Virus record (IMG/VR): IMGVR_UViG_3300010413_000069
Location: 1 to 42,784 of that record
DNA length: 42,784 nucleotides
Source: a virus
Reading direction: 5' to 3' (one strand)
Shown: in pieces, positions 1-42,784 of the stretch
Layout of the letters: every line of letters starts with the position of its first letter
Position numbering within the stretch: the first letter of the stretch is position 1
Position numbers and translations under genes: made by a program
The notes under the pieces: model-generated
Told to the model about the DNA's origin: nothing
The model's input: the letters and a program-made list of their open reading frames with translations, nothing else
Database searches by the model: none

Positions 1-42
1 CCCAAAAATTTCCCCGGGGGGTCATATTTTGAGAACAATTCC

Positions 43-119
43 GGAAGGGACGCTAAGTATTCTTAAATTTTATCCTTTATCTCCCGAAGTGTATTTAAGA
101 ATTTCTTATCGTCTCTTTC
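43..119 (+). promoter_or_regulatory. Long imperfect hairpin in the tail-fibre leader
   Basis: The core is a perfect 10-base inverted repeat, ATTCTTAAAT (59-68) and ATTTAAGAAT (93-102). It extends outward through TAAG/CTTA and then GGAAGGGACG (43-52) against 110-119 with two G-U pairs. The total is about 24 base pairs with one bulge and one mismatch. The loop (69-92) contains CCTTT and TATCTCC; the latter is complementary to GGAGATA at 141-147, the ribosome binding site of the tail-fibre gene. This suggests a leader that could mask translation. A pure RNA-stability role is equally possible. Function is inferred only from pairing. Confidence 0.55.
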
Positions 120-151
120 AAAGTTGTTCTCTATATGAAAGGAGATATTTT

Positions 152-1090
152 ATGCCAGTAGTTTCAAAAGCAACATTAAAAACATATTTCGAAGATGGTG
201 ACGTTCCTAGTGAATCGAATTACATAGATCTTATCGATACAATGGGGGATATGAATAAGTCTGTATTCGATGCAAATAGTAATAATATTGTTGATAACTC
301 AGAGGCACTTGGTGGGGTTGCTGCTGCAAATTATTTACAAAGAGTTTCAGCTAATAGACCTGGTGTTTCAAGACTTTATCGAGATGATAGTGACTCTGGT
401 TATTATGTTCGTCATTATTGGACGGGAAGTCATTGGTATCTTCAAGGTTTTTTGAGTGGATCATATCATGGTGGATGCAGAGTTGCTTATGCAGATTTAG
501 CGGCAGCTGTTGCTTGGGCTGATATTACTGGAAAACCATCGACGTTTCCTCCAAGCGCTCATACTCATGCTGGAACAGATATAACTAGTCAAGTAGGACA
601 AGCGGCTAATGCTGATACATTAGATACATACCATGCAAGTTCATTTTATCGTTTAAATACTAATATGGCAACAAGTGGTTATATAGATACATCAAGTTAT
701 GTAGATGCTGCTGGCGGATTTAGAGTTAGTGGTTCAGTTATTGGTGGACTAGTGATGTATAGCACATCAACTTTTAAGACAAGCGCTAGTTATGATGGCG
801 ATTCTATTGTTGTAGGTGCTTATACTTTAACTCCCGCAATGTTTGGATATCCTTCTACAGCTAAAGCTTTATATGTTCTTTTATCAGCTCAAGGAGTTGG
901 AGGTTCTGGTTGGGCGGGAATAAATAATCTTAGTAGTAGTTATAATTTTCCAGTTTATACTGAAACGGTTAGCGGAGTATATAGAACAGTTCAGGGAATT
1001 ACTCATTTAGATGGAAGTGGAAACATGATACTTCGTGTTGGTACAGTTACAGCACTTATTCATGTACAGGTTTGGGGATACTTTATTTAG
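152..1090 (+). CDS. Tail fibre / receptor-binding protein
   Basis: This 312-residue protein most likely forms a trimeric tail fibre that contacts the host surface. The start is ATG at 152, preceded by GAAAGGAG; upstream in-frame TTG codons lack such a site. The N-terminal part (MPVVSKATLKTYFEDGDVP) looks like a virion-attachment segment. A central stretch has the ADITGKPSTFPPSAHTHAG and ADTLDTYHASSFY repeats common in phage collar and fibre proteins. The C-terminal 130 residues are rich in Gly, Ser, Thr and Tyr and end with a beta-strand pattern (TALIHVQVWGYFI), like a fibre head domain. It is followed at once by a small gene whose binding site overlaps its stop. Host specificity cannot be read from the sequence. 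Confidence 0.8.
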   Translation: MPVVSKATLKTYFEDGDVPSESNYIDLIDTMGDMNKSVFDANSNNIVDNSEALGGVAAANYLQRVSANRPGVSRLYRDDSDSGYYVRHYWTGSHWYLQGFLSGSYHGGCRVAYADLAAAVAWADITGKPSTFPPSAHTHAGTDITSQVGQAANADTLDTYHASSFYRLNTNMATSGYIDTSSYVDAAGGFRVSGSVIGGLVMYSTSTFKTSASYDGDSIVVGAYTLTPAMFGYPSTAKALYVLLSAQGVGGSGWAGINNLSSSYNFPVYTETVSGVYRTVQGITHLDGSGNMILRVGTVTALIHVQVWGYFI

Positions 1091-1098
1091 GAGAAATT

Positions 1099-1383
1099 AT
1101 GGCAAGAACAATTATATTAGAAAATTGTGAGCATGAAATTCTCACGGTTGATATACCTAATGAGAATGTTACAGTTCCTTTTAAACTTCTCGATGCTGAT
1201 GGAAAAACATGGATGATTGGAACTGCTATATTCTGGAGAGAGATTCCAGAACTTCGAGATCCTGAAGGTAATTTGTTACCAACTCCAGAAGAATGGTTTC
1301 AAATTCCATTGGCGTATTTACAAGATTTAGCAGATATGACTAATGATATCCATACGGCATTAGTATCTAGATTTTTGACTTAA
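1099..1383 (+). CDS. Small conserved-looking protein next to tail fibre, unknown function
   Basis: This protein has 94 residues. The start is ATG at 1099 with TTAGGAGAA just upstream, so the binding site overlaps the stop codon of the fibre gene and the two are probably translationally coupled. The sequence is acidic, with a beta-rich first half (TIILENCEHEILTVDIP) and a helical end (LAYLQDLADMTNDIHTALV). I see no signal peptide, membrane segment or catalytic motif. Position between fibre and lysin suggests a fibre accessory, chaperone or small virion protein. I do not recognise the family. Confidence 0.7.
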   Translation: MARTIILENCEHEILTVDIPNENVTVPFKLLDADGKTWMIGTAIFWREIPELRDPEGNLLPTPEEWFQIPLAYLQDLADMTNDIHTALVSRFLT

Positions 1384-1392
1384 AATCAATAT

Positions 1393-1510
1393 CAAGCACT
1401 TTTGCAAGAGGCATTAATACTTATAATTTGTTGTCTGGGTGGACGACTTCTCCTTTCAAGAGCCTTCTTATAGGTTTTAAAAGTATTAATGTCTCTCTCA
1501 AAAGTGCTTG
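1393..1510 (+). promoter_or_regulatory. 30-bp-arm imperfect hairpin with anti-Shine-Dalgarno loop
   Basis: Bases 1393-1422 and 1481-1510 are inverted repeats matching at 27 of 30 positions, separated by 58 bases. The loop carries TTCTCCTTTC (1448-1457), an exact complement of GAAAGGAGAA (1533-1542), the ribosome binding site of the lysin gene. The complementarity of the wider loop segment 1448-1465 to 32242-32259 is 18 of 18 bases, and 1448-1462 pairs fully with 24834-24848; both are leaders of other phage genes. The element could be a translational switch for the lysin, a small antisense RNA, or an invertible segment. No promoter was recognised directly upstream. Confidence 0.6.
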
Positions 1511-1551
1511 TAAAATATTATAAAAGTAATTCGAAAGGAGAAAAAAGTATT

Positions 1552-2547
1552 ATGGAAATCGGTTATTTTATTTGGAAACTATCAGCAATGCCAGCAGATC
1601 CTATGGATTTGGTAGCAATTTGCAAGCAATATGGTATTAAACGTCTTGCTATTAAGGTTTTAGACGCTCATTATAAATGGAATGTTCCTTCCGGTGACAA
1701 ACCATTAATGAGTTACATCGATGTTTTACGAGTTAATGATATTATAGTTGAAGGATGGGGTTATCATTACCCAGAACAACCTGGTTTGCAGGGCGATGCG
1801 ATTGAAGAACGTCGTGATAAACTTGATTTAGATACTTATCATCTAAATGTTGAAGGAGAATGGAAGCAACCTTATGGTATGGCTAAAGCCGCTGAAGCAA
1901 TTATGGAAAAACAAAAGGTTAATGGCTTTGAAATTCTTCTTTGTTCTTATCGGTATCCAAGTTTGCATTCTCAATTACCATTCGATAAGTTTATGAATCA
2001 TCCAGCAATGGACGGTGCGTCTCCTCAAGTTTATTGGGCTGGAAAACATAATCCTGTTGATCAATTAAATGATTGTTTGGTAGAATATTCAGCTTGGGGA
2101 AAACCAGTTTATCCAATAGGTTCAACATTTGGAGCAAGTTTTAAAGTTAAACAATCAGATGATAGTTATGAATGGGTTTATTGGGAAGCAACTCCGGCAG
2201 ATGTTTCAGCTTTTCGTCAAGGAGCTGCTAGAGCAAATATTAATAAGATTTATTACTGGTCACTTGACTGGATTCTTAGTAAGAAACGATTTGATCTTCT
2301 TCAGGCGGCGACTGGCATTAATGTTTCTCAACCTCCTACTATTCCTCCAATTGAAAAAGATGTTCTTCGTGTTACAAATTGTCTTTGGGTTAATGGAAGA
2401 AGTGAACCTACATCTTCAGAAGATAATAGAGTTGTTGTGGTTAGAGCTGGTCAACCAGTTACCAATAATAAAATTCAAAATGGAAGTTGGTATAGTGTTG
2501 GACTCGGTCCGATTCAGTGTTGGATCCATGGCGATTATTTGGAATAA
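1552..2547 (+). CDS. Lysin: glycosidase-like TIM barrel plus SH3b domain
   Basis: This 331-residue protein probably cleaves peptidoglycan sugars, as the endolysin or a virion-borne wall hydrolase. I place the start at ATG 1552, after TCGAAAGGAGAAAAAAG. An earlier in-frame ATG at 1489 lies inside the hairpin arm and has no binding site. Residues 1-250 look like a (beta/alpha)8 glycosidase: IKVLD strand, GWGYHYPEQ, LNVEGEW with an acidic pair in a GH25-like position, SPQVYWAG, KIYYWSLDW. Residues about 272-331 resemble a bacterial SH3 wall-binding domain (LRVTNCLWVNGRSEP...CWIHGDYLE). No signal peptide is visible, consistent with holin-dependent release. The holin gene is about 22 kb away. Exact glycosidase family is uncertain. 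Confidence 0.72.
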   Translation: MEIGYFIWKLSAMPADPMDLVAICKQYGIKRLAIKVLDAHYKWNVPSGDKPLMSYIDVLRVNDIIVEGWGYHYPEQPGLQGDAIEERRDKLDLDTYHLNVEGEWKQPYGMAKAAEAIMEKQKVNGFEILLCSYRYPSLHSQLPFDKFMNHPAMDGASPQVYWAGKHNPVDQLNDCLVEYSAWGKPVYPIGSTFGASFKVKQSDDSYEWVYWEATPADVSAFRQGAARANINKIYYWSLDWILSKKRFDLLQAATGINVSQPPTIPPIEKDVLRVTNCLWVNGRSEPTSSEDNRVVVVRAGQPVTNNKIQNGSWYSVGLGPIQCWIHGDYLE

Positions 2548-2558
2548 AGGATTATCTA

Positions 2559-2903
2559 ATGGCTGCGACCAAGAGAAAACCTAGAAAGCCGAAACCAGCT
2601 ACAACTGCGGAAGCTAGAGAGAATCAACTGATCGCAGCAGCTGTTGATTTGGCTGAAAAGCAAATCTCTGAAGGTACAGCATCGGCACAAGTCATTACAC
2701 ATTTCTTGAGACTTGGTACCGCCAAAGAGCGATTGGAAAGGGAGAAGCTAGCTGCCGAGCATAAGCTTCTCCTAGCTCGTGTAGATGCTCTTGACAGTAA
2801 TAAAGAAATTCAAAAGATGTATGCCGAGGCTTTAAAAGCTATACGTCTTTACGGCGGTAACTCGGAGGAGGAGGAACAATATCCAGATGACTCCGATGAT
2901 TAA
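2559..2903 (+). CDS. Probable small terminase subunit
   Basis: This 114-residue, mostly helical protein starts at ATG 2559 (AAAGGA upstream). It has a basic N-terminus (MAATKRKPRKPKPATT), two helical blocks (ENQLIAAAVDLAEKQI and AQVITHFLRLGTAKERLERE) and a long charged helix reaching an acidic tail (EEEEQYPDDSDD). The pattern AVDLAEKQxxEGTASAQVITHFLxLG is, from memory, shared by phage proteins encoded just before HNH and terminase genes and often taken as TerS. Its inferred role is to recognise packaging DNA and regulate the large subunit. The coding end overlaps the HNH gene by 17 bases. The assignment relies heavily on position. Confidence 0.6.
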   Translation: MAATKRKPRKPKPATTAEARENQLIAAAVDLAEKQISEGTASAQVITHFLRLGTAKERLEREKLAAEHKLLLARVDALDSNKEIQKMYAEALKAIRLYGGNSEEEEQYPDDSDD

Positions 2904-3306
2904 ATCCTACAGGGAGTTGCGACGTATAAAAACATTTGAAGAGCGATATGAGTATTTAAGATTAGTTGGATCTGTTGGAAAAGAAACTTTTGGATTTGAT
3001 AGGTACCTTAATCAAATGCTTTATAGATCTAGACGATGGTCTAATATTCGCAATGAAGTTATTATACGAGATGAAGCATGTGATTTAGGTGTTCCAGGTT
3101 ATGACATTATCAGTAGAATTGTCATTCATCATATGAATCCTATTACTTTAGAAGACATTGAAGAAGCTCGAGATGAAGTATTTGATCCAGAGTATTTGAT
3201 TTGTACAACTCATAGAACTCATATGGCTATTCATTATGGTGATGAATCTTTATTATACAAACTTCCACCAGAACGTCGACCTGGCGACACTATTCCCTGG
3301 AGATAA
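2887..3306 (+). CDS. HNH endonuclease
   Basis: This 139-residue protein contains an HNH nuclease core: RDEACDLGVPGYDI (about 58-71), IVIHHMNPITLEDI (about 77-90, the His-His pair) and a C-terminal TTHRTHMAIHYGDE segment (about 107-120). Such enzymes sit beside terminases in many cos-type phages and are known in some to assist end cleavage during packaging; that role here is inferred. GGAGGAGGAA upstream gives a good binding site for ATG 2887, and the gene overlaps the preceding one. A free-standing homing nuclease is the alternative, but the tight fit in the packaging operon argues against it. Confidence 0.82.
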   Translation: MTPMIKSYRELRRIKTFEERYEYLRLVGSVGKETFGFDRYLNQMLYRSRRWSNIRNEVIIRDEACDLGVPGYDIISRIVIHHMNPITLEDIEEARDEVFDPEYLICTTHRTHMAIHYGDESLLYKLPPERRPGDTIPWR

Positions 3307-3315
3307 GGAGTTTTT

Positions 3316-3666
3316 ATGGAGAGTATATTACTTACTATTAAGTCTTTGTTAGGGATTTCAAAAGAATATGATGGTTACGATCTAGATATTATTTTAGCTA
3401 TTAATACAGCCTTTACAACTTTGACTCAACTTGGCATAGGTCCTTCAGGTGGATATTCTATCGGTAGTTTGGACGATAAATGGGTTGATTTTTTTGGAGA
3501 TGTGCCTAATGCTCCAGCTATGGAAGCCATTAAAAGTTATATTTATCTTAAATCAAGGCTTTTATTTGATCCTCCAGGAAATTCATTTTTGGTAAATGCT
3601 ATTGATAATCAGTTATCCCAATTAGAGTGGCGTTTACAAGTTTTAAACGAGACTACATTAACATAA
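3316..3666 (+). CDS. Head-tail connector (gp6-like) protein
   Basis: This is a 116-residue helical protein with the hallmark segment DDKWVDFFGDVP followed by AIKSYIYLKSRLLFDPP and LEWRL, which I recognise from phage head-tail adaptor proteins of the HK97 gp6 type. It would form a ring under the portal to extend the DNA channel. The start ATG 3316 follows AAGGAG. Its place is unusual: it lies before the large terminase and portal, whereas such adaptors normally follow the capsid gene. Two other head-tail joining proteins sit at the usual place (9164-9776). Confidence 0.65.
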   Translation: MESILLTIKSLLGISKEYDGYDLDIILAINTAFTTLTQLGIGPSGGYSIGSLDDKWVDFFGDVPNAPAMEAIKSYIYLKSRLLFDPPGNSFLVNAIDNQLSQLEWRLQVLNETTLT

Positions 3667-3677
3667 GGACGGTATAT

Positions 3678-4007
3678 ATGAGTGATTTAAATGATATTTT
3701 ACAACATTATGGCGTCCTTGGTATGAAATGGGGTCGCAGAAAGAATCGTAGAACGTCTTCTGATTATAAAAAGACTCTTCCCTTAAGAAAAAAAAGCGCT
3801 AGTGAATTAAGTAATGAAGAATTGACAACGTTGAATAAACGTTTAAATCTTGAAAAACAATATAGTAGTTTAAATCCTTCTAGAGCTAAGCGAGGACAGG
3901 CTGCTGTTAAAAATGTTATGGCAGGAATTGGCGCTGTCGCGGCTACTGCCGGGGCTATTAAGGGACTAGTTGAAATCGGGAATAAATTGATGAAGGCTAA
4001 AGGATAA
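3678..4007 (+). CDS. HYG-motif small basic protein, possible capsid cargo
   Basis: This 109-residue protein starts at ATG 3678 (AAGGACGG upstream). Its N-terminus holds LQHYGVLGMKWGRRKNRR (about residues 7-24), a motif that recurs in many phage head-region proteins. The rest is basic and helical, with a Gly/Ala-rich segment (MAGIGAVAATAGAIKGLVEIG, about 82-102) that could insert in a membrane or pack against itself. The next gene starts with the same motif, so these are a tandem pair with divergent tails. A role as internal head protein or ejected protein is inferred from the motif, the composition and the position before the terminase. Confidence 0.65.
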   Translation: MSDLNDILQHYGVLGMKWGRRKNRRTSSDYKKTLPLRKKSASELSNEELTTLNKRLNLEKQYSSLNPSRAKRGQAAVKNVMAGIGAVAATAGAIKGLVEIGNKLMKAKG

Positions 4008-4010
4008 ACT

Positions 4011-4346
4011 ATGGCTAATCGATATTTAGAACATTACGGTGTTTTAGGAATGAAGTGGGGACGAAGGCGTTTAAGACAAGAAAGAGCAAGAGCTACTTTA
4101 AGAAAACGAGTTTTAACAGATAAAGATTATCGAAAAAGTATATATTTACATGATGCTGGTAAAAGCGCGGTTATTTCTGGTTTACTTACATTTGGTTTAA
4201 ACAAAGCTCTAGGTGTTTCCACAAGTTCATCAGCTAGTACGGCTGCTAAAGCTGCTGTCGCTGGCGCTGCTATATCTGCTGCATTAAATAAAATTGGTGA
4301 AATAGATTTAAGATTGATGGATGCCGCCGCAAAGAAAAAAGGATAA
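4011..4346 (+). CDS. Second HYG-motif small basic protein
   Basis: This 111-residue protein begins MANRYLEHYGVLGMKWGRRR, nearly the same first 20 residues as the previous gene product, then diverges. The first half is very rich in Arg and Lys (RQERARATLRKRVLTDKDYRK). The second half is Ala-rich and hydrophobic (TAAKAAVAGAAISAALNKIG). It begins three bases after the stop of its neighbour. Retention of only the N-terminal motif between the two suggests that the motif is a targeting or binding tag, perhaps for incorporation into the head. I know of no demonstrated function for it. Confidence 0.65.
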   Translation: MANRYLEHYGVLGMKWGRRRLRQERARATLRKRVLTDKDYRKSIYLHDAGKSAVISGLLTFGLNKALGVSTSSSASTAAKAAVAGAAISAALNKIGEIDLRLMDAAAKKKG

Positions 4347-4354
4347 TATTTTTT

Positions 4355-6100
4355 ATGACTCTATCAAACACGGCAACCCCAATTTATTACGGGGCTTTTC
4401 GTGACAAAGTCATAAGAGGTGAGATACCAGTTTGCAGAGAGATCTCTATGGAGATGAATCGTATAGATCAGCTTATTGCAAATCCTGGAATCTATTACGA
4501 TGATGAAGCTATAAATGGTTTCATTGCTTTTTGTGAAGAAGAACTCACTTTAACTGATGGTAGTAATCTAATTCTTTTAGATACTTTTAAATTATGGGCT
4601 GAACAAATTTTTGGATGGTATTACTTTGTAGAGAGAAGTGTGTATGTTCCTTCTAAATCTAATACTGGCGGACGTTATGTTCGTAAACGTATTAAGAAAC
4701 GGTTAATTAATAAACAGTATCTTATCGTTGCTCGAGGTGCTGCTAAATCTATGTATGGTTCTTGTATACAAAATTTCTTTTTAAATGTTGATACATCGAC
4801 AACACATCAGATTACTACAGCACCAACCATGAAGCAAGCTGAAGAAGTTATGTCTCCAATGCGAACTTCTATTATACGCGCGCGAGGACCACTTTTTAAG
4901 TTTTTAACGGAAGGTTCGTTACAAAATACTACTGGATCTAGGGCGAAACGACAAAAATTAGCATCCACTAAGAAAGGGATTGAGAATTTTCTTACTGGAT
5001 CATTGGTCGAGATACGTCCTATGTCTATTGATAAACTACAAGGTTTACGTCCTAAAGTATCTACAATTGATGAATGGCTATCGGGAGACATCAGAGAAGA
5101 CGTTGTCGGTGCGATAGAGCAAGGAGCATCTAAGTTAGACGACTATCTTATTGTCGCGATGAGTTCCGAAGGAACAGTTCGTAATAGTAGTGGCGATACA
5201 ATCAAAATGGAACTTATGGACATCCTTAAAGGAGAATACATAAATCCTCATGTATCTATCTGGCATTATAAACTGGATGAAATTGAAGAAGTAGCAGATC
5301 CTAGTACCTGGTTGAAAGCAAATCCTAATCTTGGAAGGACTGTTACATACGAAACTTATCAACTTGATGTAGAAAGAGCAGAACAAGTTCCTGCGGCGAG
5401 GAACGACATCTTAGCGAAACGATTTGGTATACCTATGGAAGGTTATACATATTTCTTTACTTATGAAGAGACACTACCTCATAGACGTAGAGATTTCTGG
5501 CAGCTTCCATGCGCTCTTGGTGCCGATCTTTCTCAAGGAGACGACTTCTGTGCTTTTACTTTTCTCTTTCCTTTAGCAAATGGTTCTTTTGGAATTAAAA
5601 CTCGATGTTATATATCCTCTGTAACTCTTAGAAAACTACCAGGAGCAATGCGATATAAGTATGAACAATTTATAAACGAGACAAGTTTGCAAGTTCTTGA
5701 ATGCACAGTTCTTGATATGATGGAGGTATATGACGATTTAGACAATTTTATTATTGATCTAGGATACGACGTGCGTTGCCTCGGATTTGATCCATACAAT
5801 GCAAAAGAGTTTGTTGAACGTTGGGAAAGAGAGAATGGTCCATATGGTATCGAAAAGGTAATTCAGGGTGCTAAAACTGAATCAGTTCCCTTGGGTGAAC
5901 TCAAGAAATTAGCAGAAGAAAGAATGCTAATCTTTGATCAAGAGTTAATGAGTTATGCAATGGGAAATGCTATTACTTTAGAAGATACTAATGGGAATCG
6001 AAAGCTTTTGAAGAAGCGATATGAACAAAAAATCGATCCTGTTGCAGCAATGATGGACGCCTACGTTTCTTATAAGCTAACTAAGGAAGCTTTTGAATAA
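4355..6100 (+). CDS. terL: Terminase large subunit
   Basis: This 581-residue packaging motor has an N-terminal ATPase and a C-terminal RNase H-like nuclease. The Walker A-like segment is ARGAAKSMYGS (about residues 126-136), the variant form usual for large terminases. The Walker B-like motif is VSTIDEW (about 235-241). Nuclease acidic residues are seen in ALGADLSQGDDFCAF (about 386-400), LGFDPYNAK (about 475-483) and the late MMDAYVSYK (about 565-573). Length is typical. It acts at the portal, cutting concatemers and pumping DNA with ATP. It follows the HYG-motif pair and precedes the portal. Similarity to HK97-like terminases is my judgement from motif layout. Confidence 0.93.
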   Translation: MTLSNTATPIYYGAFRDKVIRGEIPVCREISMEMNRIDQLIANPGIYYDDEAINGFIAFCEEELTLTDGSNLILLDTFKLWAEQIFGWYYFVERSVYVPSKSNTGGRYVRKRIKKRLINKQYLIVARGAAKSMYGSCIQNFFLNVDTSTTHQITTAPTMKQAEEVMSPMRTSIIRARGPLFKFLTEGSLQNTTGSRAKRQKLASTKKGIENFLTGSLVEIRPMSIDKLQGLRPKVSTIDEWLSGDIREDVVGAIEQGASKLDDYLIVAMSSEGTVRNSSGDTIKMELMDILKGEYINPHVSIWHYKLDEIEEVADPSTWLKANPNLGRTVTYETYQLDVERAEQVPAARNDILAKRFGIPMEGYTYFFTYEETLPHRRRDFWQLPCALGADLSQGDDFCAFTFLFPLANGSFGIKTRCYISSVTLRKLPGAMRYKYEQFINETSLQVLECTVLDMMEVYDDLDNFIIDLGYDVRCLGFDPYNAKEFVERWERENGPYGIEKVIQGAKTESVPLGELKKLAEERMLIFDQELMSYAMGNAITLEDTNGNRKLLKKRYEQKIDPVAAMMDAYVSYKLTKEAFE

Positions 6101-6130
6101 AATTTAAATAAGGAAAGGAGGCGATGCATA

Positions 6131-7399
6131 GTGCCAGATTCATTTCTAGATAGATTAAGAAATGCTTGGAACGTTTTTCGTTATGGCGATAGAATAGTTA
6201 AATCACAAGAATTAGGACCTGGTTCTGGTTCAAGACAGGATAGATGGTTTTACTTTTTCGGAGCCGAGCGTACAATCATTTCGTCAATATTTACTAGAAT
6301 AGGTATCGATGTTGCAGCAGTTCCTATTCGACATGTACGTACAGATGCAAATAATAATTTTAAAGAAGTAGTTCAATCCGGACTAAATAATTGTCTTACG
6401 TTAGAAGCGAATATTGACCAATCGGGAAGAGATTTTATACAAGATGTAGTCATGTCCTTATGCGATGAAGGCGCGGTTGCTATTGTTCCTGTAGATACAA
6501 CATTAAATCCTAATGTTTCAGGTTCTTACGATATCATAACGATGCGCACTGGCAAAATTACACAGTGGTTTCCAGAACACGTAGAAGTTGATTTGTATAA
6601 TCAAGCTATAGGACAAAAGCAACGAATAACTTTATCAAAAAGAATGGTTGCTATCGTTTCTAATCCTCTTTATGACGTTATGAATGGTCCTAATTCCACA
6701 TTAAAACGTCTCACAACAAAACTTAATCTTTTAGACGTTATAGACAATCAAAGTGGTTCTGGAAAATTAGATTTAATTGTACAGTTACCGTATGTAATAA
6801 AAACAGCTGCAAGACAGGCACAAGCTGATTTAAGAAAGGCAGACATTGAAACGCAATTACAAGATTCTAAGTATGGTATTGCTTATATTGATGGTACAGA
6901 ACGTATTACTCAATTAAATAGACCTGCTGAGAATAATTTAATGGCGCAAATCGAATACTTAACTAGAATGCTATATAGCCAGTTGGGTTTAACCGAGGAA
7001 GTTTTTAATGGTACTGCCGATGAAGCAGCTATGATAAATTATTATAATCGTACTGTTGAGCCTATTCTTGGAGCTATTACTGATAGTATGAAAAGGGTGT
7101 TTTTGACTAAAACTGCTAGATCACAACATCAATCTATTATGGCTATTAGAGATCCTTTTAGGCTTGCGCCAGTGTCTCAAATAGCTGATATCGCAGACAA
7201 GTTTACAAGAAATGAAATCATGTCTTCGAATGAAATACGATCTGTTGTTGGTTTGCAGCCGAGTGAAGATCCGAAAGCTGATGAATTAAGAAATAAGAAT
7301 ATTAATCAGCCAGATGCTGAAACTCCTAACAAGGATCTAGTCAAAGAACCCGTCGTAAAAATTCAAAATGGAAGGAGTAATGGAAATTATGCCGAATAA
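6131..7399 (+). CDS. Portal protein
   Basis: This 422-residue protein starts with GTG at 6131, chosen because AGGAAAGGAGG lies nine bases upstream; a nearby ATG at 6124 is out of frame and closes quickly. Sequence features fit an HK97-type portal: RTIISSIFTRIGIDVAAVPI near the start, EVDLYNQAIGQKQRITL, LLDVIDNQSGSGKLDLIVQLP, a helical stem (LMAQIEYLTRMLYSQLGLTEEVFNGTADE) and a C-terminal crown with SNEIRSVVGLQPSEDPKAD. It would form the dodecameric ring through which DNA enters and leaves the head. The last bases overlap the capsid fusion gene. Confidence 0.9.
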   Translation: MPDSFLDRLRNAWNVFRYGDRIVKSQELGPGSGSRQDRWFYFFGAERTIISSIFTRIGIDVAAVPIRHVRTDANNNFKEVVQSGLNNCLTLEANIDQSGRDFIQDVVMSLCDEGAVAIVPVDTTLNPNVSGSYDIITMRTGKITQWFPEHVEVDLYNQAIGQKQRITLSKRMVAIVSNPLYDVMNGPNSTLKRLTTKLNLLDVIDNQSGSGKLDLIVQLPYVIKTAARQAQADLRKADIETQLQDSKYGIAYIDGTERITQLNRPAENNLMAQIEYLTRMLYSQLGLTEEVFNGTADEAAMINYYNRTVEPILGAITDSMKRVFLTKTARSQHQSIMAIRDPFRLAPVSQIADIADKFTRNEIMSSNEIRSVVGLQPSEDPKADELRNKNINQPDAETPNKDLVKEPVVKIQNGRSNGNYAE

Positions 7400-9149
7400 A
7401 GATTATGATTTTGGCGGTTACGCTACCAAAGCCAATGTCAAATGCACTGATGGACGTGTTATTCTTAAAGATGCATTTCTCGAAAACGATGGTATGACCG
7501 TCCCTCTAGTATGGCAGCATATGCATGACGATCCCAATAATGTTCTTGGGCATGCTTTATTGGAAAATCGTGAAGATGGCGTTTATGCATATTGCAAGTT
7601 TAATGATACTCCGGCAGGACTGACTGCAAAGAAACTTGTAGCTCATGGCGATGTTGCTTGGCTTTCTATTTGGGCTAATAGTCTTATTGAAAAGTCGAAG
7701 CGAGTTGCTCATGGTGTTATTCGTGAGGTAAGCCTTGTTCTGTCAGGGGCAAATCCAGGTGCAAGCATTGATAATATTGCTTTCGAGCATTCAGATGGAG
7801 AGAAAACCGTTATGGATGACGAAGCTATTATTACTAGTGGTGAAGATCTGGAATTTCAGGAAGAAGATATTGAAGAACCTGAAGAAGAACTCGAAGAGGA
7901 AGAAGTTATTGAACATGCAGATTCCGATCGGACTATTCAGGAAGTATTCGATAGTTTAGATGAAGAACAGAAGACTGCTGTCTATGCTATTGTTGGAGCT
8001 ATTATTGAAGAGCAGGGTGGCAGCCTCGAACAATCAAACATTCATGAAGGAGAAGTAGAGGTTATGAAAACTAATGTTTTTGATGGCTCCGCAATGGAGA
8101 AAAAAGATCGTATTCATTTGACCCATGATCAGGTTAAGAGTATTTTTGAAGTTGCTCAGAAGCGTGGATCGTTGCGGGAATCTGTAATTGAGCATGCTGG
8201 TACTTATGGTATTGATAATATCGATTATTTGTTTCCAGATGCGCAAGCTTTGACTCGGGAGCCTTCTCTGATTGCTCGCAGGATGGAGTGGGTTTCTGGT
8301 GTTATTAACGGCACTCGTCATAGTCCATTTTCGCGGATTAAGAGTGTTCATGCTGATATTACTGTTGAAACTGCTCGTGCTTTGGGTTATGTTACTGGTA
8401 ATCTAAAGAAAGAGGAAGTTTTCGGTTTGCTGCGCAGGACGACTACGCCGACCACGATCTACAAGAAACAGAAACTTGATCGTGATGATATTCTCGACAT
8501 CACTGAGTTGGATGTAGTTGCCTGGTTGAAAGCAGAAATGCGGATGATGTTGGATGAGGAAATTGCTCGTGCAATTCTTGTTGGCGATGGGCGTGATCCA
8601 GTCGCAGAGGTTGATGATAAAATCGATGAAACCTCAATTCGTCCGATTTGGAAAGATGCTAATATGTATGCGCATCATCATTTTCTAGCTGCTGCAGTAA
8701 CTGATGCTGCTGTTATGGATGAGGCTGTAAAGGCTCGTATTGCATATCGTGGTTCTGGTTCACCAACGATGTTTGTTGGTCCTACAATTCTTACGAACTG
8801 GCTTCTTCTGAAGGATTTGGATGGTCGTCGTTTGTACCCAACTACAGCTGAACTAGCCTCCGCTATGCGTGTTTCGAGCATCGTTGAAGTTCCGCTACTC
8901 GATTCATTGGAAAGGGATGTTGATCCTGCGTCTCCAGACGGAGGGGGTACTCCTGCTGCGCATGATCTTCTGTGTTTGATTGTTAATCTTCGTGATTATA
9001 CGATGGGCGCAGATAAGGGTGGTCAGGTGTCCATGTTTGATGATTTCGATATCGATTACAACCAGTACAAGTACCTGATGGAGACTCGTTTCTCTGGGGC
9101 TTTGTATGTTCCGAAATCAGCTCTGGTTATCGAACGAGCTCAGGCATAA
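7389..9149 (+). CDS. Fused prohead protease - scaffold - major capsid protein
   Basis: This 586-residue polyprotein joins three head functions. Residues 1-150 are an HK97-type (S78) prohead protease with candidate catalytic His in VWQHMHDDP (about 44) and Ser in REVSLVLSGANPGA (about 115). Residues 150-225 form a very acidic linker (EEDIEEPEEELEEEEVIEH) that could act as scaffold. Residues about 226-586 are an HK97-fold capsid protein (LFPDAQALTREP, GRRLYPTTAELASAMRVSSIVEVP, YLMETRFSGALYVPKSALVI). The start at 7389 has GGAG 11 bases upstream; ATG 7380 is too close to it. An internal ATG at 8064 with AAGGAG upstream falls at the linker/capsid border and may yield capsid protein alone. Codon use is richer in CGT/CGG Arg codons than the tail genes, fitting high expression. 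Confidence 0.92.
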   Translation: MPNKDYDFGGYATKANVKCTDGRVILKDAFLENDGMTVPLVWQHMHDDPNNVLGHALLENREDGVYAYCKFNDTPAGLTAKKLVAHGDVAWLSIWANSLIEKSKRVAHGVIREVSLVLSGANPGASIDNIAFEHSDGEKTVMDDEAIITSGEDLEFQEEDIEEPEEELEEEEVIEHADSDRTIQEVFDSLDEEQKTAVYAIVGAIIEEQGGSLEQSNIHEGEVEVMKTNVFDGSAMEKKDRIHLTHDQVKSIFEVAQKRGSLRESVIEHAGTYGIDNIDYLFPDAQALTREPSLIARRMEWVSGVINGTRHSPFSRIKSVHADITVETARALGYVTGNLKKEEVFGLLRRTTTPTTIYKKQKLDRDDILDITELDVVAWLKAEMRMMLDEEIARAILVGDGRDPVAEVDDKIDETSIRPIWKDANMYAHHHFLAAAVTDAAVMDEAVKARIAYRGSGSPTMFVGPTILTNWLLLKDLDGRRLYPTTAELASAMRVSSIVEVPLLDSLERDVDPASPDGGGTPAAHDLLCLIVNLRDYTMGADKGGQVSMFDDFDIDYNQYKYLMETRFSGALYVPKSALVIERAQA

Positions 9150-9163
9150 TTAAGGAGTTTGAT

Positions 9164-9478
9164 ATGGCAAAGTTTCACGGCAGCATTGGTTATATGACTA
9201 CTGAGGAAACTGAGCCGGGAATATTCGTCGAAGTAGCCGAAGAAGTTGAATGCCAAGGCGATATTCTAACCAATTATGAGCGCTGGGAAAGAGGCGAGGG
9301 CATTAACGATAATTTAGTGGTAAATAATCGATTTAGTATCGTTGCTGATCCACATATGTATTCGATTATGTCAAATATTCGTTATATTTTGTGGAATGGA
9401 ACTAAATGGGCTGTTAGTTCTATTGATATTCAGCGCCCTCGCCTAATCTTAACCATTGGGAAGGTTTACAATGGGTGA
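9164..9478 (+). CDS. Head closure / head-tail joining protein
   Basis: This is a 104-residue, beta-rich protein directly after the capsid gene, with AAGGAG before ATG 9164. NRFSIVADPHMYSIMSNIRYILWNGTKWAVSSIDIQRPRLILTIGKVYNG has the strand pattern of small head-completion (stopper) proteins. The place between capsid and tail-terminator genes is where such proteins are normally encoded. It would close the portal channel after packaging and provide the tail docking surface. I recognise no motif that proves the family. It overlaps the next gene by 8 bases. Confidence 0.6.
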   Translation: MAKFHGSIGYMTTEETEPGIFVEVAEEVECQGDILTNYERWERGEGINDNLVVNNRFSIVADPHMYSIMSNIRYILWNGTKWAVSSIDIQRPRLILTIGKVYNG

Positions 9479-9776
9479 TAGACTTGCTCTTCAAACTCTT
9501 TTAGAATCAATATCTGGAGTTAGTAAGGTATATTTTCAACCTCCAGCATCTGTAACATTGTTATATCCGTGTATCATCTTTTCAAGGAATGATATTAATA
9601 TAAAGCATGCGGATAACAGTCCATATGCGCATAAAATTGGATATTCTATAATGGTTATAGATAGAAGTCCTAATAGTCTTATTCCAAATGCTGTAGCGGC
9701 TATCCCTACAGCTAATTTTGATAGATCTTATATGGCTGAAGGTCTTTATCACGATATTTTTACTATCTATTTTTAA
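9471..9776 (+). CDS. Tail terminator-like / minor capsid protein
   Basis: This 101-residue protein starts at ATG 9471 (GGGAAGG upstream), overlapping the stop of the previous gene. The pattern LALQTLLESISGVSKVYFQPPASVTLLYPCIIFSRND, then HKIGYSIMVIDRSPNSLIP and YMAEGLYHDIFTIYF, resembles the alpha/beta tail-terminator fold of siphophages (helix, YPCIIF strand, YxVxVIDRxP strand, late strands). It would cap the tail tube and bind the connector. Assignment is from pattern and position immediately before the major tail protein. Confidence 0.65.
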   Translation: MGDRLALQTLLESISGVSKVYFQPPASVTLLYPCIIFSRNDINIKHADNSPYAHKIGYSIMVIDRSPNSLIPNAVAAIPTANFDRSYMAEGLYHDIFTIYF

Positions 9777-9789
9777 GGAGAATTAAAAA

Positions 9790-10452
9790 ATGACTGCTCT
9801 TGTTTGGGATGATACTGCAGAACGTTTTTACGAAACTGGTGTTTCAAATGGCGTTTTGTACCCAATCGATGCTGCTGGCGCTTATCCTTTGGGTGTTGCA
9901 TGGAATGGTTTAGTTAGCGTTACCGAAAGTCCATCTGGTGCAGAACCTACTGCTTTGTGGGCTGATAATATAAAATATTTGACACTTGTTTCTGCTGAAG
10001 AATTTAGTGCCACTATCGAAGCGTATACTTATCCAGATGAGTTTGCTGCTTGTGATGGTTCTGTTGTTCCTGGTACAGCTACAGGTGTCTTTCTTAATCA
10101 GCAACCACGTAAAACTTTTGGTCTCGTTTACAAAACAAAGGTTGGTAATGATGTTGATGGTGATGCACATGGTTACAAGCTTCATCTTCTTTATGGTTGT
10201 CTTGCAGCTCCTTCTGAGAAGGCTTACCAGACAATCAATGAGTCCCCAGAAGCAATTACTTTTAGCTGGGAAGTTAGTACAACTCCTCCCGTTATTACTG
10301 GTTATCAACCTACATCTTTGATTGTGATTGATTCGCGCACGGCTGATGCTACAAAGTTAGCTGCTTTGGAATTGATTCTGTTTGGTGATACAGGAACTGA
10401 TCCCAATTTGCCCCTTCCAGATGCGATTATCACAGCAATGACTCCTCCGTAA
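9790..10452 (+). CDS. Major tail (tube) protein
   Basis: This 220-residue protein builds the hexameric rings of the tail tube. Recognisable parts are GVAWNGLVSVTESPSGAEPT, ALWADNIKYLTLVSAEEFSATIEAYTYPDEF and FGLVYKTKVGNDVDGDAHGYKLHLLYGC, common to siphophage tube proteins, followed by ESPEAITFSWEVSTTP. AAGGAG precedes ATG 9790. A strong terminator follows its stop, fitting a highly expressed gene at the end of the head-tail transcript. Codon usage is also of the high-expression kind (many CTT, GTT and GCT codons). Confidence 0.88.
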   Translation: MTALVWDDTAERFYETGVSNGVLYPIDAAGAYPLGVAWNGLVSVTESPSGAEPTALWADNIKYLTLVSAEEFSATIEAYTYPDEFAACDGSVVPGTATGVFLNQQPRKTFGLVYKTKVGNDVDGDAHGYKLHLLYGCLAAPSEKAYQTINESPEAITFSWEVSTTPPVITGYQPTSLIVIDSRTADATKLAALELILFGDTGTDPNLPLPDAIITAMTPP

Positions 10453-10472
10453 TATTGAGTTATATTTTAATA

Positions 10473-10510
10473 AAGCCCCAGGAGAAATCTTGGGGCTTAT
10501 CTTATTTTTT
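10473..10510 (+). terminator. Rho-independent terminator after major tail gene
   Basis: AAGCCCCA (473-480 of this kilobase) pairs perfectly with TGGGGCTT (10491-10498) over a 10-base loop, followed by ATCTTATTTTTT. It probably limits read-through from the head and tube genes into the rest of the tail operon. Confidence 0.88.
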
Positions 10511-10531
10511 ACTTTTTAAGGAGAATAAACA

Positions 10532-10909
10532 ATGGCAGATTATCTGCATAATGATATTTATGATACTGGTCTTTCTCAATTGACTACTATCGTAGAGAAT
10601 CTTTATATTTGTAGTGCTATGCCTACTACTTTTACCGAGGCTAGTTCTACTTATAAACTTGGAACTAAGGCTACTCCTACTATTACTGGTCCTGCCGATA
10701 AAGCTGGTGGTGGTCGAGAGGTAACTGTTGGCGCTATTTCAGACGGAGCTGTTGAAGCAGATGGTACTGCTGGATATTTTGCTCTTTGTGATAATAGCGC
10801 TTCAAAACTTCTGGCGGCAGGCGATCTTGCCGCTACTCAAGGTGTTACTAACGGGAATCCGTTTACTTTGACCTCATTCAAGATTGGTATTCCTGCGCCT
10901 ACTACTTAA
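10532..10909 (+). CDS. Small structural protein (tail/decoration), conserved in phages
   Basis: This 125-residue protein starts at ATG 10532 after AAGGAG. The order YLHNDIYDTGLSQLTT, LYICSAMPTTFTEASSTYKLG, GREVTVGAISDGAVEADGTAGYFALCDN and NPFTLTSFKIGIP is, from memory, a widespread phage structural family, often encoded beside repeat adhesins. It is beta-rich and small and lacks membrane segments. It lies just after the tube-gene terminator and before the repeat adhesin, so a tail-surface or baseplate decoration role is likely. The exact role is unknown. Confidence 0.7.
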   Translation: MADYLHNDIYDTGLSQLTTIVENLYICSAMPTTFTEASSTYKLGTKATPTITGPADKAGGGREVTVGAISDGAVEADGTAGYFALCDNSASKLLAAGDLAATQGVTNGNPFTLTSFKIGIPAPTT

Positions 10910-10927
10910 GATTTTAGGAGTTGAGAT

Positions 10928-13738
10928 ATGAGCCAGTACGCTAGACCAGATTCAGATACATCTTTAGGCGGCTGGTCAAATCCAACATGGTCGGTAATAG
11001 ACGAACCGGTCGCTAGTTATGATGGGACTTATTCTTCATCTCCAAATAAGTCTGATGGTACTTATGTTGGGACGTTATCGAATATAACAGATCCACAAGT
11101 AGCGACCGGTCATGTTTTAAGAATTCGCGGATATATCCAGTCAACTGGATTTTCATATTTTTATGTTCATCTTTATTGTGGTGCAACCCTTATAAAGACC
11201 TGGCAACCTGGATTTACTGATAGTGCAGCCACATATACGTATACTTTATCCGAATCAGAAGCAAATGCTATAACTGATTATTCTGATCTGATTCTTCATC
11301 TGCAATTTGATTATTCTTCTGGTTCTCAAGGTAGAGGATATGTCGATTGCTTTGAATTCGAGGTTCCTGATGCGGGAACTACTTATAATCTTACAGCAGC
11401 TGATATTACTTCTGGAATTGCTGTTTTAGAAGCACCTACTATAACTCAAACTCATGTTCTTACAGCAGCTGATATTACTTCTGGAATTGCTGTTCTAGAA
11501 GCACCTACTATAACTCAAACTCATGTTCTTACAGCAGCTGATATTACTTCTGGAATTGCTGTTTTAGAAGCACCTACTTTAACGAGTGGTCAAACTCACA
11601 ATCTTACTGCTAGCGACATCGTTACTGAACCAGCAGAATTAGAAGCACCAACTATAAGTCAAACTCATGTACTTATAGCAGCTGATATTACTTCTGGTAT
11701 TGCTGTACTTGATGCTCCAACTTTAACTAGTCAATCTCCTCCAACAGTATTAGATGATTTTAATAGAGCAAATGGTCAACTTGGATCAAATTGGTATACT
11801 AATAATCCTGCTAGTTGGGAAGTTTATAACCAGCAAGCACGTTATGTTGGAAGTGGGTATGGCTGGACGGTATGGAATGTTGAGAAATTTGGAACGTATC
11901 AGGAAGTAAGTATTAAAGTTATAAATATAGATACTTCGTCCTCGTTCGAATACGATCTAATTTTAAAAGTTCAATCTTTGGTTAGCTCATCACCAATGAT
12001 TGAAATTTATCATGATCCAAGGTCATCAACAGTTGAAGTTTGGGTTTATACAGGGATAACGTGGTTAAAAGCTGGAGATACAGCTACAGGAATTAGTTTT
12101 TCTAATGGAGATATATTTAAAGCTACAGCAGATGAAAATGGAGACGTTGTTGTTTACAAAAATCAAAATATTATATTAGAGGCGAATGTAGCTTCAATAT
12201 GGTCATCTTATTACAATTTAGATGGTTATATTGGAGTCTTTATGCATGATAATGGATCGTCTCCTTATAATACTTGGGATGATTTTGATGGTGGAACTGT
12301 AAGTGCTGGAGATGATTTAACAGCAGAAGATATTATTACAGATCCAGTAATTCTTGGTTCTCCAACTATAGCACAAACACATAATTTATCTTCAGAAGAT
12401 ATTGTTACTCCTGCAATTGAATTAGAAGCTTCTACAATAGGTCAAACACATGTACTTACATCCGCTGATCTAGTTACTCCTTCAGCAGAGTTAGAAACTC
12501 CTATAATAGGAAATATACATGCCTTGGCGGCTGTTGATATAGTAACTCCAGAAGCTGTTCTAGAAGCTCCTACAATAGGTCAAACGCACGTTCTAACAGC
12601 GAATAGTATTGAAACTAATCCTTCTGAGTTAGAACAACCAGGAATCGGACAAAGTCACGTTCTAACAGCTCTTGAAATAGTAACTGGTGCTGTTATATTT
12701 GAGGCTCCAACTTTAACGGAGACTCATAGTTTAACAGCAAATGATATTACTACTCAACCTGCTGAATTAGAAGCTCCTAGTTTGGAAGCAATAGATCAAT
12801 TAACGGCTGTAAGTATAATTACAGAGCCTGTTATATTTGATCAACCAACTTTAGGACAAACTCATATATTATCATCAGCGGATATTGTTAGTGATTCTGC
12901 TGTATTGGGCGCACCAAGTTTAGTCGCAACATCTGAGTTAATAGCTGAAGACATTGTAACGGAACCTGTTATATTTGAGGCTCCATCAATTAGTCAGACT
13001 CATGTATTAATCTCTGTAGATATTACTACAGATTCGGTTATATTTGAGGCTCCTTCAATTGGTCAGACTCATGTATTAAGTTCTGTTGATATTATCACAG
13101 AAACCGCTACTCTTGATGCTCCATTATTAAGTGAATTACCTCCATTAGAAGCTAATGATATCACTACGGAACCAGTTATATTTGGTCAACCAGATATCGG
13201 TCAGACTCATGAATTGGTTTCCGCAAATGTTACTACAGAAGCTGGTATATTTGAATCGCCTAACTTGGGTCAAACTCATATATTAGCGTCTGTTGACATT
13301 ACAAGCGGGATAGCATTTATTGAGGCGCCAACTCTTTCTGAGATACTTCCAGACGAGTTAGTTGCTGAAGATATTGTAACTCCTGCGGTTGTAATTGGAT
13401 CTCCATCGATAGGTCAAACGCATGTTTTAATTAGTAATAATATTGCAACTGATATTCCAGTATTTGATGTTCCAGTAATAGGTCAAATTCATGCGTTAAC
13501 TATATCAGACTTACTTTCTGATCCTGCTATATTTGATCAACCAACTTTAGGACAAACACATATTTTAATGAGTATAGATATTGTTACTCCTTCTGTTGTT
13601 CTTGGATCTCCTTATGTATCGGTAATAATAATTCCACCAAGACCTGATAGAATTTATAAAGCAGATAGAAATACAACTTATACTATTAGAGAAGGAGATC
13701 GTATAGTGGTCGTATCTGAAAGGAAGAATAAAATATGA
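10928..13738 (+). CDS. Large repeat adhesin with jelly-roll and concanavalin-like domains
   Basis: This 936-residue protein starts at ATG 10928 (TTTAGGAG upstream). Residues about 1-152 look like a carbohydrate-binding-like beta-sandwich (RPDSDTSLGGWSNPTWSVID...). I count 24 repeats of about 20-23 residues with the core LTAxDIxTxPAxLExPTIGQTH: five before and 19 after a central domain. That domain (about 272-457) begins VLDDFNRANGQLGSNW and resembles concanavalin-like lectins. The C-terminus is basic (RIYKADRNTTYTIREGDRIV). The repeats probably make an extended stalk holding the sugar-binding domain away from the tail. Position before the chaperone and tape-measure genes suggests a tube-attached or baseplate adhesin. 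Repeats 1-3 are almost identical in DNA, so repeat number may vary. Confidence 0.75.
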   Translation: MSQYARPDSDTSLGGWSNPTWSVIDEPVASYDGTYSSSPNKSDGTYVGTLSNITDPQVATGHVLRIRGYIQSTGFSYFYVHLYCGATLIKTWQPGFTDSAATYTYTLSESEANAITDYSDLILHLQFDYSSGSQGRGYVDCFEFEVPDAGTTYNLTAADITSGIAVLEAPTITQTHVLTAADITSGIAVLEAPTITQTHVLTAADITSGIAVLEAPTLTSGQTHNLTASDIVTEPAELEAPTISQTHVLIAADITSGIAVLDAPTLTSQSPPTVLDDFNRANGQLGSNWYTNNPASWEVYNQQARYVGSGYGWTVWNVEKFGTYQEVSIKVINIDTSSSFEYDLILKVQSLVSSSPMIEIYHDPRSSTVEVWVYTGITWLKAGDTATGISFSNGDIFKATADENGDVVVYKNQNIILEANVASIWSSYYNLDGYIGVFMHDNGSSPYNTWDDFDGGTVSAGDDLTAEDIITDPVILGSPTIAQTHNLSSEDIVTPAIELEASTIGQTHVLTSADLVTPSAELETPIIGNIHALAAVDIVTPEAVLEAPTIGQTHVLTANSIETNPSELEQPGIGQSHVLTALEIVTGAVIFEAPTLTETHSLTANDITTQPAELEAPSLEAIDQLTAVSIITEPVIFDQPTLGQTHILSSADIVSDSAVLGAPSLVATSELIAEDIVTEPVIFEAPSISQTHVLISVDITTDSVIFEAPSIGQTHVLSSVDIITETATLDAPLLSELPPLEANDITTEPVIFGQPDIGQTHELVSANVTTEAGIFESPNLGQTHILASVDITSGIAFIEAPTLSEILPDELVAEDIVTPAVVIGSPSIGQTHVLISNNIATDIPVFDVPVIGQIHALTISDLLSDPAIFDQPTLGQTHILMSIDIVTPSVVLGSPYVSVIIIPPRPDRIYKADRNTTYTIREGDRIVVVSERKNKI
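11390..11580 (+). repeat. 69-bp tandem DNA repeat inside the adhesin gene
   Basis: Unit starts at 11390, 11459 and 11528 have a period of exactly 69 bases (23 codons). Units 1 and 2 differ at one position (a synonymous T/C in a Leu codon); unit 3 is cut where the sequence diverges after about 50 bases. The other repeats of the gene are similar only as protein. This marks recent duplication and a likely site of slippage. Confidence 0.92.
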
Positions 13739-14016
13739 AAACATTTACAAAAGATCCTAACTCCCAATTGGATTATCAATGGGATTTTACTGATTGGCTT
13801 GGCGAAGATACTATTGCAACTGCTGTGTTTACATCTACTGGAACTATAACAATTAATCCAGATGATGTTACTATAGATGGTGCATTAGTTACAGCTTGGC
13901 TTGTTGGAGGAGGACCAGAAGGAACACATGAAATTGTTACGTGTCGTGTAACTACCGCTTCCAATCCTCCAAGGATAGATGATAAATCAGCTTTATTTAT
14001 TATGAAAGAAGGATAA
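13735..14016 (+). CDS. Small Ig-like tail-associated protein
   Basis: This 93-residue protein overlaps the stop of the adhesin gene by ATGA, so translation is coupled. The pattern FTKDPNSQLDYQWDFTDWL, DTIATAVFTSTGTITI, TAWLVGGGPEGTHEIVTCRVTT and RIDDKSALFIMKEG predicts a compact immunoglobulin-like beta-sandwich. I recognise this as a common siphophage family encoded in the tail region, often called a fusion or Ig-like protein. It may attach to the adhesin or decorate the tube. No enzymatic motif is present. Confidence 0.7.
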   Translation: MKTFTKDPNSQLDYQWDFTDWLGEDTIATAVFTSTGTITINPDDVTIDGALVTAWLVGGGPEGTHEIVTCRVTTASNPPRIDDKSALFIMKEG

Positions 14017-14035
14017 CTTGAAAGGAGAATATTAA

Positions 14036-14440
14036 ATGCTTAAGAAGGTAATAAAGTACGAAGATTTTGATGGAAAAGAACGTGAAGAAACGTTTTATTT
14101 CAACTTAACTACTGCAGAACTTGCAGAATGGGAACTTTCAATTAGTGGCGGTATGACAGGCTGGATTGAACGAATTGTTGAAACTGAAACTACACCAGAG
14201 ATGGTTAAGCTCTTTAAAGAGCTTATTACAAAATCTTATGGTGAAAAATCTCCAGATGGCAAACGTTTCATAAAGAACGAGGAACTTACTGAGGCTTTTA
14301 TTCAATCAAATGCCTACAGCGTCCTTTTTATGGAATTGATTACCGATGCTAAAAACGCTGCTGATTTTGCGAATGGCGTCATGCCAAAAGAATTGAATGT
14401 TGATCCTAGTAAGATTAAGTTGAATCCAAAGAACGAATAA
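14036..14440 (+). CDS. Tail assembly chaperone (first)
   Basis: This 134-residue protein starts at ATG 14036 after CTTGAAAGGAG. It opens KKVIKYEDFDGKEREETFYFNLTTAELAEWELSISGG and ends in helices and NPKNE, which I recognise as the conserved chaperone gene upstream of tape measures in many Gram-positive siphophages. It should bind tape-measure protein and recruit tube subunits. It is followed by a second chaperone gene in another frame. An in-frame TAG at 14442 closes the second frame before the overlap, so the usual programmed frameshift fusion is not supported here. Confidence 0.8.
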   Translation: MLKKVIKYEDFDGKEREETFYFNLTTAELAEWELSISGGMTGWIERIVETETTPEMVKLFKELITKSYGEKSPDGKRFIKNEELTEAFIQSNAYSVLFMELITDAKNAADFANGVMPKELNVDPSKIKLNPKNE

Positions 14441-14462
14441 CTAGGCAGACGGGAGACTAGAG

Positions 14463-15005
14463 ATGTTAAGGATTGAGATAGAACCTCAGGAACTATATGA
14501 TGAAAGAACACAAGAATTTTTTAATGTTAAAGGTCAAACATTAGTCTTAGAGCATTCTCTAGTCTCCCTATCAAAATGGGAATCACAATGGCATAAGCCA
14601 TTTTTAACTACTGAAGAAAAAACTCGTGAAGAAACCATTGACTATATTAGATGTATGACAATTACTCAAAATGTAGATCCTGACATATATATCTATATGA
14701 CTGATAAAGTTATTAATGAAATTTCTAGTTATATAGAAGATCCAATGACAGCGACAACATTTTCTAAAAGTCAAAAAGGTCGTCCTAATAGAGAAGTTAT
14801 TACTGCTGAAATTATATATTTTTGGATGGTTACTTTTAATATACCATCTGAATATCAAAAATGGCATCTTAATAAATTGCTTACTTTAATTAATGTTTGT
14901 AATATAAAGAATCAACCACCTAAGAAAATGTCCAAGCGCGATATTTATAATCAGAATAGAGCTTTAAATGCTGCGCGAAGAAATTCCATAAATACTAGAG
15001 GTTAA
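14463..15005 (+). CDS. Tail assembly chaperone (second)
   Basis: This 180-residue helical protein (GQTLVLEHSLVSLSKWESQWHKPF, then EETIDYIRCMTI, EIIYFWMVTFNIPSEYQKWHLNKLL, ending in a basic tail RALNAARRNSINTRG) matches from memory the second small protein encoded between the first chaperone and the tape measure. The start at ATG 14463 has only GGGAGAC upstream, a weaker site than its neighbours, so it is probably made at a lower level than the first chaperone. Role: helping tape-measure solubility and tail initiation. Confidence 0.75.
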   Translation: MLRIEIEPQELYDERTQEFFNVKGQTLVLEHSLVSLSKWESQWHKPFLTTEEKTREETIDYIRCMTITQNVDPDIYIYMTDKVINEISSYIEDPMTATTFSKSQKGRPNREVITAEIIYFWMVTFNIPSEYQKWHLNKLLTLINVCNIKNQPPKKMSKRDIYNQNRALNAARRNSINTRG

Positions 15006-15006
15006 T

Positions 15007-15384
15007 ATGATAACCATACGACAAAAAGGTGATTTTAAAAATACTGAACGGTTTCTTAGTAAAGCGCGGCAGCTTAATGTTCGATCTATTTTGCAACGAT
15101 ATGGTGATAAAGGTATATTAGCTCTAGCTGCGGCAACTCCAGTAGATAGCGGAAAAACTTCAACTTCGTGGGATTATCGTATAACAACAAGTAATTGGGG
15201 ATATAGCATTGGATGGTTTAATAGTAATATTAATAATGGAGTACCTGTAGCTATTATTATACAGTATGGTCATGGTACTGGAACGGGAGGATATGTTCCT
15301 CCTAGGGACTATATTAATCCTGCTATGAAATCTATATTTGATCCTATGGCGGAAGAAATATGGAAGGAGGTATCTCGTCTATGA
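15007..15384 (+). CDS. HK97 gp10-like tail completion protein
   Basis: This 125-residue protein has the gp10-like signature: N-terminal helix (FLSKARQLNVRSILQRYGDKGILALAAATPVDSGKTSTSWDY), a central strand pair (SIGWFNSNINNGVPVAIIIQYGHGTGTGGYVPPRDYI) and a C-terminal helix. Such proteins normally sit between capsid and tail genes and help close the head-tail joint; here it lies just upstream of the tape measure. The start ATG 15007 lies one base past the preceding stop, and the stop overlaps the tape-measure start (ATGA). The family call is firm, the altered place is unusual. Confidence 0.78.
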   Translation: MITIRQKGDFKNTERFLSKARQLNVRSILQRYGDKGILALAAATPVDSGKTSTSWDYRITTSNWGYSIGWFNSNINNGVPVAIIIQYGHGTGTGGYVPPRDYINPAMKSIFDPMAEEIWKEVSRL

Positions 15385-18300
15385 GTAATACCATAGATAA
15401 TAGAGTTGTTGAACTAGGATTTAACAATAAAGAATTTGAAAGTGGTACCAAACAAAGTATGGCAACTCTTGATAACCTCAAGAAAAGTTTGAATATGGAT
15501 GAGTCTGTAAGAAGTTTGGCTAATTTATCTAATGTAAGTAAGAATTTTAATCTTAATAGTATTTCTGAGGGTGTACAGAATGTATCTAATCGTTTCTCTA
15601 CTCTCGGAATTATTGGAATGACAATTCTTCAGAATCTTACTACAGCAGCCATGAATTACGGTAAGAAAATAGCTGATAATCTTACTAGACCGATGAAAGC
15701 TGGTTTGGGTGAGTATGAAACCCAGATGAACTCTGTTCAGACGATTATGGCAAATACGGCGGCTAAAGGGACAACCTTAACTCAGGTTAACGATGCATTA
15801 GATGAGTTGAATACTTACGCTGATAAAACTATCTATAATTTCACAGAAATGACCAGAAATATTGGTACCTTTACTGCTGCTGGAGTTGAATTGGATACGT
15901 CAGTGTCGGCTATTAAGGGTATCGCGAATCTTGCTGCTGTTTCTGGATCAAACTCTCAACAAGCTGCTACAGCAATGTATCAGTTATCTCAAGCACTGGC
16001 TTCTGGCACAGTTAAACTCATGGACTGGAATTCAGTAGTTAATGCTGGTATGGGCGGTCAGGTCTTTCAAGATGCATTGAAAGAAACAGCCAGAGCTCAT
16101 GGAATTGCTGTCGATGATATGATTGAAAAAGAGGGTAGTTTCAGAGAGAGTTTATCTCAAGGTTGGCTAGATACTTCTGTTTTACTAGATACTTTAGCTA
16201 AATTTACAGGAGATCTTTCAGAAGAACAATTAGTGTCAATGGGTTACACTGAGGAACAAATAGCACAAATCATTAAATTAGGCGAAACAGCTAATGATGC
16301 TGCTACGAAAGTTAAAACGTTTACTCAGTTGAAAGACACTATTCAAGAAGCATTAGGTTCTGGTTGGGCTCAAACATGGAAAATTGTTATTGGCGACTTT
16401 GAAGAAGCTAAAGCTTTATTCACTGAGATTAGTGATATTATTGGTCCAATGATTCAGCAATCTGCTGACGCAAGAAATAATCTCTTGCAAGGTTGGAAAG
16501 ATCTTGGTGGTCGAACTGAATTGATCATGGCTCTTAGAAATGGTTTTGCTAATCTTTTAGCCATAATTAAACCAATTAGCGAAGCTTTTAGAGAGATATT
16601 TCCTCCTATAACGGCTCGTCAATTAAAAGATTTAACAGATGTTATATTTGGATTAGCTCAAAGTTTTAAAATAAGTGAAGAAACAGCTGGGCAGCTTAAA
16701 AGAATATTTTTAGGTGTATTTTCTGCTCTTGCTTTAGTTAAAGACGTTATTGTGACATTGGTTAGTACATTATTTGATTTAGGTAAATCATTAATACCTT
16801 CTGGCGCAGGTGGCGGAATATTAGAATTCTTAGCTAGAATAGGTGATGCTATTACTATATTTAGACAAAATACTAATGTCACAGAGGCTTTTGCTAGTGG
16901 AATATCAAGACTGAAAGAAGGTTTTAATAATGCAAGAGCTGATATATCTGAATTTGTTGTATTAATTTCGTCTAAGTTTGAAGAGTTTAAACAGAAATAT
17001 TATGATACGTTTGGAGCTATTCAATCTAATTTACAAATATTTTATTCGAAAATTAAAGGTATATTTGATAAAATTAGAGAAGCTTTTGCTGGTTTTGGAA
17101 GTCAGGGAGAGAAACTAAAAATACGTTTTACACCTTTTCAAGTTTTATTAAAAGGATTAACTTTTATATTAGGTGGACTTTTATCATTAGCTAAAGCTGG
17201 AGCTCCTTTATTCTTCAAACTTACAGGCGCAATAGGAACTTTTCTAAAAAGTATAGGTACTGCAATTTATAATGCTATAGCAAATGCTGATTTTGAAAGG
17301 ATATTTGATGTTATAAATAGTGGCTTAATAGCCGCAATTCTTTTAGCAATTAGAAAATTTATTACATCAGGATCCGGAGTTTTAGATCAGGCATCTGGTA
17401 TATTAGGCGGAGTTAGTGGCATATTAGATGGAGTTAGAGGAAGTCTTGAAGCATGGCAGCAAAATCTTAGAGCTAAAACATTATTAGCTATAGCTAGTGC
17501 TATTGGTATATTGACATTATCTTTAGTCATATTATCAGGCATAGATTCGGCTAAATTAACAATGGCTTTAGGTGCTGTTACTGCGATGTTAGTTCAACTT
17601 ATATCTGCAATGGCAGTTTTGAGTAAAACTGGTGGAATGGGCGCAAAGTCTTCCGCAGGGCTTATAGCATTCTCTATATCCTTATTAATTATGTCTAAAG
17701 CTCTTTCTAATTTAGGTAAACTTAAACCAGAAGAACTTCAACAGGGTTTAGGTGCTATAACTGCTTTATCTGTAGGATTAACTCTTCTTAGTGCAGTAAT
17801 GTCTAAAAATAGTGGATCCTTTATGAAAGGCGCTCTAAGTCTTGTTATATTTTCTTTAGCTTTATTATTAATAGGTAAATCGGTTGAAAAATTAGGAGCT
17901 TTAAACCCAGCCCAATTACAAAACGGCTTGATTGGTGTGGGGGTTCTTTTAGCAGAAATTGCAGCTTTTATGCGGGTAATTGAAGGGTCTAAAATGGGGG
18001 TTACTAGTGGGGTTGGTTTACTATTAATGGCTGGATCTCTGCTAATTATATCTCAAGTTGTTGAACAATTGGGAAAAATGAAGGTTGACCAAGTTAAGCA
18101 AGGACTTATAGCTATGGGCGCAGTAATGGCTGAAATAGCTATATTTACAAAATTAACTGGTAGTGGTTTTAATCTTATTGCTACTGGAATTGGTATGACA
18201 ATTCTCGGAACAGCTATGCTCATTCTTGCAGAAGCTATTGGTAAACTTGGTAGTATTCCAATAGATCAATTGCAAAATGGTTTAGTTGCTATGGGAGCTG

Positions 18301-19946
18301 CTTTATTAATTGTAGTAGCTGCTGTAAATCTAATGCCTCCAACTATGATAATTACTAGTATGGGATTAGTTGCTATAGCTGGTGCGCTTGTTATATTATC
18401 TAAAGCTTTAGAAACTATGGGTGGTATGACATGGGAAGAAATAGCTAGAGGTTTAGTAGTTTTAGCAGGATCATTACTTATATTAACAATAGCTCTATAT
18501 GGTATGAGTGGTACTCTTGCTGGAAGTGCAGCTTTATTAATTGCTGCTGGAGCTTTAGCTGTTTTAGCACCTGTTTTAGCAGTTCTTGGATCTATGGGAC
18601 TTGCAGAGATTGGGATAGCACTTCTCGCACTTGTTGGAGTATTTGCGTTGCTTGCTTTAGCAGGATATTTACTTACTCCAGTAATTCCAACATTATTAGG
18701 ACTCGGCGTGTCTATGATGTTAATAGGCGTTGCAACAGCCTTAGTTGGTGCGGGTTTATTAGCCTTTTCTCTAGGTCTTTCCGCAATAGCAGTATCTGGT
18801 GCAGCAGCAGCAGTTGCGATAGTAGCGATGATATCTACTATATTAGGTCTTGTTCCTCTTATTATTCAAACACTTATAGATACAATAATTATATTTGGTA
18901 AGGGTATTATAGAGGCTACTCCAGTAGTAGGTAAAGCTATTTTAACATTGCTTTTAACTGTTCTTGATATTATCATTAAAGTAACACCAAAACTTCTACA
19001 AGCACTTACGATTCTATTGAAAGGTCTTATTCAGCTTATAATTGATGTTGTACCAGATTTTATAAAAGCTGTTGTTCTGTTATTAACTACTTTACTTCAA
19101 GAAATAGCTGCTAAAATTCCGGATTTCGTTCAAGCTGGTTTTGATATCTTAATAGGGTTCTTAGAAGGTATACGTGATAATATTGGCGAAGTTGTAACAG
19201 TAGCGATAGAAATAGTTGTCGAATTCATTAATGCTGTCGCTGATAAAATACCAGACGTTGTTCAAGCAGGTTGGGATCTTATGATTTCCTTTATAGATGG
19301 TATGGCAGAGGGAATAGAAAATAATATGGAGCCTTTGTTAGCGGCTATTGGACGATTAGGTCAAGCTATGATAGATGGGTTAGTTTTAGCGATCGGAAAA
19401 GGTACAGACGCTGTTAAGAAGGCTTTAAAAGATATTGTTGATGGTGCGATATTAGCCATAAAGCAAAAATTAGGTATCGCATCTCCTTCCAAAGTATTTT
19501 CTGAAATAGGAACTCATATTCCAGAAGGTTTAATAGTCGGTATAAAGAAACTGCAAGATAAAGTTGTTCATACAATGGAAAATCTTGTAGATTCTGCTAC
19601 TAATGGAATGTCTGAAGCTATTTCTATGATCATCGATTCTCTTAATACAGATCTTGAAATGAATCCAACTATTAGACCAGTTTTGGATTTAACAGAAATT
19701 CAATCTGGTGGGAGATATTTGGATAGGCTTATAGGCAATAAATCGTTTAATGTAATTCCCGCTATTTCTACAGGGTCTGTTATAGCTAGTGGTATATCTG
19801 GAAAACTTCAGCCAGAAGCAGCTATAATTAATGGAGAACCAAATATCAGTTTCACTCAGAATAATTATTCTCCAAAGGCTCTAAGTAGATTGGAAATTTA
19901 CAGACAAACGAAAAATCAACTTTTACTTTTGAGAGGATTGGTTTAG
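15381..19946 (+). CDS. Tail tape measure protein
   Basis: This 1,521-residue protein is the longest in the window and sets tail length; at about 1.5 A per residue this predicts a tail near 230 nm. I choose ATG 15381, which follows GGAAGGAGGT, over an in-frame ATG at 15360. The N-terminal 450 residues hold the tape-measure core (GEYETQMNSVQTIMANTAAKG, YNFTEMTRNIGTFTAAGVEL, MYQLSQALASGTVKLMDWNSV, GWAQTWKIVIGDFEEAK). Residues about 690-1180 are strongly hydrophobic repeated segments that may cross the host membrane during ejection. The C-terminal part carries IPEGLIVGIKK, usual for this family. Arg codons are mostly AGA, unlike the capsid gene. Confidence 0.95.
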   Translation: MSNTIDNRVVELGFNNKEFESGTKQSMATLDNLKKSLNMDESVRSLANLSNVSKNFNLNSISEGVQNVSNRFSTLGIIGMTILQNLTTAAMNYGKKIADNLTRPMKAGLGEYETQMNSVQTIMANTAAKGTTLTQVNDALDELNTYADKTIYNFTEMTRNIGTFTAAGVELDTSVSAIKGIANLAAVSGSNSQQAATAMYQLSQALASGTVKLMDWNSVVNAGMGGQVFQDALKETARAHGIAVDDMIEKEGSFRESLSQGWLDTSVLLDTLAKFTGDLSEEQLVSMGYTEEQIAQIIKLGETANDAATKVKTFTQLKDTIQEALGSGWAQTWKIVIGDFEEAKALFTEISDIIGPMIQQSADARNNLLQGWKDLGGRTELIMALRNGFANLLAIIKPISEAFREIFPPITARQLKDLTDVIFGLAQSFKISEETAGQLKRIFLGVFSALALVKDVIVTLVSTLFDLGKSLIPSGAGGGILEFLARIGDAITIFRQNTNVTEAFASGISRLKEGFNNARADISEFVVLISSKFEEFKQKYYDTFGAIQSNLQIFYSKIKGIFDKIREAFAGFGSQGEKLKIRFTPFQVLLKGLTFILGGLLSLAKAGAPLFFKLTGAIGTFLKSIGTAIYNAIANADFERIFDVINSGLIAAILLAIRKFITSGSGVLDQASGILGGVSGILDGVRGSLEAWQQNLRAKTLLAIASAIGILTLSLVILSGIDSAKLTMALGAVTAMLVQLISAMAVLSKTGGMGAKSSAGLIAFSISLLIMSKALSNLGKLKPEELQQGLGAITALSVGLTLLSAVMSKNSGSFMKGALSLVIFSLALLLIGKSVEKLGALNPAQLQNGLIGVGVLLAEIAAFMRVIEGSKMGVTSGVGLLLMAGSLLIISQVVEQLGKMKVDQVKQGLIAMGAVMAEIAIFTKLTGSGFNLIATGIGMTILGTAMLILAEAIGKLGSIPIDQLQNGLVAMGAALLIVVAAVNLMPPTMIITSMGLVAIAGALVILSKALETMGGMTWEEIARGLVVLAGSLLILTIALYGMSGTLAGSAALLIAAGALAVLAPVLAVLGSMGLAEIGIALLALVGVFALLALAGYLLTPVIPTLLGLGVSMMLIGVATALVGAGLLAFSLGLSAIAVSGAAAAVAIVAMISTILGLVPLIIQTLIDTIIIFGKGIIEATPVVGKAILTLLLTVLDIIIKVTPKLLQALTILLKGLIQLIIDVVPDFIKAVVLLLTTLLQEIAAKIPDFVQAGFDILIGFLEGIRDNIGEVVTVAIEIVVEFINAVADKIPDVVQAGWDLMISFIDGMAEGIENNMEPLLAAIGRLGQAMIDGLVLAIGKGTDAVKKALKDIVDGAILAIKQKLGIASPSKVFSEIGTHIPEGLIVGIKKLQDKVVHTMENLVDSATNGMSEAISMIIDSLNTDLEMNPTIRPVLDLTEIQSGGRYLDRLIGNKSFNVIPAISTGSVIASGISGKLQPEAAIINGEPNISFTQNNYSPKALSRLEIYRQTKNQLLLLRGLV

Positions 19947-19947
19947 T

Positions 19948-20853
19948 ATGATTCATTCAATAACTGTAACAAATCACTTAAATCAGTCTCTTTCGCTTGA
20001 CTTAAGGAGCCCTGAGCAATCGGGGCTCTATGTCAAATCTATTGATGGACTTGGTTCGCCAAAAGCAAATATAAATCTTACAGAGGTTGCTACTTTTGAT
20101 GGATCAATATATAATTCTGGAAGAGCTGAATTTAGAAATATTTTAGTAACTTTAGGATTTTTATTTAATCCTGATATAGAAACAATGAGGCAAAAAACAT
20201 ATAAATATTTTCCTCTTAAACGAAGAATAAAATTTGAAATAGAGACAGATAATAGAAATTGTTATGTATATGGTTATGTTGAATCAAATGAACCTAATAT
20301 ATTTAGTAAAGATGGAGATACAATTATTTCTATTATTTGTCCAGACGCATATTTATATGATGTCAATCCGCAATCTACAGTATTTTCGTCCCTGTCTCCT
20401 CTTTTTGAATTCCCATTTTCTAATGAATCTTTAGTATCTCCTTTAATTCAATTTGGGTCAATAACATATAATACAATTAAAACTGTTTTATATGAAGGAG
20501 ATGCGCCGGTTGGAATGTTATTAATAATTCATGCATCTGGTTCAGCTTCAAATGTTGATATAATAAATACAGAAACATTAGATTCTATAGAAATAGATAG
20601 CACTATATTAGCTACTCTAACAGGTAGCGATATTATAGAAGGTGATGATATTATTATTTCGACAGTTAGAGGAAATAAATATGCTAAATTAGTAAGAGGT
20701 AGTACAGAATACAATATTTTAGGTGCTCTTAATACAGATCGTGTTTGGTTTCAGCTTGAAAAGGGAGATAATGTTTTTGCTTATACTGCTACTAGTGGAC
20801 TTTCTAATTTAACATTTAAAATAGAAAACGAAATAGCATATGAAGGGATTTAA
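19948..20853 (+). CDS. Distal tail protein (Dit-like)
   Basis: This 301-residue protein follows the tape measure by one base, the usual place of the Dit hub protein. The N-terminal half fits: VTNHLNQSLSLDLRSPEQSGLYVKSIDGLGSPKANINL, then RAEFRNILVTLGFLFNPDIETMRQKTYKYFPLKRRIKFEIETDNRNCYVYGYVESNEPNIFSKDG. The C-terminal half is a beta-rich extension. It should form the hexameric ring joining tube and baseplate. No binding-site consensus lies directly before ATG 19948 apart from GAGAGG, so it may be coupled to the tape-measure gene. Confidence 0.85.
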   Translation: MIHSITVTNHLNQSLSLDLRSPEQSGLYVKSIDGLGSPKANINLTEVATFDGSIYNSGRAEFRNILVTLGFLFNPDIETMRQKTYKYFPLKRRIKFEIETDNRNCYVYGYVESNEPNIFSKDGDTIISIICPDAYLYDVNPQSTVFSSLSPLFEFPFSNESLVSPLIQFGSITYNTIKTVLYEGDAPVGMLLIIHASGSASNVDIINTETLDSIEIDSTILATLTGSDIIEGDDIIISTVRGNKYAKLVRGSTEYNILGALNTDRVWFQLEKGDNVFAYTATSGLSNLTFKIENEIAYEGI

Positions 20854-20855
20854 TT

Positions 20856-21941
20856 ATGGAATTAATAGCTTTTGATTCTTTATTTAAAGAAATAGGTGTG
20901 GTTGATAAATTTAAATCCCTTTTATGGACTGATAGATATTGGTCGTCTGGAGATTTTGAGATAGTTCTTCCTCCAACTAGTAGTATTTGGAGTTTAATGG
21001 AAACAACTGCATATTTTAAATTAAAAGAATCAGATCATGTTATGGTTCCTGAAATTATAAATATACATTCGGATCCAGAAGAAGGAAATGAATTAGTTAT
21101 TAAAGGTCGATCATTAGAAGGTAAGATTCTTGATAAACGTATTGTCTGGGATATTACTGAATTAGATGGTAATTTACAAACTACTATTCAATCCTTATTA
21201 AATGATTCATTTATTAATCCTGTAAATACTTATAGAGATGTTTCTAATTTTGTTTTTTCTACTTCTACAGATCCTGCAATAACTGGACTTACTTTAGCAA
21301 CACAATTTTTTGGAGAGACTATTTATAAAGTTATGTCTGATGTTTGTAAAAGTAAAAATATAGGTTTTAAAATAGTCTTATCCGATACCACACCAGTTAA
21401 TTTTCTTTTCAGTCTTTATGCGGGTGTTGATCGATCGAATAATCAAACAAGTCGTCCAAGTGTTGTTTTTTCTTTTGATTTTGATAATCTAGTTAATGGG
21501 GATTATGTAAAAAGTGATCAAATGCTAAGAACATGCGCGTTAATAGCTGGAGAAAAAGGTGTTGCTAATTATAGAATAACTACAGTCGTGCATGATGCAG
21601 ATGGTCCTACTAAATCGGGACTTGCTAGAAGTGAGCTTTTTGTAGATGCTTCGAATATATCTAGTAATACTCCAGATGGTCAACTTTCAAGAGCTGATTA
21701 TCTGGAACTCCTGGTTGGGCGTGGATATGAAGAGCTAGCAAAGAATAGAATTCTAGAAGGATTTGATGGACAAGTTGATACAACCCAATTCAATTATGGA
21801 GATGAATATTTTATGGGTGATATAGTTCAATTGGAAGATGATTATGGTCATTCTACTGCTTCTAGAGTAACAGAATTAATCCATTTTCAAGATCCTGCTG
21901 GCATTAAAATATATCCCACTTTCGAAGCAATTATAGAATAA
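20856..21941 (+). CDS. Gp37-like tail hub/tail-associated protein
   Basis: This 361-residue protein matches the phage ReqiPepy6 Gp37-like family in its order: LIAFDSLFKEIGVVDKFKSLLWTDRYWSSGDFEIVLPP near the start, VIKGRSLEGKILDKRIVWD, a middle LSVYAGVDRS-type segment (LFSLYAGVDRSNNQTSRPSVVFSFDFDNL) and the terminal FNYGDEYFMGDIVQLEDDYG. This family replaces or extends the tail-associated lysozyme at the tail tip. No peptidase or lysozyme motif is visible, so this is probably a structural hub. It starts two bases after the Dit gene. Confidence 0.85.
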   Translation: MELIAFDSLFKEIGVVDKFKSLLWTDRYWSSGDFEIVLPPTSSIWSLMETTAYFKLKESDHVMVPEIINIHSDPEEGNELVIKGRSLEGKILDKRIVWDITELDGNLQTTIQSLLNDSFINPVNTYRDVSNFVFSTSTDPAITGLTLATQFFGETIYKVMSDVCKSKNIGFKIVLSDTTPVNFLFSLYAGVDRSNNQTSRPSVVFSFDFDNLVNGDYVKSDQMLRTCALIAGEKGVANYRITTVVHDADGPTKSGLARSELFVDASNISSNTPDGQLSRADYLELLVGRGYEELAKNRILEGFDGQVDTTQFNYGDEYFMGDIVQLEDDYGHSTASRVTELIHFQDPAGIKIYPTFEAIIE

Positions 21942-21952
21942 GGAGAACTTAT

Positions 21953-23086
21953 ATGACACTAACGTATGGATTTTATAATTCAGTTAGTAATGACAGACAG
22001 TATGATGCTTTACAACTATCTCGCATATTTGATGGAATAATTACTGATGGAGTTTATGCAGCTATCGGGAATTATTTAACAGTTAGTGCAGCAGGCGGAA
22101 TGCAGGTTAATGTTGGAACTGGAAGGGCATGGTTTAACCATACTTGGTCTTATAATGATGCTCCTGTAGCAATTACAGTTCCTACGGCACATGCTACACT
22201 TAATAGAATAGATGTAGTATATCTCGAAGTTAATGAGGATATAGCTGTTAGAGCGAATAAATTTGATATTGTATCTGGAACACCTGCTACTACTCCAGTA
22301 GCACCAACTTTAACTAATACCACAACAGTGCATCAATATCCTTTAGCTCATATTTATGTTGGGGCTAATGTATCATCTATTCTTCAAGGTAATATAACAA
22401 ATAAAGTAGGTCTTGGAAATGATCAAGGTGGAACTCCTTTTGTAACGGGTCCTCTTAGTTTTATATCCGCTGCTACTCTAGTTGCTCAATGGGAAGCTGA
22501 GTTTGATAATTGGTTTACTTATATTATGGGCGAGCTTGATACCGAGGTTGCTGGAAACTTGCAAAATCAAATTACAGCTATGCGAGGGGACAATAATCCT
22601 CCATTAATTACGTTACTAACTTTGAAAAGTCATGATCATACTGGTGGAAATGGAAATACAATACCAAGTAGCGGATTAGGTGCAGGATCTGTAATAGCTG
22701 GAAAAATTGCCACTGGTGGGGTTAGTGCTACAGCACAATTAGCTAATGATATTGTCGATGATACAAAAATAGGAAATCGAGTTGCTAAATTTTACCGAAG
22801 GCAGGGTGGTAGTTCTACAGATTGGAGTGCGCCAGGATACACTACTTACACACCTGGCTGGATTTTGGAGCAAGGTGGCGCCAGGGCAGTGGCTTCCATA
22901 GATGTGATTTCTTTTCCGGAAATCTTTAATTATCCACCTATAGTAACTGTAACTATAGCAGATAATATAATATTTTCTTGTCGTGTTACATCGGTTTCGG
23001 CTTCAACCTTTTCAGTAAGATGCTATGATCAGAGTGGTAATCCAGTTTCTGGTACTATAATGTGGCGAGCAATTGGATCGGGTTAA
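21953..23086 (+). CDS. Upper baseplate / receptor-binding tail protein
   Basis: This 377-residue protein starts at ATG 21953 after AAGGAG. It begins YGFYNSVSNDRQYDALQLSRIFDGIITDGVYAAIGNYLTVSAAGGMQVNVGTGRAWFNHTW, a pattern I associate with baseplate upper (BppU-like) and similar proteins. The middle has TTTVHQYPLAHIYV and a helix (QWEAEFDNWFTYIMGELDTEVAGNLQNQI), then SHDHTGGNGNTIPSSGLGAGSV, a His-containing fibre loop. The C-terminal 100 residues form a beta-rich head. It probably carries or is a second receptor-binding unit besides the fibre at 152-1090. Confidence 0.75.
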   Translation: MTLTYGFYNSVSNDRQYDALQLSRIFDGIITDGVYAAIGNYLTVSAAGGMQVNVGTGRAWFNHTWSYNDAPVAITVPTAHATLNRIDVVYLEVNEDIAVRANKFDIVSGTPATTPVAPTLTNTTTVHQYPLAHIYVGANVSSILQGNITNKVGLGNDQGGTPFVTGPLSFISAATLVAQWEAEFDNWFTYIMGELDTEVAGNLQNQITAMRGDNNPPLITLLTLKSHDHTGGNGNTIPSSGLGAGSVIAGKIATGGVSATAQLANDIVDDTKIGNRVAKFYRRQGGSSTDWSAPGYTTYTPGWILEQGGARAVASIDVISFPEIFNYPPIVTVTIADNIIFSCRVTSVSASTFSVRCYDQSGNPVSGTIMWRAIGSG

Positions 23087-23098
23087 ATAGGAGGCATT

Positions 23099-23464
23099 GT
23101 GGAAGTACATGACACAATAGCTATACTTCAAATTATTATAACTGCGTTAGCAGCTATAGCCGCTTCATCGGGATTTTGGTTATTTATGGAAAAAAAGGGT
23201 AGCAGAAAAGATTTGACAAACAAGCTTCTTATAGGATTAGCCTATATACGCATCGTAGATCTTGCTATGACCTATATGGAACGGGGGTCTGTAAGTCAAG
23301 ACGAATATGATATTTTGTGTAATTTCTTATATACACCTTATATAGAGCTAGGAGGTAACGGATCTATAAAACGGTTAATGGATGAAGTTAACAAATTACC
23401 TATAAGTCGAGAACGTACATCAATGAGTGAATTTAAAGGAGTAAAATATCATGACGTTAAATAA
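23099..23464 (+). CDS. Membrane-anchored protein next to holin
   Basis: This 121-residue protein starts with GTG 23099 directly after AGGAGG. Residues about 6-29 (TIAILQIIITALAAIAASSGFWLF) make one membrane helix; the remainder is a soluble helical domain (LLIGLAYIRIVDLAMTYMERG, LCNFLYTPYIELGGNGS). It overlaps the holin gene by 14 bases. Proteins of this type occur in lysis modules and may be holin regulators or a second holin-like component. The function is inferred from neighbours. Confidence 0.65.
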   Translation: MEVHDTIAILQIIITALAAIAASSGFWLFMEKKGSRKDLTNKLLIGLAYIRIVDLAMTYMERGSVSQDEYDILCNFLYTPYIELGGNGSIKRLMDEVNKLPISRERTSMSEFKGVKYHDVK

Positions 23465-23669
23465 TAAAGTATATGATGTTGTAAAATGGGTTGCAATGGT
23501 AGGTCTTCCTGCTAGTGCTGCTTTATATTATGGATTGGCTAATATTTGGGGCTTTCCATATGCTGAGCAAGTTGTAGGGACAATTGCGGTAGTTAATACG
23601 TTTTTGGGCGCGGTTGTTGGCGTAAGCACATATAATTATAATAAATCTAATAATCCGCAAGAGGGATAA
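23451..23669 (+). CDS. Holin (r1t-like)
   Basis: This 72-residue protein fits the r1t-type holin pattern: VYDVVKWVAMVGLPASAALYYGLANIWGFPYAEQVVGTIAVVNTFLGAVVGVST, with two membrane helices (about 10-29 and 39-59) and a short polar tail. It would form membrane lesions that release the lysin at the end of infection. The start ATG 23451 (AAAGGAG upstream) lies inside the previous gene. The lysin with its SH3b domain is far away at 1552, so lysis genes are split between the two ends of the late region. Confidence 0.88.
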   Translation: MTLNNKVYDVVKWVAMVGLPASAALYYGLANIWGFPYAEQVVGTIAVVNTFLGAVVGVSTYNYNKSNNPQEG

Positions 23670-23718
23670 ATTTCCTTAAGTCGCATGAAATACAGACATT
23701 ATAATGAAGGGAGATGAT

Positions 23719-23985
23719 ATGATGTCTAACAATGAACTAGATAAGGAAATATCAAGATTGTTAGCGGAATTGGAACAATTACCTCCTGGTGATGAGAAAT
23801 ATTCTATCATCCTAGCAAATTTAAAAGGTTTATATGACTTAAAGGGTAAAAGTCCTTTAGGACGTATAGACATAAACATTGTTGCTGGGATAATAGGAAA
23901 TTTTCTCATAACTGGGATGGTGTTGTATCACGAACGCTTTCATGTGATAACAACCCGAGCAGGTTCATTTTGGAGACGAACCTAA
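23719..23985 (+). CDS. Conserved phage membrane protein of unknown role
   Basis: This 88-residue protein starts at ATG 23719 or the adjacent 23722; AAGGGAG upstream favours these over ATG 23704, which overlaps the site. Pattern: helix NNELDKEISRLLAELEQLPPGDEKYSIILANLKGLYDL, then IDINIVAGIIGNFLITGMVLYHERFHVITTRAGSFWRR with one membrane helix. I recall this layout as very widespread in phage genomes, usually between lysis and early genes. Its job is unknown. A terminator follows directly. Confidence 0.78.
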   Translation: MMSNNELDKEISRLLAELEQLPPGDEKYSIILANLKGLYDLKGKSPLGRIDINIVAGIIGNFLITGMVLYHERFHVITTRAGSFWRRT

Positions 23986-23994
23986 TCCCCATGA

Positions 23995-24032
23995 ATGAGG
24001 AGTCATGTAATTGTACATGGCTTCTCATTTTT
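23995..24032 (+). terminator. Strong terminator at end of late transcript
   Basis: Bases 23995-24009 and 24014-24028 form a 15-base stem (ATGAG, AG and CATGTA blocks all paired, with two mismatches), a 4-base loop and a T tract. Its T tract runs into the first CGCG-type promoter, marking the switch from late to early region. Confidence 0.9.
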
Positions 24033-24033
24033 C

Positions 24034-24058
24034 TCGCATAAAAAACATAGTATATAAT
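24034..24058 (+). promoter_or_regulatory. Phage promoter copy 1 (CGCA, 18 bases, TATAAT)
   Basis: TCGCATAAAAAACATAG lies before TATAAT at 24053-24058, with the C of CGC exactly 18 bases before the T of the -10 box. It is the least canonical of six copies (CGCA instead of CGCG, TATAATGA downstream). It directs transcription of the XRE gene. Confidence 0.75.
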
Positions 24059-24072
24059 GAAAGGAGAATACT

Positions 24073-24273
24073 ATGTTAGACAAAGAATGGTTGAAGATAA
24101 CACGTATTAGATTGGGATTAACCTGTGAAGATATTGCTAAAGAGATGTTATGTACAAAGCAAACTATAAGTAATATCGAAACTGGAAAATCAACAAATAA
24201 GATGACGATGAAATTCTATGAAACGATTCTCAATAAACATTTGGAAGAAGCTCCATTAAGGAAGATCTTTTAG
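24073..24273 (+). CDS. XRE-family HTH regulator
   Basis: This 66-residue protein is almost entirely one helix-turn-helix domain: LKITRIRLGLTCEDIAKEMLCTKQTISNIETGKS (about 4-37) has the standard XRE helix pattern with recognition helix TKQTISNIE. It starts at ATG 24073 after GAAAGGAG, driven by promoter copy 1 and closed by a terminator that overlaps its stop codon. It stands alone as a one-gene cassette. It probably binds DNA as a dimer, perhaps at the conserved CGCG boxes or host promoters; the target is not shown. With no integrase present, a lysogeny repressor role is doubtful. Confidence 0.85.
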   Translation: MLDKEWLKITRIRLGLTCEDIAKEMLCTKQTISNIETGKSTNKMTMKFYETILNKHLEEAPLRKIF

Positions 24274-24286
24274 ATCTTCTTTTTTT
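24261..24286 (+). terminator. Terminator overlapping XRE stop codon
   Basis: GAAGATC (24261-24267) and GATCTTC (24273-24279) form a perfect 7-base stem with loop TTTTA, followed by seven T. The stop TAG (24271-24273) is inside the hairpin. Confidence 0.9.
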
Positions 24287-24287
24287 C

Positions 24288-24312
24288 TCGCGTGAAAAAC
24301 ACAGCATATAAT
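24288..24312 (+). promoter_or_regulatory. Phage promoter copy 2
   Basis: TCGCGTGAAAAACACAG precedes TATAAT (24307-24312) and AGAA. CGCG starts 18 bases before the -10 box. It lies two bases after the T tract of the preceding terminator and drives the gene at 24353. Confidence 0.85.
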
Positions 24313-24352
24313 AGAATAAACTACTATATTTAATTCAAAAGGGAGATGCGAA

Positions 24353-24607
24353 ATGAAATTCCAATCTATGTATACAAATACGTCCTCGGCGAAAGCGATT
24401 GTTGGTTTGCTCGTAGTGACGCTGGCAACAGCATACATTCAGCAGAATGCTACTGAAATTGTGGACTCGATTAAGTGCACAGTTAAGGGCACCATGCAGA
24501 AGTGTGATGAGCTTCGTCATCACGGGTATCATCAATACTCGGTCGCAGAAAGATTGTATAATGGCGAGATCAGAGATACAGGTCGCAGGATCTGGATTAA
24601 GAAGTAA
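24353..24607 (+). CDS. Small membrane protein, early cassette
   Basis: This 84-residue protein starts at ATG 24353 after AAAGGGAGA. A membrane helix spans about residues 13-33 (AKAIVGLLVVTLATAYIQQN), followed by a soluble part with two Cys (IKCTVKGTMQKC) and a His/Tyr-rich stretch (RHHGYHQYSVAERLYNGEI). It has its own promoter (copy 2) and terminator. Codons are more GC-rich than in the tail genes, suggesting strong expression. It could act at the host envelope early in infection. I recognise no family. Confidence 0.75.
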   Translation: MKFQSMYTNTSSAKAIVGLLVVTLATAYIQQNATEIVDSIKCTVKGTMQKCDELRHHGYHQYSVAERLYNGEIRDTGRRIWIKK

Positions 24608-24615
24608 TACATTCT

Positions 24616-24649
24616 AAAGAGAGAGCTTAGGAGGCTCTTCTCTTTTTTT
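24616..24649 (+). terminator. Terminator after small membrane protein gene
   Basis: AAAGAGAGAGC (24616-24626) pairs with GCTCTTCTCTTT (from 24634) with one inserted base, followed by seven T (24643-24649). The T tract runs directly into promoter copy 3. Confidence 0.85.
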
Positions 24650-24673
24650 CGCGTAGAAATCCCATCCTATAAT
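24649..24673 (+). promoter_or_regulatory. Phage promoter copy 3
   Basis: TCGCGTAGAAATCCCATCC precedes TATAAT (24668-24673) and AGAA, again with the 18-base offset. The next start codon is 180 bases away, so its first product is a long untranslated RNA. Confidence 0.85.
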
Positions 24674-24679
24674 AGAAGC

Positions 24680-24833
24680 GGAAGTAAGCGACATATAACA
24701 TGGTCGTGAGCGACATGGTGCTCACCTTACTTTGGAAGTTTTATGCTCACCAAAGTCCGTATTCTATTATTTTTTGATTCTCAAAAATCCCCGGGGGTGT
24801 TCCCCGAGAAACTAAAATGAGAATCTATTTTTT
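24680..24833 (+). ncRNA. Structured untranslated RNA from promoter copy 3
   Basis: Predicted start is about seven bases after the -10 box. The RNA can form AGTAAG (24683-24688) with CTTACT (24726-24731), enclosing a hairpin CAT-bulge-GTCG/CGAC-ATG with loop TGAG (24699-24717). An alternative stem ACTTTGG (24729-24735) with CCAAAGT (24750-24756) shares bases with the first, so the two are mutually exclusive. The end is a terminator: GATTCTCA (24776-24783) with TGAGAATC (24818-24825), an inner CGGGG/CCCCG stem, then TATTTTTT. It may be a free small RNA or an attenuated leader of the gene at 24853. Confidence 0.6.
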
Positions 24834-24852
24834 CTCTTGAAAGGAGAATGAA

Positions 24853-25200
24853 ATGCCTGGTTTTAAACGAGACGGCGATCTTGTTGATGGATATTTGTAT
24901 TCCTTCTGGACTGGTCGATTGATTGAATATAAAGGAGTAATTAAAAGACCAGTAATTCTTGAAGATGGAAAAGGTCAATCTGCTATTTTTAGATCTACGG
25001 CTGGACCAAGAAAAAGATTTCTATGCGCTGCTAGACAAGAAGAAGTTTATAATTCTGTTGTTTGGCTAGAAAAGCCAAATGAGGGTATAGCAAGGGCTCT
25101 TTTAGCTACTCATTATCTAATAACAGCAGCAATACATAAAGAAAAAATGGAAAACGCTTTGAACAAAGCCCATTTATTATCAGAGGGAGACTTGAAATGA
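24853..25200 (+). CDS. Hypothetical soluble protein
   Basis: This 115-residue protein starts at ATG 24853 after CTCTTGAAAGGAGAA. It has a beta-rich first half (GYLYSFWTGRLIEYKGVIKRPVILEDG), a basic middle (GPRKRFLCAARQEEVYNSVVWL) and two C-terminal helices (IARALLATHYLITAAIHKEKMENALNKAH). It stands after an internal terminator, so its transcription depends on read-through. It ends with ATGA overlap to the next gene. I do not recognise the family. Confidence 0.7.
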   Translation: MPGFKRDGDLVDGYLYSFWTGRLIEYKGVIKRPVILEDGKGQSAIFRSTAGPRKRFLCAARQEEVYNSVVWLEKPNEGIARALLATHYLITAAIHKEKMENALNKAHLLSEGDLK

Positions 25201-25595
25201 CACCAAAAAATTGGATAAAGGTTTTTCTTATATTGGTAATTATATTTCTAGCGTTGATATTTGTTAGAAATGTAATTGCTGAAGGCTGGTGGGAGGCGGA
25301 CTCTAAATCCGGATGTGGTTGGGTCGAGTTTTCTTTCCATTCGCCAGTGCCTTCAGAGGAAATTACGGAAATCACTGGTAATATTTATGATTTGAACGGG
25401 ATTCTTCAAGATCCAATGGACTGCAAAATGGAAGATGGCGATTGGATAATTTGTAATACAGAAAATCAATATCCGCCAATTCGTACAAAGATATATAATG
25501 GTTCTATTATTACGAATCGTTATAGTGCTTTTATTCGTCCTACCCTTATGGACTGCGGACTTCGAAAAGAGTATTTTCCTTATATTGAAAGGTGA
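25197..25595 (+). CDS. Membrane-anchored extracellular protein
   Basis: This 132-residue protein overlaps the previous stop (ATGA). Residues about 7-27 (IKVFLILVIIFLALIFVRNVI) make a signal anchor; the remaining 100 residues have four Cys (GCGWVEF, MDCKM, IICNT, MDCGL) and a beta-rich pattern, consistent with an exposed disulphide-bonded domain. It may alter the cell surface, for example by blocking other phages, but that is only an inference from topology. Confidence 0.7.
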   Translation: MTPKNWIKVFLILVIIFLALIFVRNVIAEGWWEADSKSGCGWVEFSFHSPVPSEEITEITGNIYDLNGILQDPMDCKMEDGDWIICNTENQYPPIRTKIYNGSIITNRYSAFIRPTLMDCGLRKEYFPYIER

Positions 25596-25601
25596 TAAGA
25601 A

Positions 25602-25793
25602 ATGATCATATTGGAGGCTCTAGTCAGGATAATTGCAATGCTATCTTTCTTTATGATAGGGATATGGAGTTTTTCTACTGCCATAGAGTTAGTTAACAAT
25701 TTCAATCGATTTCCTGGTTACATGTTTTTTGCTCTAAGTGGAATCCTAATTGGGGCGGGATTCTTAATCGGATGCAAAAGGAGAGGAGAGTGA
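25602..25793 (+). CDS. Small two-helix membrane protein
   Basis: This 63-residue protein has membrane helices at about 5-27 (EALVRIIAMLSFFMIGIWSFSTA) and 39-58 (GYMFFALSGILIGAGFLIGC), then a basic end (KRRGE). Binding site GAAAGGTGATAAG precedes ATG 25602. Its stop TGA shares the A with the ATG of the next small membrane gene. No family is recognised. Confidence 0.65.
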   Translation: MIILEALVRIIAMLSFFMIGIWSFSTAIELVNNFNRFPGYMFFALSGILIGAGFLIGCKRRGE

Positions 25794-25909
25794 TGGAAGC
25801 TTGGAAGGTGATACTCGCCCTGTGTCTCTGTCCATGGATATTAATAGCAGTTGGTTTATTCTTCTTGCTAGTAATAAATTTTGTTGTGCAAATCTTGAAA
25901 GGAGGCTAG
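25793..25909 (+). CDS. 38-residue single-helix membrane protein
   Basis: The ORF ATG 25793 to TAG 25907-25909 encodes a peptide with one long membrane helix (about 3-34: AWKVILALCLCPWILIAVGL then FFLLVINFVVQI). A strong site, GGAGAGGAGAG, lies upstream, and the start overlaps the previous stop (TGATG). Its end contains the AAAGGAGG site of the next gene, so the three genes look coupled. Size and composition recall small phage membrane toxins or inhibitors; no evidence favours a specific one. Confidence 0.65.
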   Translation: MEAWKVILALCLCPWILIAVGLFFLLVINFVVQILKGG

Positions 25910-25910
25910 T

Positions 25911-26663
25911 TTGAACGTAGCATTAAGAAATCTAATAAGGTTGTTAAATAGGGAAAGTCCTACTATTCTTACCTCTATTGCGATCACAGGGGTGGTAACT
26001 ACAACAGCCTTAGGTATTAAAGCCACCCCTAAAGCTATTTATGAAATAGAGGAAGAAAACAGTATCAGACTTAGGCAAGATTACGAGCCATTGCGTGGTT
26101 TAGAAATTATTAAATTAGTTGGAAAGTATTATATTCCAACTGCTATTTCTGGAGGAATAACTATAGGCGCTATTGTCGGGGCTCATAGTATATTTTCGCG
26201 TCGGAATGCGGCTCTTCTTGCGTTATTTACTTTGACTGAGACTGCTTTAAAGGAGTATCAAGATAAAGTAGTTGAAATGATAGGAGAACGAAAAGAAGAA
26301 AAAATCAGAGATTCATTAGCTCAGGATAAATTAGATAACCACCCAATTGAAAGAAGTGAGATTTATATTTCTGGTATTGGTCAATCTTTATTCTTTGATG
26401 CTTTGTCTGGGCGATATTTTATGTCAGATTTTGAAAGTGTTCGGACAGCTGTAAACGATTTTAATGCTCTTTTATTTGGAGAAGGATATCAAACATTAAA
26501 TGAGTGGTATGAAATGTTAAATCTTGAGCCTACAGAGATGGGTAAAAGTGTTGGTTGGGAAGCAAATACCGCAATATTGGCATTACGATATTCACCAAAA
26601 ATAGCCACAAACAAGCAACCGTGTATTGTAATTGATTACAAAAACAGTCCAAAAAATTTATAA
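25911..26663 (+). CDS. DUF6353-like membrane protein, paralog 1
   Basis: This 250-residue protein starts with TTG 25911 after GAAAGGAGGC. Two membrane helices are seen: about 17-36 (PTILTSIAITGVVTTTALGI) and 73-93 (YYIPTAISGGITIGAIVGAHS). Then comes HSIFSRRNAALLALFTLTETALKEYQDKVVEMIG, and a C-terminal domain with SLFFDALSGRYF, FGEGYQTLNEWYEMLNLEPTEMG and VGWE. The order matches what I recall of DUF6353 phage proteins. A paralog lies at 30128-31018 sharing GAxxGSHxIxSxRNAAL and the LNEWY-like motif. The role is unknown. Confidence 0.75.
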   Translation: MNVALRNLIRLLNRESPTILTSIAITGVVTTTALGIKATPKAIYEIEEENSIRLRQDYEPLRGLEIIKLVGKYYIPTAISGGITIGAIVGAHSIFSRRNAALLALFTLTETALKEYQDKVVEMIGERKEEKIRDSLAQDKLDNHPIERSEIYISGIGQSLFFDALSGRYFMSDFESVRTAVNDFNALLFGEGYQTLNEWYEMLNLEPTEMGKSVGWEANTAILALRYSPKIATNKQPCIVIDYKNSPKNL

Positions 26664-26664
26664 T

Positions 26665-26689
26665 TCGCGTCGGAATCATGTTGTATAAT
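26665..26689 (+). promoter_or_regulatory. Phage promoter copy 4
   Basis: TCGCGTCGGAATCATGTTG precedes TATAAT (26684-26689) and AGAAACC. CGCG begins 18 bases before the -10 box. It directs transcription of the 64-residue membrane protein gene. Confidence 0.85.
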
Positions 26690-26726
26690 AGAAACCTACT
26701 ATATTATTCGAAAGGAGAAAAAAATC

Positions 26727-26921
26727 ATGTTTGAGAATTTAGCTGAGAAAGTTAGGTCTGTAGATCCAGGTTTAGTCAAGAAAGCTGGCATCGGATTGGG
26801 AGTGGTTGTTGCAACTGTTGCGGTTGCAGTAATCCTCAAATCCGTGGCAACTAATCTTGGCGATTTGGATATGGATCTGACGAACGGCGATTTTCAGCCG
26901 GATATCCCTTCGCAGGGATAA
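26727..26921 (+). CDS. Small membrane protein, early cassette
   Basis: This 64-residue protein starts at ATG 26727 after TCGAAAGGAGA. A helix at about 18-40 (VKKAGIGLGVVVATVAVAVI) is the only membrane segment; the C-terminus is acidic (LGDLDMDLTNGDFQPDIP). It lies between promoter copy 4 and a terminator. Its codons (GTT, GTG, GGC, ATC) resemble the capsid gene more than the AT-rich neighbours, suggesting abundant synthesis. No family is recognised. Confidence 0.72.
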   Translation: MFENLAEKVRSVDPGLVKKAGIGLGVVVATVAVAVILKSVATNLGDLDMDLTNGDFQPDIPSQG

Positions 26922-26931
26922 GTGGGTCAAA

Positions 26932-26964
26932 GAGGTGTCGGAGAAATCTGGCACCTCATTTTTT
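26932..26964 (+). terminator. Terminator after 64-residue membrane protein gene
   Basis: GAGGTGTC (26932-26939) pairs with GGCACCTC (26950-26957), including one G-T pair, followed by ATTTTTT. The next gene starts 20 bases later without a new promoter. Confidence 0.85.
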
Positions 26965-26983
26965 ATCTTGAAAGAAGAAAATC

Positions 26984-27178
26984 ATGCCCCTGAAGATTAA
27001 GATAATTGGTTTGGAAGATTTTGGTGAAAAAGCTAAAGAAGCCGCGCGTAGCCTAATTGAAACACCCGTACCGCTCGGTAAAACAGTCCTGGTTACTACT
27101 GCTACTATTGCTCTTGCTGAGTTGATCGTATTTAGAAAGATGCGATTTACATTAATCCTGACAAGGAAATATTCGTAA
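26984..27178 (+). CDS. Small membrane protein after terminator
   Basis: This 64-residue protein starts at ATG 26984 after CTTGAAAGAAGAAA. The first half is amphipathic (LKIKIIGLEDFGEKAKEAARSLIE); a membrane helix spans about 32-50 (GKTVLVTTATIALAELIVF), followed by a basic tail (RKMRFTLILTRKYS). It relies on read-through of the preceding terminator, so it is probably expressed less than its neighbour. Its last codons abut promoter copy 5. No family is recognised. Confidence 0.65.
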   Translation: MPLKIKIIGLEDFGEKAKEAARSLIETPVPLGKTVLVTTATIALAELIVFRKMRFTLILTRKYS

Positions 27179-27180
27179 AT

Positions 27181-27205
27181 TCGCGAGAGAAACATCCCTT
27201 ATAAT
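27181..27205 (+). promoter_or_regulatory. Phage promoter copy 5
   Basis: TCGCGAGAGAAACATCCC precedes TATAAT (27200-27205) and AGAAACC, with the same 18-base offset. The downstream AGAAACCTA is almost identical to copy 4. Confidence 0.87.
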
Positions 27206-27236
27206 AGAAACCTATATTTTAAAAGGAGATGTTAAA

Positions 27237-27506
27237 ATGAACATTACCAGAACTATTGTATTAGCAACCACGCAAGTGGTTGTCAGCATGGGCATTGCAT
27301 CTGCAGCAAATGCATTGATTGCGAAAGTTAAGCCCGATTGGGTCTCGGTAACTCTAAGTGATGATAAAGTTGATATGATCATTGGAGTGGCGAAGGTCCT
27401 CGGTACTACTATCGCAGTTGCAGTGTTTGCTGCGGTTGTTGCGCAGGCGGCAGCAGAGCAAGTTGATAAACAATTTTGGTCAGACTTAACAAATCAAGAA
27501 GGATAG
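27237..27506 (+). CDS. Two-helix membrane protein, early cassette
   Basis: This 89-residue protein starts at ATG 27237 after AAAAGGAGATG. Membrane helices lie at about 7-27 (VLATTQVVVSMGIASAANAL) and 51-73 (IIGVAKVLGTTIAVAVFAAV), and the C-terminus is polar. It has promoter copy 5 and a strong terminator of its own. Codons are GC-richer than the surroundings (GCG, GTC, CTC), pointing to high expression. It could form membrane oligomers. Whether it acts on host energy, exclusion of other phages or injection is unknown. Confidence 0.74.
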   Translation: MNITRTIVLATTQVVVSMGIASAANALIAKVKPDWVSVTLSDDKVDMIIGVAKVLGTTIAVAVFAAVVAQAAAEQVDKQFWSDLTNQEG

Positions 27507-27513
27507 GAGGAAA

Positions 27514-27544
27514 AAGGGTGTCGTAACTGACACCCTTATTTTTT
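27514..27544 (+). terminator. Terminator between SD and start of next gene
   Basis: AAGGGTGTC (27514-27522) and GACACCCTT (27529-27537) pair perfectly over loop GTAACT, followed by ATTTTTT. The ATG at 27545 follows the T tract directly, and an AGGAGG (27505-27510) sits three bases before the stem. Confidence 0.9.
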
Positions 27545-27862
27545 ATGGCTAGTAATGTTGAATGGGCTTGGTGTCCTCAATGCGGCGATCGAGAAGATCA
27601 CGACGAAGTAGGAACCGTTTGGATTTGTAGGACTTGTGAATGCCCAAATGATAATTTAGGAAAGGTTAAAAACATGAGTTTACTTGACCGTGTTGCCGGA
27701 TTGTTTAAGCGTATTAGTCCGGACGTATATTCTATGTCCGATATTGAGATCAATGAGCATTTAGAATCTCTGACTAAGGATCAGGAAGAAATTCGTAAGG
27801 CAAAAGAAATGATCCATAAGGCAAAGGGAGATCATGAGTCAAATAAAGGAGTTAAGATATAA
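27545..27862 (+). CDS. Zinc-ribbon small protein
   Basis: This 105-residue protein begins with a zinc ribbon (WCPQCGDREDHDEVGTVWIC then RTCEC, about 9-34), with paired CxxC motifs supporting translation from ATG 27545. Residues 44-105 are helical and charged (MSLLDRVAGLFKRI, EEIRKAKEMIHKAKGDHE). The only good SD (AGGAGG, 27505-27510) is separated from the ATG by a terminator hairpin; folding leaves about 10 unpaired bases between them. An internal ATG at 27674 with AGGAAAGG could give a shorter form without the ribbon. Nucleic-acid binding is a guess from the ribbon. Confidence 0.68.
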   Translation: MASNVEWAWCPQCGDREDHDEVGTVWICRTCECPNDNLGKVKNMSLLDRVAGLFKRISPDVYSMSDIEINEHLESLTKDQEEIRKAKEMIHKAKGDHESNKGVKI

Positions 27863-28094
27863 TAAGCCATTAAAACGGATAAAATCCGAGCTGGAGAAGA
27901 TAAATTTAAAGCCAGAAACGGAGATAGAAATATATCCTATCTATCCGTTTGACTGGTATGCTATATTTGGAGCGCACAACAGAGTATATATATTTAGATC
28001 TCGTCGAGGCGTTCTTAAGTTAATTAATATTCAGCCTGTTCATGGATTTATGAAAAACGGGCGTCTAATCTTGAAAGGAGATTGGTGGCGATGA
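27834..28094 (+). CDS. Hypothetical small protein
   Basis: This 86-residue protein starts at ATG 27834 (AAGGGAGA upstream) inside the end of the zinc-ribbon gene. A basic N-terminus (KELRYNKPLKRIKSELEKI) is followed by an aromatic, beta-rich domain (EIYPIYPFDWYAIFGAHNRVYIFRSRRGVLKLINI). It overlaps the next gene by ATGA. No family is recognised. Confidence 0.65.
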   Translation: MSQIKELRYNKPLKRIKSELEKINLKPETEIEIYPIYPFDWYAIFGAHNRVYIFRSRRGVLKLINIQPVHGFMKNGRLILKGDWWR

Positions 28095-28471
28095 TAAAAG
28101 TAGAATTAATTTATGATGTTCCAACAGGTAATCAACCATATATATTAACTCTGTTTAATATCGATATGGATGACGAATTGTTACCGCTTTTTGAAAAGCT
28201 TGATATTAGATCTATTTTTGATCTTGGTTTAAGTGGAGAATTACTTGAATCTAAAGATTATGTTAATCGATTAACTGACGCTTTAATAATTTTGGCATCC
28301 AATCCAGATCGATTTTTAAAACTGGTTGGTTCGAATTATTATAACGGATGCATATATATGTTAAGTAATTTAATTAGAGCTTGGCGTCTGTATCCTAATT
28401 GTCAATTAAGAATTCGCGAAGATATTAATAAAGAGGAATTTTATGACTATGACCGACCCCCTTCCATCTAA
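28091..28471 (+). CDS. Hypothetical soluble protein
   Basis: This protein has 126 residues. I choose ATG 28091, 10 bases after CTTGAAAGGAG and overlapping the previous stop; an in-frame TTG at 28082 is too close to the site. It has a beta start (KVELIYDVPTGNQPYILTLFNIDMD) and helices after (LLPLFEKLDIRSIFDLGLSGELL, VNRLTDALIILASNPDRFLKLV). It ends in acidic and aromatic residues. It overlaps the next gene by 29 bases. No family is recognised. Confidence 0.65.
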   Translation: MIKVELIYDVPTGNQPYILTLFNIDMDDELLPLFEKLDIRSIFDLGLSGELLESKDYVNRLTDALIILASNPDRFLKLVGSNYYNGCIYMLSNLIRAWRLYPNCQLRIREDINKEEFYDYDRPPSI

Positions 28472-29042
28472 TTCAATAATTAAACGGAATAGAGGCGGCT
28501 CTCGAAAGGTAACAAAAATTGCTGAAGGACGTATTATTAAGCGAGAGAAGCCGCTTCTTGCTAAAGTATTTAGCGATAACACGAGGAGCGTCGGTACATA
28601 TATTCTATGGGATGTATTAATACCGGCGCTCAAAAGCACAATAACGGACATGATTAGCAATGGTGTAGAGATGCTTATTTATGGCGAATCTAGACCATCT
28701 AATCTTCGTCGTGATCGCGGGCGTTCGTACGTTTCATATTCCTCGTATTACAGAGAAAGAAACAGACCTACGGAGGAAAGAGATCATAGAAGTCGCGATA
28801 GACATCGTTTCGAGGATGTGGTTTTGCCAAGACGCGGGCAAGCCGAAGAGGTTTTATCAGCTATGGTGGATCTTGTAGAAGATTATGAGATTGCGACGGT
28901 AGCAGACTTCTATGGTCTCGTTGGATTAAGTCCTGACTGGGCGGACGAAAAATGGGGTTGGGATAATCTATCTAGTGCTCGAATAGAAAGAACTAGAGAT
29001 GGTTATGTTTTGGTTTTGCCAAGACCATTTGAGATCAGATAG
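28443..29042 (+). CDS. Conserved phage protein with basic N-terminus, unknown
   Basis: This 199-residue protein starts at ATG 28443 after AAAGAGGAA. A basic N-terminus (KRNRGGSRKVTKIAEGRIIKREKP) is followed by TRSVGTYILWDVLIPALKSTITDMISNGVEMLIYGE, a segment I have seen in many phages of Gram-positive hosts, then an Arg/Ser/Tyr-rich linker (SNLRRDRGRSYVSYSSYYRE). The C-terminal domain has AEEVLSAMVDLVEDYEIATVADFYGLVG and DEKWGWDNL. The basic linker could bind nucleic acid. The family is conserved but uncharacterised to my knowledge. Confidence 0.75.
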   Translation: MTMTDPLPSNSIIKRNRGGSRKVTKIAEGRIIKREKPLLAKVFSDNTRSVGTYILWDVLIPALKSTITDMISNGVEMLIYGESRPSNLRRDRGRSYVSYSSYYRERNRPTEERDHRSRDRHRFEDVVLPRRGQAEEVLSAMVDLVEDYEIATVADFYGLVGLSPDWADEKWGWDNLSSARIERTRDGYVLVLPRPFEIR

Positions 29043-29052
29043 GAGGATTAAA

Positions 29053-29217
29053 ATGGATGAATTAGATGATGCCATTAAGACAATGGATATAAATATCGAG
29101 GTAGATAAAGGACCTTCTCTACTTGCACACGTTGTTGTATGGTGGATAGTTTTGATCATCTTAATAACTTTAACGCTGATTATCTATAAATATGTGTGGT
29201 CTGGATGGTTACTATGA
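29053..29217 (+). CDS. 54-residue membrane protein
   Basis: The start ATG 29053 follows AGGAGG. The acidic N-terminus (DELDDAIKTMDINIEVDKG) is followed by one membrane helix at about 24-46 (LAHVVVWWIVLIILITLTLI) and a short end. Its stop overlaps the start of the next gene (ATGA). No family is recognised. Confidence 0.68.
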   Translation: MDELDDAIKTMDINIEVDKGPSLLAHVVVWWIVLIILITLTLIIYKYVWSGWLL

Positions 29218-29522
29218 GTAGAGTTTCTGAATTTTCCGATGCGTTTGACGAAACGAGGGATAAAATTCTAGAAAGAATTAGAACCAAGATCCCATACGGA
29301 ATCCGTCTTCAAAGCGATATTATGGGTGATCTTACTGTCAGAATTATGTGGGTTGGAATGGATCATGCAACTGAAAAGGAGTTGTATTTTTCTAGAGCAT
29401 ATACATTTGATGAAATGACCTCGATAAAAGATCCATTAATAATTGCTGACTTGTTTGTTGAAGCGTGGAACAATGCTATGAAGGAGCGTAAAAATGAACA
29501 AAGTAATGACAGTGGTATTTGA
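29214..29522 (+). CDS. Hypothetical soluble protein
   Basis: This 102-residue protein most likely starts at ATG 29214, overlapping the previous stop; ATG 29205 is an alternative. Neither has a clear binding site, so coupling is likely. It has alternating charged helices (EFSDAFDETRDKILERIRTKI) and strands (GIRLQSDIMGDLTVRIMWVGM), and a C-terminal helix (ADLFVEAWNNAMKERKNEQ). No motif or family is recognised. It overlaps the next gene by 29 bases. Confidence 0.62.
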   Translation: MSRVSEFSDAFDETRDKILERIRTKIPYGIRLQSDIMGDLTVRIMWVGMDHATEKELYFSRAYTFDEMTSIKDPLIIADLFVEAWNNAMKERKNEQSNDSGI

Positions 29523-29733
29523 TGATGGAACTTCGCAGAAATATGTTGATGATATCGTTACTATGCTTACATTAATATCTAGTATCGATAAAGTCAATAT
29601 GGGTATTGAAGTATCCGAGAAGGATTTCGAATCAGGGTTTGAATTTGAGGAGGGCGAGGAGGATGCCAAAGATATCAAACAAACACATGGATGGCAACTA
29701 CCTCTTGAAATGCGCGAGGAAAGCGAATCTTGA
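29494..29733 (+). CDS. Small acidic protein
   Basis: This 79-residue, strongly acidic protein starts at ATG 29494 after AAGGAGCG. It opens with strands (MTVVFDDGTSQKYVDDIVTMLTLISSIDKVNMGIEV) and ends in an acidic tail (SGFEFEEGEEDAKDIKQ). It overlaps the HicA-like gene downstream by 71 bases. An acidic partner next to a HicA-like protein invites comparison with HicB, but I see no HicB motif or DNA-binding domain. A DNA-mimic role is also conceivable. Function is unknown. Confidence 0.6.
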   Translation: MNKVMTVVFDDGTSQKYVDDIVTMLTLISSIDKVNMGIEVSEKDFESGFEFEEGEEDAKDIKQTHGWQLPLEMREESES

Positions 29734-29905
29734 AGTAGTTCCTGGAAAAGGCGACCACATGAAAGTTATAGGCGGACCTGGACGCGGGTATCAAATAATT
29801 CCCGCCCGCCCAATTGGACGTGGGCTCGCATGCTCGATAGTTAAATGGCTTATAGCTGCTGGTGTAGCTGTAGGCGTTATTTGTCTTATTTGGAATGGAG
29901 GATAA
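29663..29905 (+). CDS. HicA-like protein with C-terminal membrane helix
   Basis: This 80-residue protein starts at ATG 29663 directly after GAGGAGG. Residues about 9-60 look like a HicA/dsRBD-like fold: GNYLLKCARKANLEVVPGKGDHMKVIGGPGRGYQIIPARPIGRGLACSIVKWL, with GDH in the place of the HicA catalytic GSH His. HicA proteins are mRNA-cleaving toxins. Unlike free HicA, this one ends with a membrane helix (about 59-76: KWLIAAGVAVGVICLIWN). No HicB antitoxin gene is recognised. It may be a repurposed RNA-binding membrane protein rather than a toxin. Confidence 0.6.
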   Translation: MPKISNKHMDGNYLLKCARKANLEVVPGKGDHMKVIGGPGRGYQIIPARPIGRGLACSIVKWLIAAGVAVGVICLIWNGG

Positions 29906-29907
29906 AC

Positions 29908-30147
29908 ATGGCAAAGGATTTTACAGAACAAGCAAAAGAATTTATTTTAAGGAAAACGAATCAAAAAACCTTGCTTAAGGCATTTAATAGCTTGGACCAA
30001 ATGACCTTTGGTGATGAGATGTTCTCTAAGCTCGTTGCCGAAGCTATGAGTGAAGCATACGAAGAAGGAAAAAAAGTTGGTGCAGCTTATGCTGCTAAGA
30101 AAACCAGAAAAAAGGGAGATGAGGTAGATGAATCAGGAACTAGTTAG
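29908..30147 (+). CDS. Hypothetical helical protein
   Basis: This 79-residue protein starts at ATG 29908 (AATGGAGGA upstream), directly after the HicA-like gene. It is amphipathic and helical throughout (FTEQAKEFILRKTNQKTLLKAFNSLDQM, MFSKLVAEAMSEAYEEGKKVGAAYAAKKTRKK). It has no membrane segment. It overlaps the next gene by 20 bases. No family is recognised. Confidence 0.63.
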   Translation: MAKDFTEQAKEFILRKTNQKTLLKAFNSLDQMTFGDEMFSKLVAEAMSEAYEEGKKVGAAYAAKKTRKKGDEVDESGTS

Positions 30148-31018
30148 GTCCGCTTATCGGACTAAGATTTTGGCACAAAAATATAGCCCTGAGCTCTTGC
30201 TTGGGGCTAGTTTATTTGGATTCTTCTCAACTATATTTTTGACTTGGAAAGCGGCTAACGAATATCCAAAATGGAAATCAAATTACTATCTTACTCTAGC
30301 TATGATAGAGGACGCTAAAAATCTGAGTGTTGGGACAGATAGTGAATATCCAGATGAAATGTATAATAAAGACATTCGGGAAGCTCAGATTACTTACGCG
30401 ATTGGATTGCTTAAAACTTTCGGTCCGGTTATATTAATGAGCGGTTTATCTATCGGCGCAGTTCTCGGTTCTCATAATATTATATCGAGTCGTAATGCGG
30501 CATTGATTGGTGCTTATAAGCTTCTTGATGAAGGCTTCAAAGAATATCGTAAGCGCGTTATTGATGATGCCGGAGAAGATAAAGATCGAGAATATCGTTA
30601 TGGCATGAAAAAGGAAACAAGTAAAAAACGAATCAAAGAACTCTCGGAAAATAATGAGGATCTTATGGCTCCGTGGGAGCATAGTATTTATGCCCGCTGG
30701 TTCGATGAGAAATCTCCTTATTATAAAAAAACAGATGAAATGAATTTGTTTTTCTTGAGAGGTCAGCAGAATTATGCAAATGAATTACTCTCAGAACGAG
30801 GTCATATTTTCTTAAATGAAGTTTATGATTCGCTCGGAATTGAACGAACAGCTGAAGGTGCTCTTGTTGGCTGGGTTCTTGGAAACGGCGACGGATACAT
30901 TAAATTCGGAATTACAGATCCTGGAAATGAAAGTGTTTGGACTATTGATGGGAAGGCTGTTCCGATCTTATTAGATTTCAATGTTGATGGAGTAATTTGG
31001 GATCTTTTACCTCGATAG
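30128..31018 (+). CDS. DUF6353-like membrane protein, paralog 2
   Basis: This 296-residue protein starts at ATG 30128 after AAGGGAGATGAGG. Membrane helices lie at about 22-42 (ELLLGASLFGFFSTIFLTWK) and 94-115 (LLKTFGPVILMSGLSIGAVL). The motif LGSHNIISSRNAALIGAYKLLDEGFKEYRKRVI is shared with the 25911 protein, as is the late YDSLGIERTAEGALVGW. A longer charged insert (EDKDREYRYGMKKETSKKRIKELSENNED) separates the halves. Paralogy is seen directly; family membership (DUF6353) is from memory. Presence of two copies suggests hetero-oligomers or specialised roles. Confidence 0.75.
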   Translation: MNQELVRSAYRTKILAQKYSPELLLGASLFGFFSTIFLTWKAANEYPKWKSNYYLTLAMIEDAKNLSVGTDSEYPDEMYNKDIREAQITYAIGLLKTFGPVILMSGLSIGAVLGSHNIISSRNAALIGAYKLLDEGFKEYRKRVIDDAGEDKDREYRYGMKKETSKKRIKELSENNEDLMAPWEHSIYARWFDEKSPYYKKTDEMNLFFLRGQQNYANELLSERGHIFLNEVYDSLGIERTAEGALVGWVLGNGDGYIKFGITDPGNESVWTIDGKAVPILLDFNVDGVIWDLLPR

Positions 31019-31034
31019 CTTGATAAATGGGGAT

Positions 31035-31112
31035 ATGGATGCTATAGAGGAAATGAAAAGAGACCCAGACCTGTACACATATGATAATTGTAGACTATTG
31101 AAAGGAGAATAG
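31035..31112 (+). CDS. Possible 25-residue leader peptide
   Basis: ATG 31035 to TAG 31110-31112 encodes MDAIEEMKRDPDLYTYDNCR and five more residues. The final codons (LLKGE) are the GAAAGGAG binding site of the next gene, so translation through it would couple the two. The site before it (GGGGATATGG) is modest. It may simply be chance in a 95-base gap; the acidic, well-formed helix makes it worth recording. Confidence 0.35.
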   Translation: MDAIEEMKRDPDLYTYDNCRLLKGE

Positions 31113-31113
31113 A

Positions 31114-31746
31114 ATGATTATTAACAGAGGTAATGTATTATATTTTGGAGTTGCTGCTGTAATTGGGGGAGTTACTGGATATTTGATTGCTGATTATCTA
31201 GTATATAAACTTCATGAAGAACAATATTTCACAGAAGAAGATCTTGAAGTAGTAAAAGCGATTGTCGAAGAGAAAGAATATACTCCTTCTGAGAAGAGGA
31301 TCGATTATACTAAATTCACTCGAAAACCTCCATTAGAAGAAGTTGCTACAAAAGTGGAAGAAGTTGATGAGTGGAATATTGAAAATCCGTTTCCAGTTAT
31401 CAGTGAAAAAGACTGGGAAGATTCTACTGCTCATGAAAAGATCGAAATCAAATATTTCACTGAAGATGATACATTTATGTATGTTGAAAGTGAAGAAATG
31501 ATTGAGAATCCAGATGATATTTTAGGAGAAAACATTCTTGAAACATTTGATCTCCTATATTCTGGTGATCCAGATATAACTTATATTATCAGCGAACCCT
31601 TAGAAGCTTTGGTTAAAGTAACACGAATATATGGTTCTTATGCGACCTTGATCATGGGGCTAAGCGAAGAAGAACTTGCTCCACCGGAGCCCCCGAAGAA
31701 GACTCGGAGAAAGGCTAAAAAGACTAATGGAATTGAAGGCGAGTGA
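31114..31746 (+). CDS. Membrane-anchored acidic protein
   Basis: This 210-residue protein starts at ATG 31114 after TTGAAAGGAGAA. One membrane helix lies at about 9-31 (LYFGVAAVIGGVTGYLIADYLV), followed by an acidic cytoplasmic region (YFTEEDLEVVKAIVEEKEY, KVEEVDEWNIENPFPVI) and a beta/alpha domain (ITYIISEPLEALVKVTRIYG). It ends in a basic tail (KKTRRKAKKTNGIEGE). It follows the DUF6353-like gene closely, as I recall for related phages, and may act with it. The function is unknown. Confidence 0.7.
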   Translation: MIINRGNVLYFGVAAVIGGVTGYLIADYLVYKLHEEQYFTEEDLEVVKAIVEEKEYTPSEKRIDYTKFTRKPPLEEVATKVEEVDEWNIENPFPVISEKDWEDSTAHEKIEIKYFTEDDTFMYVESEEMIENPDDILGENILETFDLLYSGDPDITYIISEPLEALVKVTRIYGSYATLIMGLSEEELAPPEPPKKTRRKAKKTNGIEGE

Positions 31747-32236
31747 AGGGCAATATTTAAGTTGGCTTTGTGATATGATCAATGAGCGTGAACATCGTTC
31801 GTACGGAGATCTATGCTATTGGTTATATCATCAAGATTATCGTCCTATTCTCCCGAATGACGATAACCGTTGCGCAGATGGTTTAAGTCTTCGGGAAGAA
31901 TATGGGATACAACTGATTCAGGGATGTAGTATGTTAGAATTTCTTGTAGCATTAGCTAAAAGGATGGATTACATACTATTTGATGAGGGATATGGTTCAA
32001 GAATTGATGTTTGGTTTTGGCTTATGATTAAGAATTTGGGTCTTCAACCGGTTAACAGAATGAACGTTGAGACTAAAAATCTTGCAAATTATGCCATTAT
32101 CAAATGCTTTATTGAACGATGTTATAGTAGAACGGGAAAAGGTGGACTATTTCCTCTAAAGCATACGAGGAACGATCAGAGGAATGTTGAAGTTTGGTAT
32201 CAGATGCAAGAATACATCGATCAGGAACTTCTATAA
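31727..32236 (+). CDS. Hypothetical protein
   Basis: This protein has 169 residues. I choose ATG 31727 (GGAGAAAGG upstream), inside the end of the previous gene, over a TTG at 31676. It is helical and aromatic: GQYLSWLCDMINEREHRSYGDLCYWLYHQDYRPILPNDDNRCADGLSLREEYGIQ, then MLEFLVALAKRMDYILFDEGYGSRIDVWFWLMIKNLGLQ, with a C-terminal NYAIIKCFIERCYSRTGKGGLFPL. I recall similar proteins in gut phages without function. No catalytic motif is certain. Confidence 0.7.
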   Translation: MELKASEGQYLSWLCDMINEREHRSYGDLCYWLYHQDYRPILPNDDNRCADGLSLREEYGIQLIQGCSMLEFLVALAKRMDYILFDEGYGSRIDVWFWLMIKNLGLQPVNRMNVETKNLANYAIIKCFIERCYSRTGKGGLFPLKHTRNDQRNVEVWYQMQEYIDQELL

Positions 32237-32262
32237 TCTATAGGCTCTTGAAAGGAGAACAT

Positions 32263-32502
32263 ATGGCTGAAATGATGGACGGTCTTCGTATTAGAGTACA
32301 GAATGCAATTGCGGAGCTGTTAGATGATGCAAAAGCTGAAATGTTTATTACGGTTTCTTCGATTGGGGGAGATATAGTAAATATAAGGTTATTTGTATGC
32401 GATACTGATGGAAACGAACTACTTGATTACGGGCATAAATATCTGAAAAAAGGTGAAACGGTTTCGCTTTCAGAAGTAACTATCAAAGTGCTAGGGAGAT
32501 AA
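32263..32502 (+). CDS. Hypothetical beta-rich protein
   Basis: This 79-residue protein starts at ATG 32263 after GGCTCTTGAAAGGAGAA, the leader that pairs perfectly with the loop of the lysin-leader hairpin. A helix (LRIRVQNAIAELLDDAKAEM) precedes strands (FITVSSIGGDIVNIRLFVCDTDGNELLDYGHKYL). No family is recognised. Its stop is two bases before the next ATG. Confidence 0.63.
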   Translation: MAEMMDGLRIRVQNAIAELLDDAKAEMFITVSSIGGDIVNIRLFVCDTDGNELLDYGHKYLKKGETVSLSEVTIKVLGR

Positions 32503-32504
32503 TC

Positions 32505-32780
32505 ATGAACATTTTCAAGAAGTTTTGGCGTGGGATGATTTCGAAGAAGGATCAGTTGATAAAGCGGTTCGAACGGCGAAAGAAGAAAGCCAAATCAGTT
32601 CGAAATCCTCATGTGGAAGCCGCCATTCGGAATGTTACGAATAAGTATGATACTGAGCGACGTCGCCGAAATGCTGCAAAAGAGGCTGCTGAAAAGCGCG
32701 AAAAATCCCGGCGGGTGATTCGTCAGAAAAGTATCCGTATAGCTCGCGGAACCATAAAAGGTTACGCGAAAAGGAGTTAA
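32505..32780 (+). CDS. Very basic small protein
   Basis: This 91-residue protein is about one-third Lys and Arg (QLIKRFERRKKKAKSVRNPH, KYDTERRRRNAAKEAAEKRE, KSRRVIRQKSIRIARGTIKG). It is predicted as a continuous charged helix and could bind nucleic acid. The start ATG 32505 follows GGGAGATAATC. Position just before the origin makes a DNA-structuring role conceivable. No family is recognised. Confidence 0.65.
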   Translation: MNIFKKFWRGMISKKDQLIKRFERRKKKAKSVRNPHVEAAIRNVTNKYDTERRRRNAAKEAAEKREKSRRVIRQKSIRIARGTIKGYAKRS

Positions 32781-32781
32781 C

Positions 32782-32985
32782 ATGCCTATCTCAGATGTGA
32801 AGATCGAATACTATGTTTTAAAGCGCGGGAAAGAACGGAAAGTTGTTGTAATCCACCCAGGAAACGATCCGCTCTATGGAAACGGTAGTTGGGATTTGGA
32901 TAAAGGTCCATATTCTACTATCGAAGACGCGGAAAACGCTATGTACTACTTGGGAAATATCAGTAATTTGGGTAATGCCGTTTAG
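32782..32985 (+). CDS. Hypothetical small protein, last of the early operon
   Basis: This 67-residue protein starts at ATG 32782, after AAAAGGAG within the end of the previous gene. It is beta-rich at the start (DVKIEYYVLKRGKERKVVVIHPGNDPLYG), followed by SWDLDKGPYSTIEDAENAMYYLGNIS, which looks like a small alpha/beta domain. A structured GC-rich region and a terminator follow. No family is recognised. Confidence 0.63.
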   Translation: MPISDVKIEYYVLKRGKERKVVVIHPGNDPLYGNGSWDLDKGPYSTIEDAENAMYYLGNISNLGNAV

Positions 32986-32987
32986 TT

Positions 32988-33066
32988 CGGGAGGTCAGCC
33001 CCGCCGATTCAGGGTGCTGCGAATCGACCGTGAGAAACCACCTAAGTGCGGGTTTGCCGGTTCCCA
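32988..33066 (+). other. GC-rich pseudoknot-like element before the origin
   Basis: These 79 bases are far richer in G and C than their surroundings and have no ORF. Pairings seen: CGATTC (33005-33010) with GAATCG (33021-33026); CCCGC (33000-33004) with GCGGG (33048-33052); GGT (32993-32995) with ACC (33027-33029); alternatively AGGT (32992-32995) with ACCT (33040-33043); and GGGA (32989-32992) with TCCC (33062-33065). The AGGT/ACCT and CCCGC/GCGGG pairs cross, making a pseudoknot. The order resembles small self-cleaving RNAs but no known class fits fully. It may be a structured RNA or the origin-proximal leader. Confidence 0.4.
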
Positions 33067-33089
33067 ATAATGAAAAAACCGGCGTTTTT
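33056..33089 (+). terminator. Terminator at end of early operon
   Basis: GCCGGTT (33056-33062) pairs perfectly with AACCGGC (33077-33083), followed by GTTTTT. It keeps early transcription from entering the origin. Confidence 0.82.
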
Positions 33090-33092
33090 ATC

Positions 33093-33340
33093 AAAACACT
33101 GTTACACTTTTGAAGGTCATTTTCGAAAATGTAACTGTTTTGTAACTGTTTTGTAACAGTGTTTTTGGCTATTTTTTAGCTTTTTTCGGATTTTTTACGC
33201 CTAGAACTTGTTAAAAATTGCTAAAAAATCAATCACTGTTACACTTTTACACTTTTTTCCCTATAAAGTAATAAATTTAAAAAAAATACATATTTTAAAA
33301 AAGTTTTACTATTTTTTTTGTAAAAGTGTAACAGTGTTTT
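33093..33340 (+). other. Probable replication origin with iterons and AT-rich region
   Basis: No gene lies between 32986 and 33358; this is the longest untranslated stretch. A 19-base sequence, AAAACACTGTTACACTTTT (33093-33111), recurs as a perfect inverted copy at 33322-33340. A direct partial copy (CACTGTTACACTTTT) lies at 33234-33248 and an inverted partial copy at 33153-33166. GTAACTGTTTT occurs twice in tandem (33131-33141, 33142-33152). Between 33261 and 33320 the DNA is almost pure A and T, a likely unwinding region. The replicase gene follows directly. Iterons plus unwinding region plus helicase-primase gene is the classic layout of a phage origin. Confidence 0.75.
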
Positions 33341-33358
33341 AAATCTTGAAAGGAGGGC

Positions 33359-36300
33359 ATGAAGTTGGATTTTTATCAAATTAAGCAAAGAACTAGAAAA
33401 AAAGATACGATAGAAATCTATCCCGATTTTAAGGTCGTACGTTCTAATGATCTTATGATTCGGGGAAAAGGCTTTTATGCTATCTGGGATTCTGAGAAGA
33501 ATTTATGGTCTACAGATGAATACGATGTTCAAAGACTTGTTGATGCAGAGTTAATGGAATATAGAAATCGTTTGGCTGAAAAAACAGATGCCACTATCAT
33601 AGTTAAATTTATGAGTGATTTCTCATCCGGCATTTGGGCAAAGTATAGACTATATTTATCTAAGTTATCGGACAACGCGCATCAACTTGATGTTGATTTA
33701 ACGTTCCAAAATACTCAAGTTAAGAAACGAGATTATGTAAGCAGAAAACTTCCATATTCATTAGAAAAAGGAAGTTATGAAGCATATGATCAAATGATGA
33801 GTACGTTATATTCAAAGGATGAAAGAAGAAAATTAGAGTGGGCTATTGGAGCTATAGTTGCTGGAGACGCAAAAGATATTCAGAAGTTTATTGTTCTATA
33901 TGGAGAAGGTGGTAGTGGTAAATCTACTTTTCTAAATATAGTTCAAAAACTATTTCCTGGATATTATACCACCTTCGAAGCAAAAGCTTTAACATCTTTG
34001 CAGAATGCTTTCTCTACTGAGGTTTTTCGGGATAATCCTTTGGTTGCTATTCAGCATGATGGCGATCTTTCTCGTATTGAAGATAATACCAAATTAAATT
34101 CTATCGTGTCGCATGAAGAAATGGTAATGAATGAAAAATACAAGCCGAGTTATTCTGCTCGTGCGAACTGCTTTTTATTTGTAGCAACTAATAAGCCTGT
34201 AAGAATATCCGATGCAAAATCTGGAATTATAAGAAGATTGATAGATGTATCACCAACCGGGGATTTAGTTCCTGTTATGGAATATCATAGTCTTATGTCT
34301 AGAATGGATTTCGAATTAGGCGCTATAGCTTACCATTGTCTTGAAGTTTATAGGTCTATGGGTAAAAATTATTATTCTAATTATAGACCTATGGCAATGA
34401 TATTTCAAACAGACATATTCTTTAATTTTGTTGAAGCTAATCATTATATATTTCTTCATGAAGATGGCGTGTCTTTAACTCAAGCTTGGGCAATGTATAA
34501 AGAATTCTGTGATGAATATTTAGTTGGTCATAAAATGCCTAAATATAAGTTTCGTGAAGAATTAAAGAACTATTTTAATGAGTTTCATGATCTTATTAGA
34601 ATTGATGGGAAATTAATAAGAAGTTATTATAAGGATTTAAAAAAAGATAAATTTGAATTAACTCCAGATAGTGATGAATCTCTTCCTAGTTGGATAATTT
34701 TAGAATCCGAGATTTCTCTTTTAGATGAGTATGCTGCCGATTTTAAAGCACAATATGCTAGTTCTAAAGGAACTCCTACAAGAGCTTGGAAGAGTGTTAA
34801 CACTAGATTAAAAGATTTAAAAACCTCAAGGCTTCATTATGTTCAATTTCCAAAAAATCATGTAGTAATAGATTTTGATATTAAAGATGATGAGGGAAAT
34901 AAATCAGCTGAGCTAAATCTTGAAGAGGCTACTAAATTTCCTCCTACTTATGCTGAATATAGTAAAAGTGGACAAGGAATTCATCTTCATTATATTTATG
35001 ATGGGGATACTTCTAAACTTAGTAATTTCTATTCAGAAGGTATAGAAGTCAAAACCTTTACGGGAGACGCTGCTTTAAGAAGGAGGCTTTCAAAATGTAA
35101 TGATATTCCTATAGCAACTATAAATACTGGCTTGCCTCTAAAGAAGGAAAAAATGATTAATGTTGATGCTGTTAAAAGCGAACAAGGTCTACGAGATTTA
35201 ATAAGACGAAACATTAATAAAGAAATTCATCCAGCTACAAAACCTTCTATAGATTTTATTTATAAAATATTAGAAGATGCTTATAAATCTGGATTGTCTT
35301 ATGATGTTAGAGACATGCGTTCAAAAGTTTTAACTTTTGCAATGAAAAGCACAAACCAAGCAGAATACTGTATTAAACTTGTTGGAAAAATGCATTTCAG
35401 TTCTGAAGAGAGTAGTTTGTCTTCTTCAGATTATACAGATGACAGGATAGTATTTTTTGATGTAGAAGTGTTTCCTAATTTATTTCTTGTTTCCTGGAAA
35501 TATCAAGGTGAAGATACTAAATGTATTCATATGATAAATCCGCCTCCTCAAGAAATAGAGGAACTTATGAAGTTAAAACTTATTGGCTTTAATAATCGTC
35601 GGTTTGATAATCATATATTGTATGGTGCATATATCGGATATAATAATGAACAATTATTTGAATTATCTGCTAATATAATTTATGGATATAAAAGAAGCTT
35701 CTTTCAAGAAGCATATAATATATCTTATACCGACGTATATGATTTTAGTTCTAAAAAACAATCTCTTAAAAAATGGCAAATAGAATTGGGTTTAATTCAT
35801 AAAGAATTAGGTTTTCCATTTGATAAACCAATAGCTGAAGAAGATCGTCATTTAGTTATAGAATATTGCGACAATGATGTAATAAGCACCGAAGCTGTAT
35901 TTAATAACAGGCATGAAGACTTTGTGGCTAGGCAGATTCTTGCCGATCTTAGTGGATTAACTGTTAATCATTCTACTCAATCTCATACAGCTAAAATCAT
36001 ATTTGGAAATGATCCGAAACCACAAAATCAATTTGTCTATACAGATCTTAGTGAAATGTTTCCTGGTTATGTATTTGATGCTGGAAAAAGTACATATAAA
36101 GGGGAAGAACCAGGAGAAGGAGGCTACGTATATTCTGAACCCGGGTACTATGAGAACGTTGCGCTTTTGGATGTTGCGAGTATGCATCCGACTTCTATTG
36201 TTCTTCTTAACCTTTTTGGTAAATATACAGATATTTATAAGGAAATTATTGATGCGCGCCTTGATATCAAACACAAGCAATTGGACAAGGCACGACGAAG

Positions 36301-37096
36301 ATTTGGAGGATTACTTGAACCGTACTTGGAATCGGTAGAAGATGCAGATGCGCTTGCTTATGCTTTAAAGATTATTATTAATATAGTATATGGATTAACC
36401 TCTGCTAGATTTGATAATAAATTTAGAGATAATCGAAATGTAGATAACATCGTTGCAAAACGTGGTGCTTTATTTATGATTGATTTAAAAGAAGCAGTTC
36501 AGAAGAAAGGATTTACTGTAGCACATATTAAAACCGATTCGATAAAAATTCCAAATGCAACAAAAGAAATTATTGATTTTATTATTAAATTTGGAAAAAA
36601 ATATGGATATACTTTTGAGCATGAGGTAACATATGACAAATTCTGTTTAGTTAATGATGCTGTTTACATTGCAAAAAAGGGTGAGGAATGGACAGCTGTA
36701 GGAGCAGAGTTTGCTCATCCTTATATATTTAAAACATTATTCACAAAAGAGCCTTTGCAATTTAAAGATAAATGCGAAACTAAATCTGTTACTACTGCTA
36801 TTTATTTAGATATGAATGAAGATTTAGGAGATGATAAACATAATTATGTATTTGTTGGAAAGACTGGCTCTTTCTGTCCTATAGCACCTGGTAGAGGTGG
36901 CGGCATTTTATTAAGAGAAAGTGGAGATAAATATTATGCCGTTACCGCTAGTAAAGGATATCGTTGGCTTGAAGCACCAATGGTGTTAGAATTAGAAAAG
37001 GAGGATGATCTTGATGAAAATTATTATAGAGCTTTAATTGACGATGCTAAAGATCATATAGAAAAATATGTTAATTTTGAAGAATTCATATCTTGA
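33359..37096 (+). CDS. SF3 helicase - AEP primase - family B DNA polymerase fusion
   Basis: This 1,245-residue replicase starts at ATG 33359 after CTTGAAAGGAGGG. Residues about 150-330 are a D5/SF3-type helicase: Walker A GEGGSGKS (about 182-189), acidic segment AIQHDGDLSRIED and sensor VATNKPVR (about 274). Residues about 470-590 look like an archaeo-eukaryotic primase: VVIDFDIKD (about 502), SGQGIHLHY (about 535), GIEVKTFTGDAALRRR (about 560). From about 695 come proofreading exonuclease motifs: FFDVEVFPN (Exo I), GFNNRRFDNH (Exo II), YCDNDV (Exo III). Polymerase motifs follow: LLDVASMHPTSI (A, about 935), IIINIVYGLTSA (B, about 1004) and HIKTDSIKI (C, about 1056). One chain thus carries helicase, primase and polymerase. 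No frameshift breaks it. Confidence 0.88.
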   Translation: MKLDFYQIKQRTRKKDTIEIYPDFKVVRSNDLMIRGKGFYAIWDSEKNLWSTDEYDVQRLVDAELMEYRNRLAEKTDATIIVKFMSDFSSGIWAKYRLYLSKLSDNAHQLDVDLTFQNTQVKKRDYVSRKLPYSLEKGSYEAYDQMMSTLYSKDERRKLEWAIGAIVAGDAKDIQKFIVLYGEGGSGKSTFLNIVQKLFPGYYTTFEAKALTSLQNAFSTEVFRDNPLVAIQHDGDLSRIEDNTKLNSIVSHEEMVMNEKYKPSYSARANCFLFVATNKPVRISDAKSGIIRRLIDVSPTGDLVPVMEYHSLMSRMDFELGAIAYHCLEVYRSMGKNYYSNYRPMAMIFQTDIFFNFVEANHYIFLHEDGVSLTQAWAMYKEFCDEYLVGHKMPKYKFREELKNYFNEFHDLIRIDGKLIRSYYKDLKKDKFELTPDSDESLPSWIILESEISLLDEYAADFKAQYASSKGTPTRAWKSVNTRLKDLKTSRLHYVQFPKNHVVIDFDIKDDEGNKSAELNLEEATKFPPTYAEYSKSGQGIHLHYIYDGDTSKLSNFYSEGIEVKTFTGDAALRRRLSKCNDIPIATINTGLPLKKEKMINVDAVKSEQGLRDLIRRNINKEIHPATKPSIDFIYKILEDAYKSGLSYDVRDMRSKVLTFAMKSTNQAEYCIKLVGKMHFSSEESSLSSSDYTDDRIVFFDVEVFPNLFLVSWKYQGEDTKCIHMINPPPQEIEELMKLKLIGFNNRRFDNHILYGAYIGYNNEQLFELSANIIYGYKRSFFQEAYNISYTDVYDFSSKKQSLKKWQIELGLIHKELGFPFDKPIAEEDRHLVIEYCDNDVISTEAVFNNRHEDFVARQILADLSGLTVNHSTQSHTAKIIFGNDPKPQNQFVYTDLSEMFPGYVFDAGKSTYKGEEPGEGGYVYSEPGYYENVALLDVASMHPTSIVLLNLFGKYTDIYKEIIDARLDIKHKQLDKARRRFGGLLEPYLESVEDADALAYALKIIINIVYGLTSARFDNKFRDNRNVDNIVAKRGALFMIDLKEAVQKKGFTVAHIKTDSIKIPNATKEIIDFIIKFGKKYGYTFEHEVTYDKFCLVNDAVYIAKKGEEWTAVGAEFAHPYIFKTLFTKEPLQFKDKCETKSVTTAIYLDMNEDLGDDKHNYVFVGKTGSFCPIAPGRGGGILLRESGDKYYAVTASKGYRWLEAPMVLELEKEDDLDENYYRALIDDAKDHIEKYVNFEEFIS

Positions 37097-37108
37097 AAGG
37101 AAAAAGAA

Positions 37109-37609
37109 ATGCCAAAAGAAATAAAATCTAATTTTCTTATAGAAAATGGAAAACTATTGTTTCGTAATTTTTCTGGAAAAGAAGGACAATATAATCCGGA
37201 AGGAATGCGAAATTTTTGTGTTCTCCTTGAGCAAACTGATGCTACGATGCTAGAGAAGGATGGTTGGAATGTTCGTTATTTAGAACCAAGAGATCCTGAT
37301 GATCCACTACAACCTTATCTTCCAGTAGCTGTTTCGTATTCATATGCTCCTCCTTTAATCACCGTTATAAATAGTACAGGAAAAACTATTTTAGATGAAG
37401 ATGCCATTAATATTTTAGATTGGGCTGAAATTGAGAAAGTTGATTTGGTGATTCGTCCTTATAATTGGGAACATGGAAAAAAGAGGGGAGTAAAAGCTTA
37501 TCTTAAAACTATGTATGTCACTATTGTCGAGGATGAATTAGAAAAGAAATATCGAAACGTTCCCGATAGTGGTACATCTTTTGATAACGACAGACCTCCA
37601 TTTAGTTAA
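37109..37609 (+). CDS. SSB-like single-stranded DNA-binding protein
   Basis: This 166-residue protein starts at ATG 37109 after CTTGAAAGGA. The pattern NFCVLLEQTDATMLEKDGWNVRYLEPRDPDDPLQPYLPVAVSY, then LDWAEIEKVDLVIRPYNWE and GVKAYLKTMYVTIVEDELEKKY, matches from memory the OB-fold-like protein that accompanies this kind of phage polymerase. The acidic/aromatic tail (SGTSFDNDRPPFS) resembles SSB C-terminal tips that recruit partners. It should coat single strands at the fork. It overlaps the helicase gene by 41 bases. Confidence 0.72.
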   Translation: MPKEIKSNFLIENGKLLFRNFSGKEGQYNPEGMRNFCVLLEQTDATMLEKDGWNVRYLEPRDPDDPLQPYLPVAVSYSYAPPLITVINSTGKTILDEDAINILDWAEIEKVDLVIRPYNWEHGKKRGVKAYLKTMYVTIVEDELEKKYRNVPDSGTSFDNDRPPFS

Positions 37610-38786
37610 TTTATATCCGTATCAGAAAGAAGCTGTTAGCCAATTAAAAACCGGCTCCATCTTATGCGGTGGAGTCGGTTCTGGCAAAACTCGTACATCG
37701 TTAGCTTATTATTTTGAAAATGAGCGTCCAAAAGATTTGTATGTTATTACAACTGCGAAGAAAAGAGATACTCTTGACTGGGAACGTGAGAGCGCGTTGT
37801 TTATGTTAACTAAAGATCGAACTGGTATAGATGGTGTACAGTTAACAGTAGATTCCTGGAATAATATAAAGAAATATATAGATGTTAAAAAAGCTTTCTT
37901 TATATTTGATGAACAAAGAGTTATAGGATCTGGCGCATGGGTTAAATCCTTTTTAAAAATAGTAAAAGAAAATAATTGGATTCTTTTATCAGCTACTCCA
38001 GGTGATACATGGATGGACTATATTCCTGTATTTATAGCAAATGGATTTTATAAAAATAGAACCCAATTTATTCAAAGACACGTGGTTTATTATAGTTACT
38101 TAAAATTTCCGAAAATTAAAAGATATTTAGAAGAAGATTATCTTAATAAATTAAAGAATCATATTTTAGTAACTATGGATTATATAAGACCTACTAAAGT
38201 TATTACTAATTATATTAATGTTGAATTTGATAAAGATAAATATAATTTAGTAATTAAAAAGAGATGGAATCCATATGATAATAAGCCAATAAGAAATTCG
38301 AGCCAATATTTTTATTTAATGAGAAGAGTTGTAAATAGTGATAACAGTAGAATGGCTATTATATTTGATTTAATTAAAAAGCATAGCAAACTTATTGTGT
38401 TTTATAATTTTGATTATGAATTGGATATATTAAGAAAATTTGAAAAAGATTTTAATATTCCGTTTGCAGAATATAATGGACATAAGCATGAAGCAATTCC
38501 GAATGAACATTCCTGGTTATATGCTGTTCAATATTTAGCAGGATCTGAAAGCTGGAATTGTACAGAAACTAATGTTATTGCTTTTTACTCTCTTAATTAT
38601 TCCTATAGAATAACATCTCAAGCTAGTGGTCGGATAGATAGATTAAATACACCTTTTACAAAATTATATTATTATATGCTAATTTCTAATTCTTCTATAG
38701 ATAAAGCAATATTATTAGCATTAAAAAATAAGAAAAATTTTAATGAAAAGGATTTTTTATCCACGCGCGAGAAACATAGACTATAA
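37569..38786 (+). CDS. SF2 DNA helicase
   Basis: This protein has up to 405 residues. Motifs in order: LYPYQKEAV (Q-motif-like), GGVGSGKTRTS (Walker A, about 33-43), FIFDEQRVIG (Walker B variant DEQR, about 111-120), LLSATPGDTW (motif III, about 138-147) and QASGRIDRL (motif VI, about 350-358). This is a SNF2/DEAD-like helicase that would remodel forks or unwind DNA. The start is uncertain: no ATG lies near the beginning, and GTG 37569 or TTG 37581, both inside the SSB-like gene, lack a good binding site, so coupling is likely. Its last codons contain the sixth copy of the phage promoter. Confidence 0.87.
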   Translation: MVHLLITTDLHLVNLYPYQKEAVSQLKTGSILCGGVGSGKTRTSLAYYFENERPKDLYVITTAKKRDTLDWERESALFMLTKDRTGIDGVQLTVDSWNNIKKYIDVKKAFFIFDEQRVIGSGAWVKSFLKIVKENNWILLSATPGDTWMDYIPVFIANGFYKNRTQFIQRHVVYYSYLKFPKIKRYLEEDYLNKLKNHILVTMDYIRPTKVITNYINVEFDKDKYNLVIKKRWNPYDNKPIRNSSQYFYLMRRVVNSDNSRMAIIFDLIKKHSKLIVFYNFDYELDILRKFEKDFNIPFAEYNGHKHEAIPNEHSWLYAVQYLAGSESWNCTETNVIAFYSLNYSYRITSQASGRIDRLNTPFTKLYYYMLISNSSIDKAILLALKNKKNFNEKDFLSTREKHRL

Positions 38787-38787
38787 T
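38763..38787 (+). promoter_or_regulatory. Phage promoter copy 6 inside helicase gene end
   Basis: ACGCGCGAGAAACATAGAC precedes TATAAT (38782-38787) and AGAGG. CGCG at 38764 keeps the 18-base offset. The helicase stop TAA (38784-38786) is part of the -10 box. Confidence 0.85.
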
Positions 38788-38792
38788 AGAGG

Positions 38793-38838
38793 AGAGGATC
38801 GTTCCCTGCCCCCACCAGGGACACCTCTTCTTTTTTTT
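38793..38838 (+). ncRNA. Short hairpin RNA / attenuator after promoter 6
   Basis: Transcription from promoter 6 would start near 38794 and at once meet a hairpin: TCCCTG (38803-38808) with CAGGGA (38816-38821), loop CCCCCAC, and an outer AGAGG (38793-38797) with CCTCT (38824-38828), then TTC and eight T. The expected product is a 45-base RNA with a C-rich loop. It may attenuate the nuclease and polymerase genes downstream, or act itself by pairing with G-rich sites such as GGAGG. Confidence 0.65.
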
Positions 38839-38851
38839 GAAGGGAGAAAAC

Positions 38852-39169
38852 ATGTTAGAAAGTACTTATCAAAGAAAATTGATTAAAAAGATTCAAGATA
38901 GATATCCAGGCGCTGTTATTCTTAAAACAGATCCGGCATATATTCAAGGTTTCCCCGATTGGCTAATTTTAAATGCTTATAATTGGGCAGCTTTAGACGC
39001 GAAATCACATGAAAAAGCTAATCACGAACCCAACCAGGATTATTGGATTAATGTTCTTGATGATATGTCTTTTGCTAGTTTTGTTTATCCAGAAAATGAA
39101 GGAGAAGTGTTAGATGGACTTCAACAAGCACTTAGGTCTAGTCGGTCAACACGGCTTCTTAAGTGGTAG
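38852..39169 (+). CDS. VRR-NUC nuclease
   Basis: This 105-residue protein starts at ATG 38852 after GAAGGGAGAA. It has the stand-alone VRR-NUC pattern: E in the first helix (LESTYQRKLIKKIQDRYPGAVI), GFPDWLIL (about 31-38), AALDAKSHE (about 45-53) and a late PNQDYWINVLDDMSFASFVYPEN. The PD...(D/E)xK core is visible (PDW, LDAK). Such enzymes cut or resolve branched DNA during phage replication. It overlaps the next nuclease gene by 56 bases. Confidence 0.85.
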   Translation: MLESTYQRKLIKKIQDRYPGAVILKTDPAYIQGFPDWLILNAYNWAALDAKSHEKANHEPNQDYWINVLDDMSFASFVYPENEGEVLDGLQQALRSSRSTRLLKW

Positions 39170-39683
39170 TAAATACCACTGGATAAATTATGATGAGGAA
39201 AAACTTGCTAATGTATATACTAGATTTTTAGCAGTTGAAAAAGGTGTTCAGTTGCATGAATTAGCTAGACAATGTATATCATTAGGAATAAAACTTCCAA
39301 GATCTAGAGCATCGTTAAATCAATATGTTAATGATGCTATAGGATTTCGTATGGTTCCAGAACAAATACTTTTTTATTCTTATAATGCTTTTGGAACAGC
39401 AGATGCTATCAGCTTTAGAAAAAATCTTTTAAGAATTCATGATTTGAAAACTGGAACTATTAGAACTTCTATTCATCAATTAGAAGTATATGCTGCTCTT
39501 TTTTGTTTAGAATATGAATATAAACCAACAGCTATCGATATGGAATTAAGAATTTATCAATATGATGAAATTTTAATTCATGAGCCATATACAGAAGATA
39601 TTCAAGGCATAATGGATAAAATAATAATATTTGATAAACAAATTGATTCTATAAAATCTAAGGAGGAGTTATGGCTCGGCTAA
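39114..39683 (+). CDS. PD-(D/E)XK nuclease, RecB/Cas4-like
   Basis: This 189-residue protein starts at ATG 39114 after GAAGGAGAAG, within the VRR-NUC gene. The motif order fits a RecB-like exonuclease: YTRFLAVEKGVQLHELARQCI (His/Glu early), AFGTADAISFRKNLLRIHDLKTG (Asp, then DLKTG, about 103-125) and SIHQLEVYAALFCLEY (Gln-Tyr motif, about 131-146). It lacks the Cas4 cysteines, so no iron-sulphur cluster is expected. It may process ends for recombination-dependent replication along with the VRR-NUC enzyme. Confidence 0.83.
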   Translation: MDFNKHLGLVGQHGFLSGSKYHWINYDEEKLANVYTRFLAVEKGVQLHELARQCISLGIKLPRSRASLNQYVNDAIGFRMVPEQILFYSYNAFGTADAISFRKNLLRIHDLKTGTIRTSIHQLEVYAALFCLEYEYKPTAIDMELRIYQYDEILIHEPYTEDIQGIMDKIIIFDKQIDSIKSKEELWLG

Positions 39684-42397
39684 TTGAACATTATGGCACT
39701 CCTCGTAGATCGGGTCGTTATCCATGGGGATCTGGTAAAGATCCTTATCAAAGAAATACTAGTTTTTTAGGATATGTTGCTCAACTAAAAAAAGAAGGCT
39801 TGTCAGATGCTGAAATAGCTAAAGGCATGGGAATGACTCGAAACGAATTGCAAACTAGAAGGTCTATCGCTATAGCAGAAAATAGAGAAGCAGATGCTGC
39901 TCTTGCTCGTAGATTAAAAGATAAAGGATATTCTACAACTGCTATAGCAGAGCGAATGGGAAAAAATGAATCGTCCATAAGAGCTTTATTAGATCCTTCA
40001 TTAAGAGAAAGTGCTCAAATTCTAACAGCAACAAAAGCAACTTTAAAAGATTCTGTAGATTCTAGAGGTTTGCTTGATATTGGTGTTGGAGTTGAAAATC
40101 ATATGGGAATTAGCAGAACTAAGCTTTTGACAGCAGTACAGGCTCTTAAAGATGAAGGATATACTGTACATGAAGTAAACATAGAACAAGCTGGTGTTCC
40201 AGGAAAATATACTACAATTAAAGTATTAGCACCACCTGGAACTACATCTTTAGAAGCATTTAAGAATAGGGAGCAAATACATCTTGTGAATACTTATTCC
40301 GAAGACGGCGGGAGATCGTATTTTGGATTAGAGAAACCAGTAGATATAGATAGTAATAGAATTTTAGTTAAATATATAGAAACTGGTGGCGCTGAAAAAG
40401 ATGGTGTTATAGAATTACGTCGTGGCGTAGATGAGATTTCATTAGGCGAAAGTAAATATGCTCAAGTAAGAATTGCTGTTGATGGAACTCATTACATGAA
40501 AGGAATGGCTATGTATGCTGATAGTATTCCTGAGGGATATGATATTATTTATAACACTAAAAAACATAAAGGTGCTACTAAAGATGAAGTTTTTAAAAAA
40601 ATGGAATCTGATCCAGATAATCCTTTTGGAGCAGTTGTTAGACAAAAGCACTATATAGATAAAAATGGAAAAGAACGTTTATCAGCTTTAAATATGGTCG
40701 GTTATAAAGAAGGTGCTGGTGAAGAAGGATCTTGGGATGAATGGTCTAGAAATTTATCATCTCAAATTTTATCAAAACAAACACCAGCTTTAGCAAGAAA
40801 ACAATTAGGATTAGCTCTTAAATTAAGAGAAGAAGAACTAAATGAAATTTTATCAATTACTAATCCTGCAGTAAGAAAAGCACTTCTCGAACCATATGCA
40901 GATGGAGCTGATTCTGATGCTGTTCATTTAAAAGCTGCTGCTTTACCAAGGCAAAATACTCATGTTCTTTTACCAATAACTTCTTTAAAAGAAAACGAAG
41001 TTTACGCTCCAAAATATGATGATGGAGAAAATGTAGTATTACTTCGTCATCCGCATGGCGGAATATTTGAAATACCAGAATTAAAAGTTAATAATAGAAA
41101 TCCTCAAGCTAGAAGATTAATTGGTAATGCAGATGATGCTGTAGGAATTAATCCAAAAGTTGCAGCTAAATTATCCGGAGCAGATTTTGATGGCGATACT
41201 GTTATTGTAATACCTAATAAAAATAGATATATAAAAACAGCCCCTTCTTTAGCAGCATTAAAAGATTTTGATCCAATAACTGCATATCCTAAAGTTCCTG
41301 GTATGAAAGTTATGTCTCCTCAAAATAAACAGTTAAAGATGGGTGATATATCTAATCTTATTACAGATATGACTATCAGAGGGGCTAATCATGATGAGAT
41401 AGCAAGAGCTGTTCGTCATTCTATGGTTGTTATTGATTCTGAAAAACATAAATTAAATTATAAACAATCATATCTTGATAATAATATAGCAGAATTAAAA
41501 GCTAAATATCAAGGCGGTCCCACTAAAGGCGCGTCTACTTTAATTTCTAAAGCAGGATCTAAGTTATATGTTGATGAAAGAAAAGAAGGAAAGATTATAA
41601 CAGATCCTGTTACTGGTAAAAAAAGAAGAGTTTATATAAATCCAAAGACTGGCGAAAAACTTTACGAAGAAACAGGTCGAACATACAAAGAAAGAAAAAA
41701 AGTAATAAATCCTGCTACTGGTAAAGTTACCTATGTAGAAACTGGTAGAATACTTAAACGAAAAACTAAGACTACTAAAGGTGCAGAAGTTAAAGATGCA
41801 CATAAGCTTTCTTCTGGTACTACAATGGAATCTATATACGCTGAGCATGCTAATGCATTGAAATCATTAGCTAATAAAGCTAGATTAGAGATGCTTAGGA
41901 CTGGTAATGTTAAGTATTCTAGATCTGCTAACCAAACGTATTCTAAAGAAGTAGCTTCATTAAGTAAGAAGCTAGGGGCTGCTATTAAAAACAAACCCCT
42001 TGAAAGACAAGCACAGTTGTTAGCTAATAAGATCATAGCTGCTAAAAGAAAAGCAAACCCCGGCATGGATCCAGATCAACTTAAAAAAGTTAAAGCTCAA
42101 GCTTTAGATGAAGCAAGAACAAGATTTAAAGCTAATAAACCTGATATACCTATTACAGATAGAGAGTGGGAGGCTATACAATCAGGCGCTATAACTAATA
42201 ATAAACTAACCCAGATCCTTAGAAATGCTGATCTAGATGCTCTTAGACAAAGAGCTACTCCTCGTTATAGTAAAGGACTATCACCTGCTAGAGCATCAAG
42301 AGCTAAGGCTATGTTAAGTCTTGGCTATACACAAGCTGAAGTAGCTAAGGCATTGGGTGTATCAGCATCGACCATAGCTAAAGCTACTAATAGTTAA
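39671..42397 (+). CDS. Candidate single-chain two-barrel RNA polymerase, HYG-tagged
   Basis: This 908-residue protein starts at ATG 39671 after TAAGGAGGAG. The N-terminal motif IEHYGTPRRSGRYPWGSGKD recalls the HYG tag of the 3678 and 4011 products. Two helix-turn-helix units follow (LSDAEIAKGMGMTRNELQ about 40-57; YSTTAIAERMGKNESSIRA about 83-101). Residues about 275-300 (KGMAMYADSIPEGYDIIYNT) could be the first barrel. The second barrel is clear: VVLLRHPHGGIFEI (about 453-466) corresponds to the beta-prime NRAP region and VAAKLSGADFDGDTVIVI (about 496-513) to the catalytic NADFDGD loop, followed by SPQNKQLKMGD. Residues about 645-700 repeat INPxTGKxxYxETGR, and an HTH closes the chain (GYTQAEVAKALGVSASTIAK). 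Confidence 0.72.
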   Translation: MARLIEHYGTPRRSGRYPWGSGKDPYQRNTSFLGYVAQLKKEGLSDAEIAKGMGMTRNELQTRRSIAIAENREADAALARRLKDKGYSTTAIAERMGKNESSIRALLDPSLRESAQILTATKATLKDSVDSRGLLDIGVGVENHMGISRTKLLTAVQALKDEGYTVHEVNIEQAGVPGKYTTIKVLAPPGTTSLEAFKNREQIHLVNTYSEDGGRSYFGLEKPVDIDSNRILVKYIETGGAEKDGVIELRRGVDEISLGESKYAQVRIAVDGTHYMKGMAMYADSIPEGYDIIYNTKKHKGATKDEVFKKMESDPDNPFGAVVRQKHYIDKNGKERLSALNMVGYKEGAGEEGSWDEWSRNLSSQILSKQTPALARKQLGLALKLREEELNEILSITNPAVRKALLEPYADGADSDAVHLKAAALPRQNTHVLLPITSLKENEVYAPKYDDGENVVLLRHPHGGIFEIPELKVNNRNPQARRLIGNADDAVGINPKVAAKLSGADFDGDTVIVIPNKNRYIKTAPSLAALKDFDPITAYPKVPGMKVMSPQNKQLKMGDISNLITDMTIRGANHDEIARAVRHSMVVIDSEKHKLNYKQSYLDNNIAELKAKYQGGPTKGASTLISKAGSKLYVDERKEGKIITDPVTGKKRRVYINPKTGEKLYEETGRTYKERKKVINPATGKVTYVETGRILKRKTKTTKGAEVKDAHKLSSGTTMESIYAEHANALKSLANKARLEMLRTGNVKYSRSANQTYSKEVASLSKKLGAAIKNKPLERQAQLLANKIIAAKRKANPGMDPDQLKKVKAQALDEARTRFKANKPDIPITDREWEAIQSGAITNNKLTQILRNADLDALRQRATPRYSKGLSPARASRAKAMLSLGYTQAEVAKALGVSASTIAKATNS

Positions 42398-42408
42398 AGG
42401 ATTGTATT

Positions 42409-42714
42409 ATGGATACTATTGATTCTAGTAATGAAGAAGAAGATAATAATAATAGTTCTAATTGTATGCTTAGTACAATAGACAATCCTTACAATCCTTA
42501 TACTAACTATGAGGAATGGTATGAGTTTGATACTGCACATGGTTACAATTCAGCCAGCTTTCTTGCAAGAATTGTTCAAAGTTCAGATGAATTAAGTGAA
42601 GCCGATCAGTCCCTCGCTATAGAGGAAGGCATAGACCAAATCGTTTCACTAAATGTTCTAGGTATTTATATAAAAGTTACCCCAACTAATTTTAAAAAAA
42701 GGAGTAACATTTAG
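42409..42714 (+). CDS. Conserved small phage protein
   Basis: This 101-residue protein starts at ATG 42409 after AAAGGA. An acidic, Asn/Ser-rich N-terminus (DSSNEEEDNNNSSN) precedes NPYTNYEEWYEFDTAHGYNSASFLARIVQSSDELSEADQSLAIEEGIDQIVSLNVLGIYIKV, a helical domain I recognise as common in phages, usually near the packaging or late genes. It is the last gene before the window end, directly after the polymerase candidate. Function is unknown; a regulator of late genes or a small packaging partner is possible. Confidence 0.72.
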   Translation: MDTIDSSNEEEDNNNSSNCMLSTIDNPYNPYTNYEEWYEFDTAHGYNSASFLARIVQSSDELSEADQSLAIEEGIDQIVSLNVLGIYIKVTPTNFKKRSNI

Positions 42715-42746
42715 AACTTTAAAAACTGGATAAGTGGAAAAGCAAT

Positions 42747-42780
42747 ATAGGGGGGGTCTCGCAAAAGATACCCCCCCTAT
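42747..42780 (+). terminator. G/C-rich hairpin at window end
   Basis: ATAGGGGGGGT (42747-42757) pairs perfectly with ACCCCCCCTAT (42770-42780) over a 12-base loop. No T tract is seen before the sequence ends four bases later, so termination is likely but not proven. The start of the window holds a similar GGGGGGTC run; see the findings. Confidence 0.6.
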
Positions 42781-42784
42781 GCAT

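Follow-up and report, generated by a model that had tools for sequence, protein, structure and literature searches.

Virion-carried two-barrel RNA polymerases have so far been described for jumbo phages, for crAss-like phages and for a single Thermus phage. The chain of gp66 from the crAss-like phage phi14:2 is approximately 2,170 residues long, and we know of no HYG tag on it. Single-chain two-barrel enzymes with promoter motifs of their own are also found in a siphophage, Thermus phage P23-45, which encodes both gp96 (vRNAP) and gp64 (nvRNAP) (PMC10770324). In a Gram-positive phage, SPbeta, the single-chain DNA-dependent polymerase YonO (approximately 100 kDa) transcribes late genes (PMC5467207).

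Here we analysed a 42,784-nucleotide stretch of viral DNA (IMG/VR record IMGVR_UViG_3300010413_000069), referred to throughout as the window. We consider it likely that one of its genes specifies a single-chain, two-barrel, DNA-dependent RNA polymerase, with putative catalytic activity, that travels in the virion and reads its own promoter.

Active-site residues, fold and family of the polymerase

The gene and the elements of its product, leaving aside the N-terminal tag, are as follows.

39671..42397, + strand: gene for the putative single-chain two-barrel RNA polymerase (908 aa, ATG start, PHROG 4291)
39773..39862, + strand: helix-turn-helix (HTH) unit 1, residues 35-64 (PHROG match and predicted structure)
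39896..39991, + strand: HTH unit 2, residues 76-107 (Pfam match and predicted structure)
40457..40558, + strand: beta-like barrel block YAQVRIxVDGTHYMKGMAMY..PxGxDI..N, residues 263-296, with K277 at 40499-40501
41033..41212, + strand: beta-prime-like active-site block, VVLLRHPHG to LSGADFDGDTVIVI, residues 455-514, with the Asp triad at 505/507/509
42284..42391, + strand: C-terminal HTH unit, residues 872-907 (Pfam match and predicted structure)

The first-pass annotation of this DNA, made by reading the sequence, had reported a 908-residue ORF with a beta-prime-like block, and both were found as it placed them: the ORF spans 39671-42397, VVLLRHPHG occupies residues 455-463 and LSGADFDGDTVIVI residues 501-514, with 46 residues from start to start. 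R459, P461, H462, D505, D507, G508 and D509 are invariant in an alignment of 24 sequences, whose relatives are 44-62% identical to the query. Since these key residues do not vary across the alignment, the block is no chance match. Four of them (D505, D507, G508 and D509) form the DxDGD metal-binding motif, and it is at this same motif that a local alignment with P23-45 gp64 is found. K277, in THYMKGMAMY, is likewise invariant in the 24 sequences and has beta-like surroundings, the residue equivalence being judged by eye. Residues 263-296 resemble, by eye, the beta-subunit lysine stretch HGNKG...EDMP...DI.LNPLG. This block was overlooked at first and, at the level of sequence, supports a putative second, beta-like barrel.

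The HTH units proposed for both ends of the protein are real: residues 35-64 give an HTH match in PHROG, residues 78-107 match Pfam HTH_36, and residues 882-904 match Pfam HTH_23 (E 2.5e-9). The Pfam RdRP match of the ORF is weak (E 9e-4).

An AlphaFold2 model built on the 24-sequence alignment has a mean pLDDT of 80 and a pTM of 0.61, and its global arrangement is uncertain. Foldseek against the PDB places structures of QDE-1 at the top (E 1.9e-9, probability 1.00). Below them rank P74-26 gp62, the non-virion polymerase of a Thermus phage (E 1e-7), RDR2 from plants (E 1.3e-6) and the large subunits of cellular polymerases; crAss gp66, a virion polymerase, matches weakly (E 0.011). A viral structure library agrees, returning P23-45 gp64 (A7XX94, 616 aa; E 6e-6). 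The suggested two-barrel polymerase fold is thus favoured by structure prediction (pLDDT 80) and by Foldseek (QDE-1, P74-26 gp62). TM-scores to solved structures are low, at about 0.3, and the matches support membership of the two-barrel superfamily for the predicted structure, not its detailed model. Searches of PDB sequences with the single protein (phmmer) or with the family profile gave no polymerase, matching only HTH and designed proteins, so only the fold reveals homology with structures already solved. Alignment to a single YonO sequence with hhalign gave only an unrelated 19-residue match.

The ORF matches PHROG 4291 over its full length (1212.9 bits, residues 5-906 of 908), and tblastn located relatives in 251 phage records. 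Arthrobacter phages supply 95 of these records, Gordonia phages 55, Streptomyces phages 54 and Lactococcus phages 13, the rest coming from other phages. Most relatives are labelled 'HTH DNA-binding protein' or 'RNA-dependent RNA polymerase', and the homologue in the Faecalibacterium phage FP_oengus is a 'putative RNA polymerase'. Relatives also occur on contigs from many Lachnospiraceae and Oscillospiraceae genomes, where they are probably prophage-borne. The records and literature surveyed give labels for PHROG 4291 and no description of a mechanism, tag or promoter. The family is known already by label only; what is new is the rigid promoter TCGC[AG]-N6-ACA-N5-TATAATGA.

HYG tags and probable packaging

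HYG motifs had been reported at the polymerase N-terminus and in two head-module ORFs (3627-4007 and 4011-4346), and all three were confirmed. The tagged elements of the window are as follows.

3627..4007, + strand: head-module ORF with tag B (DUF7211, HYGVLGMKWG; Pfam match)
4011..4346, + strand: second head-module ORF with tag B (DUF7211; Pfam match)
39689..39736, + strand: N-terminal tag A of the polymerase (HYGTPRRSGRYPWGSG), residues 7-22, predicted disordered and nearly invariant

Residues 1-29 of the polymerase are predicted to be disordered, and within them G9, S14, G15, R16, G20 and G22 are invariant in the 24-sequence alignment. Tag A (HYG...SGRYPWGSG) is nearly universal: the loci examined contain 229 polymerase ORFs, and 220 of them carry it. 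Some of these loci were fetched by the tag pattern, and those fetched by polymerase sequence show the same. The nine ORFs without it comprise six truncated at contig ends, two that are split, with the tag on the upstream piece, and one with a divergent or frameshifted N-terminus.

The two tag-B ORFs of the window sit between a connector-like ORF and the large terminase. The equivalent place is taken in Lactococcus phage 1706 by orf7, deposited as structural and carrying two tag copies, and in Rhodococcus phage ReqiPepy6 (Pepy6) tag B is found there eight times. The HYGVLGMKWG tag corresponds to Pfam DUF7211 (PF23847) in 134 of 134 ORFs scanned, these having been selected by motif. Extra domains on tag-B ORFs are 2H phosphoesterase (5), papain-fold glutamine deamidase (4), GNAT acetyltransferase (2) and ADP-ribosyltransferase (1). 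The open-licence literature yielded nothing relevant on the HYGVLGMKWG string, or on DUF7211 with related terms.

DUF7211 is not among the best 25 Pfam matches of the polymerase. A home-made HMM of tag B nonetheless reaches 24 polymerase N-termini (E 0.02-0.75) among 40,748 ORFs, and tag A is also present on a few non-polymerase ORFs that adjoin tag-B ORFs. For these reasons the two tags, compared as sequences, are probably variants of one signal. Sharing of the tag by chance is ruled out by the tag counts and the tag-B profile matches. Tallies in the phage collection are nearly equal for carriers of tag B and of the polymerase, with Arthrobacter 95, Gordonia 55 and Streptomyces 54 for both. 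In IMG/VR the polymerase family is encoded by 25 of 33 long tag-B contigs, the other eight being of uncertain completeness and not counted as true absences, and tag B is found in 32 of 40 polymerase contigs.

The 1706 homologue of the polymerase, orf75, is deposited as a 'structural protein'. It lies at the far right end of the genome, away from the head-tail block. The label is also given to small 1706 ORFs that likewise lie beyond this block (orf62, orf71), so the 1706 labels seem to derive from virion proteomics. The annotators of ReqiPepy6 cite the 1706 label for their own homologue. The first-pass proposal of packaging is supported by this deposited label and by a tag common to virion-module proteins; going by the same two lines, the polymerase of the window is probably packaged.

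A promoter motif linked to the polymerase

A repeated element occurs in the gaps between small genes after the tail module of the window, with a further copy ahead of the polymerase operon. All copies were assigned by motif match.

23681..23709, + strand: promoter motif copy
24034..24062, + strand: promoter motif copy
24288..24316, + strand: promoter motif copy
24649..24677, + strand: promoter motif copy
26665..26693, + strand: promoter motif copy (weaker)
27181..27209, + strand: promoter motif copy
38763..38791, + strand: promoter motif of the polymerase operon (ACGCGCGAGAAACATAGACTATAATAGAG)
38788..38838, + strand: strong hairpin and T-run, terminator- or attenuator-like (-20.3 kcal/mol, z -3.2)
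38837..39169, + strand: VRR-NUC-type nuclease ORF, first gene of the operon (same gene order at Rosa gp52, Count gp130 and Mudcat gp92)
39114..39683, + strand: RecB/Cas4-type exonuclease ORF, whose last 13 nt overlap the start of the polymerase gene (same order in Rosa, Count and Mudcat)
42409..42714, + strand: small acidic ORF directly 3' of the polymerase, a candidate partner

The same element, with CGC 18 nt ahead of a TATAAT box, precedes small non-structural genes in 1706, Pepy6 and RosaAsantewaa. A 29-nt matrix was trained on sites picked by eye from the gaps, with the scanned genome left out; leave-one-out and independent tests guard against the by-eye choice. In genomes outside the training set the matrix found sites in Mudcat (7), Kenosha (10), Count (14) and FP_oengus (4), against an expectation of 0.05-0.15, and nearly all are on the gene strand. 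On seven control genomes it gave no sites in six and two promoter-like matches in GTE7.

The strongest evidence for the promoter comes from the reverse test, in which TCGCRN6ACAN5TATAATGA was scanned across 2.9 million viral contigs and matched at least 120 stretches. Among the matches listed, 30 of the 32 long contigs found by the pattern alone encode PHROG 4291; the remaining two are of uncertain completeness and not counted as true absences. With one extra spacing base, the pattern matched 15 stretches in the whole collection, once each, and none of ten tested contigs carrying it has the polymerase.

Across 253 unique promoter sites, every multi-hit locus (65 of 65) has its sites on one strand, and a Shine-Dalgarno sequence and start codon follow within 83 nt at 85% of sites, against 27% at random. 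A -35 box (TTGACA-like, 16-18 nt before TATAAT) shows no conservation in these sites. FP_oengus keeps CGCG and the spacing at 14 gene-strand sites and has CTTTATG in place of TATAATG, a box whose recognition by host sigma-A is not to be expected. A canonical sigma-A promoter was judged unlikely, both for want of a -35 box and from the FP_oengus sites.

The element is common to phages of Lactococcus, Rhodococcus, Streptomyces, Arthrobacter, Gordonia and Microbacterium. Because its carriers belong to one broad lineage, the element could be linked to the polymerase through co-inheritance. Co-inheritance fails, however, to explain the fixed geometry of a non-coding element across very different hosts; some conserved phage factor must read it. 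The best candidate for this factor is the polymerase, with its HTH units, and the main alternative is the acidic ORF, as reader or as partner of the polymerase; a similar ORF is present in 160 of 177 loci. The earlier idea that the polymerase brings its own promoter recognition gains independent support from the family-wide motif, with direct binding a prediction.

The last promoter site lies 0.9-1.0 kb ahead of the polymerase start in the window and also in Pepy6, Rosa, Mudcat and Count, and the operon after it comprises the VRR-NUC nuclease, the exonuclease, the polymerase and the acidic ORF. FP_oengus has one site 0.9 kb upstream of the polymerase. In the window, the hairpin and T-run directly 3' of the operon promoter suggest attenuation.

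Proposed mechanism and comparison with known systems

We propose that the N-terminal tag would route the polymerase into the particle with the other tagged head-module proteins, and that the enzyme would be ejected together with the DNA. Its built-in HTH units would bind the TCGC[AG]-N6-ACA-N5-TATAATG promoters, and the small non-structural genes would be transcribed first, presumably early, so that the first steps of infection would run without the host polymerase. As a promoter stands ahead of the operon containing the nuclease, exonuclease, polymerase and acidic ORF, the enzyme would drive its own resynthesis for progeny packaging. It would resemble the virion RNA polymerases of N4, phiKZ, crAss (gp66) and P23-45 (gp96) in residing in the particle and in using a cognate promoter for the genes expressed first. 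A broader reading, which we regard as evenly balanced, is that in a whole branch of Gram-positive siphophages the HYG-tag peptide loads the polymerase and changeable effectors into the particle, and that the polymerase, once ejected, alone reads a host-independent CGC[AG]-N6-ACA-N5-TATAATG promoter of fixed geometry. The effector set in this reading consists of acetyltransferases, 2H phosphoesterases, and papain-fold and ADP-ribosyltransferase domains.

The motif might instead be read by host RNA polymerase with sigma-A and a phage activator such as the acidic ORF, leaving the HTH polymerase to act on late genes or in replication priming. In most phages the 3' half of the promoter matches the sigma-A -10 box perfectly, and the acidic ORF keeps its position almost as well as the polymerase does. 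The unconserved -35 region, the recurrence of one element in phages of six host genera and the FP_oengus sites, which retain CGCG and spacing with no -10 box, count against this reading, which is unlikely. It is also unlikely that the polymerase is made in the cell from host-transcribed mRNA and stays unpackaged, its tag serving assembly or localisation and its association with the 1706 particle being incidental. YonO and P23-45 gp64 are non-virion enzymes of this kind (PMC5467207, PMC10770324), and the gene adjoins replication and recombination genes, outside the head module; against this stand the structural label of the 1706 homologue and a nearly invariant disordered tag shared with head-module proteins.

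The PHROG and RefSeq label would make the protein a true RNA-dependent RNA polymerase, or a primase-like enzyme; its nearest solved fold, QDE-1, is an RNA-interference polymerase with structures on RNA and DNA templates, and the Pfam RdRP model matches weakly. This reading is very unlikely for a protein of dsDNA phages that has three HTH units of the DNA-binding kind and is linked to a promoter motif in DNA. The invariance of the three aspartates, K277, R459 and P461 leaves barely tenable the notion of a catalytically dead relative serving as an HTH DNA-binding virion protein, which the usual annotation ('HTH DNA-binding domain protein') would fit.

If the preferred reading, a packaged polymerase with its own promoter, is true, packaged polymerases extend to a large culturable group of Arthrobacter, Gordonia, Streptomyces, Microbacterium, Rhodococcus, Lactococcus and Faecalibacterium phages. 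The named promoter makes promoter finding by a one-piece two-barrel enzyme testable in vitro. The tag would provide a means to predict virion cargo among uncharacterised phage proteins, and a hypothesis for the function of DUF7211. DUF7211 itself is a 25-residue tag on head-module proteins whose L-x-H-Y-G start is common to the polymerase tag, whereas the polymerase carries a distinct variant, SGRYPWGSG.

Among characterised enzymes, YonO is the nearest functional relative, although hhalign detected no homology to its single sequence; that it reads late genes counts against an early virion polymerase. QDE-1 of Neurospora, the best solved fold match, is a eukaryotic RNA-interference enzyme, and P74-26 gp62 is a strong fold match from a phage. 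P23-45 gp96 is fused to the tape measure, whereas the polymerase studied here is a separate tagged protein with HTH units. The phi14:2 gp66 protein is likewise a two-barrel single-chain polymerase, and is packaged in the virion. From 1706 orf75 and PHROG 4291 there is no essential difference: family, gene order, tag A and HTH ends are the same.

Polymerase relatives and tagged fusions

A close relative (62% identity) comes from a contig of 11 kb placed in a Candidatus Bathyarchaeum bin; this assignment is probably a binning error, and otherwise the host would be archaeal. In one polymerase relative (L009) the motif reads LSGADADGD in place of LSGADFDGD, the changed middle residue not being an aspartate.

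DUF7211-tagged fusion proteins include the following, with further members in alignment A2:

L280:10645-12273, DUF7211-tagged fusion
L200:2268-3641, DUF7211-tagged fusion

Among the A2 members the partner domain is a 2H phosphoesterase, GNAT, papain-fold deamidase or ADP-ribosyltransferase. These fusions are candidate ejected effectors and those with 2H phosphoesterase possibly have a counter-defence role.

Flanks of the polymerase gene

38788-38838, strong terminator-like hairpin immediately 3' of the polymerase-operon promoter
42409-42714, small acidic ORF following the polymerase

An inverted repeat encloses the same promoter in phage RosaAsantewaa, and attenuation or autoregulation by such structures is possible. 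The acidic ORF (net charge about -8; consensus mLTTxDNPxdPf..W..fD..kGYxtcxyLaRia..AIDeI), present in 160 of the 177 loci, could be a partner, inhibitor or packaging chaperone of the polymerase.

Other genes and a candidate origin

7368-9149, single ORF fusing prohead protease to major capsid protein
10928-13738, 936-aa protein built of repeated THVLTAADIxxxxAVLEAPTI segments
30128-31018, DUF6353 protein
32986-33358, AT-rich gap with CTGTTACACTTTT/TGTAACAGTG repeats

The gap, which precedes the primase/polymerase gene, is a candidate replication origin. Pfam gave no convincing match for the 936-aa protein. Protease and capsid protein are likewise fused in related actinophages, and phage FP_oengus carries three DUF6353 genes within its promoter-rich early region.
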